From Pirellula sp. (GTDB lineage Bacteria; Planctomycetota; Planctomycetia; Pirellulales; PNKZ01), in assembly GCA_013822735.1 (NCBI GenBank), contig PNKZ01000001.1, forward strand, positions 124,001-188,000: a stretch of DNA of 64,000 nucleotides. The letters are read 5' to 3'. Positions 1 through 64,000 of this stretch are shown piece by piece. Position numbers and translations under genes: made by a program. Position 1 is the first letter of the stretch, and every line of letters begins with the position of its first letter. The notes beneath the pieces are model-generated. The model was given only the letters and a program-made list of their open reading frames with translations, ran no database searches and was not told the origin of the DNA.

Positions 1-2
1 TG

Positions 3-3000
3 TCCGCTTGCCGCCTCGTGTGGGAATTTCCTGACCGTACCTACCTCTACAAGCTCGAAGGCTCGACCGACGGCAAACGTTGGGAGACGCTCGTCGACGC
101 CTCGCAAAAGGCCCGCCCCGGCCGCGAGGAGCTGCCGCTGCCGGCTACGGAGTTTCGCTGGTTTCGTCTCACGCATCTCGGCAACCATTGGCCGAGTGTC
201 CGCGAGCTGCACTTGCTCGGCTCGGGCACGCTCCCTCCCGCGATCAAGGCCCCTGCGATTCCCGTCGGTGTTTCGGCCGACGAAGAAGCGGAGATCTTGA
301 AAACATTGAAGTTGCCCGAGGGTTTCGCAGCCACGCTCTTCGCCGCGCCGCCGACCGTCGACTGCCCGGTCTTTGTTGCAGCCGCACCCGACGGCACGCT
401 CTACGTCTCCAGCGACCGCAACGGCTCGCTCGGTCGCAACGCGAAGCAAGGGCGCATCTTGCGACTGCGCGACACCGACGGCGACGGTCGCTGCGACGAA
501 GCGAAAACCTTCGTGGCCGACGTCGATTCGCCGCGCGGCCTCGTCGTCGACGGCAACACCGTCTACGTGCTCCACCCGCCGCACATCAGCGCCTACACCG
601 ACAACGACGGCGACGGCGTTTCCGATGAGGAGCGCGTTCTCGTGAAGAATGTCGGCTGGACCTTCAAAGACCGTCCGGCCGACCACGGCTCCAACGGTCT
701 CGAACTCGGCATCGACGGCTGGATTTACGCCGCCATCGGCGACTTCGGCTTCATGGAGGCCGAAGGCGCCGACGGCCGGAAGCTGCAATGCCGCGGCGGC
801 GGCGTGGTCCGCGTTCGTCCCGACGGCACCGGCCTGGAACTCTACAGCTTCGGCACGCGCAACGTTCTCGAAGCGGCGATGAGTCCGCTGCTCGACGGCT
901 TCGCGCGCGACAACACCAACGACGGCGGCGGCTGGAACATCCGCTTTCATCATTTCACCGGAGGCGAAGACCACGGCTATCCGCGACTCTTCAAGAACTT
1001 CGCCGATGAAATTATCGCGCCGTTGGCCGATTACGGCGGCGGCTCCGGTACCGGCGCTTGTTGGATCGAAGACCCGTCGTGGCCTGCGGCGTGGAACAAG
1101 CGACCGTATACCGTCGACTGGGGGCGCGAGTTGATCGGCGCCCATACGGTCGTTGAGCAGGGAGCAACCTTCATCGAGCCGAATCCGCCGGCCGACTTTG
1201 CCCGCTACACGCGCCCGACCGATCTTGATATCGACGCCCAAGGTAGAGCCTATCTCGCCAGTTGGCGCAACGGCGGTTTCACGGCCGGCCCGAAGTGCGG
1301 CTATGTTCTGCGCGTGCAACCCACGGGCTTGGAGCCTGTGCCGCCGGTCGACTACGCGCAGGCGGATGCCGAGCGCTTGATCGCCGAGCATCGCTCTCCC
1401 GCGCATCGCCGACGCTTGGCCGCGCAGCGCGAGCTGATCCGTCGCGGCATGGACGCCGCTGCAGTAAAGCAATTGGAGGCGATGGCCGCAGATCGTGCGG
1501 TGCCGCAGGAGTCGCGTGTCGCGGCGCTTTTCACGCTGCAACTCGCCGGCGGTCCGTCTGCACGATCCGGCTCGGCATCGTTGCTTGACGACCCGTCGAT
1601 CGCGGCTTGGGCCGTCCGTGCTTTGACCGACGATGATCGTCGCTTGAGCGGCGTGACTGCGGAGCCGATCGTCCGCTTGCTCGCGTCCGGCGATGCCCGC
1701 ACCCGTCGCGAAGCGGTGCGGGCCTTGGAACGTTTGGGGGATACCAACGCCGCCGGCGCGCTCGCGGTCCGACTTGGCGACGACGCCGCCGTCGTACGCC
1801 ACACCGCCGTGCATGCGCTGGCGAAGTTGCGCGCCGTCGAGCCGTGCCTCGCCCTGCTCGACAAGGCCGACGCCGCGCCGATCGCGCGCACTTGCGCATT
1901 GCAAGCACTCGTGCGTATTTCGGAGTCCACCGTGGTTGCCGGGCTCAGCGATCGTTTGGAGCAAGAGAAGGACCCGGCCCGTCGTGCGCAATTGATTACG
2001 GCGCTCTGTCGATTGCATTTTGTCGAAGGGGTGTGGAAAGGGGACTCTTGGGGGACGCGGCCCGATACGCGCGGACCGTATTATCAGCCGACGGAATGGA
2101 GCGAGACGCCGCGCATTGCCGCACTTCTCGAAGCGACGCTCAACCGTGCCGATGCGGCGGAAGCGATTGTGCTCGGTCGTGAATTGGCGCGGCATCGGAT
2201 TCAACTCGGCGACGTCGTCGGCCGCTTGATCGAACTTGCCAAGCAAGACCCCGGCGTCGTCCCGTCGCTGGTGTTGTATTTGGATCGCGAGGAGAAGGTT
2301 CCTGCCGCAGCGCTCGATTTGTTGGTGGCCGCCGCCGGCAATACCGACCCGAGTCAGCTTGCGACGCAAACCTTGGCGCTCCGGTCGCTCGTCAAAATCG
2401 ACGCTCGCGCGGCGGTCGATAGTTTGATCGCCCATCTCCCGAGCACGACCGTGAAGGAGGAGAATCGTGACGTCTTCACGCGCGCGAAGCGCAATTTCTT
2501 TCTCGCGCCGCACTTCGATCGCTATGTCGACCGCTTTCTTGCCGTGGCCGATCAGCGACAATCGCCGCAATCGCTCTGGGCCGACGGCGTGTTGATTCGC
2601 TTGGCGTTCGGAGCCGGGGCCGCGCCGGCCGCCAAACAAACGGCGCTCGCGGCCGTCGACGAAGGTTGGAAGAACGCGGACCGTCGCAAGCAATTGATCG
2701 CCGCTAGCGAGTTCGCCGACGACCGTTCTCTGGCCGTGCGCATCGCCGACGATGCGGAGAACAAGAGCTCGCCGACCGCCCCCTTCGCTCGCGAAACGTT
2801 GAAGCGGATGCGTTTGGACCCGAAGCGGATCCGCGAGGTGCTCGATACGAGCGGCCCGAAGGTCGCGGCAAGCGGCGCACCGGACGTCATCGAGCAGTTG
2901 AAGAAGCTGCGCGGCGAGCCGTGGCGCGGTGAGCAACTCTTTACGCAGCTCAAATGCGCCAATTGCCACACGGTTCGGGCCGACGAACCGGTTCGCGGAC

Positions 3001-3353
3001 CGTATTTGGGCAACATCGCCAAGACTTATCGCCGCGAGCAATTGGCGGAAGCGATCTTGCTGCCGAATAAGCAACTCGCCCAAGGCTTCGTGACGAACGT
3101 CTTCACGCTCGATTCCGGCCTCACGCGCACCGGCTTCGTTACGCAGGAAGCCGCCGACAAGGTGACGATCCGCGATGCGACCGGCCAAGAGATCGTGATC
3201 CCGAAAAGCGAGATCGAAGAACGCGAAAAGATCGCCACCTCGGTCATGCCCGAGGGCTTGGCGAAAGACCTGACGCTCGTCGACCTCGCCTCGCTCATCG
3301 ACTACTTGGAATGGCTTGCCAAGCAAGAAGAGCAACACGGACAAGCGCCGTAG
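3..3353 (+). CDS. PVC-type cytochrome c / membrane-bound dehydrogenase domain protein (5' end cut by window)
   Basis: The reading frame is open to the left edge, so the true start and signal peptide lie outside the window. The first ~70 visible residues (EGSTDGKRWETL, then FRWFRL) look like the end of an F5/8 type C (discoidin) sugar-binding domain. Next comes a PVC-type beta-propeller beginning LPEGFAATLFAAPP, with Asp-rich loops DTDGDGRCDEA and DNDGDGVSDEE. A long HEAT-like helical region follows. Near visible residue 980 there is one heme c motif, CANCH, and the protein ends with the usual SVMPEGLAKDLT segment. This architecture is characteristic of planctomycete and verrucomicrobial exported proteins and is generally linked to polysaccharide or organic-matter oxidation; the substrate cannot be read from the sequence. 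A REP-like hairpin follows 15 bp after the stop codon. Confidence 0.88.
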   Translation, partial: SACRLVWEFPDRTYLYKLEGSTDGKRWETLVDASQKARPGREELPLPATEFRWFRLTHLGNHWPSVRELHLLGSGTLPPAIKAPAIPVGVSADEEAEILKTLKLPEGFAATLFAAPPTVDCPVFVAAAPDGTLYVSSDRNGSLGRNAKQGRILRLRDTDGDGRCDEAKTFVADVDSPRGLVVDGNTVYVLHPPHISAYTDNDGDGVSDEERVLVKNVGWTFKDRPADHGSNGLELGIDGWIYAAIGDFGFMEAEGADGRKLQCRGGGVVRVRPDGTGLELYSFGTRNVLEAAMSPLLDGFARDNTNDGGGWNIRFHHFTGGEDHGYPRLFKNFADEIIAPLADYGGGSGTGACWIEDPSWPAAWNKRPYTVDWGRELIGAHTVVEQGATFIEPNPPADFARYTRPTDLDIDAQGRAYLASWRNGGFTAGPKCGYVLRVQPTGLEPVPPVDYAQADAERLIAEHRSPAHRRRLAAQRELIRRGMDAAAVKQLEAMAADRAVPQESRVAALFTLQLAGGPSARSGSASLLDDPSIAAWAVRALTDDDRRLSGVTAEPIVRLLASGDARTRREAVRALERLGDTNAAGALAVRLGDDAAVVRHTAVHALAKLRAVEPCLALLDKADAAPIARTCALQALVRISESTVVAGLSDRLEQEKDPARRAQLITALCRLHFVEGVWKGDSWGTRPDTRGPYYQPTEWSETPRIAALLEATLNRADAAEAIVLGRELARHRIQLGDVVGRLIELAKQDPGVVPSLVLYLDREEKVPAAALDLLVAAAGNTDPSQLATQTLALRSLVKIDARAAVDSLIAHLPSTTVKEENRDVFTRAKRNFFLAPHFDRYVDRFLAVADQRQSPQSLWADGVLIRLAFGAGAAPAAKQTALAAVDEGWKNADRRKQLIAASEFADDRSLAVRIADDAENKSSPTAPFARETLKRMRLDPKRIREVLDTSGPKVAASGAPDVIEQLKKLRGEPWRGEQLFTQLKCANCHTVRADEPVRGPYLGNIAKTYRREQLAEAILLPNKQLAQGFVTNVFTLDSGLTRTGFVTQEAADKVTIRDATGQEIVIPKSEIEEREKIATSVMPEGLAKDLTLVDLASLIDYLEWLAKQEEQHGQAP

Positions 3354-3367
3354 CTTCTTTGCGGCTC

Positions 3368-3391
3368 GCCGCGCGGCCGCGGCGGCTAAGC
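3368..3391 (-). repeat. REP-like hairpin (GCTTAGCC family)
   Basis: Read on the minus strand: GCTTAGCC, then stem GCCGCG, loop GCCG, stem CGCGGC. It lies between the stop of the PVC cytochrome gene and the 3' end of the convergent cupin gene. A second copy in opposite orientation lies on the other side of the cupin gene (3804-3829). Confidence 0.7.
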
Positions 3392-3400
3392 AGTGACGGG

Positions 3401-3757
3401 CTATCCGACCGGCGGAATGTACTTGTTCAGCATCTCGGCGTAGTCTTCGCGCACCGGGCTGAAGCAATCGAGCACCACGGCGGGGCCGCCGACCGCCACG
3501 GCTCGATGCTTCACGTTCGGCGGAATGATGAACATCGAGCCGGCTTCGCAGAGGCGCGTTTCGTCGCCGATCGAAAGTTGCACGCGGCCGCGAATCAGAA
3601 TGCCCCCTTGCTCGTGCGGGTGCGAGTGCCACGGCACTTCGGCCCCTTCGTCCATTTCCAAATAGGAGAGCATCAGGTGCTCGCCGAACGGAGTGCGCAT
3701 CCGGCAGCCCGGCACCGGCTCGATGACGGGCACTTCGCGAATATCGATAAACGGCAT
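3401..3757 (-). CDS. Small single-domain cupin protein
   Basis: A 118-residue protein consisting of one cupin beta-barrel. Motif 1 is visible as PWHSHPHEQGG followed by ILIRGRVQLSIG: two histidines, another histidine and a glutamate in the usual metal-binding arrangement. Motif 2 is PPNVKHRAVA with the fourth ligand histidine. Such proteins bind a divalent metal and act as small dioxygenases, isomerases or sugar-binding proteins; the substrate is unknown. I chose the ATG at 3757 because GGGGAG lies 5 bases upstream; a TTG seven codons earlier leaves no ribosome site. It is a single gene, convergent with the PVC cytochrome and flanked by two REP-like hairpins in opposite orientation. Confidence 0.8.
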   Translation of the reverse strand: MPFIDIREVPVIEPVPGCRMRTPFGEHLMLSYLEMDEGAEVPWHSHPHEQGGILIRGRVQLSIGDETRLCEAGSMFIIPPNVKHRAVAVGGPAVVLDCFSPVREDYAEMLNKYIPPVG

Positions 3758-3803
3758 AAAAGCTCCCCAGAGTCGCAAGAAACTCGTAAAACTTCGCCAC
3801 CAA

Positions 3804-3829
3804 GCTTAGCCGCCGCGTACGCGCGGCGG
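3804..3829 (+). repeat. REP-like hairpin (GCTTAGCC family)
   Basis: GCTTAGCC followed by stem GCCGCG, loop TACG and stem CGCGGC. It lies upstream of the cupin gene, opposite in orientation to the copy at 3368-3391. The loop departs from the NCCA seen in most copies. Confidence 0.7.
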
Positions 3830-4058
3830 AATCGGCCGCCGACATTGCCGGCAGCGGAAGTACGCCAATCAAACCGATTTGGCGGCAATTGGCATTGCCG
3901 GAAAATGTGACTCTCGGCATCATCCCGCTCCCCATCCGCCGCCGCAAGTTGCGAACGTGGAAAGGGAGCGAAATGAGCGCAGGCTGCGCACGTTTCGCAA
4001 GGTCGACGGCAAGGATGCTTTCGACGCGCCCACGCCCGTGAATCCAGGGAGGGATTCT

Positions 4059-5603
4059 ATGACGATGATTCGAGCGGCATTGATCGTTTGCGCGCTGGCC
4101 GCGCCGGCTACGGCCGAAGAAACCGTGTTGCTCGACTTCACGGCTTCCTGGTGCGGCCCATGTCGACAGATGCTGCCCGTCGTCGATCGCCTCGCCGCCG
4201 AAGGGGTGCCGGTTCGCAAGGTCGACATCGACCAAGAACCGCAACTCGCCAAACGCTTCGGCGTCACCGGCGTCCCTTGCTTTGTCATGATCAGCGGCGG
4301 TCGCGAGACCGGCCGTCTCGTCGGGGCGACCAGCTACGAACAACTCCGCGGACTCGCGCAAGCGGGCCGCTTGTCCGGTCCGGCCGAAGCGGGGCCCAAT
4401 ATGCCCGCGCCGCCGACCATGGCCGCGTCGTTCGTTTCGCAACCGGCCGCGAGCGCTCCCAACGCCGCACCTGCAGCCGCCCGTTCGCATCTGGCGCCCG
4501 AACTCATTGAAAAACTGCTCGCCTCGAGCGTACGCCTGAAGATTCACGACAAAGAAGGGCACTCGGTCGGCACCGGCACGATCATCGATCAGCGCGAAGG
4601 GGAAGCCCTCGTACTGACTTGCGGCCACGTCTTTCGCGATTCGAAGGGGGAAGGACGCGTTACGGTCGATCTCCACGGCGCCGGAGCTCCGCAAGAACTG
4701 CCGGGCCGTGTGATCGCATACGATCTCGAATCGGACGTCGGACTGTTGAGCTTCCGACCCGGCGTGGCCGTGCCGACCGCCCGCGTTGCGCCGGCGGGAT
4801 ACTCGGTGCGTTCCAACGACGCCGTCGTGAGCATCGGTTGCAACCATGGTGAACCGGCCACGGCGCGTGTGAGCCGCGTGACGACGATCGACAAGTTTCT
4901 CGGCCCGCCAAACTTGCAGGTGGCCGGCCAGCCGGTGCAAGGTCGCAGCGGCGGCGGCTTGTTCAGCGCCGAAGGCTACTTGATCGGTGTTTGTAATGCC
5001 GCCGATCCGGAAGACGACGAAGGTTTGTACGCCGCGCTTGCCGCCGTGCATGCCGAATTGAATCAACACGGTTTGGCGAAGTTCTGCTTGCCGAGCGAGC
5101 CGATCGCCGCGACTCCGCCCCCTTCGATGCCGGTCCGCATGCCGACGTTCGGCAGCGCCGACGCTTCGCAAACAACGATACCGACCGCGGCCAGCGTCGC
5201 GCAGCCGAATCTGACCCCGGTCGCTCTGGCTGCTCCGTCGAACAGCTTGCCGATCAGCGTCGCCCCCGTCGCCGCCGCAGCTGCGACGGCGCTCGGCTCG
5301 GCTGCTTCCTTGGGTGCGGCATCTTTGGGCGCTGCGTCGTTGAGTACCGCCGAACAAGCCGCTCTGACCGAACTCGGCAACCTCGCGGCCGGCGCCGAGG
5401 TTGTTTGCATCGTTCGCCCATTGGCCGATCCGCGGGCCAAGAGCCGCGTGCTGGTGATCGACAACGCCTCGCCGGAATTTCTGCGACAACTCGCAAGCGA
5501 CAGCCGCCGACAGGATGCTCGCCAAACCACTTCGCTGGAAGTGCGCAACAAGCCGAATGCGGACGCCTCGGGCCCGCAACTCAACTGGAAGCCGACGCGG
5601 TAG
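4059..5603 (+). CDS. Secreted thioredoxin - trypsin-like serine protease fusion
   Basis: A 514-residue protein with a signal peptide (residues 1-18, cleavage about APATA|EE). Residues 20-110 form a thioredoxin fold with active site W31-C-G-P-C35 and the cis-Pro segment GVTGVPCF. Residues ~145-330 are a trypsin-like domain: His190 in LTCGHVF, Asp226 in ESDVGLL, Ser297 in GRSGGGL, so the triad appears complete. The C-terminal third is Ala/Pro-rich and low complexity and ends in a short conserved-looking segment. The ATG at 4059 has GGGAGGG just upstream; the open frame before it (from 3879) has no other signals. The role is inferred to be redox or protein quality control in the periplasm or cell surface. 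A TGTAGGGAACGCC palindrome lies 18 bp after the stop. Confidence 0.85.
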   Translation: MTMIRAALIVCALAAPATAEETVLLDFTASWCGPCRQMLPVVDRLAAEGVPVRKVDIDQEPQLAKRFGVTGVPCFVMISGGRETGRLVGATSYEQLRGLAQAGRLSGPAEAGPNMPAPPTMAASFVSQPAASAPNAAPAAARSHLAPELIEKLLASSVRLKIHDKEGHSVGTGTIIDQREGEALVLTCGHVFRDSKGEGRVTVDLHGAGAPQELPGRVIAYDLESDVGLLSFRPGVAVPTARVAPAGYSVRSNDAVVSIGCNHGEPATARVSRVTTIDKFLGPPNLQVAGQPVQGRSGGGLFSAEGYLIGVCNAADPEDDEGLYAALAAVHAELNQHGLAKFCLPSEPIAATPPPSMPVRMPTFGSADASQTTIPTAASVAQPNLTPVALAAPSNSLPISVAPVAAAAATALGSAASLGAASLGAASLSTAEQAALTELGNLAAGAEVVCIVRPLADPRAKSRVLVIDNASPEFLRQLASDSRRQDARQTTSLEVRNKPNADASGPQLNWKPTR

Positions 5604-5621
5604 ATCGCGTGGTACGCTTCT

Positions 5622-5694
5622 TGTAGGGAACGCCCTCAGTGGCGTTCCGGAACCGCTGGTTGAGTTCGGAACGCCACCGAGGGCGTTCCCTACA
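5622..5694. repeat. TGTAGGGAACGCC palindrome, copy 1
   Basis: Arms 5622-5649 and 5667-5694 form a 28-bp inverted repeat with one mismatch (A against G at arm position 17) around a 17-base centre. The same arm sequence occurs at 50991-51066. It starts 18 bp after the stop of the thioredoxin-protease gene and could act as a transcription terminator or mRNA stabiliser. Confidence 0.9.
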
Positions 5695-5744
5695 GAACCC
5701 GACCATCGACGTAAGTCCGCGCCGCTTGTTTCCATAGTTGCGAC

Positions 5745-5877
5745 ACTTACGTCGATGTGAATGTACGCACTGCGCAGATAACGCATGGCTATCTGCGCAC
5801 CCCTTGTGGGTTTGGACCTTGTGCGCAGATAACCCCTACTTATCTGCGCAGTGCGTCGCGCTCCCGTCGACGTAAGT
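5745..5877. repeat. Nested palindromic element (ACTTACGTCGA / TGCGCA type), copy 1
   Basis: Three perfect inverted repeats are nested: ACTTACGTCGA 5745-5755 with TCGACGTAAGT 5867-5877; a 16-bp arm 5765-5780 with 5841-5856; and TATCTGCGCAC 5790-5800 with GTGCGCAGATA 5821-5831. The motif TGCGCA with an adjacent GATA or TATC occurs four times. A related element is at 58134-58285. Confidence 0.85.
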
Positions 5878-6233
5878 CGAGTTTCGTTGCGTTCGGTTTG
5901 CTTAGACTTACGCACGCCGCACCCTGTCCTTCGACTCGTGTTCCCTCTCGATTCGTCCGTCGCTTCGCACCACCTTGCACGTTAGCGATTTAGGGAATCG
6001 GTTCCAGGCAATTTTTGGCCGGCTCTCATTTGGGGCGCGTGCGCCACGGTACCCCGCGTTTCTTCGGCTCCCGGCGTTTTTCCGCCCGGCCACTGCTCGA
6101 TGGGCCGCTGGTCTGTTACAATTCCGGGCTCTTCTGTAGCCGGCGTGAAACACGCATCTTGCCGGCGTCAATTCGGGTCTATTGCGGTGCCGTCGAGCGA
6201 GCTTTTCGTCGCGGACCGGTGCGTTGCGGCTTC

Positions 6234-7100
6234 ATGAAACATTGGGATACCGTCGCCGTCGTCGGGGTCGGGCTGATCGGAGGTTCGATCGGCTTAGACT
6301 TGTTGCGCGGCGGCCTTGCGCAACGGGTGGTAGGCATCGGCAGGCGGCCGGCAAGCCTGAAGGTCGCATTGCGGCGCGGCTGCGTCTCCGAAACAACGAC
6401 CAACTTGGAGCAGGGAGTCGCCGAAGCCGAGTTGGTGATCGTCTGTACTCCGGTCGGCCGCATTCTGACCGATATCCTGACGGCCGCTCCGGCCTGCATG
6501 CCGGGTGCCTTAATTACGGATGTCGGCAGCACGAAACAATCGATCGTTGCGGGCACGCGCGGCAAACTTCCCGTCGGCGTGACGTTCGTCGGCAGCCACC
6601 CGATTGCCGGGAGCGAAAAGAGCGGCGCGGCCGCGGCGCTGGAAGGCTTGTTTGTAAAGCGAACGACGGTCGTCACCCCGACCGACGAGACGCCCGAAAA
6701 GGCCGTGCTCACGATCGAGCGCTTTTGGAAAAGTTTGGGCTCGCGCGTCGTGCGGATGACGCCGGAAGCGCATGATGAGGCGCTCGCGGCCACGAGCCAC
6801 GTGCCGCATGTGGTCGCCGCGGCGCTGGCCGGGGCCACGCCCGCCGAAATCCTCGGCCTCACCGCCGGCGGATGGCTCGACAGCACGCGGATCGCCGCCG
6901 CCGATTCGCAGCTTTGGTTGGAGATTCTCACCGACAATCGCCGTCAGGTGGTCGCCGGTTTGAAGAAGGTGGAAGGTCGGTTGGCCGCGTTTCGCAAGGC
7001 GCTCGACGCCGGCGACGACGCGGCGCTGCAGACGCTGCTCGACGAAGGTCGCGCACGCCGTGAAGCGGCTCGCGGCAAACCGAAAGCGACCGTTAAGTAA
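6234..7100 (+). CDS. tyrA: Prephenate dehydrogenase
   Basis: A 288-residue enzyme that oxidatively decarboxylates prephenate to 4-hydroxyphenylpyruvate in tyrosine synthesis, using NAD(P)+. The N-terminal Rossmann site is VVGVGLIGGSIGLDLL. The family motif GSHPIAGSEKSG carries the conserved histidine, and ATSHVPHVVAAAL is the usual C-terminal domain segment. There is no ACT domain, so feedback control through that domain is not expected. The ATG at 6234 fits the family N-terminus (MKHWDTVAVVG); the open frame runs further upstream but shows no homology. purL begins 67 bp downstream on the same strand, so co-transcription is possible. Confidence 0.92.
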   Translation: MKHWDTVAVVGVGLIGGSIGLDLLRGGLAQRVVGIGRRPASLKVALRRGCVSETTTNLEQGVAEAELVIVCTPVGRILTDILTAAPACMPGALITDVGSTKQSIVAGTRGKLPVGVTFVGSHPIAGSEKSGAAAALEGLFVKRTTVVTPTDETPEKAVLTIERFWKSLGSRVVRMTPEAHDEALAATSHVPHVVAAALAGATPAEILGLTAGGWLDSTRIAAADSQLWLEILTDNRRQVVAGLKKVEGRLAAFRKALDAGDDAALQTLLDEGRARREAARGKPKATVK

Positions 7101-7167
7101 CTTCCACAAGTAACGTCGGCAAGTTCGCAAAGTATTCGCATTTCATAACGCAGACAGGATCATCGCC

Positions 7168-10227
<3,060 letters not shown>

Positions 10228-10240
10228 CAGAAATTATTTG

Positions 10241-10313
10241 CACCACGGAGGCACGGAGCACACAGAGGCATAAGCTGATCGCCCTCTTCCGTGTACTCCG
10301 TGCCTCCGTGGTG
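10241..10313. repeat. CACCACGGAGGCACGGAG inverted repeat between purL and purQ
   Basis: Perfect 18-bp arms at 10241-10258 and 10296-10313 around a 37-base centre. Sequences of this CACCACGGAGGCACGGAG type recur as intergenic repeats in many environmental bacterial genomes (general knowledge). It sits inside what would otherwise be a purL-purQ operon and could form a stable mRNA stem. Confidence 0.85.
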
Positions 10314-10335
10314 AATTCATCGGATGGAAAGAGTT

Positions 10336-11166
10336 ATGGCTAATCCACGTGTTTTGGTTTTGCGTGCCCCGGGCACGAATTGCGATTTGGAAACGGCGCA
10401 CGCCTTCGAACGGGCCGGCGCCGTCGCGGAGCGATTGCACGTCAATCGATTGCGCGAACAGCCGAGCTTGCTCGACTCGTTTCAAATCATGTGCCTCCCC
10501 GGCGGCTTCAGCTACGGCGACGACGTTTCGGCCGGCCGGATTCTCGGCAACCAGATTCGCGTGCGATTGGCCGACGACGTCCGCCGCTTCCGCGATGCGG
10601 GCAAGCTAGTTCTCGGCATCTGCAACGGCTTTCAGATTCTGCTGAAGTCGGGCATTCTGCTGGAGGACGACGTGCCCGCGACGGGCGGCCCGGCGACGGC
10701 GCAGGCCACGCTGGCGTTGAACGAAAGCGGACGGTACGAAGATCGCTGGGTCCGGCTGCACACCCAAGGAAGCAAGTGCGTATTCTTCTCCGGCGTGGAA
10801 AGCATGTACCTGCCGGTGGCCCACGCCGAGGGGAAGTTCGTTCCGCGCGATGCCGCGGTGCTCGCGAAGCTCGAAGCGGGCGGGCAGGCTTGCTTGAAGT
10901 ATCGGCCGTTGGAAGAGGGCGCCGCAACGTCGGCGGCTTTGCCTGCCGGCGCGAATCACACGGTGCCGTATCCGGACAACCCCAACGGCGCCACGAACGA
11001 CATCGCCGCCGTGTGCGATCCGACCGGTCGCGTGTGCGGGCTCATGCCGCATCCGGAACGCCACATCGACGCGGTGCAACATCCGCAGTGGACGCGAATG
11101 AAGAAGCTCCCGCCGGTCGGCGACGGCTTCGTCGTCTTTCAAAACGCCGTGCGTTACTTCCTGTAA
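10336..11166 (+). CDS. purQ: Phosphoribosylformylglycinamidine synthase, glutaminase subunit
   Basis: A 276-residue class I glutamine amidotransferase that supplies ammonia to PurL. The nucleophile is Cys96 in LGICNGFQILLKSG, and the partner His-Glu pair is in LMPHPERHID. The N-terminus MANPRVLVLRAPGTNCD matches the family. I prefer the ATG at 10336, with GGAAAGAG just upstream, over the ATG at 10324. The length slightly exceeds typical small PurQ (~225 residues) and agrees with the variant found with PurS-type complexes. It lies downstream of purL on the same strand. Confidence 0.93.
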   Translation: MANPRVLVLRAPGTNCDLETAHAFERAGAVAERLHVNRLREQPSLLDSFQIMCLPGGFSYGDDVSAGRILGNQIRVRLADDVRRFRDAGKLVLGICNGFQILLKSGILLEDDVPATGGPATAQATLALNESGRYEDRWVRLHTQGSKCVFFSGVESMYLPVAHAEGKFVPRDAAVLAKLEAGGQACLKYRPLEEGAATSAALPAGANHTVPYPDNPNGATNDIAAVCDPTGRVCGLMPHPERHIDAVQHPQWTRMKKLPPVGDGFVVFQNAVRYFL

Positions 11167-11190
11167 AGCAAGCGGTCGCTCCTCGGCTCT

Positions 11191-11240
11191 ATTTAGCCCG
11201 TCTTCGGCGACGGCGGGCCGACCCCGGTCGCCGACCGGGG
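11191..11240. repeat. Tandem GC-rich hairpins upstream of the Ntn hydrolase
   Basis: ATTTAGCCCGTC is followed by a CCGTC/GACGG stem. A near-perfect palindrome, CCCCGGTCG-C-CGACCGGGG, follows at 11222-11240. The leading TTTAGCCC recalls the GCTTAGCC family but is diverged. It lies just after purQ, so it may end that transcript. Confidence 0.5.
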
Positions 11241-11262
11241 GCCAAATATTTCTCACAAACGA

Positions 11263-12366
11263 GTGCACTCCGTGAAAACCCTTCTCTCCGTCGCGGCGAT
11301 TCTCGTCGCGGTCGCAACCGTCGGTTTCGTTTCTTCACCGGCGCCCGCTTGCACCGGCATCACGATTACTCCGCGCGACGGTTCGGTGATTTTTGCCCGA
11401 ACGCTGGAATTTGCGTCGGATATGCAATCGAACGTACTCATCGTGCCGCGCGGTCAAGAGTATGTGGGCACCGCGCCGGGCGACAAGCCGGGCCTGCGCT
11501 GGACGAGCAAGTACGGCGTGGTCGGAACCAACGCGTTCGGCATGCCGGTGACCCTCGACGGGCTGAATGAGAAGGGGCTCCACGTCGGACTGTTTTACTT
11601 TCCGGGCTTTGCAAAGTATCAGGATGTGCCGGAAGAAGCCCTGAGCAAGACGCTGGCCCCCTGGGAACTCGGCATCTACTTGCTCGGCACGTGCGCTGAT
11701 ACGGCGGAGGCCGCAGCCGCCGCGAAGAGCGTGTTCGTCGGAGCGGCGGTGCAGAAAGACATGGGCTTCGTCCCGCCCGCCCATTTCATCGTTACGGATG
11801 CCGTCGGCAAGAGCATCGTGCTGGAGTATGTCGACGGCACGCTGATACTTCGCGATAATCCGCTCGGCGTCATCACCAATTCGCCCACCTTCGATTGGCA
11901 CCTGACCAATCTCAGCAACTACGTCTCCATGACCAGCAAGAACATTGAGAAGGTCGACCTGGCCGGCAAAGAGATTCGCGGGCTGGGGCAGGGAAGCGGC
12001 ATGCTCGGGCTACCGGGCGACTTCACGCCCCCCTCGCGCTTTGTGCGAGCCGTGGCGTTTACGCAAGCCGCCCTGCCGGTCGAAAAGGCGCAAGACGGCG
12101 TGCTCCAGGCCTTCCATATCTTAAATCAGTTCGACATCCCCAAGGGCTCGGCTCGCGGCGTCGAGCAGGGGCGCGAAGTCGCCGACTATACGCAGTGGAC
12201 GGCGGCCGCCGACCTCAAGAATTTGCGGTATTACTTCCGCACCTACGACAACAGCCGCATCCGCATGGTCGACCTCAAAACCGCTGATTTCGCCGCACCG
12301 GCGATCAAGACGGTCGCGATGAAGGGGGAGGAGCAGATCGAAGACGTTACCGGGAGCGCTCGCTAA
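11263..12366 (+). CDS. Secreted choloylglycine-hydrolase family (Ntn) amidase
   Basis: A 367-residue exported protein. A signal peptide (hydrophobic stretch ~8-24) is followed by PAPACTGITITP. Cys30 would become the new N-terminus after processing and act as the catalytic nucleophile, as in bile salt hydrolases and penicillin V acylases. Other family segments are SKYGVVGTNAFGMPVTLDG, LNEKGLHVGLFYF and VITNSPTFDWHLTNL. These enzymes cleave linear amide C-N bonds; in a free-living planctomycete the substrate might be an acyl-homoserine lactone or another N-acyl compound (inference). Two GTG starts are possible, 11263 and 11272; the second gives MKTLLSV, a typical signal-peptide start. No strong ribosome site decides between them. 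Confidence 0.85.
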   Translation: MHSVKTLLSVAAILVAVATVGFVSSPAPACTGITITPRDGSVIFARTLEFASDMQSNVLIVPRGQEYVGTAPGDKPGLRWTSKYGVVGTNAFGMPVTLDGLNEKGLHVGLFYFPGFAKYQDVPEEALSKTLAPWELGIYLLGTCADTAEAAAAAKSVFVGAAVQKDMGFVPPAHFIVTDAVGKSIVLEYVDGTLILRDNPLGVITNSPTFDWHLTNLSNYVSMTSKNIEKVDLAGKEIRGLGQGSGMLGLPGDFTPPSRFVRAVAFTQAALPVEKAQDGVLQAFHILNQFDIPKGSARGVEQGREVADYTQWTAAADLKNLRYYFRTYDNSRIRMVDLKTADFAAPAIKTVAMKGEEQIEDVTGSAR

Positions 12367-12606
12367 GCGATCTCGCGGCACCGCAGTGTCTTGAGCGGTA
12401 ATCGACCTTCGACGCCACGCGAGGCCCGATCATCCTGTCATGCATCAGCCTGCAAGCGTGAATTCCGGGCTTCTCGGCGGAACTCGGCCCCTTTTCGGCC
12501 TCGGATAGGCTAATATTAAGGTAATTCGCGACTTCGTGATCCGTTCGGCCCGTATTCGTCGCGAACCAGTACGGGCAACGCCGTCGACATCTTGATGGGG
12601 CAGCCT

Positions 12607-12921
12607 ATGAAAAAGATCGTGAAGGTAGAGACCCTCAAGAATGGCGACCGCTTTGAGTTCGTGACGTCGCGCTCCGAATGGGCCGACAACTGCTACCTGC
12701 CGCATCCCAAAGGGGTGATCGTCGTGGCGAAGAGCGCCTTCCGCGACACCTACGATCAGTGCCGCTTCGGTTGGCGGATGGAAAAGTTCCCCAATAGCCG
12801 GCCGCAGGATTGGTGGGGCAAGTCGCACACCGAAGTGCGCTTGCTGGGGCCCGCCCCCGCGGAGCCGCCGGTGGAAGTCGTGAAGAAGCCCGCGCCGAAG
12901 AAGAAGAAGGTCGCGAAGTAG
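12607..12921 (+). CDS. Small basic protein of unknown function
   Basis: A 104-residue protein with no recognised family. It begins MKKIVKVETLKNGDRFEF and has a middle region with several aromatic residues (WADNCYLPHPKG, FGWRMEKFPNS, DWWGKSHTEVRLLG). It ends in a Pro-rich linker and a lysine tail (KPAPKKKKVAK) that could contact nucleic acid. The ATG at 12607 has GGGG 6 bases upstream; ATG 12595 and TTG 12592 are in frame as alternatives. A TAATAT at about 12510 could be a -10 box, but I see no matching -35. Confidence 0.55.
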   Translation: MKKIVKVETLKNGDRFEFVTSRSEWADNCYLPHPKGVIVVAKSAFRDTYDQCRFGWRMEKFPNSRPQDWWGKSHTEVRLLGPAPAEPPVEVVKKPAPKKKKVAK

Positions 12922-12948
12922 CGAGCACGTGCGGCGCGCGTCGTTCGC

Positions 12949-13449
12949 TCAGCCGCCGTCGGCTCGCACAATGCGCAAGCGACGCACGTATTCGCCGGCC
13001 CGACCGTCGGGCTCCGCTCCGGTTCCCGGTTGTCGGCCCGCGAGCACCTCCACCGCTTGCAGCACGTGCTCGTAGCGCAGGCGGTCGTCGCAGCGCAGTT
13101 CGACTTGCGGTTCCGCCAGTCCGGCGGCGCGGCATTGTGCGAGCCGCCTTGCCGTTTCTGCCCGGAGCAACGGCAACGTCGCCGTGCCGCGGCCCCCCGT
13201 GCCGGCATCCAAACGCCAGGTGCTCAGGTTGCCGTCGTCGTCGGCCGTGAGCCGCACTTGCCAGAGTTCGCTTGCGCCGGTTCCCTGCTCGGTCCGCGGT
13301 CCGGAGGGGAGTCGCATGTGGAAGTCTCCCTCCACCGCCGCGACCTGAAACGTCATCAAGAAAAACGCCATTAGCTGAAACACGACGTCGATCATCGGCG
13401 TCATGTTGATGTCGATCTTGCCCGGCAGCGAAGTAGCAGACGAAGACAT
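12949..13449 (-). CDS. ExbD/TolR family protein, third of three
   Basis: A 166-residue protein with the ExbD signature DINMTPMIDVVFQLMAFFL around residues 14-32: one N-terminal membrane helix carrying the conserved proton-pathway aspartate (MID). The rest is a periplasmic domain with VELRCDDRLRYEHVLQAVEVL, the usual ExbD alpha/beta fold. These proteins pair with an ExbB/TolQ channel to use the proton motive force for work at the outer membrane. The ATG at 13449 has GGGGAGAA upstream. It is the last gene of the minus-strand cluster, and its 3' end faces the gene at 12607-12921. Confidence 0.85.
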   Translation of the reverse strand: MSSSATSLPGKIDINMTPMIDVVFQLMAFFLMTFQVAAVEGDFHMRLPSGPRTEQGTGASELWQVRLTADDDGNLSTWRLDAGTGGRGTATLPLLRAETARRLAQCRAAGLAEPQVELRCDDRLRYEHVLQAVEVLAGRQPGTGAEPDGRAGEYVRRLRIVRADGG

Positions 13450-13613
13450 CGAAGGTTCTCCCCGAAGCGTTGGATGCTCCGCCGAACAGCGGCGTGACAA
13501 ACAGCGGCGTGACAAAAGCGAATCGGCTTGCGGCGCGGGAAACATGCCCCGCACCACAAGCCGATTCGTTTCGTTCGTCGAGTTTTATTCGCGCCGCACG
13601 ATCCGCCCGCGGC

Positions 13614-14111
13614 CTACCGCGGCGCGAACTTCACCTTCTTGGCGAGTTGCTGAACCTTGCCGTCCTCGCCGACTCTCGCGCTCACGGCGTCGACCGTCTT
13701 GATGATGAATTCGTAGCGCAGGTTGTCGTCGGCGTCGATCTGCACTTCGGGCTCTTCCTGACCCGCGCCGCGGGCGGCGTTCACCTTCGCGGCAATCTTG
13801 GCGCGGAGGTCGGCGAAGAGGATGGCGTCGTTGGCGTTACTCCAGCGGGTCGGAGGGGCGGCGTCGATCTGCATCACCGCTAAGTCGCCGGTCGCCTGAG
13901 CCCGCATGACGATGTTGATCATTTCCGTCTGCGTGTTGGCGGCGCCGGCGCTCCGTTCGCTCTTGGGGAGCTTCAGGTTGAAGTCTCCTTCCACCGAGGC
14001 CACCTTGAACGTCATCAAGAAGAACGCCATGAGCTGAAACACGACGTCGATCATCGGCGTCATGTTGATGTCGATCTTATCGGGCGCTTTTACGTCTCTA
14101 CGCTTGGGCAT
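13614..14111 (-). CDS. ExbD/TolR family protein, second of three
   Basis: A 165-residue protein with the same signature DINMTPMIDVVFQLMAFFL as the next gene, then KVASVEGDFNLKLPKSER and a periplasmic domain ending near VQIDADDNLRYEFIIKTVDAV. It is closely related to the protein at 12949-13449, so the pair probably arose by tandem duplication. The start at 14111 (MPKRRDVKAPDKI) fits the family length; the ribosome site is weak. Confidence 0.87.
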   Translation of the reverse strand: MPKRRDVKAPDKIDINMTPMIDVVFQLMAFFLMTFKVASVEGDFNLKLPKSERSAGAANTQTEMINIVMRAQATGDLAVMQIDAAPPTRWSNANDAILFADLRAKIAAKVNAARGAGQEEPEVQIDADDNLRYEFIIKTVDAVSARVGEDGKVQQLAKKVKFAPR

Positions 14112-14182
14112 GTCGGTCGATTCGCGAGAGTGTGTGAGGCGGAACGGGAGAGCGAGGCAAAACGGCGGCCGGGCGGCTGCCG

Positions 14183-14629
14183 TCAATCGAGCTTGAGCGC
14201 CGCCGCTCGAAAGGCGAACGTCTCAAAGCCGAGTTCCTGACAAGTTTCAAGCATTTCGCGCACGAATTTCGTCGCGACGTTTTTATCCGCGCGAATGATC
14301 ACCGTCGCGGTCTGCGGATTCTTGCCTCCCTTCTTGAGAAGGTCGCGCTTGACGATCAAACGCTTCTTCACAAATGCGAGAGGCTGAAATTCTTCGGCCG
14401 AATAGAGGATCAAACCGTCGCGATTCATTTGCACGACGATCGGATCTTCCGGCGGCGCGGCCGGAGGCACGGCCAACTGGCTGCCGGGCAGCTTGATGTC
14501 CTGATTCGCTTCGGCGTCGGCGAAGTTGATCAGAATCATGAAGAACGCGATGAGCTGAAACGTCATGTCGATCATGCTCGTCATGTCGCCTTCGGCCGAA
14601 ACGTCGATCTTGCTTTCCAACTTAGGCAT
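14183..14629 (-). CDS. ExbD/TolR family protein, first of three
   Basis: A 148-residue protein with the diverged signature GDMTSMIDMTFQLIAFFMI and the membrane aspartate in MID. The periplasmic part includes VIIRADKNVATKFVREMLE and QELGFETFAFRA. It lies 94 bp after the ExbB/TolQ gene on the same strand and is the most likely primary partner of that channel. Its divergence from the next two genes suggests an older split. Confidence 0.88.
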   Translation of the reverse strand: MPKLESKIDVSAEGDMTSMIDMTFQLIAFFMILINFADAEANQDIKLPGSQLAVPPAAPPEDPIVVQMNRDGLILYSAEEFQPLAFVKKRLIVKRDLLKKGGKNPQTATVIIRADKNVATKFVREMLETCQELGFETFAFRAAALKLD

Positions 14630-14723
14630 CGAACCATCCTCAAGAGCCGGGGCCGACGAACGCGAGCGGAAATCTAGCGGGAGCCGGCCGCCGAGGCTCG
14701 GCGACCGGCGTCACGAAGCGTGC

Positions 14724-15527
14724 TTACTTCTTCGTTTGGAAACGAGCCATCAAACCTTCCGACACGGCGCCGCAATCGTAGAGCAGGCGGGCCAGCTTGT
14801 TCTTGTAAATACCGAACATCATGATCGCCGGAATAGCGAGCCAGAGACCGACGATCGTCGTGATAAGAGCGGTCGAAATACCGCCGGCGAGCGCCGCCGG
14901 TTCCGGCGTGGTACCCGACTGTTCGATCACGCGGAAGGACGCGATCATACCGTCGACCGTGCCGAGCAACCCGACCATCGGAGCGATCGAACCGATCAAC
15001 GCGATGTAGCTCAAGCGATGTTCGAGCTTCATCGATTCGTCCGAACCGGCTTCGTTCATCGCTTCTTCGGCGGCGTCGTAGCCCGATTGCAGCTTCGACA
15101 TGCCGGCGGCGAGCACGGCCCCCAAGAACGATTCGTCGCTCTTGGCCATTTCGTAAGCCCCCTGGTAGTTCTTCTCATTGAGCGCCGCTTCAAAGTTCTG
15201 CACCAGCGCGTCCGGCATGATCGCCTGCTTACGCAAGGCCAAGCCGTTGAGGATGACGAGCGCCACGAACACGAACGACAATGCCAAGAAGATCACGGTG
15301 TAGAGAATACCGAGCGAGCGGTAGTAGTAGTGCAGCACGCTCTCGTTCTGCAACTCGAGAATCTTCAGCTCTTTTTCGGAGAGCTTCTTTTCGCCGGCGG
15401 GAGCGGGCGTCGGAGCATCCGCCGCGGGAGTCGCGGGAGCGGGCTCTTGCGCGGCGACCGGCATCGAGCACAAACAAGCCACGGCGAGCAAGAGCGGCAG
15501 AACACTACGGACTAGGCGAACGAGCAT
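14724..15527 (-). CDS. MotA/TolQ/ExbB proton channel protein
   Basis: A 267-residue inner-membrane protein. It has a signal peptide (residues ~1-27), an Ala/Pro-rich periplasmic segment, a first membrane helix near YTVIFLALSFVFVALVIL, a cytoplasmic part, and two further helices that include GSIAPMVGLLGTVDGMIASF, the ExbB/TolQ hallmark with the channel threonine. With ExbD it forms a proton-driven motor. The ATG at 15527 is preceded by GGAGG 8 bases upstream; an in-frame GTG at 15542 is less likely. It is the only ExbB-like gene here, although three ExbD genes follow it. Its 5' leader holds a 9-bp stem (15653-15661 with 15686-15694). Confidence 0.9.
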   Translation of the reverse strand: MLVRLVRSVLPLLLAVACLCSMPVAAQEPAPATPAADAPTPAPAGEKKLSEKELKILELQNESVLHYYYRSLGILYTVIFLALSFVFVALVILNGLALRKQAIMPDALVQNFEAALNEKNYQGAYEMAKSDESFLGAVLAAGMSKLQSGYDAAEEAMNEAGSDESMKLEHRLSYIALIGSIAPMVGLLGTVDGMIASFRVIEQSGTTPEPAALAGGISTALITTIVGLWLAIPAIMMFGIYKNKLARLLYDCGAVSEGLMARFQTKK

Positions 15528-15750
15528 AACGGCGGCCTCCACGAAGACGCGAGAGAGCGAATGGTTTGAGTAGTAAAGTGGCAGCGAATCGCCGGGGCGT
15601 TCGCGACGGTTCGGAATTAGGCAAACACGGCAGGCAAGCGCTATTCAGACAAACACTGGGAGCACTCGGCAAAACCGGCGGAATTTCCCAGTGTAATTCG
15701 CGCCGGAGAGACTGTAAAGCAAGGCAAATTAAGCATTAAGGGTCGAACGG

Positions 15751-16812
15751 TTAGATCGGGCGCTTCTTCGTGATCCAAGGGCTCCCCGGGTAGAGGCGAT
15801 TCAAGCGGTTCAGGCATTCCTGGCCCCGTTCGTTCTTCCCCAGATCAATCCAAAGGTTCGACAGGTTCCACAGCGCTTCCGCATGGGCCGCGGGCACGGT
15901 GGCATAGAGCACGTCGACGTGCAGGAACGACAACAGCGCGGCTTTCTTGCCGTCGGGCTTGGCGTTGTAGCAGTTGCCGAGCGTCACGTAGGCCTGAGCC
16001 TGGAGTTCCGATTCTTCCGGATTCAGGTTGGCAATGACGTTTCCTTCCAACTCTTTGATTGCTTCATCGTATTGCTTGTTCGAAGCTTGGCATTGGGTGC
16101 GACCGAGCACGGCGGCGAACCGCTGGCTTTCGGCCATCGTTCCCTTTTGCGTCATCGGGTTGAAGGGAATCTGCAACACTGCTTCGTAGGCCGCTTGGGC
16201 TTCCGGGAACTTGTTTTGCGCCATAAGCGCCTTGCCGCGGGCGACGCCGGCGCGCATTTTCAAATCGTCGAACGGCGAGGCTTCGAGTTCGGCGTAGTAC
16301 TTCAGCGCGTCGTCCACCTTGTTCAAGGCGACAAGCAAATCGCCCATCGTTTCGACCGCTTGGAAGTAGTGGTAGCTGTCCTTATTGTTCGAGACGAAGT
16401 TGTAGATCGCCGTCCCCGCGGCGTCGATCTTCCCTGCGCCGCGAAGGGCCAGCCGCGCTTGCGACAGGGCGGCGTAAAACTCGTAATCTTGCTTCACTTC
16501 CTTGCGCGTGAGCGTCGCCGGCTTAATCTTTGCCAATTGCGTCAGGGCGCTCTGATCTCCGCCCGACTTCATGGCGCTGCGCACCAGATTCATTTCCGAA
16601 GGTTCCCCTTCGAACTGAATCGATTCAATTTCGTTGACCGGCACGCGCTGGATGGTCCCTTGCACGTCGATGTTCACTTCGGTCGCGCTGACCCCCTTCA
16701 CGGTGCCCGAGACGCGAGCGTTACCGAGCTTACGAATCGCGTCGATGGCCGAGGCGTCGGCGGCGATGCCGAGCCCGAGCGCGAGGGCGGCGATCCAGAC
16801 GAACTTCTTCAT
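15751..16812 (-). CDS. Secreted TPR-repeat protein with N-terminal beta-strand domain
   Basis: A 353-residue protein with a clear signal peptide (MKKFVWIAALALGLGIAADASA). Residues ~30-70 look like a small all-beta domain (SGTVKGVSATEVNIDVQG, RVPVNEIESIQFEG). From about residue 90 onward there are helical tetratricopeptide-like repeats, such as AVETMGDLLVALNKVDDALKY and ARGKALMAQNKFPEAQAAY. It likely acts as a periplasmic scaffold. It sits directly upstream of the ExbB gene in the same direction, which suggests it works with the ExbB/ExbD motor, as YbgF/CpoB does with Tol-Pal (analogy, not homology). Confidence 0.75.
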   Translation of the reverse strand: MKKFVWIAALALGLGIAADASAIDAIRKLGNARVSGTVKGVSATEVNIDVQGTIQRVPVNEIESIQFEGEPSEMNLVRSAMKSGGDQSALTQLAKIKPATLTRKEVKQDYEFYAALSQARLALRGAGKIDAAGTAIYNFVSNNKDSYHYFQAVETMGDLLVALNKVDDALKYYAELEASPFDDLKMRAGVARGKALMAQNKFPEAQAAYEAVLQIPFNPMTQKGTMAESQRFAAVLGRTQCQASNKQYDEAIKELEGNVIANLNPEESELQAQAYVTLGNCYNAKPDGKKAALLSFLHVDVLYATVPAAHAEALWNLSNLWIDLGKNERGQECLNRLNRLYPGSPWITKKRPI

Positions 16813-16907
16813 TGCGAAACTCCTACGCTATGGAAATGTGCGGCGTTGATGGCGGAAATAAGGACGAGCGGAAACGAACGGAACAATCGAAGCACGACGA
16901 ACGGACT

Positions 16908-19900
16908 TTATTGCTGCGCCTTCTTCGCCTTGGCGGCGAGTTCGTCGTATTTGGCCTTCCAGGTCGGGCCCCCCATGTCGGGCGTGATTCCCGAGGTGAC
17001 GTCGATCGTATACAGCACCGCCTTAAGCAGCTTGCTCCGTTCGTCGGCCGCGGTGATCGCCATGGCGTGCTGGTAATAATCGAGCGCCGTGTTGTAGCGG
17101 CCGATATGGAAGAAGTTCATAAAGGCTTGGTGCTGAGCCATCTCTTCGGCGTACTTGGCCGCGGCCGCTTGATCGGCCGACTCCGGCTTCACCGGCACGG
17201 CGAATTGCGGCACCCGACGCATGGTGTCGGCGATGCGCTTCCAGCCCCAGATGATGTTGTCTCCCTTATCGTCGGGCGCGGTTCCGCCGATCGCTTTATC
17301 GAAGGCGGTCATGTCGCTCGTCTTCACGGCGCTGGCGGCCAGCGTTTCCGCCGCCTCGACTTGCCCTTCCATCAAATTGCGACGGCCGTTCAACACGTCC
17401 TTCAACGCGGCGACGGCGTCAGCCCACTTCTCGGCGCGACGCATGGCGCGGGCCTTGCGAAGCTTGACGATCAATTGAGCGTCGGAGTTGGGTTGCGTGA
17501 GGGGGGCGAGTTGGTCGTCGATCTTCGATGACGCGGCGAGTAGTTCGTCGGCCATGGCCTTATCGGCCGGAGCGACTTGCGGTTGGTTGAGCAGATCGCC
17601 CGCCAGCTTAAACATGTTGTCCGACGCCCAGTTCACGTTCTGGAACGCCATCGTTTGCTTCTCGGGCGGAAGCGCCGAGTATTTGTCGGGAGCGACCAGG
17701 TACGAATCGCGCACTTGCTCCAGGAAGAACTTGAAGCCGCTGGCCGCTTGCTTGATGCCTTCGACGTTGCCGGCTTGGCGATTGGTGTCGATCTGCTTTT
17801 CGAGCCGCAGCGCCAGGTTCAGGTAGGTGCCGGCGATCTGATCTGCCGTGTCCCCTCCGGCCTTGGCCATGAGCGTGTTGAGTTCCGGAATCAGCTTCTG
17901 CGCTTCGGCGACTTTGCCGTTCAGGATGTAGGCCTGCAGTGCGAGTTTGAAGGTCTCAAACGGAATCGGGTCGACCGTCGCGGCCGGGTTGGTTGCGCCG
18001 GCCCGAACCAGTGCGAGCAGGCCGAGCTTGGGATCTTCCAACAGCGCCAGGGCCTTGTCGTTCTGACCGAGCGCGATCCGCGAATCGACCAAGAAACGAA
18101 TCGCGTCGGCGTCGGGGAGCGTGAACTTGGTGAACGCGTCGAGCTTCGAACGTCGACGCTCGACTCCCTTTTCCAACACTTCGTTGGCCGTCTTCACGAG
18201 TTCTTGCAGCTTCTCCGGCGTCGGCTTGCTCGGGTCGCCGTCGTCGAGCGAGAGTTGCTCGTTGTAGAGGGCCCAGAGGGTGGAGCCGGCTCGCATTTCC
18301 GCTTCGGCGCGCATTTCCGACGTTTCCTGAATCTTGCCGAGCGTCAGCAGGATGTCGGGAACGTTCTTCTCGTTGATCGCGATGGCCAGCAGGATGTTCC
18401 AGGCGTCGTCGGCTTCCGGTTCTCCCGCCCAACGCTTGGTGATTTCCGAAGCGATGGCGTACATCTTGTTGCGGTCGTATTCCGGGTTGAGCGGCTTCAC
18501 GGCATTGGCGTCGCCGCTTTGCAGGGCCGCTTGGTTGTTCTGATACTCGGTGACGTAGCAGGCCAGCGCGATCTTCGCGGCCGAGCGAGCGCCGCCGCTA
18601 TTGGGATAGAACTTCAACAGGAATTCGCCGACCACGGCCGCGTCGTACGTTTGCTGCATGGTGAACTTCATGTAGCAGATGTAGTAGCGGACGATGTTCT
18701 TGTCTTCGAGGCTCGTCGCTTCGTCGGCCAGCGAGAGGGCTTTGTAGAAGAGAGCGACGGCGTTGTTGCGATGTTCGTCGGCTTCCTTGAGCTTCGCCTG
18801 TTGCGCGGCGGCGTCGGTTTGCTTGGCCGCTTCGGCCATCGAGGCCGAGTACTTCCCCATTTCGTCGGTGCCGCGATTTTGCGCTTCGAGGAACGTGCGC
18901 GGTTCGCGCGTCTTGTCGACTTGCGTTCCCATGCGCTGCAGCAACGCTCGGGACAAGTCTTGGTATTCGCCCGTGACGCCCGCGACCGATTCGGCAAATT
19001 CCGCGGCGTTGTCGAGCGCGGCTTGCTTCTTCTTGAGCTCTTCTCCCTTGGCGTCGGCCGGGAACGAGGCGGCGAAGAGTTCGTTCGCCAGCGCGCCGTA
19101 GTACTTCACGGCGAGCCATTCCGGGCGGTTGAGTTCGTCGTTCGACGAGCCGCGGATGAATTCATCGGCTTGAAGCGCTGCGAGTTCGTAGAGCTTTTCC
19201 GTGTCGGCGGTCCAGCATTGCAGCGAGAGGTACATAGCGCTGGCCTTGTACGGACGGAGCGCCTTGAGTTCGTCGGGCTGGCCGAGCAAGTCGTTGTAGA
19301 GGCCCAACGCGCGCTTGGTGTCTTTCAGTTCTTGGTAGCATTGACCTTCCTTCAGCCGCGCGGCCAGGCCGGCGATGAGGGTGCGGTAGTCTTTGTAGAT
19401 GGCCCCGTACTTCTCGGCGGCCGTGGTCAGCGCCGTTTTGAATTCGGCCGATTTCTCATCGAACGTCTTCGCCTTCTCGTAAAGCCCGTAGGCGTGGAAC
19501 ATGTGGGCCTGAATCAAATCTCCCTTGGCCCGTTCGCGTTGGGCGACGCGGGGATCGTTCGGCGCCATGAACTTCGGGAAGGTGCCGAGCAACTTCGCGA
19601 ACTTCTCTTCCGCCTGTTTGAAGACCTGTTCCGACTCCGTATAGAACTTGCGGGCCTCTTCGAGCAGCTGCTTCTTCTGCTTCTCGAATTCCGGGCGCAG
19701 GGCTTGTTCTACTTTGGAACGGCCGCGTTCGACGAGCACGGCGCCCAGTTGCGTTTCGGCGCCGGGAGCTTGCGGATGTTCCGGGTTCTTGCTGACGAAG
19801 TCTTTGAACTTGTCGCGGGCGATGTCGAGCATCTTGTCGCGAATGATCGGATCGCGTTCGCTGCGCGACGCTTCGAGCGACGTGCGGGCTTCTTCAAACG

Positions 19901-20132
19901 GGATCATCTGCCGCTGCTCTTCCGACAGCAGCGGGCTATTACGCATGCTGTCGAGGTAGTCGAGCGCGACGTCGTAGTAGCTGCGTTGCCGCAGGCCGTT
20001 GAGGAAGTTGTCGTACTCCTCGGCCGCTTGCGCCGGAGGGGCGCCCGCGACGAGCGCAGCCAGCGCGGCCGCGGAGAAGAGACGACCCGCCGAGAGGGAG
20101 GCGGGCAACAGACGTGAGCCGAAACATTTCAT
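16908..20132 (-). CDS. Large secreted TPR-like protein (1074 residues)
   Basis: The signal peptide ends about AQA|AEE at residue 36. The rest is almost entirely alpha-helical with many TPR-like units, for example HMFHAYGLYEKAKTF, GQCYQELKDTKRALGLYNDL and AKIALACYVTEYQ. The start at 20132 (MKCFGSRLLPAS) has AAGGACG upstream; the open frame runs 58 codons further without a signal peptide. The first third is paralogous to the next upstream gene (20566-21720): both contain IYKDYRTLIAGLxARLKxGQ and an AMYLSLxCWT segment. Probably a periplasmic scaffold in the cluster with ExbB/ExbD. Confidence 0.75.
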   Translation of the reverse strand: MKCFGSRLLPASLSAGRLFSAAALAALVAGAPPAQAAEEYDNFLNGLRQRSYYDVALDYLDSMRNSPLLSEEQRQMIPFEEARTSLEASRSERDPIIRDKMLDIARDKFKDFVSKNPEHPQAPGAETQLGAVLVERGRSKVEQALRPEFEKQKKQLLEEARKFYTESEQVFKQAEEKFAKLLGTFPKFMAPNDPRVAQRERAKGDLIQAHMFHAYGLYEKAKTFDEKSAEFKTALTTAAEKYGAIYKDYRTLIAGLAARLKEGQCYQELKDTKRALGLYNDLLGQPDELKALRPYKASAMYLSLQCWTADTEKLYELAALQADEFIRGSSNDELNRPEWLAVKYYGALANELFAASFPADAKGEELKKKQAALDNAAEFAESVAGVTGEYQDLSRALLQRMGTQVDKTREPRTFLEAQNRGTDEMGKYSASMAEAAKQTDAAAQQAKLKEADEHRNNAVALFYKALSLADEATSLEDKNIVRYYICYMKFTMQQTYDAAVVGEFLLKFYPNSGGARSAAKIALACYVTEYQNNQAALQSGDANAVKPLNPEYDRNKMYAIASEITKRWAGEPEADDAWNILLAIAINEKNVPDILLTLGKIQETSEMRAEAEMRAGSTLWALYNEQLSLDDGDPSKPTPEKLQELVKTANEVLEKGVERRRSKLDAFTKFTLPDADAIRFLVDSRIALGQNDKALALLEDPKLGLLALVRAGATNPAATVDPIPFETFKLALQAYILNGKVAEAQKLIPELNTLMAKAGGDTADQIAGTYLNLALRLEKQIDTNRQAGNVEGIKQAASGFKFFLEQVRDSYLVAPDKYSALPPEKQTMAFQNVNWASDNMFKLAGDLLNQPQVAPADKAMADELLAASSKIDDQLAPLTQPNSDAQLIVKLRKARAMRRAEKWADAVAALKDVLNGRRNLMEGQVEAAETLAASAVKTSDMTAFDKAIGGTAPDDKGDNIIWGWKRIADTMRRVPQFAVPVKPESADQAAAAKYAEEMAQHQAFMNFFHIGRYNTALDYYQHAMAITAADERSKLLKAVLYTIDVTSGITPDMGGPTWKAKYDELAAKAKKAQQ

Positions 20133-20565
20133 CCGTGTCGTCCTTACAAGCGCCGCGAGTCGAGAACCGGTGCGCGAACTTGGGCGCAGGGATCTCGAGC
20201 GGGCGTGGTGAAAACTGGCGATGACGATGCAGACCGAAAGGGGGAGCGTCGAGATACAAACGATGTGAGACGAGATTCGCAACGTGATGTCGGAACGCGC
20301 CAACATACCGGCTGCGAAGGAAGGGACGGCGACGAAAAAAGCGATTCTCGCGACCGACCAGACCTCCTCAGCTTATAAGCGGTTTTTAGGGTAATCAAGC
20401 TTCGGCCTGTGCAATTCGCGGTATTCCCGCGATCGGTTTCGGACGGCACGCGCCTGCGCCGATTTTGCGGGCGCGCACCGGCGGCGCGTCGACTCCGAGT
20501 CGCGGCGTGGAACGCGTCGCGCCGCGGAACGATTTGCACCGTGTGCACAATTCGCTCAGACGGCT
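20133..20565. other. Intergenic region between two TPR genes
   Basis: About 430 bases between the 1074-residue TPR gene and its upstream paralog. I see no gene. The AT-richer stretch around 20380-20400 is the best place for a promoter of the downstream gene, but I could not fit clear boxes. Confidence 0.5.
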
Positions 20566-21720
20566 TTAAGGTGCTTGCACCTTGGCGACTTCCACGGCCA
20601 AATCGGCGGCGGCCGCCTGGTAAGGATTGGCTTCCTTCGCCAGCCGCTCCGACTGCTCGGCCGACCGTTGGAGCCAAGCCTGCCGATCGTCGGCACGCTC
20701 CGGCCCCAGACCTGCCGCGGCCAGAAAGTAGCCGCGGGCGGTAAAGTACCGCACGGCATACCATTCGGGCCACGACTTCTCTTCGGGGCGAAGGTGGGTC
20801 AAATATTCCTCACCCTGAGAAAAAGCCAACTCATACAGCTTTTCCTGTTCAGTCGTCCAGCATTCCAGCGACAAGTACATGGCCGCCACGCGGAGCCGAC
20901 GGAGCGCCGCCAGTTCGTCGGGCTGCGTCAGGAGGTCGTTGTAGAGCCCGAGCGCTCGCCGCGTATCTCCTAGCGCCTTATAGCATTGTCCTTGCTTGAG
21001 CCGGGCCATGAGGCCGGCGATGAGTGTGCGGTAATCCTTGTAGATTTGCTCATAGCGGTCGGCCGCCGCTTTGTAGTTTTCTTGGGCCTCGGACGATTCC
21101 GGCGGATAGATGCCCGCCAGCTCCTCGCGGACTCCGGCGTGGTACATCCGGGCCTGAATGAGCTCGCCCCGCAGCCGCTGGCCGCGGCGTTGCACGGCTT
21201 CGTCGGTGTAGTTGAGCTTGGGGAACCCGAGGTACCGGGTGTTCAGCTGATCGACGGCGGTCGAAAAATACCCCTCCGCGGAGAGGAACGTCTCGCGCGC
21301 TTGGACGATGAGCATCGCACGGCCGGGCTCGTCGGCGGCGGCTTGGGCATCGGCGGCCAGACCCTTGGCCTGGCTCGTCAGCACGACGCCGAGCTGCATT
21401 TCCACCAGCGGGGCGTCAGGATGCGTCGGGTTTTCTTGGAGAAACGTTTCGAGCAGGTTTTGAGCTTTGCCGAGCACGCGCGTGCGCACGGTCGTGTCGG
21501 GCGCCGTGAGCGACGAGCGCACGAGGTCGCCGGCCTCGGCGATGATCGACACTTGCGCATCGGGCAGCCCTGCGCCCGAGGCCGTGGTCTTGCCGTCGTC
21601 GGCGGCTGAGAGCGGGGCGGGGCCGTAGGGCGCCGTATCGAAGAGAGCGGCGCCGCTGAGCCAAGCGGCGATGAATAGCGCTGCGATGCGGCGACTCTGA
21701 AAATTTGCCGACGCCGACAT
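20566..21720 (-). CDS. Secreted TPR-like protein, short paralog
   Basis: A 384-residue helical protein with an N-terminal signal anchor (IAALFIAAWLSGAALF). It matches the N-terminal third of the 1074-residue neighbour over the whole of its mature part: QENPTHPDAPLVEMQLG, IYKDYRTLIAGLMARLKQGQ, ALGLYNDLLTQPDELAALR and AAMYLSLECWTTEQEKLYEL. It stops where the neighbour continues for another ~700 residues. It follows the VWA gene by 76 bp. Likely an envelope scaffold made by duplication and truncation. Confidence 0.75.
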   Translation of the reverse strand: MSASANFQSRRIAALFIAAWLSGAALFDTAPYGPAPLSAADDGKTTASGAGLPDAQVSIIAEAGDLVRSSLTAPDTTVRTRVLGKAQNLLETFLQENPTHPDAPLVEMQLGVVLTSQAKGLAADAQAAADEPGRAMLIVQARETFLSAEGYFSTAVDQLNTRYLGFPKLNYTDEAVQRRGQRLRGELIQARMYHAGVREELAGIYPPESSEAQENYKAAADRYEQIYKDYRTLIAGLMARLKQGQCYKALGDTRRALGLYNDLLTQPDELAALRRLRVAAMYLSLECWTTEQEKLYELAFSQGEEYLTHLRPEEKSWPEWYAVRYFTARGYFLAAAGLGPERADDRQAWLQRSAEQSERLAKEANPYQAAAADLAVEVAKVQAP

Positions 21721-21796
21721 GCAATGCCGTCCGATTCGTGGGCTGGGGGTGCGCCGTGTTTCGCGGCGGTGCGGTGGGGCGCGGCGGAACGGCGCG

Positions 21797-24052
21797 TTAG
21801 CGTGCGGAACGCTTCTCCACGGGGCGACGCTGTGGAGGAACGTTCTGCATTTGCTTCGCGAGCTCGATCCACGGACGGACGCCGCGTACGGTGCCGAGCC
21901 GATCCAACCGCAGGGCCCATTGTAGCACCTCGGCCGGCGCGACGTTATCTCCCCACGGCGAATGACGCAAACGCCCGGCCGTGGCCGCCGCCACCGCCGC
22001 CAATTGCAGCTGCGGGGAGGATTTTTCGAACGCGGGGCTGAGCATGCCCCGGGTGATCGATTGCACGGCTTCTTGCGGCGTGCCGTCGGTCGGATCGCGC
22101 CAGCGGAGCACGGCCGTGGCCACCTCTTGGTCCTTGCCGCCGGTCAGGAAGAGCTCGTAGAGCAACGTCGCCGTTTGGCCGGCATGCAGATCGATTTCGA
22201 CGCGCTGCGGCAGCAGGCCGGCGAAGTCGGCCGGTTCGTGCCCGAGCAGGCGGTAGCTGACGACCGCCTGCGGTTGGAAGGTGAGCGAAAGGACGGCGTC
22301 GGACGCGACCGTTTGGTTGCGGCCGGTGAGCGTTTCCATGAGGGCCGAACGAATGCGTTCTCCCGTGTCGGCGCGAAAGGTCTTCCCGTCGCGCCGGCGG
22401 ACCAGTGCGTCCCAGGGCGTTTCTTCCGCTTCGCCGCTCAGGTCGATGAGATCCATTCGCAAGGTGCGGGCCGCGGACGTTTGCAGGAAGTGTTCGACCG
22501 TGCGCGCGCCGGTGGGGTCGAATTCGTTGAAGGCGTCGCTGATGACGACCACGCGGCGCACGACGTTGCGCGGCGGTTCGCGCCGGGCGGCCGTGGCGCA
22601 GGCCGTGAGAATGCCGCCGGAGAGGTCGCCGCTGCCGCCGGCTTGGAGCCAGTCGACCGCCGCGAGAAGTTGCTCAAGTTCGGCGCGGGTGCCGTCTTCC
22701 ACCACGACGGGATTCGTGCCGCCGAGCGCCACGAGCGTGAGTCGATCGGCGCCGCCGAGCCTGTTCACGAGCGAACGGAGCGCGCCGCGGATCATTTCCA
22801 ATCGGCCGCCGGCCTGCATGCTCGTGGTGACGTCGATGCCGACCGTGAGATAGGTCGGCGGGCGCGGCGCGGCCGGCAATTCGCGGGCCTGCACGGATAG
22901 CTGCAGCAGCCGACCTGTACGTTCCGGCGGCAAGGGACGATCGGCGGCCGCCGGCGGGTTCCAAGGAGCCAACGCGCCGGCGGCGATCAAACGCGCCCCT
23001 TTGTCCGTGGGTCGGCCGTAGCCGTAGTCGACCGCCGTGAGAAACTCCTCGGTGCGCATATGTTTCGCGGGAGGCCATTCGCCGGCCGCGAGATACGTGC
23101 GTGCCAGCTCATAGCCGCTGGTGTCGTGCGTGAGCGGGACGATGGAAGTGGCGAACTCGCGCGGCGTGACACTAGGGAACGTGCCGGTGTCGAGCAGAAA
23201 CGTGCGCCCTTCCGCGCTGAGCGGCACTTCGACGCCGCGCGGCACGCGCACGACGCGGCGCGCTACGTCGGGCAGGTCGTCGAGAATGCGAGCTCCTTGC
23301 ACAGTTCCGGGAGCAACGCCGGGAGCGGCGCCGTGGTACGACGCCGCGGCGCCCAAGGCCCAGGCCGTGGCTTGGAAAACGTCGAGCTTCGGGCGGCGGC
23401 GAACGACGAGCGATTCGTGCTGAGCGTCGAGGCGCGAGCGCTCGCCGGCGAGCGTCGTCGGCAGCGAGGCGAAAGTCGCGCGTACGGCGAGCTGTTGCGG
23501 AGGAGGGGAGGGCGCGACGAACCGAGCGTCGCCGGCCGTTTCGGCCTGCGCGGCGAGATTGAGAATCGGCGACGCCGACGGGTCGTGATGAAGGGCGACA
23601 TCCGATCCGGGGCGTTGTTCGAAGCGCGGCGCGATGATGAAGCGCTGCACGCCGGCGGCCATAAGCAGCAGCGCGGCCACGGCAGCCAGACGTTGCCACG
23701 TGAGGCGAGGGGCCGCGATCTTACGAAGCCGCGCGTGCATACCGGGCGGAACTGGTACCTCGCGCAAGCGCATATCGAGCAGATCGTTCTGCGTGGCGGC
23801 GAGCACCGTTTCGAGGTCTTCCGCGCCGTTCGTATTGTCGTTATCGGCGGCCATCGCGCGGAGTCGGTCGTGCAAGCCGGCGGGGATCGGTATGTCGCAA
23901 AGTTGCGACGCCAGCGGGCCGCGCGAGCTCTCGGCCAGATCCGTCCCTGCTTCCGTGAGCGCGACGCACCGCGCAGCCAGACGCGCAGGCACCGGCACGC
24001 TGCGAAGCAGCCGGTCGAGTTCGTCGTCGCTAAAGTTCACGTCGCGGGGCAT
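21797..24052 (-). CDS. Membrane VWA protein, probable anti-sigma-like N-terminus
   Basis: A 751-residue protein. The N-terminal cytoplasmic region (1-115) contains three copies of a motif of the form LRxVPVPxGLxxRL, at residues ~16-30, 51-65 and 96-110. One membrane helix follows (~121-138). The extracytoplasmic part holds a YfbK-like von Willebrand A domain at about 390-560; the metal site reads GIDVTTSM, with Thr in place of the first Ser of DxSxS, and has a later VVISDAFNEFD. It lies immediately downstream of the ECF sigma gene, the usual place of an anti-sigma factor, so I infer that the N-terminus controls that sigma factor. I see no zinc-binding HxxxCxxC. Confidence 0.75.
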   Translation of the reverse strand: MPRDVNFSDDELDRLLRSVPVPARLAARCVALTEAGTDLAESSRGPLASQLCDIPIPAGLHDRLRAMAADNDNTNGAEDLETVLAATQNDLLDMRLREVPVPPGMHARLRKIAAPRLTWQRLAAVAALLLMAAGVQRFIIAPRFEQRPGSDVALHHDPSASPILNLAAQAETAGDARFVAPSPPPQQLAVRATFASLPTTLAGERSRLDAQHESLVVRRRPKLDVFQATAWALGAAASYHGAAPGVAPGTVQGARILDDLPDVARRVVRVPRGVEVPLSAEGRTFLLDTGTFPSVTPREFATSIVPLTHDTSGYELARTYLAAGEWPPAKHMRTEEFLTAVDYGYGRPTDKGARLIAAGALAPWNPPAAADRPLPPERTGRLLQLSVQARELPAAPRPPTYLTVGIDVTTSMQAGGRLEMIRGALRSLVNRLGGADRLTLVALGGTNPVVVEDGTRAELEQLLAAVDWLQAGGSGDLSGGILTACATAARREPPRNVVRRVVVISDAFNEFDPTGARTVEHFLQTSAARTLRMDLIDLSGEAEETPWDALVRRRDGKTFRADTGERIRSALMETLTGRNQTVASDAVLSLTFQPQAVVSYRLLGHEPADFAGLLPQRVEIDLHAGQTATLLYELFLTGGKDQEVATAVLRWRDPTDGTPQEAVQSITRGMLSPAFEKSSPQLQLAAVAAATAGRLRHSPWGDNVAPAEVLQWALRLDRLGTVRGVRPWIELAKQMQNVPPQRRPVEKRSAR

Positions 24053-24063
24053 TTCAGGAAAGT

Positions 24064-24092
24064 CGCTGGTAGCTGGTAGCTAGTTGCTAGGT
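24064..24092. repeat. CTAG-rich repeat, copy 1
   Basis: Contains TAGCTGGTAGCTAGTTGCTAG, also found at 43842-43870. It lies in the 56-bp gap between the ECF sigma gene and the VWA gene. Confidence 0.6.
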
Positions 24093-24108
24093 GGAGAAGG
24101 CAGAGAAA

Positions 24109-24615
24109 TCAGACCGCGTGCTTTTGTGCAGCTTGCAATAGTTCGCGGAGTTGGCGGCGGGCGCGGCTGACGCGGGAGAGCACCGTGCCGATCGGAATGC
24201 CCAACAGGTCGGCGGTCTCTTGGTGGGTCAACTCGCCGACGACCACCAAAAGGAGCGTCTCGCGGAGGTCGTCATGGATTTGGCTGAGGGCTGCTTGAAC
24301 CTCGTCGGTGTATTGCTCTTCAATCGGATCGTCGCCGCGCACGGTCAGGAGTGCGAGTTCGTCGCCGCCGGTACGTTCGCTCGAATCGCGCCGCCGCCAC
24401 CGATCGACGGCTCGCCGCCGCAAGATCGAGAGCAGCCAAGCGCGGTCCCCCCGGTCGGGCTCGTAGCGCTCGCGGCTTTTCCAGACGGAACGAAACGTCT
24501 CCTGCACCACGTCCTCCGCGTCGTGCGCATCGCCCATCAGGCGATACGCCGTGCGATAGAGGGCATCGCCGTGCTCGGTCACCAGTTGATTAAATTCGGA
24601 CTGTGCGAGGGGCAC
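24109..24615 (-). CDS. ECF-type RNA polymerase sigma factor
   Basis: A 168-residue group IV sigma factor. Region 2 is visible as ALYRTAYRLMGDAHDAEDVV followed by QETFRSVW. Region 4 is the helix-turn-helix HQETADLLGIPIGTVLSRVS with RARRQLRELL. Regions 1 and 3 are absent, as expected. It directs RNA polymerase to a small regulon, often including its own operon; here the downstream genes on the same strand are the VWA membrane protein and then TPR and ExbB/ExbD genes. The start is ATG at 24615. Confidence 0.92.
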   Translation of the reverse strand: MPLAQSEFNQLVTEHGDALYRTAYRLMGDAHDAEDVVQETFRSVWKSRERYEPDRGDRAWLLSILRRRAVDRWRRRDSSERTGGDELALLTVRGDDPIEEQYTDEVQAALSQIHDDLRETLLLVVVGELTHQETADLLGIPIGTVLSRVSRARRQLRELLQAAQKHAV

Positions 24616-24933
24616 GCCGTCGCTCCTGCTCGGGGATCATCCGCCGTTAGCTGCCCACCTACGGTTCGGGGCGGTACAGACGCTTTATTCCGCGTGGTGG
24701 CGATGCGGGAATAACCGCGGCCGGTCGACGCGAAGGAATTGCCGAACCACAAACGAGTTACGCCGACCGGTTCCGCCGGCTCGCGCAGGTTTCAGCATTT
24801 TTCCCTGGCCGGGTCGCTATAGAATAGGGTATCCGCCGACTGCGGCGAATTGCACGATTTTTCCACGTCTTTTGTTTCCGATCTTCCGCCGGGCCCGGTC
24901 AGTCGGGCCGCCGGGTATTCCACGGCTACCGCC
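24616..24933. other. Divergent intergenic region, ECF sigma / membrane protein pair
   Basis: 318 bases separating two divergent transcription units, so promoters for both should lie here. I see no gene and cannot identify an ECF-type -35/-10 pair with confidence. Confidence 0.5.
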
Positions 24934-26031
24934 ATGTCGACGGGCTTTGCTCCCCGTATGGAGACGACCTCAGTGCTTAAGTTTCGCACCGCCGCCGGCC
25001 GGGCCGCTTATAAACCGAGAAACTATCTGGCCCACAAGTTTCAACGGCCCTTCTGGTTTCTGATTCTGATCATCGCGGTCGGACTCTGGATTGCACGCGG
25101 CGGCGACCCTTCGCGTTGGCAAGAGTTGTTCAAGTTCGGAAATCGCGGGGCGACTCCCGGCGCCGCGACGGAACCGGTCGACAATCGTGTAGCCGTCAAT
25201 GCCGTGGCTCCTGCGCCGGGCGAAGTGCAAGCGGTGCCGGGGGAAGACAAAAAGCAACCGGTCGCCGTGAAGCGCCTGTTCGGCAACGTCCGCCCGGAGT
25301 TGTTCACGGGGTTGGAAGACGACGCCGTGTATCGTCGCGACGAAGAACAGAGTCTGTTTCAATTGCTCCGCACGCTCGACGAAGCCGACGAGCGCGATAT
25401 CGAAATCGCATCGGTCGGCGAACGAACCTTCCGTCAGCTCAACGAGCAGACGAAAGAGTATCGCGGCGAGATCGTCGACGTCGCGGGCACCGTGCACCGC
25501 ATTATTCCGCAGCAAGCAAACCAGAATCTGCACGGCATCGAGAAGTACTACGAAGTGTGGATCCAGCCCGAGAAGAGCTTGGTGCCGATCGTGTTCATCT
25601 GTTTGGAGTTGCCGAAGGATTATCCCGCGGGCGACGTGATGCAGAACGTGCGCGCGAGCGGGTACTTCTACAAGCGACTCGGCTATGCGAGCGAGCCCGA
25701 CCCCAAAACAGGCGAGCCCGTCTTTCGCAGTTCGCCGTTGGTGTTGGCGAAGACTCTGCGTTGGACCCCCAAAGGAAAGATCGCCGATGCGGTCGCTGCC
25801 GGCGAAGATGCCGTGGCCCACGTGCCGGGTCTGCCGCGCGGCATTCCCACGAAATGGGTTTTGCCGCTCTTGGGTTTCGGGATGGTGTTGATGATCGCGC
25901 TGGCCGTGTGGGCCTTTCGACTCTCGCGCACCTCGGTGACCAGCCGAGGGCCGCTCGTCGGGCGCATCCGTCGCGCGGCCGAAGAAGCCGAAGCGGCCAA
26001 AAACCTTAACAACTTGAAGATCGAACCATGA
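24934..26031 (+). CDS. Membrane protein of unknown function, single-module member of a tandem pair
   Basis: A 365-residue protein with two membrane helices: one near the N-terminus (FWFLILIIAVGLWIA) and one near the C-terminus (LPLLGFGMVLMIALAVWAF). Between them is an extracytoplasmic domain with GEIVDVAGTVHRI, IEKYYEVWIQPE, FICLELPKDYPAGDVMQNVR and ASGYFYKRLGY. The next protein contains a matching module (QYYEVALFTAE, LELPPGFPQGQDINETVR, IPGTYLTGW). It may be a beta-barrel or OB-like domain. The start may be 24934 or 24958. It overlaps the next gene by four bases (ATGA), which implies coupled translation. Confidence 0.65.
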   Translation: MSTGFAPRMETTSVLKFRTAAGRAAYKPRNYLAHKFQRPFWFLILIIAVGLWIARGGDPSRWQELFKFGNRGATPGAATEPVDNRVAVNAVAPAPGEVQAVPGEDKKQPVAVKRLFGNVRPELFTGLEDDAVYRRDEEQSLFQLLRTLDEADERDIEIASVGERTFRQLNEQTKEYRGEIVDVAGTVHRIIPQQANQNLHGIEKYYEVWIQPEKSLVPIVFICLELPKDYPAGDVMQNVRASGYFYKRLGYASEPDPKTGEPVFRSSPLVLAKTLRWTPKGKIADAVAAGEDAVAHVPGLPRGIPTKWVLPLLGFGMVLMIALAVWAFRLSRTSVTSRGPLVGRIRRAAEEAEAAKNLNNLKIEP

Positions 26032-27575
26032 CGCGCACCCCGTCGCATCGCCTGTTTGTGGTCGGCTGTTTGTTCGCGGTCGTCGGCCTCGCCGACTTGG
26101 CGATCGGCCAAGAAGCCGCCAAGGAAAGCGCCGAAAAAGCCGCCGCACCGGACGCGCCGCCGAAGATCGAGCTCACGTTGCCGACGACGCCGAAGCCGAC
26201 GGACAAGCCTGTGCACGTCGAAGAGGCGATGCCGACGGATCCGTTGGGGGAGCTGCTATTTTCCGTGGGCGTGCCTCCTTCAACCTGGACGAAGTTTACC
26301 GACGGCTCGCCGCTTAGCGACTCGGAACGTCGTCCGCTGGTCGGTGTGTTCGCGGCGGTGCGGCAACTGAAGCCGGAAGATTGGTCGACCTATGCCCGAC
26401 CGATGCCGGTGCCGCCGGCGACGCTCGACACCGCGGCACTTTGGCGCGCCGTCGGAACACTAAAGTCGATTGCGCCGCAAGAGTTCACCGATGCGGAGCT
26501 CGACATTGTGTACGCCGCCGCCGTGGCCAATTCGCCGGGAGATCCGCCGCGCCTGGCCGACGGCGATCCGCGTCGCAAGTTCTTCCGTTGCGAAGTCGCG
26601 GTGCCGGGGCGCACGGGGCCGCTGATCGTGTATACGTTGCGGGTGCCGGATGCGCTGCGCGGCAAGACGACGGTCGAAGAGCGCATCGGCGTGCAGGGGA
26701 TGTATCTCAAGGGAGTCGGCGCCGGCCCGGATGGTTCGCCGATCTTCGCGGCCGATCGCTTGGAGTGGTTCAAACGCACGCCGCTCGGGGATCTCGGCAT
26801 GGACTACGGGCTGTACGACGACGTACGGCCGTTTTCCTCGGACTTATCGGCGGAGCGCGAGTGCTTGTTTCAGTTGCTCGTGGCGATGAAGAAGGTCGAC
26901 TTCGCCAAGCTGCAGGAGCTCACGAAGGGAGCCTATTCCGTCGTGCCGCTCTTCAACGATGGTCCGAAGATGCTGGGAGAGCTCACTGCGCAAGAAGGGC
27001 AAGCGCGCCGCGCGGTGTTGGTCGTCGCCGACAAGGAGTTGCAGCGTCGTTACGGAATCTCGCAGTATTACGAAGTGGCGCTCTTCACGGCGGAGTCGGT
27101 GGATAATCCGCTCCTCTTCAACCTGCTCGAATTGCCGCCCGGCTTTCCCCAAGGGCAAGACATCAATGAAACGGTGCGGATTCCGGGCACGTATCTGACC
27201 GGCTGGACCTACAAGCGCGACCGGACGGATGCCGAAAAGCGGGAAGCCGCCAAGCGCGAGGCCGCGGGCCTGCCGCCGGAAAAACCGGGGATGCAAAAGG
27301 CGCCGCTCCTGGTCGGCAAATCGCTGGTCTGGCTGAAGCGAATCGTCGCCGCTCAAGACGACGGCTTCAGTTGGCTCGTCAACGGCGCGGTCATCGTGTT
27401 GGTGCTCGTCATCGCGGCGATTGCCTGGACGACGCTGCGGGCCGACCGGACGGCGCGGGACATCGTGCAACGCACGAACGCCCCGCCGGCGGGAACCTCG
27501 CTGAACGATCTGCCGGGCGACTTTCGCAACGGGCCCGATTTCAGCAGTTTGGAAGCGCGCGACGACCGCAAGTAG
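26028..27575 (+). CDS. Membrane protein of unknown function, two-module member of a tandem pair
   Basis: A 515-residue protein with a signal peptide or N-terminal helix (LFVVGCLFAVVGLADLAIG) and a C-terminal membrane helix (NGAVIVLVLVIAAIAWTTL). It seems to carry two copies of the module seen once in the preceding protein: a diverged one (GPLIVYTLRVPDALRG, IGVQGMYLKGVG) and a clear one (YGISQYYEVALF, LLELPPGFPQGQD). It starts at ATG 26028, inside the last codons of the preceding gene. I recognise no enzymatic motif. Confidence 0.65.
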   Translation: MTRTPSHRLFVVGCLFAVVGLADLAIGQEAAKESAEKAAAPDAPPKIELTLPTTPKPTDKPVHVEEAMPTDPLGELLFSVGVPPSTWTKFTDGSPLSDSERRPLVGVFAAVRQLKPEDWSTYARPMPVPPATLDTAALWRAVGTLKSIAPQEFTDAELDIVYAAAVANSPGDPPRLADGDPRRKFFRCEVAVPGRTGPLIVYTLRVPDALRGKTTVEERIGVQGMYLKGVGAGPDGSPIFAADRLEWFKRTPLGDLGMDYGLYDDVRPFSSDLSAERECLFQLLVAMKKVDFAKLQELTKGAYSVVPLFNDGPKMLGELTAQEGQARRAVLVVADKELQRRYGISQYYEVALFTAESVDNPLLFNLLELPPGFPQGQDINETVRIPGTYLTGWTYKRDRTDAEKREAAKREAAGLPPEKPGMQKAPLLVGKSLVWLKRIVAAQDDGFSWLVNGAVIVLVLVIAAIAWTTLRADRTARDIVQRTNAPPAGTSLNDLPGDFRNGPDFSSLEARDDRK

Positions 27576-27683
27576 TCGTACGCTCCTCCGCGACGTATGC
27601 GAAACCTTCTCCGCTTGTCGGGGTATCATCCGACGGGTTCGCTACGTCCCCGCGGCTGGTCCGCCTTGCGGAGGTTCTCGCTC

Positions 27684-28970
27684 ATGCAACTGTTTATTCG
27701 CAGCAGCCTAGCGTTGCTCGCGGCCTGCGTCGTTTCCTGCTGGGCCGGCTCGGGCACGGCCCAAGAGATTCGGCACGGCAAAGTCGTGGCGCTCGATCTG
27801 GAACGAAATGCGATCACCATCGCCGCCGATGGAGCGGAGCTGAAGCTCGACATTTCGCCCGGAATGCAAGTGCTTGATACGCAGCGCGGCACCCTCGCCG
27901 AACGGTTTGCGCAGGCGGGCTTGAAGCCCGGCACCGAACTCTTCTTTCGTGTGAACCCGGGGACCGACGTCTTGAACGCCGTCCGGGTCGGGCCGGCGCA
28001 GAACCGTCCGGGTCGAGGCGCGGGGGGCGCTCCTGCGGCGCCCGGCGAGCGCGTGACGAAAGATACTTCGCACTTGAAGCCGCTCACGGAACTCGGCCAG
28101 GGGAAGTATCAAGGCTTCACGGGCGGGCTTTATCCCGACGGCGCCAACGAACGCCCCTCGGCCCACGAAGCGGCCGGCCTGCGACGGGCCGGCGAAGTGC
28201 GACCGCTCGATGCCGACGGCAAGCCCGACGCCGAGCGCGGGCGGATCGTGTTGCTCTCCGTCGGTATGAGCAACACCTCGCAACTATCGCAAGGCTTTGA
28301 GGCGGCGCTCCGCGGGGCCGACGACGTGAACCCGAAATTGCTCTTCGTCAACGGCGCGCAAGGAGGCATGACGGCGGCGGCGATCCAAGATCCGGAAGAC
28401 GACGGGCGCGGCGCGCAATACTGGCGCGTGGTCGACGAGCGCTTGAAGGCCTCCGGCGTGTCGCGGGCTCAAGTGCAGGCCGTTTGGATCAAGCAAGCCG
28501 ACGCCGGTCCGTCGCAAGGGTTTCCCGCGTATGCCCGGACGTTGCAGAGCGAGTTGCAGATGATTCTGCATGTGATCCAAGAGCGTTTTCCCAACTGTAA
28601 GCTCGCGTATCTCTCCAGCCGCACCTACGGCGGTTTTGCCAGGTCGCGTTTGAATCCGGAGCCGTATGCGTACGAGTCGGGCTTCTCCGTGAAGTGGCTG
28701 ATCGAAGATCAGCTCACGGGCAATGCGGAATTGAACTTCGATCCGAAGAAGGGGGCCGTGCGCGCGCCGTGGCTGAGTTGGGGACCGTATCTTTGGGCCG
28801 AGGGAACCACGAAGCGCGCCGCCGACGGATTTGCGTACGTGCCCGAGGATTTCGGCTCGGACGGTACGCACCACTCACCGCAGGGCATCAGCAAAGGGGG
28901 CGAGCAACTGCTGAAGTTCTTCCGCACCGATGCGACGGCCAAGCCGTGGTTCTCGAAGAACGGCTCTTGA
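27684..28970 (+). CDS. Secreted SGNH-hydrolase-like protein
   Basis: A 428-residue exported protein. The signal peptide ends about SGTA|QEI. Residues ~25-105 form a small beta-rich domain (GKVVALDLERNAITIAADGA). The main domain resembles an SGNH/GDSL esterase: block I is VLLSVGMSNTSQ with a serine, a later block is FVNGAQGGMTAA with Asn and Gly, and the C-terminal Asp-His pair is SDGTHHSPQG. The family typically hydrolyses esters of sugars or lipids; here the substrate is unknown. The ATG at 27684 has GGAGG 9 bases upstream. The 3' end faces the CvpA-like gene. Confidence 0.7.
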   Translation: MQLFIRSSLALLAACVVSCWAGSGTAQEIRHGKVVALDLERNAITIAADGAELKLDISPGMQVLDTQRGTLAERFAQAGLKPGTELFFRVNPGTDVLNAVRVGPAQNRPGRGAGGAPAAPGERVTKDTSHLKPLTELGQGKYQGFTGGLYPDGANERPSAHEAAGLRRAGEVRPLDADGKPDAERGRIVLLSVGMSNTSQLSQGFEAALRGADDVNPKLLFVNGAQGGMTAAAIQDPEDDGRGAQYWRVVDERLKASGVSRAQVQAVWIKQADAGPSQGFPAYARTLQSELQMILHVIQERFPNCKLAYLSSRTYGGFARSRLNPEPYAYESGFSVKWLIEDQLTGNAELNFDPKKGAVRAPWLSWGPYLWAEGTTKRAADGFAYVPEDFGSDGTHHSPQGISKGGEQLLKFFRTDATAKPWFSKNGS

Positions 28971-28979
28971 GTCGCGTCG

Positions 28980-29588
28980 TTAGTTGACGAACGTGTCTAA
29001 CTTCGTGTCGAGCCAAGCGCGGCGCGAGGCGTACTTGAGCATGAATTCGCTCTTGGGATCGAACGTCGTGGCGGCCGTGTCGGAATCGCCGGAAACGTTG
29101 CGGCCCCAGGCGCCGCCGTTGGAAAGCTTTTGCATGAACCCGAGCCACTTGCGGTCGGGCGCCAGGCCGTAGAGCATGTTCTGCTCCGGATCGAACGAGC
29201 CCCCCATGAAGTTGCGCGACAGGGGCGCGAGGTGGAGCGCGAAGCACACAAACATCACGGCGGTCCAGCCGATGAAGGCGGCCATGAGCACGCCGCCAAA
29301 ATTATCGACGGGGGGATGAAAGCGAACGCGGAACCGCGAGAGCTTCGTGCCGATGGTGCGGAGCAGCACGTAGGTGACGGTGAAGACGAGTCCGAGCGCC
29401 AGGAGGTCCCAAAAATGGAGCATGGCCGGCACGAATCCCGTGAGTAAGTCCGCGACCGGTTCGAAGTAGTTGGTCGCCACGACGGCGGCCGTGACGGTGC
29501 TGAACAGCGTAATGGTGTTGCTCCAAAGCCCGTCGCGCAGCAGGGTCGCAACAATGGAGATGAAGAGAATGAGCAAGACGTAGTTCAT
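28980..29588 (-). CDS. CvpA-like membrane protein
   Basis: A 202-residue protein with about four membrane helices in the first 130 residues (MNYVLLILFISIVATLL; NTITLFSTVTAAVVATNYF; LLALGLVFTVTYVLL; FGGVLMAAFIGWTAVMFVC) and a polar C-terminal tail. The order and a loop with FRVRFHPPVDNFGG agree with the CvpA family. The molecular role of CvpA proteins is poorly defined; they are linked to envelope integrity. Next upstream on the same strand is the GspE-like gene, with a 123-bp gap. Confidence 0.7.
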   Translation of the reverse strand: MNYVLLILFISIVATLLRDGLWSNTITLFSTVTAAVVATNYFEPVADLLTGFVPAMLHFWDLLALGLVFTVTYVLLRTIGTKLSRFRVRFHPPVDNFGGVLMAAFIGWTAVMFVCFALHLAPLSRNFMGGSFDPEQNMLYGLAPDRKWLGFMQKLSNGGAWGRNVSGDSDTAATTFDPKSEFMLKYASRRAWLDTKLDTFVN

Positions 29589-29687
29589 GGAAGTAGTTCG
29601 CGGGTCTAGGTTCTTCGTGCTTCGTGCTGCGGGCTTGGTTCGGAGTACTGGGTACTAACTACGACGTGCGATCTCGTCAGCTTCTTT

Positions 29688-29702
29688 CCAGCAACTAGCT
29701 AC
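29688..29702. repeat. CTAG-rich repeat, partial copy
   Basis: AGCAACTAGCTACTC, the reverse complement of part of the repeat at 24064-24092. It lies between the CvpA-like gene and the GspE-like gene. Confidence 0.45.
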
Positions 29703-29711
29703 TCTCTTGAC

Positions 29712-31607
29712 TTACTTCTTTTTCGCCGCCGGCGGCGGCTGTTGCGGTGTTCTGGCGGCGGCGGGAGCGGCCGGGGGGGCTCCTTCCTTCAAGACGCGGG
29801 CTAATTCCTGCACCGACGTGAGGCCTTTGACGACTTGCAGCAGTCCTTCCTCTTCCATGGTCTTCATGCCCCCCTTGCGCGCCGCTGCGCGAATGGTCTC
29901 GACCTTCGGCTCTTTCATCAGCGTTTGGCGGACCAAGTCGTCGACGATGAGCAACTCGAATAGCGCGAGCTGACCTTTGTAGCCCAGGCCGCCGCATTCG
30001 GTGCAAACCCCTTCGGGCCGTTGCTGCGTCGGCGGGCGATAAAACGCTTGCACCTTATCGGCCGGAATTCCGAGCTTCTGCAAGATGGCCGGCTGCGGCG
30101 GGTGGGCCTCTTTGCACTTTTCGCAAAGCTTCCGAATGAGGCGTTGCGTGATGACGCCCGACACCGCCTTGGCGTAAGTCTTCAGCGAGACCTTGGTTTG
30201 CACGGCCGGCGTTAAGAGCGCTTCCGCGGCTTCCTTGGCACGGCACGTGGTGATGACGAGGCGATCGTCGTTCAGCGCCTCTTCGCAGAGCAAGTTGGCG
30301 GTCTCGGCGTTCACCATGTCGGGCACGATCAGCACGTCGGGAAATTGCCGGATGACGCCCGGCAATTTCGTCATCGGCGTTTCTTGTTCCAGGCTGTCGT
30401 AGAGCACGACGGGGATGTTTTCGACTTCGATGTCTTTCGAGTTCTTGTCTTCCACCGCCATGCCGCTGCGCGTGAAGCGATCAATCGCGGCGATGCACGC
30501 CGTGGTGAGACTCGTAAGCCCGCCGGCGGGCGGAGCGGCGATGACGACTAATCCCTGCTTGCGATTGAGCAGTTCTTGCAGTTCGTCGGCCACTTTTTGC
30601 CGCAGGCCCAAGTCGGGCAGCCGGCGTTTGCGCACGCCCGCATCTTCAAACTGAATGAGGGCTCGCTCGCCGGTCTTCGTTCCTTGCGTGGTGATCTTGC
30701 AGTGGGCGACTTGCTTGGTGACTTCGTCGGTCGCCGTGAACGAACCTTGCTGCCGCGTCCGCCGGTCTTCGGGCTTCAGAGCGCAAATGGTTTTCAGCGT
30801 CGCGAGGACGGGGTCGCCGAGTTGCCGGGGCATCACTTCGCCGTCGAGCCAGATGCCGTCGACCAAGTATTTGATGACGACCGCTTCGGCCGAGAAATCG
30901 AGCATGATGCCCGAGGCCCGCGTGAGAAACGATTTATGCAAGACGTCGCAGGCGGGTACGAAGCCGGGGGTGGCGCGGGCCGCGATTTCGCGCTGCTGCT
31001 TTTCCACGGGCGTGGGGGCGTTGCGCGCCGTGAGCGCGACGACGCTCGTCGGCCCCGTCTTCTTCGCCGCCACGTTCATCTTGATGCCGAACTTGCCGAG
31101 CTGTTCGGCGAGCACGCGCTTGATATGAAGCGGCGTGAACGCCATGTCATCGTCCGAGGCTTTCTTGTTGCGCATGCGGACGTACATCGTCAGCGGCACG
31201 ACGTAGGCGACGATGAGCAACGGAAAACTCACCAACCAAAAGAACGGAATAAACCATTGCAAAGCGAACGCGGCCGCGAACGGCGCAAAGACGATCAGGT
31301 TCCACTTGAGGTACGGGTGCTTGTGGTACTGCGCGTCTTGATTGACCCAATCGCCGCTGCGCACCCAGCAGAAGAGCAACAAGAGCGCCGCGACGATCTT
31401 GGGAATGCTGAAGTAGTAACCTTCTCCACGCTCGAAGTTTTTCAGCTTGAATTGGTCGGGATAATCGTCACCGACCCATTCCGGCCAAGTGCCGACGGGG
31501 GCCGGCGGGACCGCGGGCGCATTGGGGCCTTGTGCCAGGGCGGGCGCGACGGCCAGCGCCGCGAAGACGCCGAGTGCGAGAAAAAGGACGACGCGGAAAC
31601 GGGGCAT
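29712..31607 (-). CDS. Membrane-anchored GspE/PilB-like protein with degenerate ATPase motifs
   Basis: A 631-residue protein. Residues 1-25 are a signal peptide, and membrane helices lie at ~66-82 and 102-143, which is unusual for a cytosolic secretion ATPase. From ~155 on it follows the GspE/PilB layout. The P-loop (357-369) reads IAAPPAGGLTSLT, lacking the GKT lysine; Walker B (423-436) reads FPDVLIVPDMVNAE in place of a DPD..VGEIRDxET motif. The zinc cysteines C495, C498, C535 and C538 are kept. I infer that it binds partners but may not hydrolyse ATP. Its ATG overlaps the pilT stop (TAATG), so the two are translationally coupled. It has a Pro/Ala/Lys-rich C-terminal tail. Confidence 0.8.
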   Translation of the reverse strand: MPRFRVVLFLALGVFAALAVAPALAQGPNAPAVPPAPVGTWPEWVGDDYPDQFKLKNFERGEGYYFSIPKIVAALLLLFCWVRSGDWVNQDAQYHKHPYLKWNLIVFAPFAAAFALQWFIPFFWLVSFPLLIVAYVVPLTMYVRMRNKKASDDDMAFTPLHIKRVLAEQLGKFGIKMNVAAKKTGPTSVVALTARNAPTPVEKQQREIAARATPGFVPACDVLHKSFLTRASGIMLDFSAEAVVIKYLVDGIWLDGEVMPRQLGDPVLATLKTICALKPEDRRTRQQGSFTATDEVTKQVAHCKITTQGTKTGERALIQFEDAGVRKRRLPDLGLRQKVADELQELLNRKQGLVVIAAPPAGGLTSLTTACIAAIDRFTRSGMAVEDKNSKDIEVENIPVVLYDSLEQETPMTKLPGVIRQFPDVLIVPDMVNAETANLLCEEALNDDRLVITTCRAKEAAEALLTPAVQTKVSLKTYAKAVSGVITQRLIRKLCEKCKEAHPPQPAILQKLGIPADKVQAFYRPPTQQRPEGVCTECGGLGYKGQLALFELLIVDDLVRQTLMKEPKVETIRAAARKGGMKTMEEEGLLQVVKGLTSVQELARVLKEGAPPAAPAAARTPQQPPPAAKKK

Positions 31608-32752
31608 TAGAGAATTCCAGGTTGTGCGACGTTGATGCCTTTGAGGGCCATCTTCAGCGCGTCGACGTTCGGCGCCACTTCGAAGGCCGTGGCCCGATCG
31701 ATCAGATCGCGATCGACGAGGCTCTTCAAACTCATGGTGAAATCTTGCATGCCTTCCTTTTCACACATCCGAATGGCGTCGGAGAGCTTCTCGTCTTTCT
31801 CTTCCAAAATGAGCTTGCGCACGATGGAGTTGAATTTCATGATCTCGACCGTCGGCACCCGACCGACCCCTTCCTTGATGGAAGGGAGCAACTTCTGCGC
31901 GACGATCGCCTTCATGTTCATGGCGATGGCGCTGCGCAGCGAAGGGTGCATCGCTTGCGGGAACAAGTCGAGAATACGCCCGATGGTCGACGGCGCGCTC
32001 GAAGCGTGGATGGTTCCGAACACCAAGTGCCCGGTTTCCGCCGCATGGATCGCCGTCAGGAACGTTTCTTCATCGCGCATTTCGCCCACGAGCATGATGT
32101 CGGGGTCTTCGCGCACCGCGTGCTTCATGCCGACCTTGAAGTCGACGACGTCCATGCCGATTTCGCGCTGATTGATCAGGCTCTTGTCTTCGGTGAACAC
32201 GAATTCGATCGGGTCTTCCAGCGTCAGAATATGCTTGCGGTAGTTCTGGTTGACCCAGTTAAGCATGCTGGCGATCGTGGTGCTCTTGCCGGAGCCCGTG
32301 ACGCCGGCCAGCAGCACCATGCCCTGGTGATACTTGCAGAGGTCCACCATGTCCGGCGGCAGATACAACCCTTCGAAGTTCGGAATGGTGCGGTTCACGC
32401 GGCGGGCGACGAGGCCGACGTGGCCGAGCTGCGTGAGCAGATTGACGCGGAACCGCCAACCTTCGCCGTCGACGTCGACCTGATAGGCGAAGTCGGAGCC
32501 GCCGGTTTCGTTGAAGATCTTCCGATTGCGATCGCTCATCATCGGAAAGCAGAGCCGCACCATTTCTTCGTCTTCAATGGGGGGCCGCGTGAGCGGGCGG
32601 AGTTCGCCGTTGACGCGCACGATCGGCGGCCGGCCGACCTTCAGGTGCAGGTCGCTCCCCTTGAGCTTGACCAACGCGCGGAAAAGCTTGTCGATTTCGA
32701 GATCGACCTTCTTGGCGATAAATCGTTCTGCGTCCGAGTCGACGACTGCCAT
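31607..32752 (-). CDS. pilT: Type IV pilus retraction ATPase
   Basis: A 381-residue hexameric ATPase that pulls pili back for twitching motility. All family motifs are visible: Walker A GVTGSGKST, Asp box TLEDPIEFVF, Walker B DPDIMLVGEMRDEET, and His box GHLVFGTIHASSA. The N-terminal PAS-like part has GSDLHLKVGRPPIVRVNGEL. The C-terminus lacks the exact AIRNLIRE motif; the corresponding part is SLKSLVDRDLID. It is the first gene of a pair with the degenerate GspE-like protein. No pilin, PilC or genuine PilB gene lies within this window. Confidence 0.93.
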   Translation of the reverse strand: MAVVDSDAERFIAKKVDLEIDKLFRALVKLKGSDLHLKVGRPPIVRVNGELRPLTRPPIEDEEMVRLCFPMMSDRNRKIFNETGGSDFAYQVDVDGEGWRFRVNLLTQLGHVGLVARRVNRTIPNFEGLYLPPDMVDLCKYHQGMVLLAGVTGSGKSTTIASMLNWVNQNYRKHILTLEDPIEFVFTEDKSLINQREIGMDVVDFKVGMKHAVREDPDIMLVGEMRDEETFLTAIHAAETGHLVFGTIHASSAPSTIGRILDLFPQAMHPSLRSAIAMNMKAIVAQKLLPSIKEGVGRVPTVEIMKFNSIVRKLILEEKDEKLSDAIRMCEKEGMQDFTMSLKSLVDRDLIDRATAFEVAPNVDALKMALKGINVAQPGIL

Positions 32753-32842
32753 GATGGAAACTGTCAGTTATGAGTTTACGAATGTTCGGTTATGAGCATC
32801 GTTAGCCGCGTCGCCTGCCGACGCCTGCCGACGAGATTAATT

Positions 32843-33610
32843 CTAGAGTCTCACGCAAACGCCGCGAGCGGCCATCGCTCGTTTGGCCGCCGGAATCGTA
32901 TATTCGCCGAAGTGGAACATGCCGGCGGCCAGCACGGCGTCGGCATGTCCTAATAGTACGGCGTCGGCCAAATGGTCGGGCGTGCCCGCTCCCCCGCTGG
33001 CGACTACCGGAATGCCGACCGCGTCGGACACGGCCCGGGTGATTTCGAGATCGAAGCCGCGCTTGGTGCCGTCGGCGTCCATGCAGGTGAGCACGATTTC
33101 GCCGGCGCCGAGCTCTTCCACGCGCCGGGCCCAGGCCACGGCCTCGAGCCCCGTCGGAACCCGGCCGCCGTTAATATGGACTTCCCACACCTCGCGACCG
33201 TCGCGCATCACCCGTTTCGGGTCGATGTTGACGACCGTCGCACAACTGCCGAACTTGTCGCTCACGGCGCGGATCAACTCCGGCGTGCGCACGGCGGCGG
33301 AGTTGATGCTCACCTTTTCCGCGCCGGCTTGAATCAGGCCCGTGGCGTCGTCGATGGTGCGGATGCCGCCGCCGACGGTGAACGGCATGAAAATGGTTTC
33401 CGACACTTGGCGAACGACGTCGAGCATCGTGTCGCGCCCTTCATGGCTCGCGCAGATATCGAGGAAGACGAGCTCGTCGGCGCCGTCGGCCTCGTAGCGC
33501 TGGGCCACGGCGACGGGATCCCCGGCGTCGCGCAACTCCAAAAACTTCGTTCCTTTCACGACGCGGCCGCGGTCGACGTCGAGACAGGGAATTACGCGCG
33601 TTGCCAGCAT
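32843..33610 (-). CDS. hisF: Imidazole glycerol phosphate synthase cyclase subunit
   Basis: A 255-residue TIM-barrel enzyme that forms the imidazole ring in histidine synthesis, using ammonia from HisH. The N-terminus [19 protein letters not shown] matches the family and contains the first catalytic aspartate (CLDVD). Other landmarks are [35 protein letters not shown] with the second aspartate, and [12 protein letters not shown]. The start is ATG 33610; the open frame extends 27 codons further without homology. No other his gene lies nearby. Confidence 0.95.
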
Positions 33611-34285
33611 CGAGTTAACCGGTCGGGAGCAAGAGGTGCGAATGCGCGCAAGATGAGTGGCCGCTAGGGTTTCCCTAGCTTCCCAGGGCACTAGCTTTTT
33701 ACTCTAAGCTCCCTCCGCACACCGGTCAACCGGCGGCGAGCGGCCTCGGACAAGCGCGCCGCCGTGCGTTTTGTCGCTCAAGCCGATACGAGCTAAGTAT
33801 TTAGCCCGCTGCTCACCGCCACGCGTAACGGGCATGGGTGTTGCTTCGTTGTCAGCTACCGAGCCCCGCCAGATACGCGGCCGACCTCACTCAGAGTGGT
33901 TTTCGGCGCTGATAAATAGGTTGACGCCGGGTTGCTCCATTTCGTGGCAAAACATTTGCCGCGCCTGTGCGGGCGGCCAGTTTCTATCCGCATATATCGG
34001 GTGGACGTGGCCGGCAATTAGCGAAGAAGACGCTTGGCGCGTGTGCGGAACGGATACGAGCCGGCCACGTGGTAAACCACTTGGCCACGCAATCCTGACG
34101 CGAGCGGAAGGCCGGAGATTTTGTCTCGCAGGGCCGCAATCGTTGCGATTTTTGGTGATGCCGCGTCGACTCGAGAACGGACGCGATCAGGTGTGCACGG
34201 TGCCGCAGACCGAAGCCGCGGTATAGCGTTCGCTTTAGTAGGCGAATCGCCCCGCTCGTCACGCTTCTCTTCGAGGCTTCAACCC
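33611..34285. other. Intergenic region hisF / SulP
   Basis: 675 bases between two divergent genes. An open frame exists at 33771-34226 but shows no family features. TTTAGCCCG near 33800 recalls the REP family weakly, and a CACGTGGT/ACCACTTG stem lies near 34070. I see nothing else. Confidence 0.45.
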
Positions 34286-36172
34286 ATGACAGAGATTGTC
34301 GCCAATGCTTCGCGCGAGAAACCCGTCAACGGAATTGCCGGGCTCAAGAACTTCCGACAAGACTTGCTTTCCGGCATGGTCGTGTCGCTCGTTTCGTTGC
34401 CGCTTTCGTCAGGCATTGCCATCGCGTCGGGCTGCCCGCCCGTTTACGGATTGATTTCGGCGATCATCGCCGGCTTGCTGTTTCCTTTTGTCGGCGGTGC
34501 GTACATGACGATCGCCGGTCCGGCTGCGGGACTCGCTCCCGCAATCATGACCGTGATGATTGCGTTGGGCGGCGCCGGCGACGCCGATCACGTCGGGGCC
34601 GGTTATCCGTTCTTGTTGGTCGTCATCTTCATGGTCGGCTGTTGCCAATTGATCATGAGTCTCGCGGGACTGGCGCGCTACGCGGCGATGATTCCGGTCG
34701 CCGTGGTCGAGGGGATGCTCGCCTCGATCGGCCTCATCATTATCGTGAAGCAGTTTCCCTCGTTCTTCGGCGTCACCGGCACGGTGCACGCGCATGAGTT
34801 CTACGAGTTCATCACGCATTTGCCCGAATGGGCGCGCAACAATACGCCGGCCGTGTTCGCAGTGTCGGCCGTAACGCTCCTCGTGTTGTTCGCGCTGGGT
34901 GCATTGCAGAAGCGGGTCAAGCTGTTTCAGATCTTGCCGCCGCAACTTGTGGCGGTGGTGATCGGCGTCGCGCTCGGCCAAATGCTGCATCTCGGCGACC
35001 TGAACGGCGGCAAGTTCCTGATCAAAGTGCCGGAGAACCCGTTCTCGGGCCTCCATACGCCTCACTTCGCGGAATTGTTCGCACGAACGGATTTATGGTA
35101 CGCCGCACTGATGGGCGTCGTGCTGCTCACGTTGGTCGACGGCGTCGAATCGCTCGCCACGGCCATGGCCGTCGATCGAATCGATCCTTATCACCGCCGC
35201 TCCAACCCCAATCGCGTGTTGCTAGCGATGGGTCTCTCCAACATCGCTTCGAGCATGGTCGGCGGACTTACCATCATCCCCGGCGGCGTGAAGAGCAAGG
35301 TCAACGTCGCAGCCGGCGGCCGCACGCTCTGGGCTAATTTCTACAACTCCGTCTGCCTCATCCTGTATCTCGCCGTCGGCTATCAGCTCATCAATTTGAT
35401 TCCGCGCGGCGTGCTGGCCGCAGTGTTGCTCTACACCGGTTGGAAGATGTGCGAACCGCTCGTTTGGCGACACGTGGCCCACATCGGCAAGGAACAACTA
35501 GGCATCTTCGCCTTCACCATCTTCGCGACGTTGGCCACCGATTTGCTCGTCGGCATTATCGCGGGCGTGGTCGCTAAGTTGTTTCTCAACGCTTACCTTT
35601 GCCGTAAGGCGCTCGCCTCGCAGCCCGCGGGCGCCGTTCGCAAGGGGACGTTCGGCGAGCTCTTCATAAATCCCGTCGGTCGCAAAGAATGGATCGACGG
35701 CAAGTATCATGTGTTCGTCGACAAACCGATTTGCTGGTTCAATTCCGGTAAGCTGCAGCGCGAATTGAACAGCCTTCCCCCCGACGCGGAAGAAGTGATT
35801 CTGCACCTCGATGAAACGATGTCGCTCTGGCAAAGCCTCGTCGGCTTCTTCCAGAATCCGGTCGAGCACAAGGAGCTGATCGACGGTGCGTATCACTTGC
35901 ACGTCACGAAGCCGCTGGTTTGCTTCAATTCGATGCAGCTGAGCAAAGAGCTGGAATCGGTGCCGCCGGAAGCGACGACGGTGCACGTGCACATCGGGCA
36001 CTCCGTCACACTGGTCGACCACTCCGCCTGCGACACGCTGATGCACGTCGTCCGCGAAGCATCTCACTCCAACGTTCCGGTCAGCGTGGTCGGTCTCGAT
36101 CGCATGTCGCCTCTCTCTCATCACGAATCGGGAGTGCGCGTCGCTTCCGGCGACTTCCCGACCTCTGCGTAG
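34286..36172 (+). CDS. SulP (SLC26) family anion transporter with duplicated STAS half
   Basis: A 628-residue inner-membrane transporter. The membrane part covers residues ~1-440 and begins AGLKNFRQDLLSGMVVSLVS with LPLSSGIAIASGCPPVYGL, typical of SulP; GPAAGLAPA and the later SNIASSMVGGLTIIPGGVKS are conserved. Substrates in the family are sulfate, bicarbonate or other anions. The cytoplasmic tail normally has one STAS domain. Here a module appears twice: FINPVGRKEWIDGKYHVFVD..CWFNSGKLQREL, and FQNPVEHKELIDGAYHLHVT..CFNSMQLSKEL followed by the rest of STAS. The ATG at 34286 has GAGG about 9 bases upstream. Confidence 0.87.
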   Translation: MTEIVANASREKPVNGIAGLKNFRQDLLSGMVVSLVSLPLSSGIAIASGCPPVYGLISAIIAGLLFPFVGGAYMTIAGPAAGLAPAIMTVMIALGGAGDADHVGAGYPFLLVVIFMVGCCQLIMSLAGLARYAAMIPVAVVEGMLASIGLIIIVKQFPSFFGVTGTVHAHEFYEFITHLPEWARNNTPAVFAVSAVTLLVLFALGALQKRVKLFQILPPQLVAVVIGVALGQMLHLGDLNGGKFLIKVPENPFSGLHTPHFAELFARTDLWYAALMGVVLLTLVDGVESLATAMAVDRIDPYHRRSNPNRVLLAMGLSNIASSMVGGLTIIPGGVKSKVNVAAGGRTLWANFYNSVCLILYLAVGYQLINLIPRGVLAAVLLYTGWKMCEPLVWRHVAHIGKEQLGIFAFTIFATLATDLLVGIIAGVVAKLFLNAYLCRKALASQPAGAVRKGTFGELFINPVGRKEWIDGKYHVFVDKPICWFNSGKLQRELNSLPPDAEEVILHLDETMSLWQSLVGFFQNPVEHKELIDGAYHLHVTKPLVCFNSMQLSKELESVPPEATTVHVHIGHSVTLVDHSACDTLMHVVREASHSNVPVSVVGLDRMSPLSHHESGVRVASGDFPTSA

Positions 36173-36242
36173 AGAAGCCTTAGGATCGTTACCGTTCGTT
36201 CGATCTGACAACTGAAAAGCTCGTTCATTGAGGATGCCCATC

Positions 36243-36815
36243 ATGTCCAGGTCGGAAACTTTGTCCGCCGTCGGCGGTACTCGGTCGGTGAGGCTTTCGG
36301 TCGTCCGACCCACGTCTCGCGATTTGAACGCCGGCGCGCCGCAAGTCTTTACGTTTCGTATCCCCGGCGCCCCGGTGAGCTTCTCTTTCGCGAAGCGCAC
36401 TTGGAAGTCGGGCGCAAAATTCGCGATTGGCTCGCTGGCCGCATTCGGAACGTCCGGCTTCTTGGCTACGCAAGTAGCCGCGGCCCCGTCGCTCCAGCGC
36501 CAGACCGTGCTACTCTCCGTGATCTGCGCATTGGCGGGCGCGGCACTCGGCCACCTGGCGCTGCGTAGCCTGTGCGGACGTTGCCGCATGGACGCCTCGG
36601 GCATTCGCATCAGCCCCCGCTATGTCGGCGGTTTCATCCCTTGGCGCGATTTGCAGAAGTGGGAAGCCGACGTCCTGGGATTTCGTTTCACCGTCGCCGG
36701 GCGGAAGTCGCCGGTGTTCGTGGATCGCGAATACCTTACGTTCGACGATCAATCGAGCATGCATTCGATGCTTTGGGCATGCGTACCCGAGAAGGAAATT
36801 GCCCGCGCCGTCTAG
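36243..36815 (+). CDS. Small membrane protein of unknown function
   Basis: A 190-residue protein with two adjacent hydrophobic segments (~FAIGSLAAFGTSGFLATQVA and LLSVICALAGAALGHLALRS) and a C-terminal region rich in aromatic residues (IRISPRYVGGFIPWRDLQKW), which resembles bacterial PH-like domains that follow a membrane hairpin. The ATG at 36243 has GAGG upstream (36230-36233); in-frame starts at 36228 and 36234 are less likely. It is 70 bp downstream of the SulP gene on the same strand. Confidence 0.55.
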   Translation: MSRSETLSAVGGTRSVRLSVVRPTSRDLNAGAPQVFTFRIPGAPVSFSFAKRTWKSGAKFAIGSLAAFGTSGFLATQVAAAPSLQRQTVLLSVICALAGAALGHLALRSLCGRCRMDASGIRISPRYVGGFIPWRDLQKWEADVLGFRFTVAGRKSPVFVDREYLTFDDQSSMHSMLWACVPEKEIARAV

Positions 36816-36869
36816 GCCTAAAGCCGACCGCGATCGACGGGTGCCGGAAGTTGCCCGTCGTCGCTCCTA

Positions 36870-37697
36870 CTAACGAATCGCCAACTCTTCGCTATGCACG
36901 CTGTTGAGCCAGCGGCGTTCCAGATCGGCGATGCCGTTGATGCCGTAGGTAGAACGAAGCGCCGCATCGTATCCGTACGATGCGGAGTGCTTCAGAAAGG
37001 CCGAAAAATCGGCCGGCGTGCGGAACTTGATCAGAAACCGCACCAGCGAGGCGCTCTGTCCGTAGAACGCCGTGATTCGTGTCGCGTCGGGATACTCCGT
37101 GTGTCCCAACATCTCCGCTAAGCGGAATTCGCCCCCTTGAGCCGCCGCGGCGCGGAAGTCGGCTTCATGCCGCTGTTGCTTATCCGTGGGGTCGGCCAAG
37201 ATGGCGAGGCCTTCTTCGGCCCAACGTGCCGGAGGATATCCGCCGACTCGATCGGCCAGCAGTACGTGGACCAGTTCGTGAGCCAACGCTCCGGCGAACC
37301 AATCGACCCGGTCGGCCCGTAAGTCGACCCGTCGGGTGACGATCTTCCCCTCCTTGGTTTCGATCCAGGAACTTCCCAGCGTTCGTTCGCCGCCGGGAAC
37401 CGCCTGCAAGTAGGTCGCCGCCGAACCGTGCACGACGACCAAACAGCGCGGAGCCCAATCCGTGGCCACGCCGTCGTCAAACCACTTCGCCCGGAGTTCC
37501 CCGAGTAGCGCTTCGCAACGCTCGCCAAGTTCGGTGAGCTGTGCGTCGTTGAGCACGGCTTGCACGACGAAATGCTCCGTCGTCGCTGTCCGCCAACCAC
37601 GCACTTCGGCCGCGGCGGCCTGCCCGACCGCCGAAACCGTCAGACCGATCAGCGCCACCACGCCGGCTGCCATGCCGAAAGTGCGAATAATTCGCAT
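36870..37697 (-). CDS. Secreted peptidase MA-like gluzincin
   Basis: A 275-residue exported protein with a signal peptide (cleavage about AAAA|EVRG near residue 30). The zinc site is H140-E-L-V-H144, with the third ligand in WAEEGLA (E161/E162), the spacing of the MA clan of gluzincins. Upstream, RCLVVVHGSAATYLQ and SSWIETKEGKIVTRR are typical of this domain. Close relatives in planctomycetes are usually annotated as DUF1570 or peptidase MA-like. The start at 37697 (MRIIRTFG) gives the best signal peptide. Confidence 0.78.
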   Translation of the reverse strand: MRIIRTFGMAAGVVALIGLTVSAVGQAAAAEVRGWRTATTEHFVVQAVLNDAQLTELGERCEALLGELRAKWFDDGVATDWAPRCLVVVHGSAATYLQAVPGGERTLGSSWIETKEGKIVTRRVDLRADRVDWFAGALAHELVHVLLADRVGGYPPARWAEEGLAILADPTDKQQRHEADFRAAAAQGGEFRLAEMLGHTEYPDATRITAFYGQSASLVRFLIKFRTPADFSAFLKHSASYGYDAALRSTYGINGIADLERRWLNSVHSEELAIR

Positions 37698-38021
37698 CGT
37701 GTTGGGCCGAACCGTTCGCAAAGTCGTTGCTCTCGCGAAACTGCCTCACCACGCGGTACGCTGCAACCCTGCATGCGCGGCTGCGGTGATGGATTCACCC
37801 ATTAGCGCACGGCGTGCCATCGGGGAGTTGGTCGGCTACCGATCGGGTTGGTCAATCGTGCATAAGCAATTGAAGTCCAATGAGTTAGGGAATCGCAAAA
37901 CGGGTTAGCGCAGCCCGCGATGCCGGCATCGTCCGTGCCCGATTGCACGGCACGGCTGCTGCGCGCCGGGGCAAAACCTGGAGATTTTGACCGATCGGCG
38001 AGGCGGCGATATCGTTAAGGC
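37698..38021. other. Divergent intergenic region, MA peptidase / ParD-like
   Basis: 324 bases with no recognisable gene. A short stem, CGTGCCCGATTGCACGGCACGG, lies near 37935-37956. Confidence 0.45.
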
Positions 38022-38288
38022 ATGAGTTCTCTTTCGCCGCAAAACGAACAGTTTGTCGAGCAAGCCTTGGCCCGAGGTCTCTTTGCCTCGCGCGAAGAGT
38101 TGGTGGACGCGGCCGTGGAAGAGCTTCGGATCAAGCGGGATTTCGAGCAACTCGCATTGTCGCCCGAGCAGTTGCAAGGGGTCGATCATGCGATCGACCA
38201 GTCGGAAGCAGGGCAGGGGTGCGAGTACGGGGAAGCTGATTGGCAGGACTTGCTCCGACGGAGCACCGGCCGTGGACGGCCGGGCTAA
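38022..38288 (+). CDS. ParD-like ribbon-helix-helix antitoxin, apparently orphan
   Basis: An 88-residue protein. Residues 1-45 (LSPQNEQFVEQALARGLFAS, REELVDAAVEELR) match ParD/CopG-type antitoxins, where RLFxSREE..DAA..L is the DNA-binding and dimer core. In complete modules a ParE-like RelE-fold toxin gene overlaps or follows at once. Here the 3' end runs into a REP-like hairpin (38265-38290), which supplies the last residues TGRGRPG and the stop, and the next gene (dinG) is convergent. The toxin appears to be missing. ParD may still regulate its own promoter. Confidence 0.7.
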   Translation: MSSLSPQNEQFVEQALARGLFASREELVDAAVEELRIKRDFEQLALSPEQLQGVDHAIDQSEAGQGCEYGEADWQDLLRRSTGRGRPG

Positions 38289-38290
38289 GC
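38265..38290 (-). repeat. REP-like hairpin (GCTTAGCC family), overlaps ParD-like 3' end
   Basis: Read on the minus strand: GCTTAGCC, stem CCGGCCG, loop TCCA, stem CGGCCGG. It contains the last codons and the TAA of the ParD-like gene. Confidence 0.75.
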
Positions 38291-38329
38291 ATGTCTGCAA
38301 CGTGAGACCGTGGTGCCGCACTCATTCGG

Positions 38330-38355
38330 GCTTAGCCGCCGCGTCCACGCGGTGG
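38330..38355 (+). repeat. REP-like hairpin (GCTTAGCC family)
   Basis: GCTTAGCC, stem GCCGCG, loop TCCA, stem CGCGGT. It faces the copy at 38265-38290, so the two form an inverted pair 39 bases apart. Confidence 0.75.
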
Positions 38356-38370
38356 CAACTCCGCCGACAC

Positions 38371-38396
38371 AGAACGCCTCGGAGTGCGTTCCTACA
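38371..38396. repeat. Diverged half of the TGTAGGGAACGCC palindrome
   Basis: AGAACGCCTCGGAGTGCGTTCCTACA resembles the right arm of the palindromes at 5622 and 50991, with several differences. No left arm is present. It overlaps the end of dinG. Confidence 0.5.
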
Positions 38397-40467
38397 ACGG
38401 CAAGTCCGCGTCGTCAGCCGGGTGGCCTTGCGCGAAGCCGCGGCGCGATTCGATGATGACCTTCGCCTTCGGCAACGAGTTTAGAAACGTCTTGCCGTAC
38501 CGCTTCGTCCGCACCCGGGGGTCGAGAATCACCACGCTCCCTCGGTCGCGAGCCGTGCGGATCAGCCGGCCGAAGCCTTGCTTGAGCTTCAGCACCGCTT
38601 CGGGGAGCGAGTAGTCCATGAACGGATTCCCGCCGGCTTCCTTGATGGCTTCGAGCCGAGCCTCGATCAGCGGTCGGTCCGGCACCGCGAACGGCAGCTT
38701 CGTGATGATCACCGTTTGCAGGGCGTCGCCGGGCACGTCGACCCCTTGCCAGAAGCTGTCGGTTCCCAGGAGCACGCCGCGCGGGTTCTCCTTAAACCGT
38801 TCGATCATCGTCGAACGCGGCATGCCGTCGGCCTGCGAGTAGAGGGCGTAGTCGTGCTTCGCCAACCAAGGAGTGAGCCGGCCGGCGGTTTCGCGGAGCA
38901 TCTCGTAACTGGTAAACAGCACGAAGGCCCGCCCGTCGGTCCGCTCGACGTAGCGCTCGATCATTTCGATTGCCGCGTTCTGGAAGTCGCGAGCGTTCTC
39001 CGTCGGGTCGGGCATCCCTTCCAAGAGAATGATCTGCGCCTGCTTCGCGTAATCGAACGGGCTGCCGAGTTCCAGCGCGTTCACTTGAGTCAGACCGACG
39101 CGTGCCTTGAAGTAGTCGAAGGCGTGCGCCTCGGCGTCGCGAGCGGTCGTTGACGGCCGTACCGTGAGCGTGGCGCTGGTCATCACGACGCTCGGCACCT
39201 GTTGAAACAAATGTTCGCGCAGAAGGAGGCCGACGTCGAGCGGCGCCGCATTCAGCATGGTGCGCGGGCGTCGGCCTCGCATGGCTTCGATCCAATACAC
39301 GCCGCCGGCCAGCGCTTGTTTGCACCACGCATCGACGGAGCCGCCCAGCGCCGTCAGCCGATCGGCCGCCGAGGCGACGTCTTGCTTCTCTTCGGCTTCC
39401 TCCAAGTTATCGCCGACGCGTCGCACCAACTTCGCGAGCTTCAGCAAGGCCGGGGTCAACGTGTTGTGAAACGCTTCGGCCTGCCGCACCCGTCCGTTCC
39501 CCGAGGCATGCCGATTGCGCCACTCTTGCGCACTTTCGAAAAAGGCGTCGGCCGCGAATCGGCACTCGAGCACCGTCTGCTCGGCATCGGCCGCGCGATG
39601 TTGCACGAGCAAGCCGCGGTTCGTCCGGTCGTTGTAGAGCTTGTTAAGCTGATACTCGATCTGGCTCGACGACACGCCGAGGCCCATGTGGTCGCCGGCC
39701 ACGGCTTCGAGCGTATGGGCTTCGTCGAAGATCACGGAGTCGTAATCCGGCAGAATGCTGGCGCCTTGCATCCGGAGCGACAGGTCGCTGAAGAAGAGCG
39801 CGTGATTGACGATCAAAAGCTGCGCGTTGGCGACGCGCCGGCGAGCCCGATAGTAGAAACAGTCGTTGTACGTCGGGCAGGCGCGCCCCATGCAATTGGT
39901 ATGTTCGCTTTGCGCTTCGTCCCACACTTGCGGCAGCGGACGAAAATCTAAATCGCTTAAGGAGCCGTCGGTCGTCTGTTGCGACCAACTGCTGATCGTG
40001 CGCAGATGGTCGAACTCTTCTTCTTCGCGAAAGATGCTGCCGGCCCGCTTGATGGCGCTCTGCATCCGCCGCAGGCTCAGGTAGTTGCTGCGCCCCTTCA
40101 CGAGCACGGCCGAGAATTCCAGCGGAATCACGGCGTTGAGAAACGGGATGTCTTTCTCGATGAGCTGTTCTTGCAGGCTGATCGTGTGCGTCGAGATCAC
40201 GATGCGCCGATGGCGCGGCTCGCCGCTCTCGTCGTCCGCTGGCTTGCCGGCGACCGGTTCTCCTTGAGCGACCGAGAGAATGGCCGGCACCAAATACGCA
40301 AAGCTCTTGCCGACGCCGGTGCCGGCCTCGACGACGAGATGCTTTCGCGCGGCGAACGCCTTCTCGACGGCCGTGGCCATCGCCAGTTGCTCGGGCCGCT
40401 CCTCGTAATGCTTCAGCCGCGCCGCGATGCGACCGGTCGTTCCCAAGATTTCCGCGGCGGTAAGCAT
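38392..40467 (-). CDS. dinG: DinG/XPD-family ATP-dependent DNA helicase
   Basis: A 691-residue superfamily 2 5'-3' helicase with an iron-sulfur cluster, expected to act in repair of replication blocks and R-loops. Visible motifs: [18 protein letters not shown]; Ia, [13 protein letters not shown]; the Fe-S cysteines in [17 protein letters not shown] (three shown, the fourth nearby in sequence is not certain); [36 protein letters not shown] and [16 protein letters not shown]. There is no exonuclease domain, so it is the DinG-like rather than the Gram-positive DinG-exo form. It is flanked on both sides by REP-like hairpin pairs. Confidence 0.9.
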
Positions 40468-40481
40468 TCCGTTACTCTCTG

Positions 40482-40506
40482 CGTCGCGTGGCCGCGACGG
40501 CTAAGC
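40482..40506 (-). repeat. REP-like hairpin (GCTTAGCC family)
   Basis: Read on the minus strand: GCTTAGCC, stem GTCGCG, loop GCCA, stem CGCGAC. It lies just upstream of dinG. Confidence 0.8.
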
Positions 40507-40514
40507 ATTCGCTC

Positions 40515-40540
40515 GCTTAGCCCGGGCGGCCACGCCCGGC
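40515..40540 (+). repeat. REP-like hairpin (GCTTAGCC family)
   Basis: GCTTAGCC, stem CCGGGCG, loop GCCA, stem CGCCCGG. With the copy at 40482-40506 it makes a head-to-head inverted pair only 8 bases apart, like a BIME. Confidence 0.8.
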
Positions 40541-40568
40541 AATTGCGCCGAATCAACTCCGTTCTATT

Positions 40569-41447
40569 CTACCGCGGCTTCCCCGGCGCGATGATGCCCT
40601 CTTCCGGGCTGCTCGCCGTGGCATATAGCCGCTTTGGAATGCGCCCGGCGAGATACGCGAGCCGTCCGGCCGTCGTCGCTTGCCGCATTGCTTGGGCCAT
40701 CTTCCGCGCGTCGCGGGCATGTGCGATGCCCGTATTGAGCAACACGCCGTCGACGCCGAGCTCCATGGCAAACGTCACGTCGCTCGCCGTGCCGACGCCG
40801 GCATCGACAATCACCGGGTACGTCGGGTCGCCGTCCTTCAGATACTCCAAGCAGATGCGAATGTTGTTCGGGTTCAGCACCCCTTGGCCGGAGCCGATTG
40901 GGCTGCCGGCCGGCATCACGCTCACGGCGCCGGCCTGCTTCAAACGCTTCGCCGTGATCGGATCGTCGGTCGTGTAGCAAAGCACCTGAAAGCCCTCGGC
41001 GACCAACCGCTCCGTGGCTTCCAGCGTGGCGATCGGGTCGGGCAGCAACGTCTTCGTGTCGCCGAGTACTTCGAGCTTCACCCAATCCGCGCCCGGATTT
41101 TCCAGGCCGAGGAGAATCTCGCGACCCATGCGAGCCACGCGTACGGCATCGTCGGCCGTGAAGCAGCCGGCCGTGTTCGGCAGGAGCGTGTAGCGCCGGC
41201 TGTCGATGAAGTCGAGAATGTTGCGCCCTTGGGCGTCGATCAGCCGCTCGCGCCGCACGGCCACGGTGATGCAATCGGTGCCCGACAGGTCGAGGCACTC
41301 GGACATGACGTCGTAGCCGGCATATTTGCCGGTGCCGACGATCAACCGGCTGCGCAGCTCATGCGTACCGATGCGCAGCAGTTCGGACTCGACGGGGGCT
41401 TCAGGAATATCGGCAGTAGTCATGTTCGTAGTCGGCAGTTCGTTCAT
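40569..41447 (-). CDS. thiG: Thiazole synthase
   Basis: A 292-residue TIM-barrel enzyme that builds the thiazole phosphate of thiamine from dehydroglycine, deoxyxylulose phosphate and ThiS-thiocarboxylate. Family segments: [72 protein letters not shown] with the Schiff-base lysine, [18 protein letters not shown], and [18 protein letters not shown]. The ATG at 41447 sits directly after a palindrome (41446-41471), and ATG 41423 is a possible alternative; neither has a good ribosome site. thiS lies 65 bp upstream. Confidence 0.95.
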
Positions 41448-41471
41448 TTAGCCGCGGAGCTCGTCTCCGCG
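41446..41471. repeat. Palindrome between thiS and thiG, weak REP-family match
   Basis: ATTTAGCCGCGGAGCTCGTCTCCGCG: TTTAGCC followed by stem CGCGGAG, centre CTCG, stem TCTCCGCG. It covers the place where the thiG ribosome binding site should be. Confidence 0.5.
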
Positions 41472-41512
41472 TTCGGTCATCACTCACAATTCATAATTCA
41501 TAACTTCCACCG

Positions 41513-41713
41513 TCATCCTCCGCCCACCAGCGTGACAATTTCCAGTCGATCACCGTCGGCAAGGCGATGTTCGGCATGACGCGTGCGCGGAACGAGTTCC
41601 AGGTTGATCTCCACGGCGCATTGCTTCGGCTCGATGCCGAGCGTGCGCAGGAGCCCGGCGACCGTGGTCTCCGGCTCGATCTCGCGAGGCTCTCCGTTGC
41701 AAACGATCTTCAT
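41513..41713 (-). CDS. thiS: Sulfur carrier protein ThiS
   Basis: A 66-residue ubiquitin-like protein beginning MKIVCNGEPREIEPETTVAG and ending EIVTLVGGG with the C-terminal Gly-Gly that is adenylated and thiocarboxylated. It donates sulfur to ThiG in thiazole formation. It is the first gene of the thiS-thiG pair. The ATG at 41713 gives the standard length; earlier in-frame codons (to 41746) lack homology. I see no TPP riboswitch in the ~100 bases upstream. Confidence 0.93.
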   Translation of the reverse strand: MKIVCNGEPREIEPETTVAGLLRTLGIEPKQCAVEINLELVPRTRHAEHRLADGDRLEIVTLVGGG

Positions 41714-41745
41714 AGACGTATTCAGAACGTTACGGCAAAACAGCA

Positions 41746-41783
41746 CTGCCGTCGGGCGACCGCTTCGGGTGCGCCGACGGCAG
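41746..41783. terminator. Stem-loop upstream of thiS
   Basis: A 10-bp perfect stem (CTGCCGTCGG with CCGACGGCAG) and an 18-base loop, between the hypothetical gene at 41813-42322 and thiS, both on the minus strand. In the minus direction it is followed by TGCTGTTTTG, a short T run. It could end the upstream transcript, or be a leader structure for thiS. Confidence 0.35.
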
Positions 41784-41812
41784 GCGATGACACTTGCGGC
41801 GAGCGGTTCGCG

Positions 41813-42322
41813 TTAGCGAACGATGCCGCCCTGGCGGAACGGACCGACGTAGAGAGCCGTGAACTGGCCCTTCAAGCCGGCCGATTGGTTGAACGCACCC
41901 TTGTTGAACGGCATGCCGTACACGGCGACCTTGCCGCTATTCACTTCGGCCACGTAGATCACCGAAGCGGCCCATTGGTTCGTGCCGCCGGCGGGACGAA
42001 TCGGCAACTTACCGGTGACCATCAAAAACTTCGGGCTCTTCGAAGCATCGATTTCGAGATCCTTCATCACATTGTGGGTGTACACGACGCCCAACAACGG
42101 CGGCAGCTTCGACGTGTTGACGAGTGCGCCGGTGAGGTCGCCGGTGAGGAAGTCGAGGAAGAACACCCCTTCAAACTCGCCGTCGATTTCGCCGGTGGCG
42201 ATGGCGAAGTTGTCTTGGCGATCCGTGGCCGTGGCGTAGATCGGCGCGTGCGGCAGGAATCCGCCGATCACCAAGCCGACCATCAAGCCGGCCGCCAAGA
42301 ATCCAAAGTTCTGTTTCCACAT
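41813..42322 (-). CDS. Signal-anchored protein of unknown function
   Basis: A 169-residue protein with an N-terminal membrane anchor (FGFLAAGLMVGLVIGGFLPH). The extracytoplasmic part has internal alternation of beta-like segments: IATGEIDGEFEGVFFLDFLT, KFLMVTGKLPIR, WAASVIYVAEVNSGKVAVYG. It has the look of a conserved planctomycete protein, but I cannot name it. The start at 42322 (MWKQNFGFLAAG) places the anchor correctly. It is upstream of thiS on the same strand, separated by a stem-loop. Confidence 0.65.
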   Translation of the reverse strand: MWKQNFGFLAAGLMVGLVIGGFLPHAPIYATATDRQDNFAIATGEIDGEFEGVFFLDFLTGDLTGALVNTSKLPPLLGVVYTHNVMKDLEIDASKSPKFLMVTGKLPIRPAGGTNQWAASVIYVAEVNSGKVAVYGMPFNKGAFNQSAGLKGQFTALYVGPFRQGGIVR

Positions 42323-42647
42323 GACCAGTTTGCTCCTAACGATGCGGGAATGCGGTGAGGGTGCGCTTCTCAACGCCGTTTATGGTAACGCATTTTTCGC
42401 CGGAGGAAAGCGAGGGGAAATGCTGAATGCCGACCTCTTACCGCGGAACAACGGCCGGCTGCGGCTCGTTCCGGTCCGGTCAGCGAACGCTCCCCGCTAG
42501 CGCCTAGCGCCTGCCGCCTAGCGACGATTCTTTCCCACCCTCCCCCTTGAATTGTTTGCGTGCTAAAACGATGGGCCGCCGGCCGCGAGGCCGAACTTTC
42601 CCCCGTGCTTTTGATCGTCGCGCCACCCCCGCAGAGGAATTCCGTCC
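42323..42647. other. Divergent intergenic region
   Basis: 325 bases between the anchored protein and the Gfo/Idh/MocA gene. The only notable structure is a short run of imperfect CCTAGCGCCTGCCG-type repeats at about 42495-42527. No gene seen. Confidence 0.5.
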
Positions 42648-43841
42648 ATGCCCACCAACGGCAGCTTGAATCGCAAACTTCGCATGGCCCTGGTCGGCGG
42701 CGGCCAAGGCTCCTTCATCGGTCGCGTCCATTGCACGGCGGCGGTGCTCGATAATCGCGCAGCGCTGGTCGCCGGGGCCCTTTCCAGCAACGCCGAACGG
42801 TCGAAGGCCTCGGCCGCCGACTACGACATCGCCCCCGAAAGGGCCTACGGTTCCTACCAAGAAATGATCGCCGCCGAGCTCAAGTTGCCGGCCGACAAGC
42901 GGATCGACTTCGTCTCCGTCGCCACGCCCAACCATACGCATTACGAAATCGCTAAGGCCGCGGTCGAGGCCGGCTTCAACGTAGTGTGCGACAAGCCGAT
43001 GACGTTCGATCTCCAACAGGCCGAAGACCTGGCGGCGGCGGTCGACAAGGCAGGCGTCGTGTTCGCCGTAAGCCACAACTACACCGGCTACCCGCTCGTG
43101 CGTCAGGCCCGCGAGATGATCCTGGCCGGCGAACTCGGCGAGATCAACGCCGTCCGCTCCAACTACATTCAAGGCTGGCTCCGCACGCGCTTGGAAACGA
43201 GCGACCAAAAGCAGGCCGCCTGGCGGACCGACCCGAGCAAGAGCGGCGCGGCCGGCTGCTTCGGCGATATCGGCACGCACGCCTACAACTTGGCCCGTTA
43301 TATGACCGGCCTGTTGCCGGAGTCGATCAGCTGCCACCTGAAGGTTTTTGCCGAAGGGCGCAAGCTCGACGACTACGGCCACGCGATCGTGAAGTTCGAA
43401 AACGGCGCGCTTGGTACGGTGACCGCTTCGCAAATCAGCCACGGCCGCGAGAACGACCTGTTCATCGAAATCGACGGCACGAAGGGGGCCCTCTCCTGGC
43501 GACAAGAAGAGCCCAATACGCTCGTGGTTCGCCAAAACGGCGAACCGCACAAGCTCTACACCCGCAACGGCGGCCCCTACATGCAACCGATCGCCGCCTC
43601 CAGCTGCCGCCTACCGGCCGGCCACCCGGAAGCGTTCTTCGAAGCCTTCGCGAACGTCTACCGCTTCGCCTACGACGCCATGGCCAGCCGCGCCGCCGGC
43701 GAAAAGTTCGAGCAAGTCAACACGATCTACCCGAACGTGAACGACGGCGTCGAAGGGATGTACTTCATCCAACAATCGGTCGAAAGCAGCAAACAAGGCG
43801 GAGCCTGGCTGCCGCTGAAGCACAAGCGGGCGCGCAAATAG
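42648..43841 (+). CDS. Gfo/Idh/MocA family oxidoreductase
   Basis: A 397-residue NAD(P)-dependent dehydrogenase. The dinucleotide site is MALVGGGQGSFIGRVH. FVSVATPNHTHYEIAKAA and VVCDKPMTFDLQQAEDLA contain the conserved lysine of the (E/D)KP motif. The substrate domain has GCFGDIGTHAYNLARYMTG with the catalytic Asp and His. The family oxidises or epimerises sugars, inositols and related compounds, and planctomycetes carry many paralogs; the exact substrate is not evident. The stop codon runs directly into the CTAG-rich repeat. Confidence 0.92.
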   Translation: MPTNGSLNRKLRMALVGGGQGSFIGRVHCTAAVLDNRAALVAGALSSNAERSKASAADYDIAPERAYGSYQEMIAAELKLPADKRIDFVSVATPNHTHYEIAKAAVEAGFNVVCDKPMTFDLQQAEDLAAAVDKAGVVFAVSHNYTGYPLVRQAREMILAGELGEINAVRSNYIQGWLRTRLETSDQKQAAWRTDPSKSGAAGCFGDIGTHAYNLARYMTGLLPESISCHLKVFAEGRKLDDYGHAIVKFENGALGTVTASQISHGRENDLFIEIDGTKGALSWRQEEPNTLVVRQNGEPHKLYTRNGGPYMQPIAASSCRLPAGHPEAFFEAFANVYRFAYDAMASRAAGEKFEQVNTIYPNVNDGVEGMYFIQQSVESSKQGGAWLPLKHKRARK

Positions 43842-43976
43842 TTGCTAGTAGCTGGTAGCTAGTTGCTAGAGGAGGCAAAGAGAGGACGAGTGGGAGATGT
43901 TGTGTCCCCTCGTCTCCCAGTTTCCTAGTCTCCCCTCCGGCAACTAGCTACTAGCTGCCGGCTACTAGCTACTCTC
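43839..43976. repeat. Inverted CTAG-rich repeat, copies 2 and 3
   Basis: Left part 43839-43874 (TAGTTGCTAGTAGCTGGTAG and onward) and right part 43935-43976 (CTCCGGCAACTAGCTACTAG and onward) are imperfect reverse complements. The middle contains GAGGACGAG/CTCGTCTCC. A similar CTCCTCGTCTCCCC plus CGGCTACTAGCAACT occurs at 45282-45313, next to the end of the zinc peptidase gene. Confidence 0.65.
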
Positions 43977-43978
43977 CG

Positions 43979-44117
43979 CCGCTAAGCACCTCGGCTGCCC
44001 TGCTGAACGCGGTTACCTAATTAGCGCAGCGTCACGACGCTTTGCAGCGTGCCTACGACGTACGTGCAAGCGGCGGCGTTGAGCACGCCGTGGACCTGCG
44101 CCCTGTCCGCTGTCGGT
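43979..44117 (-). pseudogene. Broken duplicate of the 3' end of the zinc metallopeptidase gene
   Basis: About 139 bases align with 45318-45456, the last ~45 codons of the zinc peptidase gene, at roughly 80% identity with two single-base gaps. On the minus strand one frame gives AQVHGVLNAAACTYVVGTLQ and SVVTLR then stop, against AHVNGVLNAAAWTYVAGTLQ and SVLTLLYYV in the intact gene. There is no start and the frame is broken. It is a direct repeat of the intact 3' end, 1.34 kb away, and the two copies bracket the genes at 44218-45123. Confidence 0.8.
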
Positions 44118-44217
44118 CGACGGACCGCAATTCTCCAGCGACCTCGGGCCGAATTGCGTTCGGCTCCGCGGCCGATAACCATCGTTGTTCCCGTCTGTCC
44201 CCGGAAATGGAGTTCCC

Positions 44218-44571
44218 ATGCCCGACGGAATTGCCGAGTTGTCGTCGCTGGAAGACTTGCGTGGCTTTGTGGAACGGAGAATCTGTGACGAAGCCCAGTT
44301 TCTCGCGGGAGCTTTTGACTTCGACGAACAGCTTCTCCGACGTCATGGTCGGTCGTGCGGATTGCACTTCCGCTTAAGAGGACCTCGGGCAGTGCAGTAC
44401 TCCGCGATCTGGGACGCCGCCTGTCATGCGATCTTGTTCTACGACTGCAATGGAAATCGCTTTCAACGAATTAAGTTGGCCGAATGCTTGCAGCTTCAAG
44501 ATGAACTTGCGGACATCGGCGGAACCAGCGATACGTCGGACGTGAAGAACGCCTGCGTATCATTCCATTAA
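44218..44571 (+). CDS. Hypothetical protein
   Basis: A 117-residue soluble protein with no recognised family. It begins MPDGIAELSSLEDLRGFVER and contains HFRLRGPRAVQYSAIWD and ILFYDCNGNRFQRIKLAECL. The ATG at 44218 has GGAG five bases upstream, which is convincing; an upstream in-frame codon at 44185 is weaker. It lies between the broken peptidase fragment and the DUF2721 gene, 21 bp before the latter. Confidence 0.6.
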   Translation: MPDGIAELSSLEDLRGFVERRICDEAQFLAGAFDFDEQLLRRHGRSCGLHFRLRGPRAVQYSAIWDAACHAILFYDCNGNRFQRIKLAECLQLQDELADIGGTSDTSDVKNACVSFH

Positions 44572-44592
44572 GCCCCTGCCGAGCGATCACGC

Positions 44593-45123
44593 ATGGATGT
44601 TTCTCGTTTACTGGCGGCCTCGGTCACGCCCGTCGTGCTGATCTCCGCCTGCGGCTTAATCATGCTGGCTCTCTATAACCGTCTGGGGGCGATCCTCTCG
44701 CGCTTGCGCGCGTTTCATCAGCAGAAGCACGAACTTCTCAAGGGCCTGAATGAACGCGAAGCCGACGACACGCTCTCGCTCATGGCGCTGGTCGATTCCC
44801 AGGTTGAAAAAGTAACGCGGAAGGCGAAGGTCATCCAAAAAGGCTTGTATTGCCTACTTGCGGCGGCGTCGGCATTCTTACTTTGCTCGCTCTTCGCCGC
44901 CGTGGCCGTACTACGACCGGAATTCAATGTCGCGGCACTCGCAATGCACTTTGTCGGATTGTTGCTCTTCCTCGCGGGCCTCGGTTGGGCGATACGAGAA
45001 CTCACGCTTTCCATCACGCCGCTTGATGAGGAGAACGCGTTCCTGCAGACGGTTACCGCCGACCATCTTGCGAAATTGCATGTGAGCAAAGAGCAGAAGC
45101 CGAAGCTGGCCGACGCGGCTTAG
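44593..45123 (+). CDS. DUF2721 family membrane protein
   Basis: A 176-residue protein with three membrane helices: ASVTPVVLISACGLIMLALY at the N-terminus, and LYCLLAAASAFLLCSLFAAV and ALAMHFVGLLLFLAGLGWAI in the second half. The loop NRLGAILSRLRAFHQQ after helix 1 is the DUF2721 signature. The function of the family is unknown. It probably forms one unit with the preceding gene, since both read the same way with a 21-bp gap. Confidence 0.8.
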   Translation: MDVSRLLAASVTPVVLISACGLIMLALYNRLGAILSRLRAFHQQKHELLKGLNEREADDTLSLMALVDSQVEKVTRKAKVIQKGLYCLLAAASAFLLCSLFAAVAVLRPEFNVAALAMHFVGLLLFLAGLGWAIRELTLSITPLDEENAFLQTVTADHLAKLHVSKEQKPKLADAA

Positions 45124-45320
45124 GATGCTCGCTGGTTTGTCTCTGCTTGACGCTCCTCTATCCTGCATCCCGGCCTAAAATTCGCGATCGACTCGCGCAT
45201 GCCGCGGGCAAAACGAAGAAGGTCAGTCGGAAAATCGCTACGCTTGTAAATGCAAATGGGGAGACAAGGAGACCCATCGATCTCCTCGTCTCCCCAACCG
45301 GCTACTAGCAACTTCCTCCG

Positions 45321-46007
45321 CTACTCATCTCGGCTGCCGCCGCTGAAGGCGGTCACGTAGTAGAGTAGCGTCAGGACGCTTTGCAGCGTGCCTGCGACGT
45401 ACGTCCAAGCGGCGGCGTTGAGCACCCCGTTGACGTGCGCCATGTCCGATGCCGGTACGATGCCCAACGACACCAACACGCGTTTGGCGCGGTTGGAGGC
45501 GTCGAACTCGACCGGCAAGTTGACGAGTTGGAAGAACACCACGCCGCTAAAGAGCGCGATGCCCAACCAGAATAAAAAGGGTAAGTGCATGAAGAGCCCG
45601 AGCATCAAGAGCAGCACGCTGATGCCGCCGCCGAAATTGGCGACCGGCACCGCGGCGTTGCGGACGACCATGAAGCCGTATTGCTCGGCGTCCTGAATCG
45701 CGTGTCCCGCCTCGTGCGCGGCAATGCCCACGGCCGCCAGCGAGCGACCGCGGAAATTATCCGGACTGAGCCGGAGCACTTTCGCGCTCGGGTCGTAATG
45801 GTCCGAAAGGTAGCCCGGCGTCTCTTCAATGTCGATATAGCTCAAGCCCGCCGAGTTGAGGATGTGGCGCGCCGCGGCGGCCCCGCTGAGCGGAGCCGGC
45901 TCTTGCTTCGCGGCGGCGTAGGCGGCGTGCACTTTCATTTGGGCCCACGCGGCGAGCAATAGCGCCGGGGCGACCCAAATTAGATACTCCAAGTTCATGA
46001 ACATCAT
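45321..46007 (-). CDS. Membrane zinc metallopeptidase (YugP / Zn_peptidase_2 type)
   Basis: A 228-residue membrane protein. An N-terminal helix (YLIWVAPALLLAAWAQMKV) is followed by the conserved YIDIEETPGYLSDHYDPSAK with VLRLSPDNF, and the zinc site H98-E-A-G-H102 in GIAAHEAGHAIQDAEQY. Two hydrophobic segments (VPVANFGGGISVLLLMLGLF; FLFWLGIALFSGVVFFQLVN) precede the third-ligand region NLPVEFDASNRA. The length matches the family. The start is ATG 46007 or 46004. Its last ~45 codons are repeated, broken, at 43979-44117. Confidence 0.9.
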   Translation of the reverse strand: MMFMNLEYLIWVAPALLLAAWAQMKVHAAYAAAKQEPAPLSGAAAARHILNSAGLSYIDIEETPGYLSDHYDPSAKVLRLSPDNFRGRSLAAVGIAAHEAGHAIQDAEQYGFMVVRNAAVPVANFGGGISVLLLMLGLFMHLPFLFWLGIALFSGVVFFQLVNLPVEFDASNRAKRVLVSLGIVPASDMAHVNGVLNAAAWTYVAGTLQSVLTLLYYVTAFSGGSRDE

Positions 46008-46456
46008 GGTTCGCTCTGTGCCCTCTTGGTACGGTGCCCTCTTAGCAGTCGGCAACCTCGGTTGGTCTCGCGGATTCGGCTGGTGGGCGTTCCTGCGGGG
46101 GAACGTCGGGTTCCGCAGAAGGCGGCCCGGCCGATTGCCGTGAGTCCATTGCAATCGTTCGGTGGGCGACGGGTTTGCCTGCGTCGCCGCGTCCGTCAGG
46201 AGCTACCGCTCCGATATCGAATTCTACGAGCCGACTGGATTTTGGTTCACCGCAGGTTTTTCCATTTGCCTAACTCGTTTTGGAATAACCATTTGCTGAC
46301 GATCAGCACCGCAAGGTGGCAATCGGCTTAATCGTTTCAAACTGCGCAGAGCACGCATTTTCATTTTCTCGACCGCCGGCGGGGCATTCGGTTCGATACT
46401 ATGGAGATACTGTTGGTTCCCACTTTCCGATTCACTGTATTTGTCGACGACCTCTC
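46008..46456. other. Divergent intergenic region, zinc peptidase / lipoprotein
   Basis: 449 bases with no gene seen. The part from 46270 to 46450 is richer in A and T than its surroundings and would suit promoters for the lipoprotein gene. Confidence 0.5.
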
Positions 46457-47608
46457 ATGAAGCTTGCGCCTCTCCGATTCGTCTCCGCTCTATTGTTCTG
46501 CTCGGCCGTCGCTCTCGGCATCGCCGGTTGTGAGAAAGACGTCGAAGTTTCGCTCCCTTCGGCCGACGCGCCGAAGCCGGCCGACGACAAGCCGCTTACC
46601 GACGCGGAGCTTCAAGCGGCCGTGGATGAGGCGATCGACACGACGGCCAACCGCGTGCTCGACGTCGACGTGAACAACGCCTGGCAAGTGGTGCACGGCA
46701 TCCTCGCCTACGGCAACGACCTGCAACTCACGGTCGACAAGAAGAGCCGCAAGACTTCGGCGCTCCGTTGGCTCTTCGACGGCAACGCCATGAACGGCTG
46801 GACCCTCTACCCGACCGAAAAAGGATTGGGCGCCGAACTCGTGCCGGGCAGTTCCGCCGCGCAGGGGCACGCCGACCAATGGATCGGCTACCTCTCGCAA
46901 TGCGGCGTCGGTCTCGACGACCCGATCATCATCACGGTGAAAGGCGAAAAGCAAACGCACAAGTTCCGCGAGCTGATCGAACAAGCCAAGTGGGACATCG
47001 GCACGGTGCGCCCGCACGGTACGCCGAATCAAGAACTCACCTGGACGCTCATGGCGTTCGCCGAATATTCGTCGCCCGACTACTTGCCGCTCGACGGCAC
47101 TTGGAAGAACCGGCTCGGCGAAGATTGGACCTTCGAACGGATGGTCGACATGGAAGCCGAGGCCGGCATCGTCGGCGCGGCGTGCGGCGGCGCGCACCGT
47201 TTGTATGCTCTGGCCGAAGTGCTCAAGAAATACAAAGCCACGGGCAAGCCGCTCACCGGCGGTTGGGCCAAGGCCGACAAGCTCGTGAACGACTCGATTC
47301 GCGCAGCCCGGGAGTATCAACAACCCGACGGCGGCTTCTCGACCAACAAGTTCCAACGCTCCGGCAGTTCGGCCGATCTCGATGCCCGCATCGACTCCAC
47401 CGGCCACGTGCTGGAAGTGCTCGCCTACGCGCTGCCCGACGAAGAACTGAAGTCGCCGTGGTTCACGCGCGCCGTGACGTTTCTCACCAAGACGATCGAC
47501 GACAGCAAGGCGCTACCGGTCTCCTGCGGCGGCCTCTACCACGGCGCCCACGGCCTAATCATCTACCGCGACCGCCGCTTCGGAAAACCGACCGCCGCCG
47601 CGGAGTGA
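46457..47608 (+). CDS. Lipoprotein of unknown function
   Basis: A 383-residue protein with a lipoprotein signal (LLFCSAVALGIAGC, lipid-modified Cys25), so it should be anchored in a membrane facing the periplasm. The mature part is helical and contains QQPDGGFSTNKF and GTWKNRLGEDWTFERMVD. QPDGGF-type segments recall alpha/alpha toroid proteins such as prenyltransferase-like folds, but no catalytic motif is visible, so this is only a fold guess. The ATG at 46457 is the only one that makes a lipoprotein signal. The RAYT region begins 41 bp after the stop. Confidence 0.65.
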   Translation: MKLAPLRFVSALLFCSAVALGIAGCEKDVEVSLPSADAPKPADDKPLTDAELQAAVDEAIDTTANRVLDVDVNNAWQVVHGILAYGNDLQLTVDKKSRKTSALRWLFDGNAMNGWTLYPTEKGLGAELVPGSSAAQGHADQWIGYLSQCGVGLDDPIIITVKGEKQTHKFRELIEQAKWDIGTVRPHGTPNQELTWTLMAFAEYSSPDYLPLDGTWKNRLGEDWTFERMVDMEAEAGIVGAACGGAHRLYALAEVLKKYKATGKPLTGGWAKADKLVNDSIRAAREYQQPDGGFSTNKFQRSGSSADLDARIDSTGHVLEVLAYALPDEELKSPWFTRAVTFLTKTIDDSKALPVSCGGLYHGAHGLIIYRDRRFGKPTAAAE

Positions 47609-47649
47609 CTTTTGTTTGCCTCGCGATTGGCGCGCGGAATATAACACTC

Positions 47650-47690
47650 GCTTAGCCCGGCCGGCCACGGCCGGCGTTCCCGCGCTAAGC
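47650..47690. repeat. REP-like hairpin with inverted half, upstream of RAYT
   Basis: GCTTAGCC, stem CCGGCCG, loop GCCA, stem CGGCCGG, then GTTCCCGC and an inverted GCTAAGC. It ends 13 bases before the RAYT start codon. Confidence 0.8.
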
Positions 47691-47703
47691 GCCGAACCAG
47701 AAC

Positions 47704-48312
47704 ATGCCGCCGATCATCGCGTACCATGTCGTCTTCTCCGCGTACGGCTTCTGGCTCCCGAACGACCCTCGCGGTTCCGGCTCCGACAAAGTTTGGGCTC
47801 CGAAGCTGCGCCGCTTCGGGCCTGCGACCAAAGTGCCGCATGGTCATTATGTTGCGCGCGTGCCGCACGCCCGCAAGCTGCGGCTTGCCGCGAAAGAGGA
47901 ACTTGCTCGTCCGCCCGTTTTGTTAACGGGCGTGCAAGCGCGCTGCGTCGCTCAAGCCGTGGCAGGTGTTGCCGCGGACTTCGACATCAAGATATTCGCG
48001 GCGGCATTCATGCCGGACCATGCGCACTTGGTCATCGAGCGCGGGCGCCACACGGCCGAAGAGTGGACCGGGTACTTCAAACGGGCCGCTTCGAGGAAAC
48101 TGGTCGTCGACGAACTCCATCCCTTTGCCGCAATCGACGGTCGCCGTCCGACCGTTTGGGGCGCCGGGGGATGGAAAGTTTATCTGCATACGCCGTATGA
48201 GATCGCGCGCACGATCGCTTATGTTGATGGAAATCCCGCACGCTCGAAGTTGCCGAAGCAGCGCTGGCCGTTCGTGACGCCGTATCCGGCGCCGCGTGGC
48301 CGCGGCGGCTAA
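47704..48312 (+). CDS. REP-associated tyrosine transposase (RAYT, IS200-like Y1 domain)
   Basis: A 202-residue protein of the IS200/Y1 transposase superfamily. Residues 7-24 (YHVVFSAYGFWLPNDPRG) match RAYT-type proteins. The HUH metal motif is H106-A-H108 in AAFMPDHAHLVIERG. The C-terminal YVDGNPARSKLP resembles the usual YIxxNPVRAGL segment. The nucleophile tyrosine cannot be fixed by eye; Y124, Y160 and Y173 are candidates. RAYTs are single-copy domesticated transposases that act on REP palindromes in single-stranded DNA. Here REP-like hairpins flank both sides, and the TAA stop lies inside one (GGCTAAGC). No IS terminal sequences or second ORF are present. Confidence 0.85.
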   Translation: MPPIIAYHVVFSAYGFWLPNDPRGSGSDKVWAPKLRRFGPATKVPHGHYVARVPHARKLRLAAKEELARPPVLLTGVQARCVAQAVAGVAADFDIKIFAAAFMPDHAHLVIERGRHTAEEWTGYFKRAASRKLVVDELHPFAAIDGRRPTVWGAGGWKVYLHTPYEIARTIAYVDGNPARSKLPKQRWPFVTPYPAPRGRGG

Positions 48313-48314
48313 GC
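48291..48314 (-). repeat. REP-like hairpin overlapping the RAYT stop codon
   Basis: Read on the minus strand: GCTTAGCC, stem GCCGCG, loop GCCA, stem CGCGGC. The TAA stop of the RAYT gene is within GGCTAAGC. Confidence 0.8.
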
Positions 48315-48346
48315 GACGATAGAACAGTCACGCAAGTTTCCCTCCC

Positions 48347-48371
48347 GCTTAGCCGGGCCGGCCACGGCCCG
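48347..48371 (+). repeat. REP-like hairpin downstream of RAYT
   Basis: GCTTAGCC, stem GGGCCG, loop GCCA, stem CGGCCC. Together with the copy at 48291-48314 it forms an inverted pair immediately after the RAYT gene and before the second PVC cytochrome gene. Confidence 0.8.
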
Positions 48372-48388
48372 TCCCTAGGATTCGCACT

Positions 48389-50980
48389 ATGACGTCCGCT
48401 ACTTTTGTACTCGCGCTAGCGCTGGTCGCCGCCCCGGTTGAGATGCCGCGCGTCGTGGACGACCGTTTGCAGCTGGAGCTCATTCTGCAAGAGCCCGACA
48501 TCGTCACGCCGACCGGGCTGACGATCGACACGCGCGGGCGGATTCTCGTCATCGAGAGCCACACGCATTTTCGGCCCGACGGCTACCAAGGCCCGCCGCA
48601 TGATCGCATCTTGCTGATCGATCCTGCGCAGAAGCCGTACAAACCGACGGTGTTCTTCGAAGGGTCGAAGTACACGATGAGCGTGGCGAAGGCGCCGGAC
48701 GACTCGATCTACGTCGCCACGCGCAGCGAAATTTTCCGCCTGCGCGATCTGAACGGCGACGACAAATGCGACCAGCCGGAGGAACGCACGCCGATCGCGC
48801 ATCTGGAAACCTCGGGCAACTACCCGCACAACGGCCTCTCAGGCTTTGCGTTCGGTCCGTTTCCCGGCAAGAAGGAGCTTCCAGGAATTCGGGACGAAGT
48901 GTACTTCGGCTTCGGCGAGAACCTCGGCGCCGATTACAAGCTTGTCGGCAGTGACGGCAAGTCGCTCGCCGGCGGCGGAGAAGGGGGCAACATCTATGCC
49001 TGCTCGTACGACGGCAAGAACGTGCGCCGCGTCGCCACCGGATTTTGGAATCCGTTTCACGTCACCTTCAATCGCCTCGGCCAACTGTTTACCGTCGACA
49101 ACGATCCCGACTCGCGCCCGCCGTGCCGCTTGATTCATGTCGTCGAAGGGGGCGACTACGGCTACCGCTTCCGCAACGGCCGCAAGGGGACGCACCCGTT
49201 CACGGCCTGGAACGGCGAGCTCCCCGGCACGTTGCCGATGGTCGCAGGCACCGGCGAGGCGCCTTGTGCGGTGATTTGCACCAATATGCTTGAGAATCTC
49301 CTTGGCGATGAACGGGATGAGCCGAAAGATTTACATTCGACGTCGTTCAACGATTTGCTCGTCACGTCGTGGGGCGACCATCGGATCGAACGCTACCGCT
49401 TAAACCAACGAGGTAAGTCGTATGTCGCCGCAATGGAGCCGGTCGTCGTCGGCGGCGAAAATTTTCGTCCGGTAGGGATGGCCGAAGCTCCCGACGGTTC
49501 GATCTATTTCAGCGATTGGGTCGATCGCTCTTATCCGTTGCATGGTAAGGGACGCATTTGGCGATTGAGTAAGAAGCCGCAACTAGTCGAGCGACACAGT
49601 GGAATCGACGTCGTCATCCGCGCAGGCGCATTGACCACGACGACGATTATCGACGTTGCCGAGATTCGCGGTCGACACCGAGCGGAATTCGCCGAGCTCG
49701 CCAAGTCGAAGATTGACGACCCGTTTGCTTGGCAAGCCGCATCGCACGGCCTGACTGAGTTTCTCGTGGACCAACCGGTACTCGACGGAATTTCCGCTAA
49801 AGCGCTTTTAAAGGATTTCGCGCCGGCCGGCGATGCAAATCAAACGATTTGGGCCGCCGTCGGCGCGCGCGATGCCCATGCCGAGAACGCCAAGGTTCTC
49901 GCGCCGCTCTTGCTCGCACATGCCGATCCGCGCGTGCGGTTGCTCGGCGTGGTGTGGGCTGGCGAAGAGGGGATGACCGAGCAGCGCGGAGCGATCGTCG
50001 CGGGGCTCTCGCGGTCCGGCATGTCGCGGCAGTTGTTCGAAGCGTCGCTGGCGGCGCTCGAAATGTTGGATGCGGCCGGCGACCCTGCGAAGGCCGGCGT
50101 CAAACGCGATCCGAAGAAGGAACCGACCGGTGAGCAATACGCGTTGCGGCTGTTGCTCGATGCGAAAGCCGCGCCCGAGGTTCGCACGTTTGCGTTAAAG
50201 GCGCTCCGTCCCGACTGCCCGGAGTTGACGACGGACGCGCTCGTGGAGCTCGCCGGTAAAGCCGAGGCGTCGCTTTCGAAGGAAATCATTCGTACGTTGC
50301 GGGAACGGGCCGACGCGGCGGCGCGAAAGTTTGTGCGTGAAGTCGCCGCTGATGACCAACGCGCCGCGGCGTATCGTACGGAAGCGCTCGCAGGCCTGTC
50401 GCCCGACGACTCCGCCGACCGTAAAGTGCTCGAACAATTGGCGGCGTCCTCCGCCAAATCGTCCGACGGAGAGTTGCAAGCGGCAGCCCGGCGCGTGCTC
50501 GATCCGCCTGCCTTGCGCGAAACATCGTTGCGTGCCGAGGAGATTTCCGCCGGGGGCGATCCTGCCGCCGGCGAGGGGTTGTTCTTCCATCCGCGCGTGG
50601 CCAGTTGCTACCGCTGCCACGAGTACGAAGGGCGCGGAGCCGCGGTCGGGCCGGCGCTCACGACCTTCGGGCGCGGAGCGTCGCGCGAGCGCATCCTGCA
50701 ATCGATTTTGGAGCCGAGCAAAGAAATCGCCCCGCATTACGTGCCGTGGATTCTCACGACCACCGACGGCCGGACGCTCACCGGGCTCTTTATCGGCGAA
50801 GAAGTCGACGGCACGCAGCGCTTTGTCGACGCCCAAGGAAAGCTCTTCAAGCTCCATCCGCGCGAGATCGAATCACGCGAGGCGGCCAAGCAATCGATCA
50901 TGCCTGCCGATTTCGGCCGCACGCTCACGGAAACCGAGCTCCGCGACTTGGCGGCGTTCCTGTTGCAACCGGCGAAGTGA
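48389..50980 (+). CDS. PVC-type cytochrome c / membrane-bound dehydrogenase domain protein
   Basis: An 863-residue exported protein. A short signal peptide (FVLALALVAAPVEMP) is followed by a PVC-type propeller: LELILQEPDIVTPTGLTIDT, HNGLSGFAFGPF, FWNPFHVTFNRLGQLFTVDN, GGDYGYRFRNG. A HEAT-like middle follows, then a cytochrome c domain with heme motif C740-Y-R-C-H744 and the distal segment QSIMPADFGRTLTETELRDL. It is related to the protein at the left edge of the window but lacks its discoidin domain and is shorter. It probably donates electrons from an unknown organic substrate to the periplasmic chain. A TGTAGGGAACGCC palindrome follows 10 bp after the stop. Confidence 0.9.
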   Translation: MTSATFVLALALVAAPVEMPRVVDDRLQLELILQEPDIVTPTGLTIDTRGRILVIESHTHFRPDGYQGPPHDRILLIDPAQKPYKPTVFFEGSKYTMSVAKAPDDSIYVATRSEIFRLRDLNGDDKCDQPEERTPIAHLETSGNYPHNGLSGFAFGPFPGKKELPGIRDEVYFGFGENLGADYKLVGSDGKSLAGGGEGGNIYACSYDGKNVRRVATGFWNPFHVTFNRLGQLFTVDNDPDSRPPCRLIHVVEGGDYGYRFRNGRKGTHPFTAWNGELPGTLPMVAGTGEAPCAVICTNMLENLLGDERDEPKDLHSTSFNDLLVTSWGDHRIERYRLNQRGKSYVAAMEPVVVGGENFRPVGMAEAPDGSIYFSDWVDRSYPLHGKGRIWRLSKKPQLVERHSGIDVVIRAGALTTTTIIDVAEIRGRHRAEFAELAKSKIDDPFAWQAASHGLTEFLVDQPVLDGISAKALLKDFAPAGDANQTIWAAVGARDAHAENAKVLAPLLLAHADPRVRLLGVVWAGEEGMTEQRGAIVAGLSRSGMSRQLFEASLAALEMLDAAGDPAKAGVKRDPKKEPTGEQYALRLLLDAKAAPEVRTFALKALRPDCPELTTDALVELAGKAEASLSKEIIRTLRERADAAARKFVREVAADDQRAAAYRTEALAGLSPDDSADRKVLEQLAASSAKSSDGELQAAARRVLDPPALRETSLRAEEISAGGDPAAGEGLFFHPRVASCYRCHEYEGRGAAVGPALTTFGRGASRERILQSILEPSKEIAPHYVPWILTTTDGRTLTGLFIGEEVDGTQRFVDAQGKLFKLHPREIESREAAKQSIMPADFGRTLTETELRDLAAFLLQPAK

Positions 50981-50990
50981 TAGGACGCCG

Positions 50991-51066
50991 TGTAGGGAAC
51001 GCCCTCTGTGGCGTTCCGCTCGTTTCTAAGCCCGCGCGCGGAACGCCACGGAGGGCGTTCCCTACA
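50991..51066. repeat. TGTAGGGAACGCC palindrome, copy 2
   Basis: Arms 50991-51018 and 51039-51066 form a 28-bp inverted repeat with one mismatch (T against C at arm position 17) and a 20-base centre. The arms are identical to those at 5622-5694 except at that position. It lies between two convergent genes and could terminate both. Confidence 0.9.
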
Positions 51067-51076
51067 GAGCATCAGA

Positions 51077-51820
51077 CTACGATCGCGGCGGTTGCGGCGC
51101 CGGCGGCGTCGACGAAGCTTGCGGGCTGGTTTCGAAGCCCGTGTAGCGGGCCGCTTCGCCGAGGCCTTCGATGAAGTGTCGGGCCGCGAAGAAGTCGTTC
51201 GTCGGCAACGAATCGTGCAGCGTGTCGAGTAGGTCGCGCATCGGGCCGGTGAGCGCCATCACTTGCGCCGAGGAAACCTGCGACGGATCGTGCGCTCGCA
51301 ACGTGAAGAGCGATTGGAGCTGGTCGCGATACGATTGGAACATCGGTTGCATCAAGATCGGGTGCCAACGAATTTCGCCCGTCACCGGATCGAGTTGCGA
51401 CGGGGTGAGCTTCGGACGCTTCGGCGGCGGCGCGTTGTAATCGAACGCCTTCGCTTCGCGGGCGTTCTTTTCGGCGACGTATTGCTTATTGATTTCGCGG
51501 AGTTGATCCCAGGTTTGCGCGGCTTTCAGTTTGTTGTCGAGTGCGAGCGAGACCGCCTGCTGATTCGTCTTGTTGGCTTCCGCCGTCATTTGGTTGTAGG
51601 CGCCTTGCGATTGAACGTAGGCCCCCATGCCTGCGGCCGCGCTGCCGGCGACGGTGCCGCCGTAGTAGCCGCCGCCGTAACCGTAGCCGCCGACGTTGCC
51701 CCAGGCCGTGTACGGCCGATGGTAGACGCCCGTGTCGATGTACTGCGCCGAGGCCGACTGTGCGAAGACGCCCGATAGGGCCCAGGCCGCTAACGAAAGC
51801 CGAATTGTATGGTGAGTCAT
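51077..51820 (-). CDS. Secreted Gly/Tyr-rich protein of unknown function
   Basis: A 247-residue exported protein with a signal peptide ending SASA|QYID. After it comes a Gly/Tyr-rich stretch (GGYGYGGGYYGG), a helical region with NKLKAAQTWDQLREINKQYV, and a Pro-rich part (PPPKRPKLTPSQLDPVTGEI). I do not recognise a family; the composition suggests a structural or surface protein. The start at 51820 (MTHHTIRL) places the signal peptide at the N-terminus. It is convergent with the PVC cytochrome gene. Confidence 0.65.
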   Translation of the reverse strand: MTHHTIRLSLAAWALSGVFAQSASAQYIDTGVYHRPYTAWGNVGGYGYGGGYYGGTVAGSAAAGMGAYVQSQGAYNQMTAEANKTNQQAVSLALDNKLKAAQTWDQLREINKQYVAEKNAREAKAFDYNAPPPKRPKLTPSQLDPVTGEIRWHPILMQPMFQSYRDQLQSLFTLRAHDPSQVSSAQVMALTGPMRDLLDTLHDSLPTNDFFAARHFIEGLGEAARYTGFETSPQASSTPPAPQPPRS

Positions 51821-52052
51821 CGGTGTCGATCCGCGATCCGTGGTTGCGAGCAATTGATTTTCTCAGGCGCTGTTTTCTCGCCGTCGAACAGCTACGATAA
51901 TGCCAAGCGGCGCGGCCGTGCACAATAGCGGGCGGTGCCGGGTTGTCGGATTTTTAGCAGCAGAGATTTTCACGCCGAACGACTGGTCGCTTTCCGCACG
52001 CCGCGAGAGCGAAGCGGGTTCGTCGTGCGCACCTTTTGAGGAGTTTCCTTCG

Positions 52053-53603
52053 ATGCGAGTTTGCCACGCCGCGTGGGCCGGAATGTTGTCGATGTGCCTG
52101 GCCCTCTCTGCCGCTTCGGCGCAAGCGCCCGCGGCTGCGAATATCGGTGAACTCACGGCGCAACTTAGCACCGCGACGGGCGAAGCGCGCGTCGCCGCGA
52201 TCGACGCGCTCACCGACGAAGGCCCCGCCGCCGCTCCGGCTACGGACGCCCTCGCCGCGCTCTTGAGCGACGCCGATGAGACGACCCGCGGTCGCGCGGC
52301 CCGCGCGCTCGGCGCGATCGGCCCCGGCGCGGCCGGCGCGGTCGACAAGCTCGCCGCCGCGACGAAAGACTCCTCGCTCAAAGTTCGCTCCTACGCGCTG
52401 TATGCCTTGGGCATGATCGGCGAGAAGGCGCAAGCCGCGTATCCGGCGGCCGCCGCCTGTCTGACCGATGCCGACCCGATGGTGCGCCGCGAAGCGGTAA
52501 AGGCGATGAGCCGGATGAAGGTTCCGCTCGATCAGTCGGTCCCCGCGCTGATCGCCGCGTTGGAAAACGCCAAGACCGCCGGCGAGACGATGCCCGCGGT
52601 GCATGCCTTGGCGGAAGTAGGCGCCGCCGGCGTGCCGCGCCTGGTTGAAGCGCTCGGCCGACCCGAGGCCCGCTATTGGGCCTGCCGCATCTTGGCGGAA
52701 ATTGGTCCGCCTGCGAAAGATGCCGCCCCGGCTCTCGTGAAAACGTTGAGCGACGAACGAGCCGAAGTACGGCGCGAAGCGGCGATCGCCTTGGGCCGCA
52801 TCGGTCCTGGCGCCGGCGATTCCGCTCCGAAGCTCACCGAACTCCTCGGCGACGCCGATCCCGGCGTGAAGGCCGCGGCGCTGTGGGCCTTGTTGATGTC
52901 GGAAGCTCCGGCAGCGGACGTGTTGCCGAAGCTGCAGCCGCTTCTTTCCGACTCGGACGAAATGGTCCGCGTCGCTGCCCATTGGGGCGCCGCCAAGCTG
53001 GAGCCGGAAAACAAGGAAGCCCGCAAGCAGGCGATCGTGCTGCTGCTGAAGACGCTGACCAATGAAAACCCGCGCATGCGGGGCATGGCTGCCAACGCAT
53101 TGGTCGACTTGAAGAGCGGCGACGAGCCGGGCGTGATGGACGGGTTTATCGCCCGGGTCGTGGAAAAAGACGGCGTCGTGATGACCGTGGTCGGCGAAGC
53201 GATGGTGAAGCGCGGCGAAGCGGCGGTTCCCCGGATCTTGAAGGCCCTCGATCACGAGGAACTGCAGCCGTTTGCCATGGGCGTTCTAGGACGCATCGGG
53301 CCGCCGGCCAAGGCCGCGTTGCCGAAGCTCGCCGCCTTGGCGACGTCGGAGAATAAAGACCTTCGCGCCGGGGCCGTCATGGCGCTCGCGTCGATTGCTC
53401 CGGAAGATGCCGACGTACAAGCGCGCATCGCCGCCGCGGCGGAAGACAAAAGCTCCGACGTACGCCTAGCGGCCGTCGCGGCCTTGGGGCATAGCGGCGC
53501 GGCCGGAAGTTCGGCACGCTCCGTGTTGGAGAAGCTCGCCGCCGATCCCGATTCGCGCGTTCGCGAAGCCGCGAAGTACGAATTGTCGGCGAAGACGAAG
53601 TAG
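52053..53603 (+). CDS. Secreted HEAT/armadillo-repeat protein
   Basis: A 516-residue exported protein. A signal peptide (MLSMCLALSAASA|QAP) is followed by about 12 helical repeats of ~37 residues with the PBS-lyase/HEAT pattern, for example TRGRAARALGAIGPGA, VRREAAIALGRIGPGA and LQPFAMGVLGRIGPPAKAAL. Such proteins act as binding scaffolds; there is no catalytic motif. The ATG at 52053 has GAGGAG 9 bases upstream. The earlier in-frame region (from 51900) lacks a ribosome site. It is convergent with the CheY-like gene, with REP-like hairpins between. Confidence 0.85.
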   Translation: MRVCHAAWAGMLSMCLALSAASAQAPAAANIGELTAQLSTATGEARVAAIDALTDEGPAAAPATDALAALLSDADETTRGRAARALGAIGPGAAGAVDKLAAATKDSSLKVRSYALYALGMIGEKAQAAYPAAAACLTDADPMVRREAVKAMSRMKVPLDQSVPALIAALENAKTAGETMPAVHALAEVGAAGVPRLVEALGRPEARYWACRILAEIGPPAKDAAPALVKTLSDERAEVRREAAIALGRIGPGAGDSAPKLTELLGDADPGVKAAALWALLMSEAPAADVLPKLQPLLSDSDEMVRVAAHWGAAKLEPENKEARKQAIVLLLKTLTNENPRMRGMAANALVDLKSGDEPGVMDGFIARVVEKDGVVMTVVGEAMVKRGEAAVPRILKALDHEELQPFAMGVLGRIGPPAKAALPKLAALATSENKDLRAGAVMALASIAPEDADVQARIAAAAEDKSSDVRLAAVAALGHSGAAGSSARSVLEKLAADPDSRVREAAKYELSAKTK

Positions 53604-53621
53604 TTGCTTTCGTCGTTTGTT

Positions 53622-53646
53622 GCTTAGCCGCCGCGGCCACGCGGCG
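53622..53646 (+). repeat. REP-like hairpin (GCTTAGCC family)
   Basis: GCTTAGCC, stem GCCGCG, loop GCCA, stem CGCGGC: the same stem as the copy at the RAYT stop codon. Confidence 0.8.
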
Positions 53647-53653
53647 TTGGAAG

Positions 53654-53679
53654 CCGGTCGTGGCCTCTCCGGGCTAAGC
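53654..53679 (-). repeat. REP-like hairpin, imperfect copy
   Basis: Read on the minus strand: GCTTAGCCCGGAG, AGGCCACG, ACCGG. The stem is only partly paired. It forms an inverted pair with 53622-53646 between two convergent genes. Confidence 0.6.
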
Positions 53680-53703
53680 ACGACTTAAGGCTCGTCGCTG
53701 AAC

Positions 53704-54069
53704 TTAGACCGCGACGAACTTGTCGAGTTTTTCGCGGAGCGAGTCGGCCGAGAACGGCTTGACCAAGTAATCGGTCACGCCGGCTTGAATTGCTTCCAGC
53801 ACGCGCCCCTTTTCGGCTTCCGTCGTCACCATGAAGATCGGTACGTCGGCGTTGATTGCGCGGATGTCGCGCGTGAGTTCCAGGCCGTTCTTGTTCGGCA
53901 TGTTCCAATCGGTCATCACCAGGCCGATCGGTTCGCGTTGGAAAGCGGCCAAGCCTTCCACGCCGTCGCCGGCTTCTACTACGTCGGAGTAACCCACGGC
54001 GTTCAAAGCACGGGTAATGATCTTGCGCATCGTGCCCGAATCGTCGACGACGAGAACCTTATTGCTCAC
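53704..54069 (-). CDS. CheY-like single-domain response regulator
   Basis: A 121-residue receiver domain with nothing attached. The acidic pair is D9-D10 in LVVDDSGTMRK, the phosphorylation site is D54 in VMTDWNMPNKNG, and the conserved Thr and Lys are in VTTEAEKG and DYLVKPF. DWNMPxxxGLE is typical of chemotaxis-type CheY proteins. No histidine kinase, che or fli gene is present in this window, so the partner is unknown. It is downstream of another receiver gene on the same strand, with a 208-bp gap. Confidence 0.9.
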   Translation of the reverse strand: MSNKVLVVDDSGTMRKIITRALNAVGYSDVVEAGDGVEGLAAFQREPIGLVMTDWNMPNKNGLELTRDIRAINADVPIFMVTTEAEKGRVLEAIQAGVTDYLVKPFSADSLREKLDKFVAV

Positions 54070-54277
54070 GGCAGCCCCCTCACAAGCGTATTTGAATTGC
54101 GTTCCGATAAATCCGTTGCCGGCCGGCGAGTGCAGCCCCGCCGTTACGGAACTCTAGTGCGCAATCCTCAGGCGTGCGCCTGTGGTAATCCGTCAGTAGG
54201 GCGGGTTTGGGGAGCGAAGTCCCCCGAGGCCGCACGATCCTCGCAATCGTTGCCGTCGGCATATCGCGCGACGCGGA

Positions 54278-54688
54278 TTACGCCAAACGCGAGTGCGAAA
54301 AGAGTCGTTCGAGCTCCGCCGCGCCGGCCGGCTTCGTGAGATGCTCGTCGAAACCGGCGTCATGCGCTTTGCGACGGTCGCCGTCGCTGGAGAATCCGGT
54401 GAGCGCCACAAGTAGAGCGCCGGAAGTCGCCGGGGCCGCGCGCAGCCGCGTCGCCACTTCGTAGCCGTCGAGGCCCGGCAGGCCGATGTCCAACAGCACG
54501 ATCTCCGGCGTCACCTGTTCGGCGACGCGCAGCGCGGCATGGCCGTCGTGCGCAACCTCGACCGTGTGCCCCCAAAACTTCCGGAGCAGCAGGGCCATGA
54601 TTTGCGTCGAGCCGGGATTGTCGTCGACGACCAGGATGCGGCGCGGGACGGTCGGCGAAGGTTTCCAGCCGCTAGGATCGGGAGACAT
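54278..54688 (-). CDS. Single-domain response regulator
   Basis: A 136-residue receiver domain: acidic pair in LVVDDNPGSTQ, phosphorylation site D67 in VLLDIGLPGLDGYEVA, Thr in ALTGFSSDGDR, and Lys in EHLTKPAGAAELERL. LDIGLPGLDGYEVA is the form seen in receivers attached to hybrid histidine kinases, so this may be a stand-alone domain in a phosphorelay. The start at 54688 (MSPDPSGWKPS) follows from homology; the open frame extends 65 codons upstream. It has no DNA-binding output domain. Confidence 0.85.
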   Translation of the reverse strand: MSPDPSGWKPSPTVPRRILVVDDNPGSTQIMALLLRKFWGHTVEVAHDGHAALRVAEQVTPEIVLLDIGLPGLDGYEVATRLRAAPATSGALLVALTGFSSDGDRRKAHDAGFDEHLTKPAGAAELERLFSHSRLA

Positions 54689-54957
54689 AGAAAGCGTCTT
54701 GAAACTCGCGTGGCCCGTGAAGAGTAACCAAGTGTCGGGGGACGCGTTCAGCTTCGCACGAACCGGGCGTACTTCAAGCCGGTTCGGGGCAAATTCCGGA
54801 AATACGCCCCGATTTCCCCGTCGGGAGAAGTGTGACGAATTCGCCGTCCTGCCGGGAGGTCGCCGCCCGGCAGGCGAGTACAATACCGTGTTGTTCCCGC
54901 CTACCGTAATCGCCCCTGCTTCATGGTCGCCGAGTCGCGGCCGAGAATACTCTCACG

Positions 54958-56280
54958 ATGATTAGCCCTTCCTCCGAACCACTTGCCGGAACGCGTGCCG
55001 CTCCGCGGGAAACCTCGGCGGCGTTGCGCGAACGGGTCAAGTCGCTGCAGCTCCCCCGCGGCAAGAAAGCGAATTCCGGCGCTTCTTGGGGACGCGGCAT
55101 CGCCGCGCTCCTCGTCGTCGCCATGCTTGCAGGCATCGCGTGGCAGAGCTTGGCCGGCTGGTTCGCGCCGAAAGTCGGCGCCAAACCGGAAGTCGCCGCT
55201 GCGCCCGCCGCAAGCAACTCTTCCAACGACGCCGCCCCGGGAAGTGCGAGTGCGGGGGGCGCCGCCGAGGGTGGCGCCGCTCCTTCGTCCGCAACGTCCG
55301 TCGACGCCGCCGCATCGGTCGCCTCTGCCGCGCCGCCAAAAATCGCCGCCGCCGACGGGAAGATCGTGCTCGAATCGCGCGGCTACCTGATCCCCGCGCA
55401 TCAGATTCTCGTCAGCCCCAAAGTGCAGGGGATGGTCACGAAACTCAATCTGGAAGAAGGGCGCCGCGTGCAGAAGGGAGAGATGCTCGCGGAGATCGAG
55501 AGCATCGAGTTCGAGCGCGACTACGAGAAGGCCCTGGCGATGTACGAACTCTCCAAAGCTCGTTTGCTCGAAATGGAAAACGGCAGCCGGCCGGAAGAAG
55601 TGTCGCAGGCCGAAGCGACGCTCGCGCAGGCCCAGGAAGAATTGCGCGACATCGAGCGCATTTGGCGCCGCAACACGGAGTTGCGGAAAACGAACTCCGT
55701 AACGGAGCAGGAATGGCAGAAGTCGGAAAGCCAACACTTGGCGACGCTGCAAAGAGTGGAACAACTGAAGTTCGCGTTGCAGTTGCTCCGCAAAGGTCCG
55801 CGCGAAGAACGGATCGTCGCGGCCCGAGCCGAGTCGCGGCAATACGAAGCCGACATGCTCAAGGCGCAGTGGCGCTTGAGCAATTGCAAGATCGTCGCCC
55901 CGATCACCGGCACCATTCTGAAGAAGAACGCCGAAGAAGGAAACATCGTCAACCCCATGGCGTTCAACGGCTCGTTCAGCCTCTGCGAGTTGGCGGACCT
56001 CTCCGATTTGGAAGTCGATCTGGCGATCCAAGAGCGCGACGTATCGAAGATTTTCGTCGGCCAGATGTGCCGCATCCGCTGCGAGGCGTACTCGAAGCGC
56101 GTCTACGAAGGATACGTCTCGCGGCTGATGCCGATCGCCGATCGCGCGAAAGGGGCGGTGCCGGTACGCGTGAAGGTGCGCGTCCCCGCCGAAGAAGAAG
56201 GGGTCTATCTCAAGCCGGAAATGGGGGCCAACGTCACGTTCTACGACGGCCTCGACCCAAAAGAAGCGGCGAAGAAGTAG
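54958..56280 (+). CDS. HlyD/RND-type periplasmic adaptor protein
   Basis: A 440-residue membrane-fusion protein. A cytoplasmic tail (1-47) is followed by one membrane helix (IAALLVVAMLAGIAWQSLAG) and an Ala/Ser-rich linker. The biotinyl-lipoyl half (ILVSPKVQGMVTKLNLEEGR) comes next, then a long coiled coil (~170-290, RLLEMENGSRPEEVSQAEAT and onward), the second lipoyl half (IVAPITGTILKKNAEEGNIV) and the beta-barrel. Such adaptors link an inner-membrane ABC or RND pump to the outer membrane. The pump genes are usually next door, but the next gene here is convergent and unrelated, so the adaptor looks isolated. Confidence 0.85.
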   Translation: MISPSSEPLAGTRAAPRETSAALRERVKSLQLPRGKKANSGASWGRGIAALLVVAMLAGIAWQSLAGWFAPKVGAKPEVAAAPAASNSSNDAAPGSASAGGAAEGGAAPSSATSVDAAASVASAAPPKIAAADGKIVLESRGYLIPAHQILVSPKVQGMVTKLNLEEGRRVQKGEMLAEIESIEFERDYEKALAMYELSKARLLEMENGSRPEEVSQAEATLAQAQEELRDIERIWRRNTELRKTNSVTEQEWQKSESQHLATLQRVEQLKFALQLLRKGPREERIVAARAESRQYEADMLKAQWRLSNCKIVAPITGTILKKNAEEGNIVNPMAFNGSFSLCELADLSDLEVDLAIQERDVSKIFVGQMCRIRCEAYSKRVYEGYVSRLMPIADRAKGAVPVRVKVRVPAEEEGVYLKPEMGANVTFYDGLDPKEAAKK

Positions 56281-56285
56281 AGCTT

Positions 56286-56462
56286 TGTCCCTTCTCCCAC
56301 TGGGAGAAGGTGGCCGTCAGGCCGGATGAGGGTGACGCTGCACGACGCTTGGAATCGCCTAGGGCACCCGCGCGGCGCGTCGACCGTCTCTGAGTCAAGC
56401 GTGATGCCGCGCGACCCTCACCCGCCGAGCTTCGGCTCGTCGACCTCTCCCGGTGGGAGAGG
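56286..56462. repeat. Inverted pair of CTCCCACTGGGAG-type repeats
   Basis: CCTTCTCCCACTGGGAGAAGG (56290-56310) with GATGAGGGTG after it, and in reverse orientation CCCTCACC (56415-56422) and CCTCTCCCGGTGGGAGAGG (56444-56462). Repeats of this type are common in many environmental bacteria. It lies between two convergent genes. Confidence 0.7.
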
Positions 56463-56476
56463 TAATCCGAACGCCG

Positions 56477-57778
56477 TTATTTTTTCGCCCCGCCGAGCGA
56501 ATAGAGTTTCGCATCTGTGCGGAAGTAGAGCTTGCCGTCGGCCGCGGCCGGCGTGCTGCTCGAGCCGGAATCGAGCTTCACGCGCCCCAACTCCGCAAAC
56601 TCCTCGGCCGCCGCAAGGACGATCATTTCCCCTTCGTCGGAAATGCAATACAGCTTCCCGCCGACGCAGATCGGCGAGCCTGCGAAGTTTCCCCCAAGTC
56701 GCTCCTGCCACACGATTTTGCCCGTATCGGCGCGGGCGCAGACCACGATGCCCGCGTCGGTCCAGAGGAAGAGTAGGCCGTGGTAGGCCAGCGCCGTCGG
56801 CATGTGGTTCACGTTGCGGTCGAGACGAAACACTTCCGCAGCGCCGCTTGCCGCAGACGAAACCGGCGTGCTTTTGTCGACCGCGTCGGGCCGTACCGCC
56901 ACGAGAAATTTCTTGCCGCCGACAAAGCCGCAATTGCCGTAGATCAAGCCGGCCGCGGTAAACGGCGAGCCGATCGAACGCTTCTCATCCCCTTCGACGT
57001 CGAACGCGTCTTGCTCCCAGAGCACGCGTCCCGTCGTCGGGTCGACGCTCGTGAAGCCGTGTAACCAGCTGGTGAAGATCAGTTGATTGCGGCCGTCGGG
57101 GCCCGTGAAGACGCAGGGCGTGGAGTAGGACGCCTTCACGCCCTTGCGCGGGATCTGCCAACGTTTGCGGCCGGTCGCGGCATCGACGCCGATCAGCCGG
57201 CTGTCGCCTTCCTGCACGTAGTTGATCGCCACGACGCCGTCGGTCACGATCGGCGAGATGCCGCAGCCGTGTCCGCTGCGATACGCCCCGAGCTCGCAGG
57301 TCCACAGTTGCTTGCCGGCGTGATCGTAGGCGATGAGTTGCGAGGCGGTGCGGCTTTGCCACACGGTGTACACGCGGTCGGCATCGACCGCCGGCGTGTT
57401 GGAAGCGAACGTGTTCTTGAGATGCTTTTTCTCGGCGACGAACGGCACCCCTTGCTTCCAAAGCAGCTTGCCGTCGCTTACGGCATAGCAAAGGAGATAG
57501 CGCTCGAGCTTGGCTTCATCGGCCGCGGTGACGAAGAGTCGATCCCCCCAAATCACCGGCGACGAGATGCCCGGGCCCGGCAGATCGACGCGCCAGTTGT
57601 AATCGGCGTCGGTCCACGTGACGGGGACCGTCGTCGCGCTGCTGACTCCGGAGCCGTTGGGGCCGCGAAAGCGATCCCATGCCGGCTCGGCCGCGCGGGA
57701 AACGTCGATACTGTGCACGGTGCAGGCCGACCACGCGGCGAACAGGGTGAGCAGGTATTTGTGAAGGGGAGAATGCAT
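56477..57778 (-). CDS. Secreted PQQ-like beta-propeller protein
   Basis: A 433-residue exported protein. A signal peptide ends about SRAA|EPAWD, followed by WDRFRGPNGSGVSSATTVP, the standard start of planctomycete outer-membrane propeller proteins. Repeats of the PQQ type continue throughout (GKLLWKQGVPF, GKQLWTCELG, GRKRWQIPRKG, GKIVWQERLGGNFAGSPI), about seven blades. The protein has no visible PQQ-enzyme catalytic residues or heme site and may bind rather than oxidise. The ATG at 57778 (MHSPLHKYLL) places the signal peptide at the start. It stands alone. Confidence 0.85.
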   Translation of the reverse strand: MHSPLHKYLLTLFAAWSACTVHSIDVSRAAEPAWDRFRGPNGSGVSSATTVPVTWTDADYNWRVDLPGPGISSPVIWGDRLFVTAADEAKLERYLLCYAVSDGKLLWKQGVPFVAEKKHLKNTFASNTPAVDADRVYTVWQSRTASQLIAYDHAGKQLWTCELGAYRSGHGCGISPIVTDGVVAINYVQEGDSRLIGVDAATGRKRWQIPRKGVKASYSTPCVFTGPDGRNQLIFTSWLHGFTSVDPTTGRVLWEQDAFDVEGDEKRSIGSPFTAAGLIYGNCGFVGGKKFLVAVRPDAVDKSTPVSSAASGAAEVFRLDRNVNHMPTALAYHGLLFLWTDAGIVVCARADTGKIVWQERLGGNFAGSPICVGGKLYCISDEGEMIVLAAAEEFAELGRVKLDSGSSSTPAAADGKLYFRTDAKLYSLGGAKK

Positions 57779-58485
57779 ACGTCGAGCCTCAAACGAGGAG
57801 CACAAATTCGGAGCGAGTTGCGCGAGCAGGAGTCGCTACCGTTACGACGCGCCGCCACGCGAAAAGATTTGCCTAAAGTCGGCTAACTAGAGAGACGCCG
57901 AGGCACGGAGAAGAGGATCACGTGGGTCTGGCCCCTCTCAAGACTCCGGTCGCTCACGCTCCCGGCTCGTCGGTCTTTTCATTCCCCTCATCCCCTCTGC
58001 ATCCCCTTATCTCCCTTGCTGAGAAAATCGCAGCCGGCCAAAAATCGCGTGGAAATTGGGCCGGCGGTTTTGGGAGAATTCGGCGTGATGTTCTGTTCCG
58101 AACACATGGGCTGGGTGGTGTTATGGCGCTGCGAAATCGACGTAAGTGGTGCGCACTAAAGCGGCGATCCGCGCACAATTGGGGGGCGGTTGTGCGCGTC
58201 GGCGCGCTTGGAAACAAGGGAGCGCACTACGGGTCCGGCACAGTGCGCAGAGGACGGATCACGGTTCGGGGACTTACGTCGATTTGCGGCGCGGCGTCCG
58301 ACGCGAATTGCCGCGTGCGACGCAGTTCCGCAATCACCGAGCCTTGCGAAGTGCGCAAGCTCGCGCACGGCTGTGTATTTCGCGAAATTCGGACCGGGCG
58401 CAGCGCGCAGCCAATGCGCAACACCGCGCACGTAAATGCCGCTCATTGCGTGCGGCGCGCAGCAAATTGCAGTCGACGGCGTAAC
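57779..58485. other. Gene-free region with nested palindromes and many TGCGCA-like sites
   Basis: 707 bases between the propeller gene and the DUF4105 gene. An element (58134-58285) related to the one at 5745 occupies the middle. The following 200 bases keep the same habit, with GCGCAC, GTGCGC or GCGCGC about every 20 bases. No gene is convincing. Confidence 0.65.
58134..58285. repeat. Nested palindromic element (ACTTACGTCGA / TGCGCA type), copy 2
   Basis: Outer perfect 14-bp inverted repeat AAATCGACGTAAGT (58134-58147) with ACTTACGTCGATTT (58272-58285). Inside are TGCGCACT (58150-58157) with AGTGCGCA (58242-58249), and GCGCACAA (58171-58178) with TTGTGCGC (58190-58197). The plan matches 5745-5877, but the outer arms point the other way. 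Confidence 0.8.
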
Positions 58486-59343
58486 TTACCGACGACGGAT
58501 CGCTTGCGAAAAGTCCGGCGCTTCTCGGGCCTTGTAGGCCGTTTCGGTGATGCGGGCCGCGGCGCGGGTTTCGTCGAACGTGAGATCGGTCTTCAGCAGG
58601 CCGAGATCGTAGGCCAAGCGATCGGAGTAGCCCGGCAACAAGACGCGGTAGTCGTACGGCACGCGGCCCGGCGTGATTTGATTCACGTGGGCCACGATGT
58701 TCGTCGTGCAGTTGTTCGTCAGCGTATTGTAGAACTCCGGCTGCTTCTTCAGCTTGTTGACGCGCTCCATCACATGGTCGAACATTTGCCGGACCTGCGT
58801 CGAGCGGGCCCGCGTCGGATAAAGGTAGACGTCGTTCAAGCGATAGTTGGTGCGCAGGCCGATCAGGTCGCGTTCGTCGCCAAGTACGTACATGATCTCG
58901 TATTGGTTGGCGGCCGCGAGGGCGGGGTTGTAGGTCTCCCCTTTTTCTTTGCGAATCTCGACGCTCACGCCGAGATACTCCTCGCCGTCGAAGCCGAAGC
59001 TCAACATGGTGTGCGCCAATTCCGGCGTGCCGGGAAACGGCACGCGCAGAAAATCGACGGTCTTCAGCTTCGTGAGATCGTACTTCCGATCGTAGTAGTG
59101 CACCGTGTAATCGTCCGACGTACGGTAGTCGCACGAGCGAACGTTGTGCACAGTGACGTGGTGGCCGTCTTTCTCGTATTCCGCATAGGCGAGCTCGGCC
59201 TGATCGGGCGACCAATCGCGGTTGTTCGAGGGACGCAGCTTCGAGCAGCCGACGCTCGCGAGCAGAAGCAACAACACGATCCTTGCGAGCAGTCGACTTA
59301 CGTCGGCCGATGCTGCGTCGCCAAGGAAAGGAATGTTACGCAT
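58486..59343 (-). CDS. DUF4105 (Lnb N-terminal-like) lipoprotein
   Basis: A 285-residue lipoprotein. The signal has a lipobox LLLLASVGC (Cys33). The mature part matches DUF4105: FLRVPFPGTPELAHTMLSFG, GVSVEIRKEKGETYNPAL, ANQYEIMYVLGDERDLIGLR and PEFYNTLTNNCTTNIVAHVN. The conserved Cys in NNCTTNI and the histidine near HTMLSF recall papain-like (NlpC-type) proteins, and DUF4105 has been compared with that fold, but activity is unproven. It likely acts in the periplasm or outer membrane. Its N-terminal codons contain CGACTTACGTCGG (59294-59306), close to the repeat motif at 58272. Confidence 0.85.
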   Translation of the reverse strand: MRNIPFLGDAASADVSRLLARIVLLLLLASVGCSKLRPSNNRDWSPDQAELAYAEYEKDGHHVTVHNVRSCDYRTSDDYTVHYYDRKYDLTKLKTVDFLRVPFPGTPELAHTMLSFGFDGEEYLGVSVEIRKEKGETYNPALAAANQYEIMYVLGDERDLIGLRTNYRLNDVYLYPTRARSTQVRQMFDHVMERVNKLKKQPEFYNTLTNNCTTNIVAHVNQITPGRVPYDYRVLLPGYSDRLAYDLGLLKTDLTFDETRAAARITETAYKAREAPDFSQAIRRR

Positions 59344-59518
59344 AGATATATTGAGGACGGAACGAATACCCGCTCGCTTGGCGCAAAAGTCGGTCGCTGT
59401 TTGGTCCTATCCACCTGAAACGACGGCGTTAGACTGAGGTAAGTACCCCGACCGGCCGGCGACGGCAAGATCGATCCTTCTAGGGCGTGCCGGCGTTAAC
59501 CTGCCGGCAATTGTTGCA

Positions 59519-62128
59519 ATGGCTACCGCGACCGAACATTCGACGACTTCCGCAACCACCGCCCGCTGCGAGCTTTTGGCTCCGGCAGGCGATTGGGACG
59601 CGCTGCGCGCCGCCGCCGCCAACGGAGCCGACGCCGTGTATTTCGGCCTCGCCGACTTCAATGCCCGGCATCGGGCCCACAATTTCACGACCGAAGAACT
59701 GCCTGAGGTGATCGACTACTTGCACCGGCACAACGTCCGGGGCTACGTCACGCTCAACACGCTGATCTTCAGCGACGAGCTGCCGGAGATCGCCAAGCTG
59801 GTCGCCGCGATCGCCGAGGCGGGGACCGATGCGGTGATCGTGCAGGACCTCGGCCTCGCACGGTTGATCCGTCGTCTGGCGCCGGGCTTGCCGATTCATG
59901 GGTCGACGCAGATGACCCTCACCGAACCGCGCGGCATCGAGTACGTGCGCGGGCTCGGCATCGAACGGGTGATCGCCGCGCGCGAGTTGTCGATTGAGGA
60001 ACTGAAGAAGATTCGCGCGGCGACCGATATGCCGGTCGAAGTGTTCGTGCACGGCGCACTTTGCGTGGCGTACAGCGGGCAATGCCTGACGAGCGAAGCG
60101 CTCGGCGGGCGCAGCGCCAACCGCGGCCAATGCGCGCAGGCCTGTCGTTTGCCGTACGAACTGGTCGTCGACGGCGAGACGCGCGACCTTGGCGAAGTGG
60201 CGTATCTGTTGAGCCCTCAAGACTTGGCGGCGTACGACTTGGTCGGCGACTTGGTCACGGCGGGCATTTGCAGCTTGAAGATCGAAGGACGTTTGAAGAG
60301 TGCGCACTACGTGGCCGCGACGACGCAGACCTATCGCGCAGCCTTGGATGCGGCGCTGGCCGGCAATGCGTTTGAACTGGAGCGTCAGCAGGCGCTCGAC
60401 CTGCAACAAAGCTTCTCGCGCGGCTTCTCGCCCGGTTTCCTCGCGGGGAACAATCATCAACGGCTCGTGCCGGGCCGGTTTCCCAAGGCGCGCGGCGTGC
60501 GCGTCGGCACGGTGATGCAAACGACCGGCCGGGGCGTGGTCGTGCGACTCGATGCGGAACACGAGCCGTCGATCGTGAAGCCGGGCGACGGCATCGTGTT
60601 CGACGAAGGGCATCCCGATCAAGACGAGCAGGGGGGCCGGATTTATGAGGTTCGCAGAGAAGTTCAAGGTTCGGGGTTCGGGGTTCAGGGTTCTGACACC
60701 GTGCCGAGGTCTACTGCGAACCCTGAACCTCGAACCCTGAACGCTGAACACGAGCTCGTCGAACTCGTGTTCGCCGAAGGGGCGTTGAACCTTGCCGCGC
60801 TGTCGCCGGGCGCGCTGGTGTGGCGGACCGACGATCCCGCGATGCGCCGCCGGATGGAGCAGTCGTTCAATCGCGAAGGGGTGGCCCGACGGGTGCCGCT
60901 GGCGTTTCATGCGTCGGGCGTTATCGGCGGGGCTCTCATGCTCGCAGTGCGTGACGATGCCGGCCGCTCGGCTTCGGCCGTGTGGGAAGGACCGCTGCAA
61001 CGGGCGATGAAGCATCCGCTGAGCGTCGAGAGCTTGCGCGAACAATGCGGCCGGCTCGGCGATACGCCGTACGCCTTGGGAAACGTTTCGCTCGACGCGC
61101 CGGAGCCGATCATGGTTCCCAAGAGCGTGCTCAACGATCTGCGCCGCCGCGCGGTCGAAGCGATCTCCCAGCGCACGCTTGCCGACGGTCGACGCCGTGC
61201 AGTGAACCCGACGGCGCTCGAAGAAATGCGGGCCGAAGTCGCCGTAAGCAAATCGACGGAACAAGCTGCGCCGTCGCTCTATGTGTTGGCCCGCAGCTTG
61301 GAGCAACTCGACGCCGTGCTCGCTTGGCGGCCGGAAGCGCCGCTGGCCCGACCCGCGATGGTCTATTGCGATTTTGAAGACGTTCGCCGCTACCGTGAGG
61401 CGGTCGAAAAGGCGCGAGCCGCCGGGGTGCCGATCGGCTTGGCGACGTTGCGAATCATCAAGCCGGGCGAGGAAGGGCTGTTGCGGCAGATCGCTAAGTG
61501 TGATGCCGATGCCGTGCTCGTCCGCAATCTCGCTGCGCTGACGTTCTTCCGCGAGCACGCGCCGCAGATGCGACGCATCGGTGACTTTTCACTCAACATC
61601 ACCAACGAACTTTCGGCCGCGCTCTATCTCGGCGAAGGGCTCGAGCGCGTGGTGCCGGGCTACGATATGAATTGGGAGCAGCTTCGCGCGATGCTCGGCC
61701 GGTGCGACGTGGGGCGATTGGAAACGGTCGTGCACCAGCACATGCCGATGTTTCACATGGAGCACTGCGTCTTCTGCCACACGCTTTCGACCGGCACCGA
61801 CGCCACGAACTGCGGCCGACCGTGCGACACGCATCGCGTGCAATTGCGCGATCGGGTCGGGTCGGAGTTTCCGTTGCTGGCCGATACCGGATGCCGCAAC
61901 ACCGTATTTAACAGCGTGCCGCAATCGGCTGCCGAATACCTACCGCGGATGCGCGAGGCCGGCCTGCGACACTTCCGCGTCGAACTGTTGACGGAGAAGT
62001 CGGAACAAGTCGCCCCGGTGCTCGAGCACTATGCGCGCGTGCTCGCCGGCCTGGAACCGGGCCGCGCGGCGTGGCGCGGCTTGCAGATTTTGAATCAACT
62101 CGGCGTGACGCGAGGGACGTTGGAGTAG
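59519..62128 (+). CDS. U32 family peptidase / DUF3656 protein with in-frame palindromic insertion
   Basis: An 869-residue protein. The N-terminal U32 domain starts CELLAPAGDWDALRAAAANG and has VFVHGALCVAYSGQCLTSEA, with the family signature cysteines continuing in NRGQCAQACRLPY. DUF3656 lies in the middle and a second U32-like domain at the C-terminus (VLVRNLAALTFFREH, EHCVFCHTLSTGTDATNCGR with four cysteines). Relatives act as tRNA or rRNA hydroxylases or peptidases (RlhA/TrhP type); which applies here is not clear. Residues ~382-411 (REVQGSGFGVQGS, PEPRTLNAEHE) are encoded by a palindrome (60662-60749) and look like an insertion that keeps the frame. The TAG stop lies in a repeat. Confidence 0.87.
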   Translation: MATATEHSTTSATTARCELLAPAGDWDALRAAAANGADAVYFGLADFNARHRAHNFTTEELPEVIDYLHRHNVRGYVTLNTLIFSDELPEIAKLVAAIAEAGTDAVIVQDLGLARLIRRLAPGLPIHGSTQMTLTEPRGIEYVRGLGIERVIAARELSIEELKKIRAATDMPVEVFVHGALCVAYSGQCLTSEALGGRSANRGQCAQACRLPYELVVDGETRDLGEVAYLLSPQDLAAYDLVGDLVTAGICSLKIEGRLKSAHYVAATTQTYRAALDAALAGNAFELERQQALDLQQSFSRGFSPGFLAGNNHQRLVPGRFPKARGVRVGTVMQTTGRGVVVRLDAEHEPSIVKPGDGIVFDEGHPDQDEQGGRIYEVRREVQGSGFGVQGSDTVPRSTANPEPRTLNAEHELVELVFAEGALNLAALSPGALVWRTDDPAMRRRMEQSFNREGVARRVPLAFHASGVIGGALMLAVRDDAGRSASAVWEGPLQRAMKHPLSVESLREQCGRLGDTPYALGNVSLDAPEPIMVPKSVLNDLRRRAVEAISQRTLADGRRRAVNPTALEEMRAEVAVSKSTEQAAPSLYVLARSLEQLDAVLAWRPEAPLARPAMVYCDFEDVRRYREAVEKARAAGVPIGLATLRIIKPGEEGLLRQIAKCDADAVLVRNLAALTFFREHAPQMRRIGDFSLNITNELSAALYLGEGLERVVPGYDMNWEQLRAMLGRCDVGRLETVVHQHMPMFHMEHCVFCHTLSTGTDATNCGRPCDTHRVQLRDRVGSEFPLLADTGCRNTVFNSVPQSAAEYLPRMREAGLRHFRVELLTEKSEQVAPVLEHYARVLAGLEPGRAAWRGLQILNQLGVTRGTLE
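60662..60749. repeat. GTTCAGGGTTC palindrome inserted within the U32 peptidase gene
   Basis: The left arm (60662-60693) and right arm (60718-60749) are ~32-bp reverse complements with about four mismatches, made of GTTC(A/G)GGGTTC units, around a 24-base centre. The element adds ~29 codons without a stop and restores the frame. Confidence 0.85.
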
Positions 62129-62208
62129 GGTGGGTCGAGCGCAGCGAGGCCCACGCGGACATGAACGTTTCCATCTGCGTGGGCCTCGCGATGCTCGACC
62201 CACCCTAC
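62125..62208. repeat. GTAGGGTGGGTCGAGC palindrome between U32 peptidase and glnB
   Basis: Perfect 16-bp outer arms (62125-62140 and 62193-62208) and perfect 12-bp inner arms CGAGGCCCACGC (62145-62156) with GCGTGGGCCTCG (62177-62188). The U32 peptidase stop TAG is within the first arm. It sits between convergent genes and ends next to the stop of glnB. Confidence 0.85.
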
Positions 62209-62211
62209 GCT

Positions 62212-62775
<564 letters not shown>

Positions 62776-64000
62776 CTAGAGGAACAGGTATCCCTCTTCG
62801 CCGTGTTGCGTGTAGTCGAGGCCTTGCACTTCGACGTCGCGGCTGACCCGCAAGCCCATCGTGAGGTCGAGAACCTTGAGGATGACGAAGGTGAGCACCG
62901 CGGCATACACGATGCTGATGCCCGTGGCCACGGCTTGAGCCGTGAGCAGGCTGCCCCCTTCGAGCAGGCCGACCGGATGCGGCGAGCCGATCACGGCTTG
63001 TGTGGCGAACACGCCGGTGAGCAACGCCCCAAGCGTACCGCCGACACCGTGGACGCCGAAGGCGTCGAGCGAGTCGTCGTATTTGAAGGCGTGCTTGAGC
63101 TTGCTGCAGGAGAAGTAGCAAACGACTCCCGAAATCATGCCCATGAGGATGGCCGACATCGGCTGCACGAAGCCCGCGGCCGGCGTGATGCAAACGAGCC
63201 CGGCGACGGCGCCCGACGCACAACCGAGCACGGTGGGCTTGCCGCTCTTGAGCCATTCGAGCACCGGCCAAGAGAGAGCACCGCCGGCCGCGGCGAAGTG
63301 CGTGGCCGCGAACGCGCCCGAAGCGCCGGCACCGGCCGAGAGCGCGCTACCGGCGTTGAAGCCGAACCACCCGACCCACAGCATGGCGGCGCCCAAGGTC
63401 GTGTACGTAAGGTTATGTGGCGGCATCGGTTCTTGGCCGTAGCCCAAGCGCTTGCCGATGACCAAAGAACAGATTAAAGCCGAAATGCCCGAGCTGATAT
63501 GCACGACGGTTCCGCCGGCGAAATCGAGCGCGCCGACCCAGGCGTTCGGGGTCTTCTCGAACGTGAGGAAGTCGTAGGCGAGGAGTCCGCCGTCCCACAC
63601 CCAATGGCAGAGCGGGCAATAGACCACGGTCCCCCAGATGATCGAGAACACGACCATGGTACTGAACTTCATGCGCTCGGCGAACGCTCCGCAGATGAGC
63701 GCCGGCGTAATGATGAAGAACATCCCTTGGAAGAGCATGTGCGTGAATCGCGGCATCGCGAACAGGCCCGGCACGGTTTCGATCGGGTAAGTGACGACGC
63801 CGTCGATCAGTTCCGGCTGCACGTTTTTCATGAAGAGGTACTCGCCGTCGCCGATATAGGCGCCGCCGCCGCCGAAGGCGAGCGAGTAACCGTAAGTCGC
63901 CCAGATCACGGTCATCAAGCCCATGAGAAACATGCACTGCATGATGACGCTGAGCACATTCTTCTTACGCACCAAACCGCCGTAGAACATGGCGAGGCCG
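62776..64000 (-). CDS. amtB: Ammonium transporter (5' end cut by window)
   Basis: At least 407 residues are visible; the true start is outside the right edge, since the sequence before MFYGGLVRKKN reads GLA, the usual LAMFYGGLVR start of helix 2. It is an Amt/MEP/Rh channel of 11-12 membrane helices that conducts NH3/NH4+. The twin histidines of the pore are in CHWVWDGGLLA and GVHGVGGTLGAL. The signature DFAGGTVVHISSGISALICS is present, as is the C-terminal cytoplasmic segment ending LDYTQHGEEGYLFL, which binds PII. It forms a unit with glnB. Confidence 0.95.
   Translation of the reverse strand, partial: GLAMFYGGLVRKKNVLSVIMQCMFLMGLMTVIWATYGYSLAFGGGGAYIGDGEYLFMKNVQPELIDGVVTYPIETVPGLFAMPRFTHMLFQGMFFIITPALICGAFAERMKFSTMVVFSIIWGTVVYCPLCHWVWDGGLLAYDFLTFEKTPNAWVGALDFAGGTVVHISSGISALICSLVIGKRLGYGQEPMPPHNLTYTTLGAAMLWVGWFGFNAGSALSAGAGASGAFAATHFAAAGGALSWPVLEWLKSGKPTVLGCASGAVAGLVCITPAAGFVQPMSAILMGMISGVVCYFSCSKLKHAFKYDDSLDAFGVHGVGGTLGALLTGVFATQAVIGSPHPVGLLEGGSLLTAQAVATGISIVYAAVLTFVILKVLDLTMGLRVSRDVEVQGLDYTQHGEEGYLFL

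Follow-up and report, generated by a model that had tools for sequence, protein, structure and literature searches.

A RAYT with dispersed GCTTAGC-footed hairpins in Pirellula sp.: a new variant of the RAYT/REPIN system

The genome of Pirellula sp. (6.88 Mb in 38 contigs) encodes a REP-associated tyrosine transposase (RAYT) whose gene is flanked by hairpins sharing the unpaired foot GCTTAGC, and enzyme and repeats together represent a new variant of the RAYT/REPIN system. We consider it very probable that the protein recognises a TTAGC foot, preceded by C or T, together with a short hairpin in single-stranded DNA, and that the GCTTAGC hairpins form its target family. A preliminary description had already taken motif plus hairpin to be the REP family served by this RAYT; the number of copies in the genome (at least 86 matches to a covariance model) and an association that recurs across the phylum support that view, with binding and cutting themselves predicted by analogy. 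Coordinates below refer to the window, the whole 64-kb stretch of contig PNKZ01000001.1 (C1) that was analysed, in which we annotate the following features.

47704..48312, plus strand: RAYT gene, 202 amino acids from ATG to TAA, with the HUH motif H106-A-H108 and the presumed catalytic tyrosine Y173
47650..47674, plus strand: REP of arm type A, GCTTAGC + CCGGCCG(GCCA)CGGCCGG, whose stem folds
47684..47690, minus strand: inverted foot GCTTAGC with no REP-type hairpin belonging to it, possibly left over from a second arm
48290..48314, minus strand: REP of arm type B, GCTTAGC + CGCCGCG(GCCA)CGCGGCG, whose foot holds the RAYT stop codon TAA (48310-48312)
48347..48371, plus strand: REP of arm type A, GCTTAGC + CGGGCCG(GCCA)CGGCCCG
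47650..48314, plus strand: unit of A arm, RAYT and inverted B arm, with the arm design of the 53-73 bp A/B REPINs of the genome
38266..38290, minus strand: REP with a type A stem and a TCCA loop
38330..38354, plus strand: REP with a type B stem
40482..40506, minus strand: REP with a type B stem
40515..40539, plus strand: REP with a CCGGGCG stem that resembles type A at the base and is type B by the fifth-base rule
53622..53679, plus strand: REPIN with an intact B arm and a damaged, A-like arm on the minus strand
3367..3391, minus strand: REP singlet with a type B stem
3804..3828, plus strand: REP singlet with a type B stem and the odd loop TACG

As had been read from the DNA before, the gene encodes a 202-residue HUH/Y1 protein with the motif HAH (here PDHAH), and its tyrosine, which lies in YVDGNP, is intact; GFWLPNDPRG stands close to the N-terminus. 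Curated models score the protein below their cut-offs—21.2 bits against 23 for Pfam Y1_Tnp, and 43.3 bits against 80 for NCBIfam REP_Tyr_transpos, whose match covers residues 69-186, with residues 1-68 outside it, and which finds all 30 aligned relatives at E<=1e-3. An AlphaFold2 model built from this 30-row alignment, most members of which were picked up via a peptide pattern, reached a mean pLDDT of 88, and with it Foldseek returned E. coli TnpA-REP bound to a REP hairpin (4er8) as the top match in the PDB (E 1.4e-5), with IS200/IS605 transposases next; the top structures in a sequence-profile search were 2ec2 (6.8e-6) and 4er8 (8.1e-6). Invariant columns of the alignment include H106, H108, Y173, N177, and P178, while W152 and W157, either of which may correspond to the published guide-reading tryptophan, are nearly invariant. 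With the HUH motif and the tyrosine intact, the window protein is thus a RAYT-type HUH enzyme that scores under curated thresholds. One full-length copy exists in the genome, along with a partial match of 28% identity. The family profile gives two distant RAYT relatives there besides the window gene, at C15:126789-127280 (profile E 5e-16) and at C4:89085-89549 (locus L032; 5e-12); the TTAGC foot is absent from the 3.3 kb of the latter locus. A plasmid search with the window protein gave no match.

Hairpins had been reported on both sides of the gene, and all three are present (47650, 48290-48314 on the minus strand, and 48347), each with the foot GCTTAGC, a stem of 6-7 bp, and the loop GCCA. 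The account of the left hairpin needs an addition, namely the extra inverted foot at 47684-47690, and the 44 nt of 47649-47692 fold as one element. That one hairpin contains the TAA stop is accurate, the codon lying inside the minus-strand foot. The loop, proposed as NCCA, is GCCA in each of the three hairpins here, with TCCA, GCCG, and other forms found elsewhere in the genome. Within the window, GCTTAGCC is found 11 times against 1.4 expected, a number reached in none of 100 shuffles; three of the sites (38290, 40506, and 40515) fall within ORFs, of 138 and 332 aa, and the 332-aa ORF overlaps longer ORFs on the opposite strand. The REPIN region (53621-53680) folds with z = -2.67. At 43926-43987, short AGTAGCTAG/CTAGTAGC-rich repeats lie next to a GCTTAGC without a REP-type hairpin.

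In the 6.9 Mb of the genome as a whole, the covariance model R1 found at least 86 matches at E<=1, in agreement with the enrichment of motif plus hairpin that had been anticipated. Genome counts with R1 and with the related models R2 and R3 are lower bounds throughout, with up to 150 candidate stretches scored per genome (up to 32 in the 244-genome comparison below). The bare GCTTAGCC string is uninformative, occurring 179 times against 769 for the reversed control pattern, and a loose 17-base pattern with 2 mismatches performed no better than its control (113 matches vs 174), so hairpin-aware models were used.

The stems of this family change in a compensatory manner while the foot stays constant, as single-strand recognition of foot and shape would predict. 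Among 51 distinct GCTTAGCC sites from the window and from fetched loci of the genome, the latter partly selected with a pattern that includes some of the stem, 46 have 6-7 of 7 stem pairs, one has 5, and four have three or fewer. In the 27 distinct rows with at least 6 pairs, we counted 50 double-change cells compared to 20.6 in shuffles and obtained a covariation score of 0.635 compared to 0.147, neither value being reached in 500 shuffles. Two of five covariation measures (the number of pairs with a double change, and further pair types) were no better than shuffles. Paired stem cells amount to 97.9%, a percentage inflated because rows were chosen for pairing, and drop to 30-61% when the structure is slid.

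REPs also occur in this genome as inverted doublets able to fold, which is the defining feature of REPINs. The fetched loci contain 13 head-to-head pairs of 53-73 bp with exact feet outside, and when arm type is read from base five of the stem (a G in type B), 11 pairs are A/B, two have one damaged arm, and none is A/A or B/B; REP singlets exist as well, so not all copies are in pairs. The RAYT gene itself has an A arm on its left (47650) and an inverted B arm on its right (48314). In the 37 RAYT loci that have foot-hairpins, similarity is 0.96 between hairpins on the same strand (51 pairs) vs 0.85 between those on opposite strands (93 pairs), a difference that none of 2000 strand permutations reached. 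Such unlike arms suggest that a dimer, or two successive events, needs one A and one B. In this they resemble the BIMEs of E. coli with their Y and Z units. Of the 30 loci compared for layout, 14 have the foot-hairpins nearest the RAYT in plus/minus orientation, 7 in minus/plus, 6 in plus/plus, and 3 in minus/minus; the enclosed layout is therefore common, not universal.

Relatives of the window RAYT were gathered by a contig scan with six peptide patterns (one of them YGFWLPND), from which the best 80 of 244 confirmed relatives were kept. Nearly all of these 80 are titled planctomycete, and two from one assembly are titled Vicinamibacteraceae PLA1; the latter (L057 and L106, WYBR01) are clade RAYTs in an assembly titled as an acidobacterium, and the proximity of L057 to L053 of an ‘uncultured planctomycete’ could reflect either mis-titling or transfer. 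YGFWLPND occurs in 80 of the 81 RAYTs used later, a constancy that is partly by construction because the string was a search pattern; among 20 loci recovered by whole-genome profile, three of which repeat scan loci, YG.W and ND.RG occur in 19, with GD in L185. The earlier view of GFWLPNDPRG as typical of RAYTs was too broad: the motif is absent from five other planctomycete Y1 proteins compared and marks one mainly planctomycete RAYT clade, in which the other motifs are mostly [DE]H[VA]H and YVxxNP. One genome (G133) carries four full-length clade RAYTs (L166-L169) with 53-61% mutual identity, and the repeats surrounding them differ from gene to gene.

The foot accompanies this clade. Counted with no prior motif and on both strands, the 6-mers directly 5' of 827 perfect hairpins within 250 bp of the gene (84 loci) are led by TTAGCC (53 times), TTTAGC (45 times), and TTAGCG (35 times), compared to 17, 15, and 4 times for 3146 hairpins beyond 1 kb. 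With hairpins ignored, 47 of 79 loci have a TTTAGC or GCTTAGC foot less than 200 nt from the RAYT on both sides and 56 have one on either side, as against 113 of 2753 distant 200-nt windows; 23 of the 79 loci have no foot within 200 nt. By its sequence, the CTTAGC of the window is a variant of a general TTTAGC foot. Other feet appear at a few loci (GTTAGC in L105 and L118, and GTAGC at a repeated hairpin in L112), and at some further loci feet are followed by less regular stems. Loops vary by locus—CTTG, GCCA, TTT, GCA, and AAC among them—as do stems. Hairpin similarity nonetheless correlates with RAYT identity (Mantel r 0.29, reached by 1 of 5000 permutations) among the 31 of 81 RAYTs that have at least two foot-hairpins, and the hairpins most like those of the window belong to L046, L047, and L059, whose proteins are 49, 49, and 47% identical.

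Counts in whole genomes follow the same association. R2, a generic foot-plus-hairpin model, was applied to the 24 genomes to which 25 hand-chosen loci among the 80 led, and was itself partly built from the tested genomes, 8 of the 13 with foot-hairpins having given rows. Where the RAYT has at least two foot-hairpins, these eight yielded at least 151 (L046), 147 (L047), 84 (L059), 89 (L087), 56 (L090), 38 (L095), 153 (L117), and 26 (L123) matches, and the five that gave no rows at least 28 (L048), 40 (L060), 127 (L089), 0 (L118), and 18 (L054). Where the RAYT has none or one, the counts are at least 14 (L112), 0 (L050), 0 (L053), 16 (L055), 40 (L061 with L093), 4 (L068), 2 (L076), 0 (L078), 1 (L080), 0 (L101), and 0 (L124). 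Thus, 14 or more matches were found in 12 of 13 foot-hairpin RAYT genomes vs 3 of 11 others (Fisher 0.002), and R3, which has the same hairpins with a permuted foot, gave no match in any of the 24. In a phylum sample of 244 genomes at least 90% complete, analysed with thresholds fixed after seeing the lists, 12 encode a clade RAYT at E<=1e-30, and 5 of these 12 have at least 4 R2 matches vs 6 of the 232 others (Fisher 4.6e-5). Four of the seven RAYT genomes with fewer than 4 matches (G133, G143, G162, and G231) have TTTAGC feet beside the RAYT with hairpins outside the R2 model. Three genomes with at least 32 (G128), 25 (G211), and 15 (G204) R2 matches hold only distant Y1 relatives. In the first two, many near-identical ATTTAGCC hairpins (L186-L190 in G128, L191-L195 in G211) occur in a genome with no close clade RAYT; these are either orphan REPs or served by another Y1 protein.

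An association of this kind might also arise if another Y1 enzyme spread or kept the hairpins, the window RAYT being a passenger that settled among REPs. Distant Y1 proteins are indeed at hand, both in the three genomes just named and, at C15 and C4, in the genome of the window itself, and together with G001 and G005, two relatives treated below, those three hold CTTAGC or TTTAGC hairpins with no close clade RAYT nearby or at all. We nevertheless regard this explanation as improbable: the foot is enriched around clade RAYTs in many genomes, the similarity of hairpins tracks that of the RAYTs, the C4 locus is without the foot, and among ten other Y1 loci (2-3.5 kb each) TTTAGC is missing from nine, the tenth (L217) having two.

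In many members of the clade, the gene ends within its presumed target. A stop codon lies exactly inside the foot in 19 of 82 RAYT genes (GTT-TAG-C or GC-TAA-AC and near forms), or in 25 with looser forms, compared to 105 of 10333 stop trinucleotides of distant DNA; L049 and L073, whose frames end early, were left out of this count, and we give no probability for the excess because the RAYT relatives are not independent. Overlap of repeats with transposase genes has been reported earlier (PMC3733652), and the text of that paper on repeat-gene overlap yielded no mention of a foot used as a stop codon.

Comparison with close relatives bears on how the RAYT came to its place. The genes either side of it are 780 bp apart in its own genome, and the same two genes adjoin without a RAYT match in G005, of the same genus (gap ~85 bp; 75 and 69% identity), and in G001, of another genus (~120 bp; 65 and 55%). 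The simplest reading would be that the RAYT arrived at this place in this lineage, although the others may instead have lost it. The downstream gene (48389-50980), which adjoins the upstream one in G005 and G001, encodes a large protein that carries a heme-type CYRCHEY motif in the C-terminal direction.

At E<=1e-3, the window protein found RAYTs in G004 (43% identity) and G005 (44% and 36%), plus weaker ones, and two short pieces (residues 1-41) in G002, with no match in G006, G001, or G003; a family-profile search gave weak matches in G006 (best 1.5e-3) and G003 (1.3e-9) and none in G001. In the tree, the G004 and G005 RAYTs group together (99/87), while the window RAYT stands beside L051, L118, L052, and L091 of other planctomycete assemblies with weak support (91/62), and the better of the two best RAYTs of G005 is flanked by a different hairpin. 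The expectation that relatives without the window RAYT would lack its repeats was borne out in part. R1 matches at E<=1, all lower bounds, are few in G004 (at least 4) and G006 (at least 2), both of the same genus, and in G003 (at least 3) and G002 (0), but G001 has at least 76, contrary to expectation, as in part are the at least 25 of the same-genus G005. In these last two assemblies (G001 75% complete in 730 contigs, G005 92% complete), the repeats have the A/B design and CTTAGC foot of the window genome, so either the repeat family predates the window insertion or the assemblies lack its RAYT. Besides the GCTTAGC family, the G001 and G005 genomes hold another family of repeats, whose foot is TTTAGC (TTTAGCCGCGGGGCTTGCCCCGCG-like; L140, L127, L149; e.g., L140 at 526 and 2863) and whose CTTG-type loop resembles the hairpins next to the G004 and G005 RAYTs.

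Two unlike hairpin arms enclosing a gene, at a place where its neighbours adjoin without it in two relatives, are also what the left and right ends of an autonomous IS200/IS605-type insertion sequence would look like, and the small elements would then be its MITEs. We think this very unlikely. A multi-copy, self-spreading element is not what the genome holds, with its one full gene copy and one partial match at 28% identity, and the four paralogues of G133, 53-61% identical, have different flanking repeats. Both end hairpins of IS200/IS605 elements lie on one strand, whereas the right arm is inverted here, and the IS200 model scores the window protein at 23 bits against a cut-off of 55. A role of the hairpins in ending transcription or in mRNA stability, with no relation to the transposase, is hardly credible: REPs are known to have such effects, and 8 of the 11 GCTTAGCC sites in the window lie outside listed ORFs, several near ORF ends, but no terminator-like T-run follows the hairpins (a single hit in 47560-48450 lies elsewhere, at chance level), the stem varies but the unpaired foot does not, and the linkage to one protein family is phylum-wide.

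Under our preferred reading, in which the RAYT serves these REPs, the enzyme would behave like TnpA-REP and the IS200/IS605 transposases, binding the hairpins in single-stranded DNA and taking the foot as a guide that positions the cut. Y173 would cut, with ends joined through the tyrosine, and REPINs, made up of two different inverted arms A and B with feet outside, would thereby be moved or copied in trans. With an A arm on one side of the RAYT gene and an inverted B arm on the other, the gene unit can be viewed as a large REPIN, and the ~55 bp elements may be gene-less derivatives of it. A near-constant foot with freely varying stems would fit a clade in which guide reading is fixed and hairpin contacts drift with the protein.

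Joining these observations, we tentatively propose, while inclining slightly to doubt about the scheme as a whole, that Planctomycetota may have a third REP tag class. In this scheme, one RAYT clade, recognisable by YGFWLPNDPRGS, would read a TTTAGC foot that stays fixed, stem and loop diversifying along with the protein; what moves would be a REPIN with obligatorily unlike arms; the RAYT gene would lie between the arms, often with a foot-supplied stop, so that gene and target are physically fused; and short REPINs would be gene-less derivatives. With its near-constant foot, varying stems, strand-specific arms, and genes ending in their own target, the clade provides naturally occurring variants with which to work out what in the hairpin determines specificity and to test a derivation of REPINs from the gene unit. 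It adds, moreover, to the REP systems of a phylum in which these are thinly described, with TTTAGC/CTTAGC plus a hairpin as a search handle.

RAYTs, REPs, and REPINs, their co-variation, and planctomycete carriers are already known from the texts of three studies (PMC3116915, PMC3733652, PMC6006769). Features of a RAYT or TnpA-REP found here are an HUH motif and a tyrosine in a Y1 domain, flanking dispersed REPs, and a single gene copy. E. coli TnpA-REP (4er8), the best fold match, is likewise an HUH-Y1 enzyme, in complex with a hairpin that has a tetranucleotide foot at its 5' side; the two proteins are 11% identical over the fold alignment, and the sequence match begins at profile position 64 vs residue 20 of 4er8, so the N-terminal part is longer here. 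TnpA-Y1 class 3, described in 2018 (PMC6006769) with the motifs NHVH and YV[VI][AENY]EQ and the foot CnGA, was considered because of its phylum and N-terminus—going by the text of that study, it shares with the present clade a planctomycete-rich distribution, extended N-terminal conservation, and atypical flanking structures that are possibly many-copy. Membership is ruled out by the motifs, which here are mostly [DE]H[VA]H and YVxxNP (with Y173, N177, and P178 invariant in 30 proteins), and by the foot TTTAGC/CTTAGC.

The GTAG- and CGTC-tagged REPs and the TIRYTs/TIRtrons described by the Di Nocera group in 2013, with R. baltica as a carrier (PMC3733652), share with the present repeats, as far as the text of that paper describes them, stems that are mostly 6-9 bp long, short loops, a dimer spacing of mostly 20-100 bp, and possible overlap with the transposase gene. 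The GTAG superfamily has a GTAG or GYRG foot, whereas the foot is CTTAGC here and TTTAGC in most relatives with a hairpin, and the degenerate forms given in that text (GYAG, GYRG, GTRG, GTMG, GTGG) keep a first G where T stands here. The CGTC superfamily, with its CGTC foot and no linked transposase, does not match either. The strings TTAG and TTTAGC are absent from the main text of the same paper. Judged by its letters, the TTTAGC/CTTAGC foot belongs to neither the GTAG (GYRG) nor the CGTC tags and also differs from the CnGA of class 3, and we found no earlier description of it in the literature searched, although figures and supplements may hold one, above all for R. baltica.

The RAYT/REPIN systems of Pseudomonas, E. 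coli, and others (Bertels and Rainey 2011, PMC3116915) resemble the present one, in the account given in their text, in having a single-copy Y1 gene flanked by REPs, inverted REP pairs, different RAYTs with different REPs, and single REPs that are read as leftovers; the same text raises the open question of how RAYTs persist for long while only REPs multiply. Unlike the systems described there, the one in Pirellula sp. and its relatives combines a (G)TTTAGC/(G)CTTAGC foot with a long conserved N-terminal part, a stop codon often inside the foot, and a mainly planctomycete clade, and we class it as a new variant of the RAYT/REPIN system.
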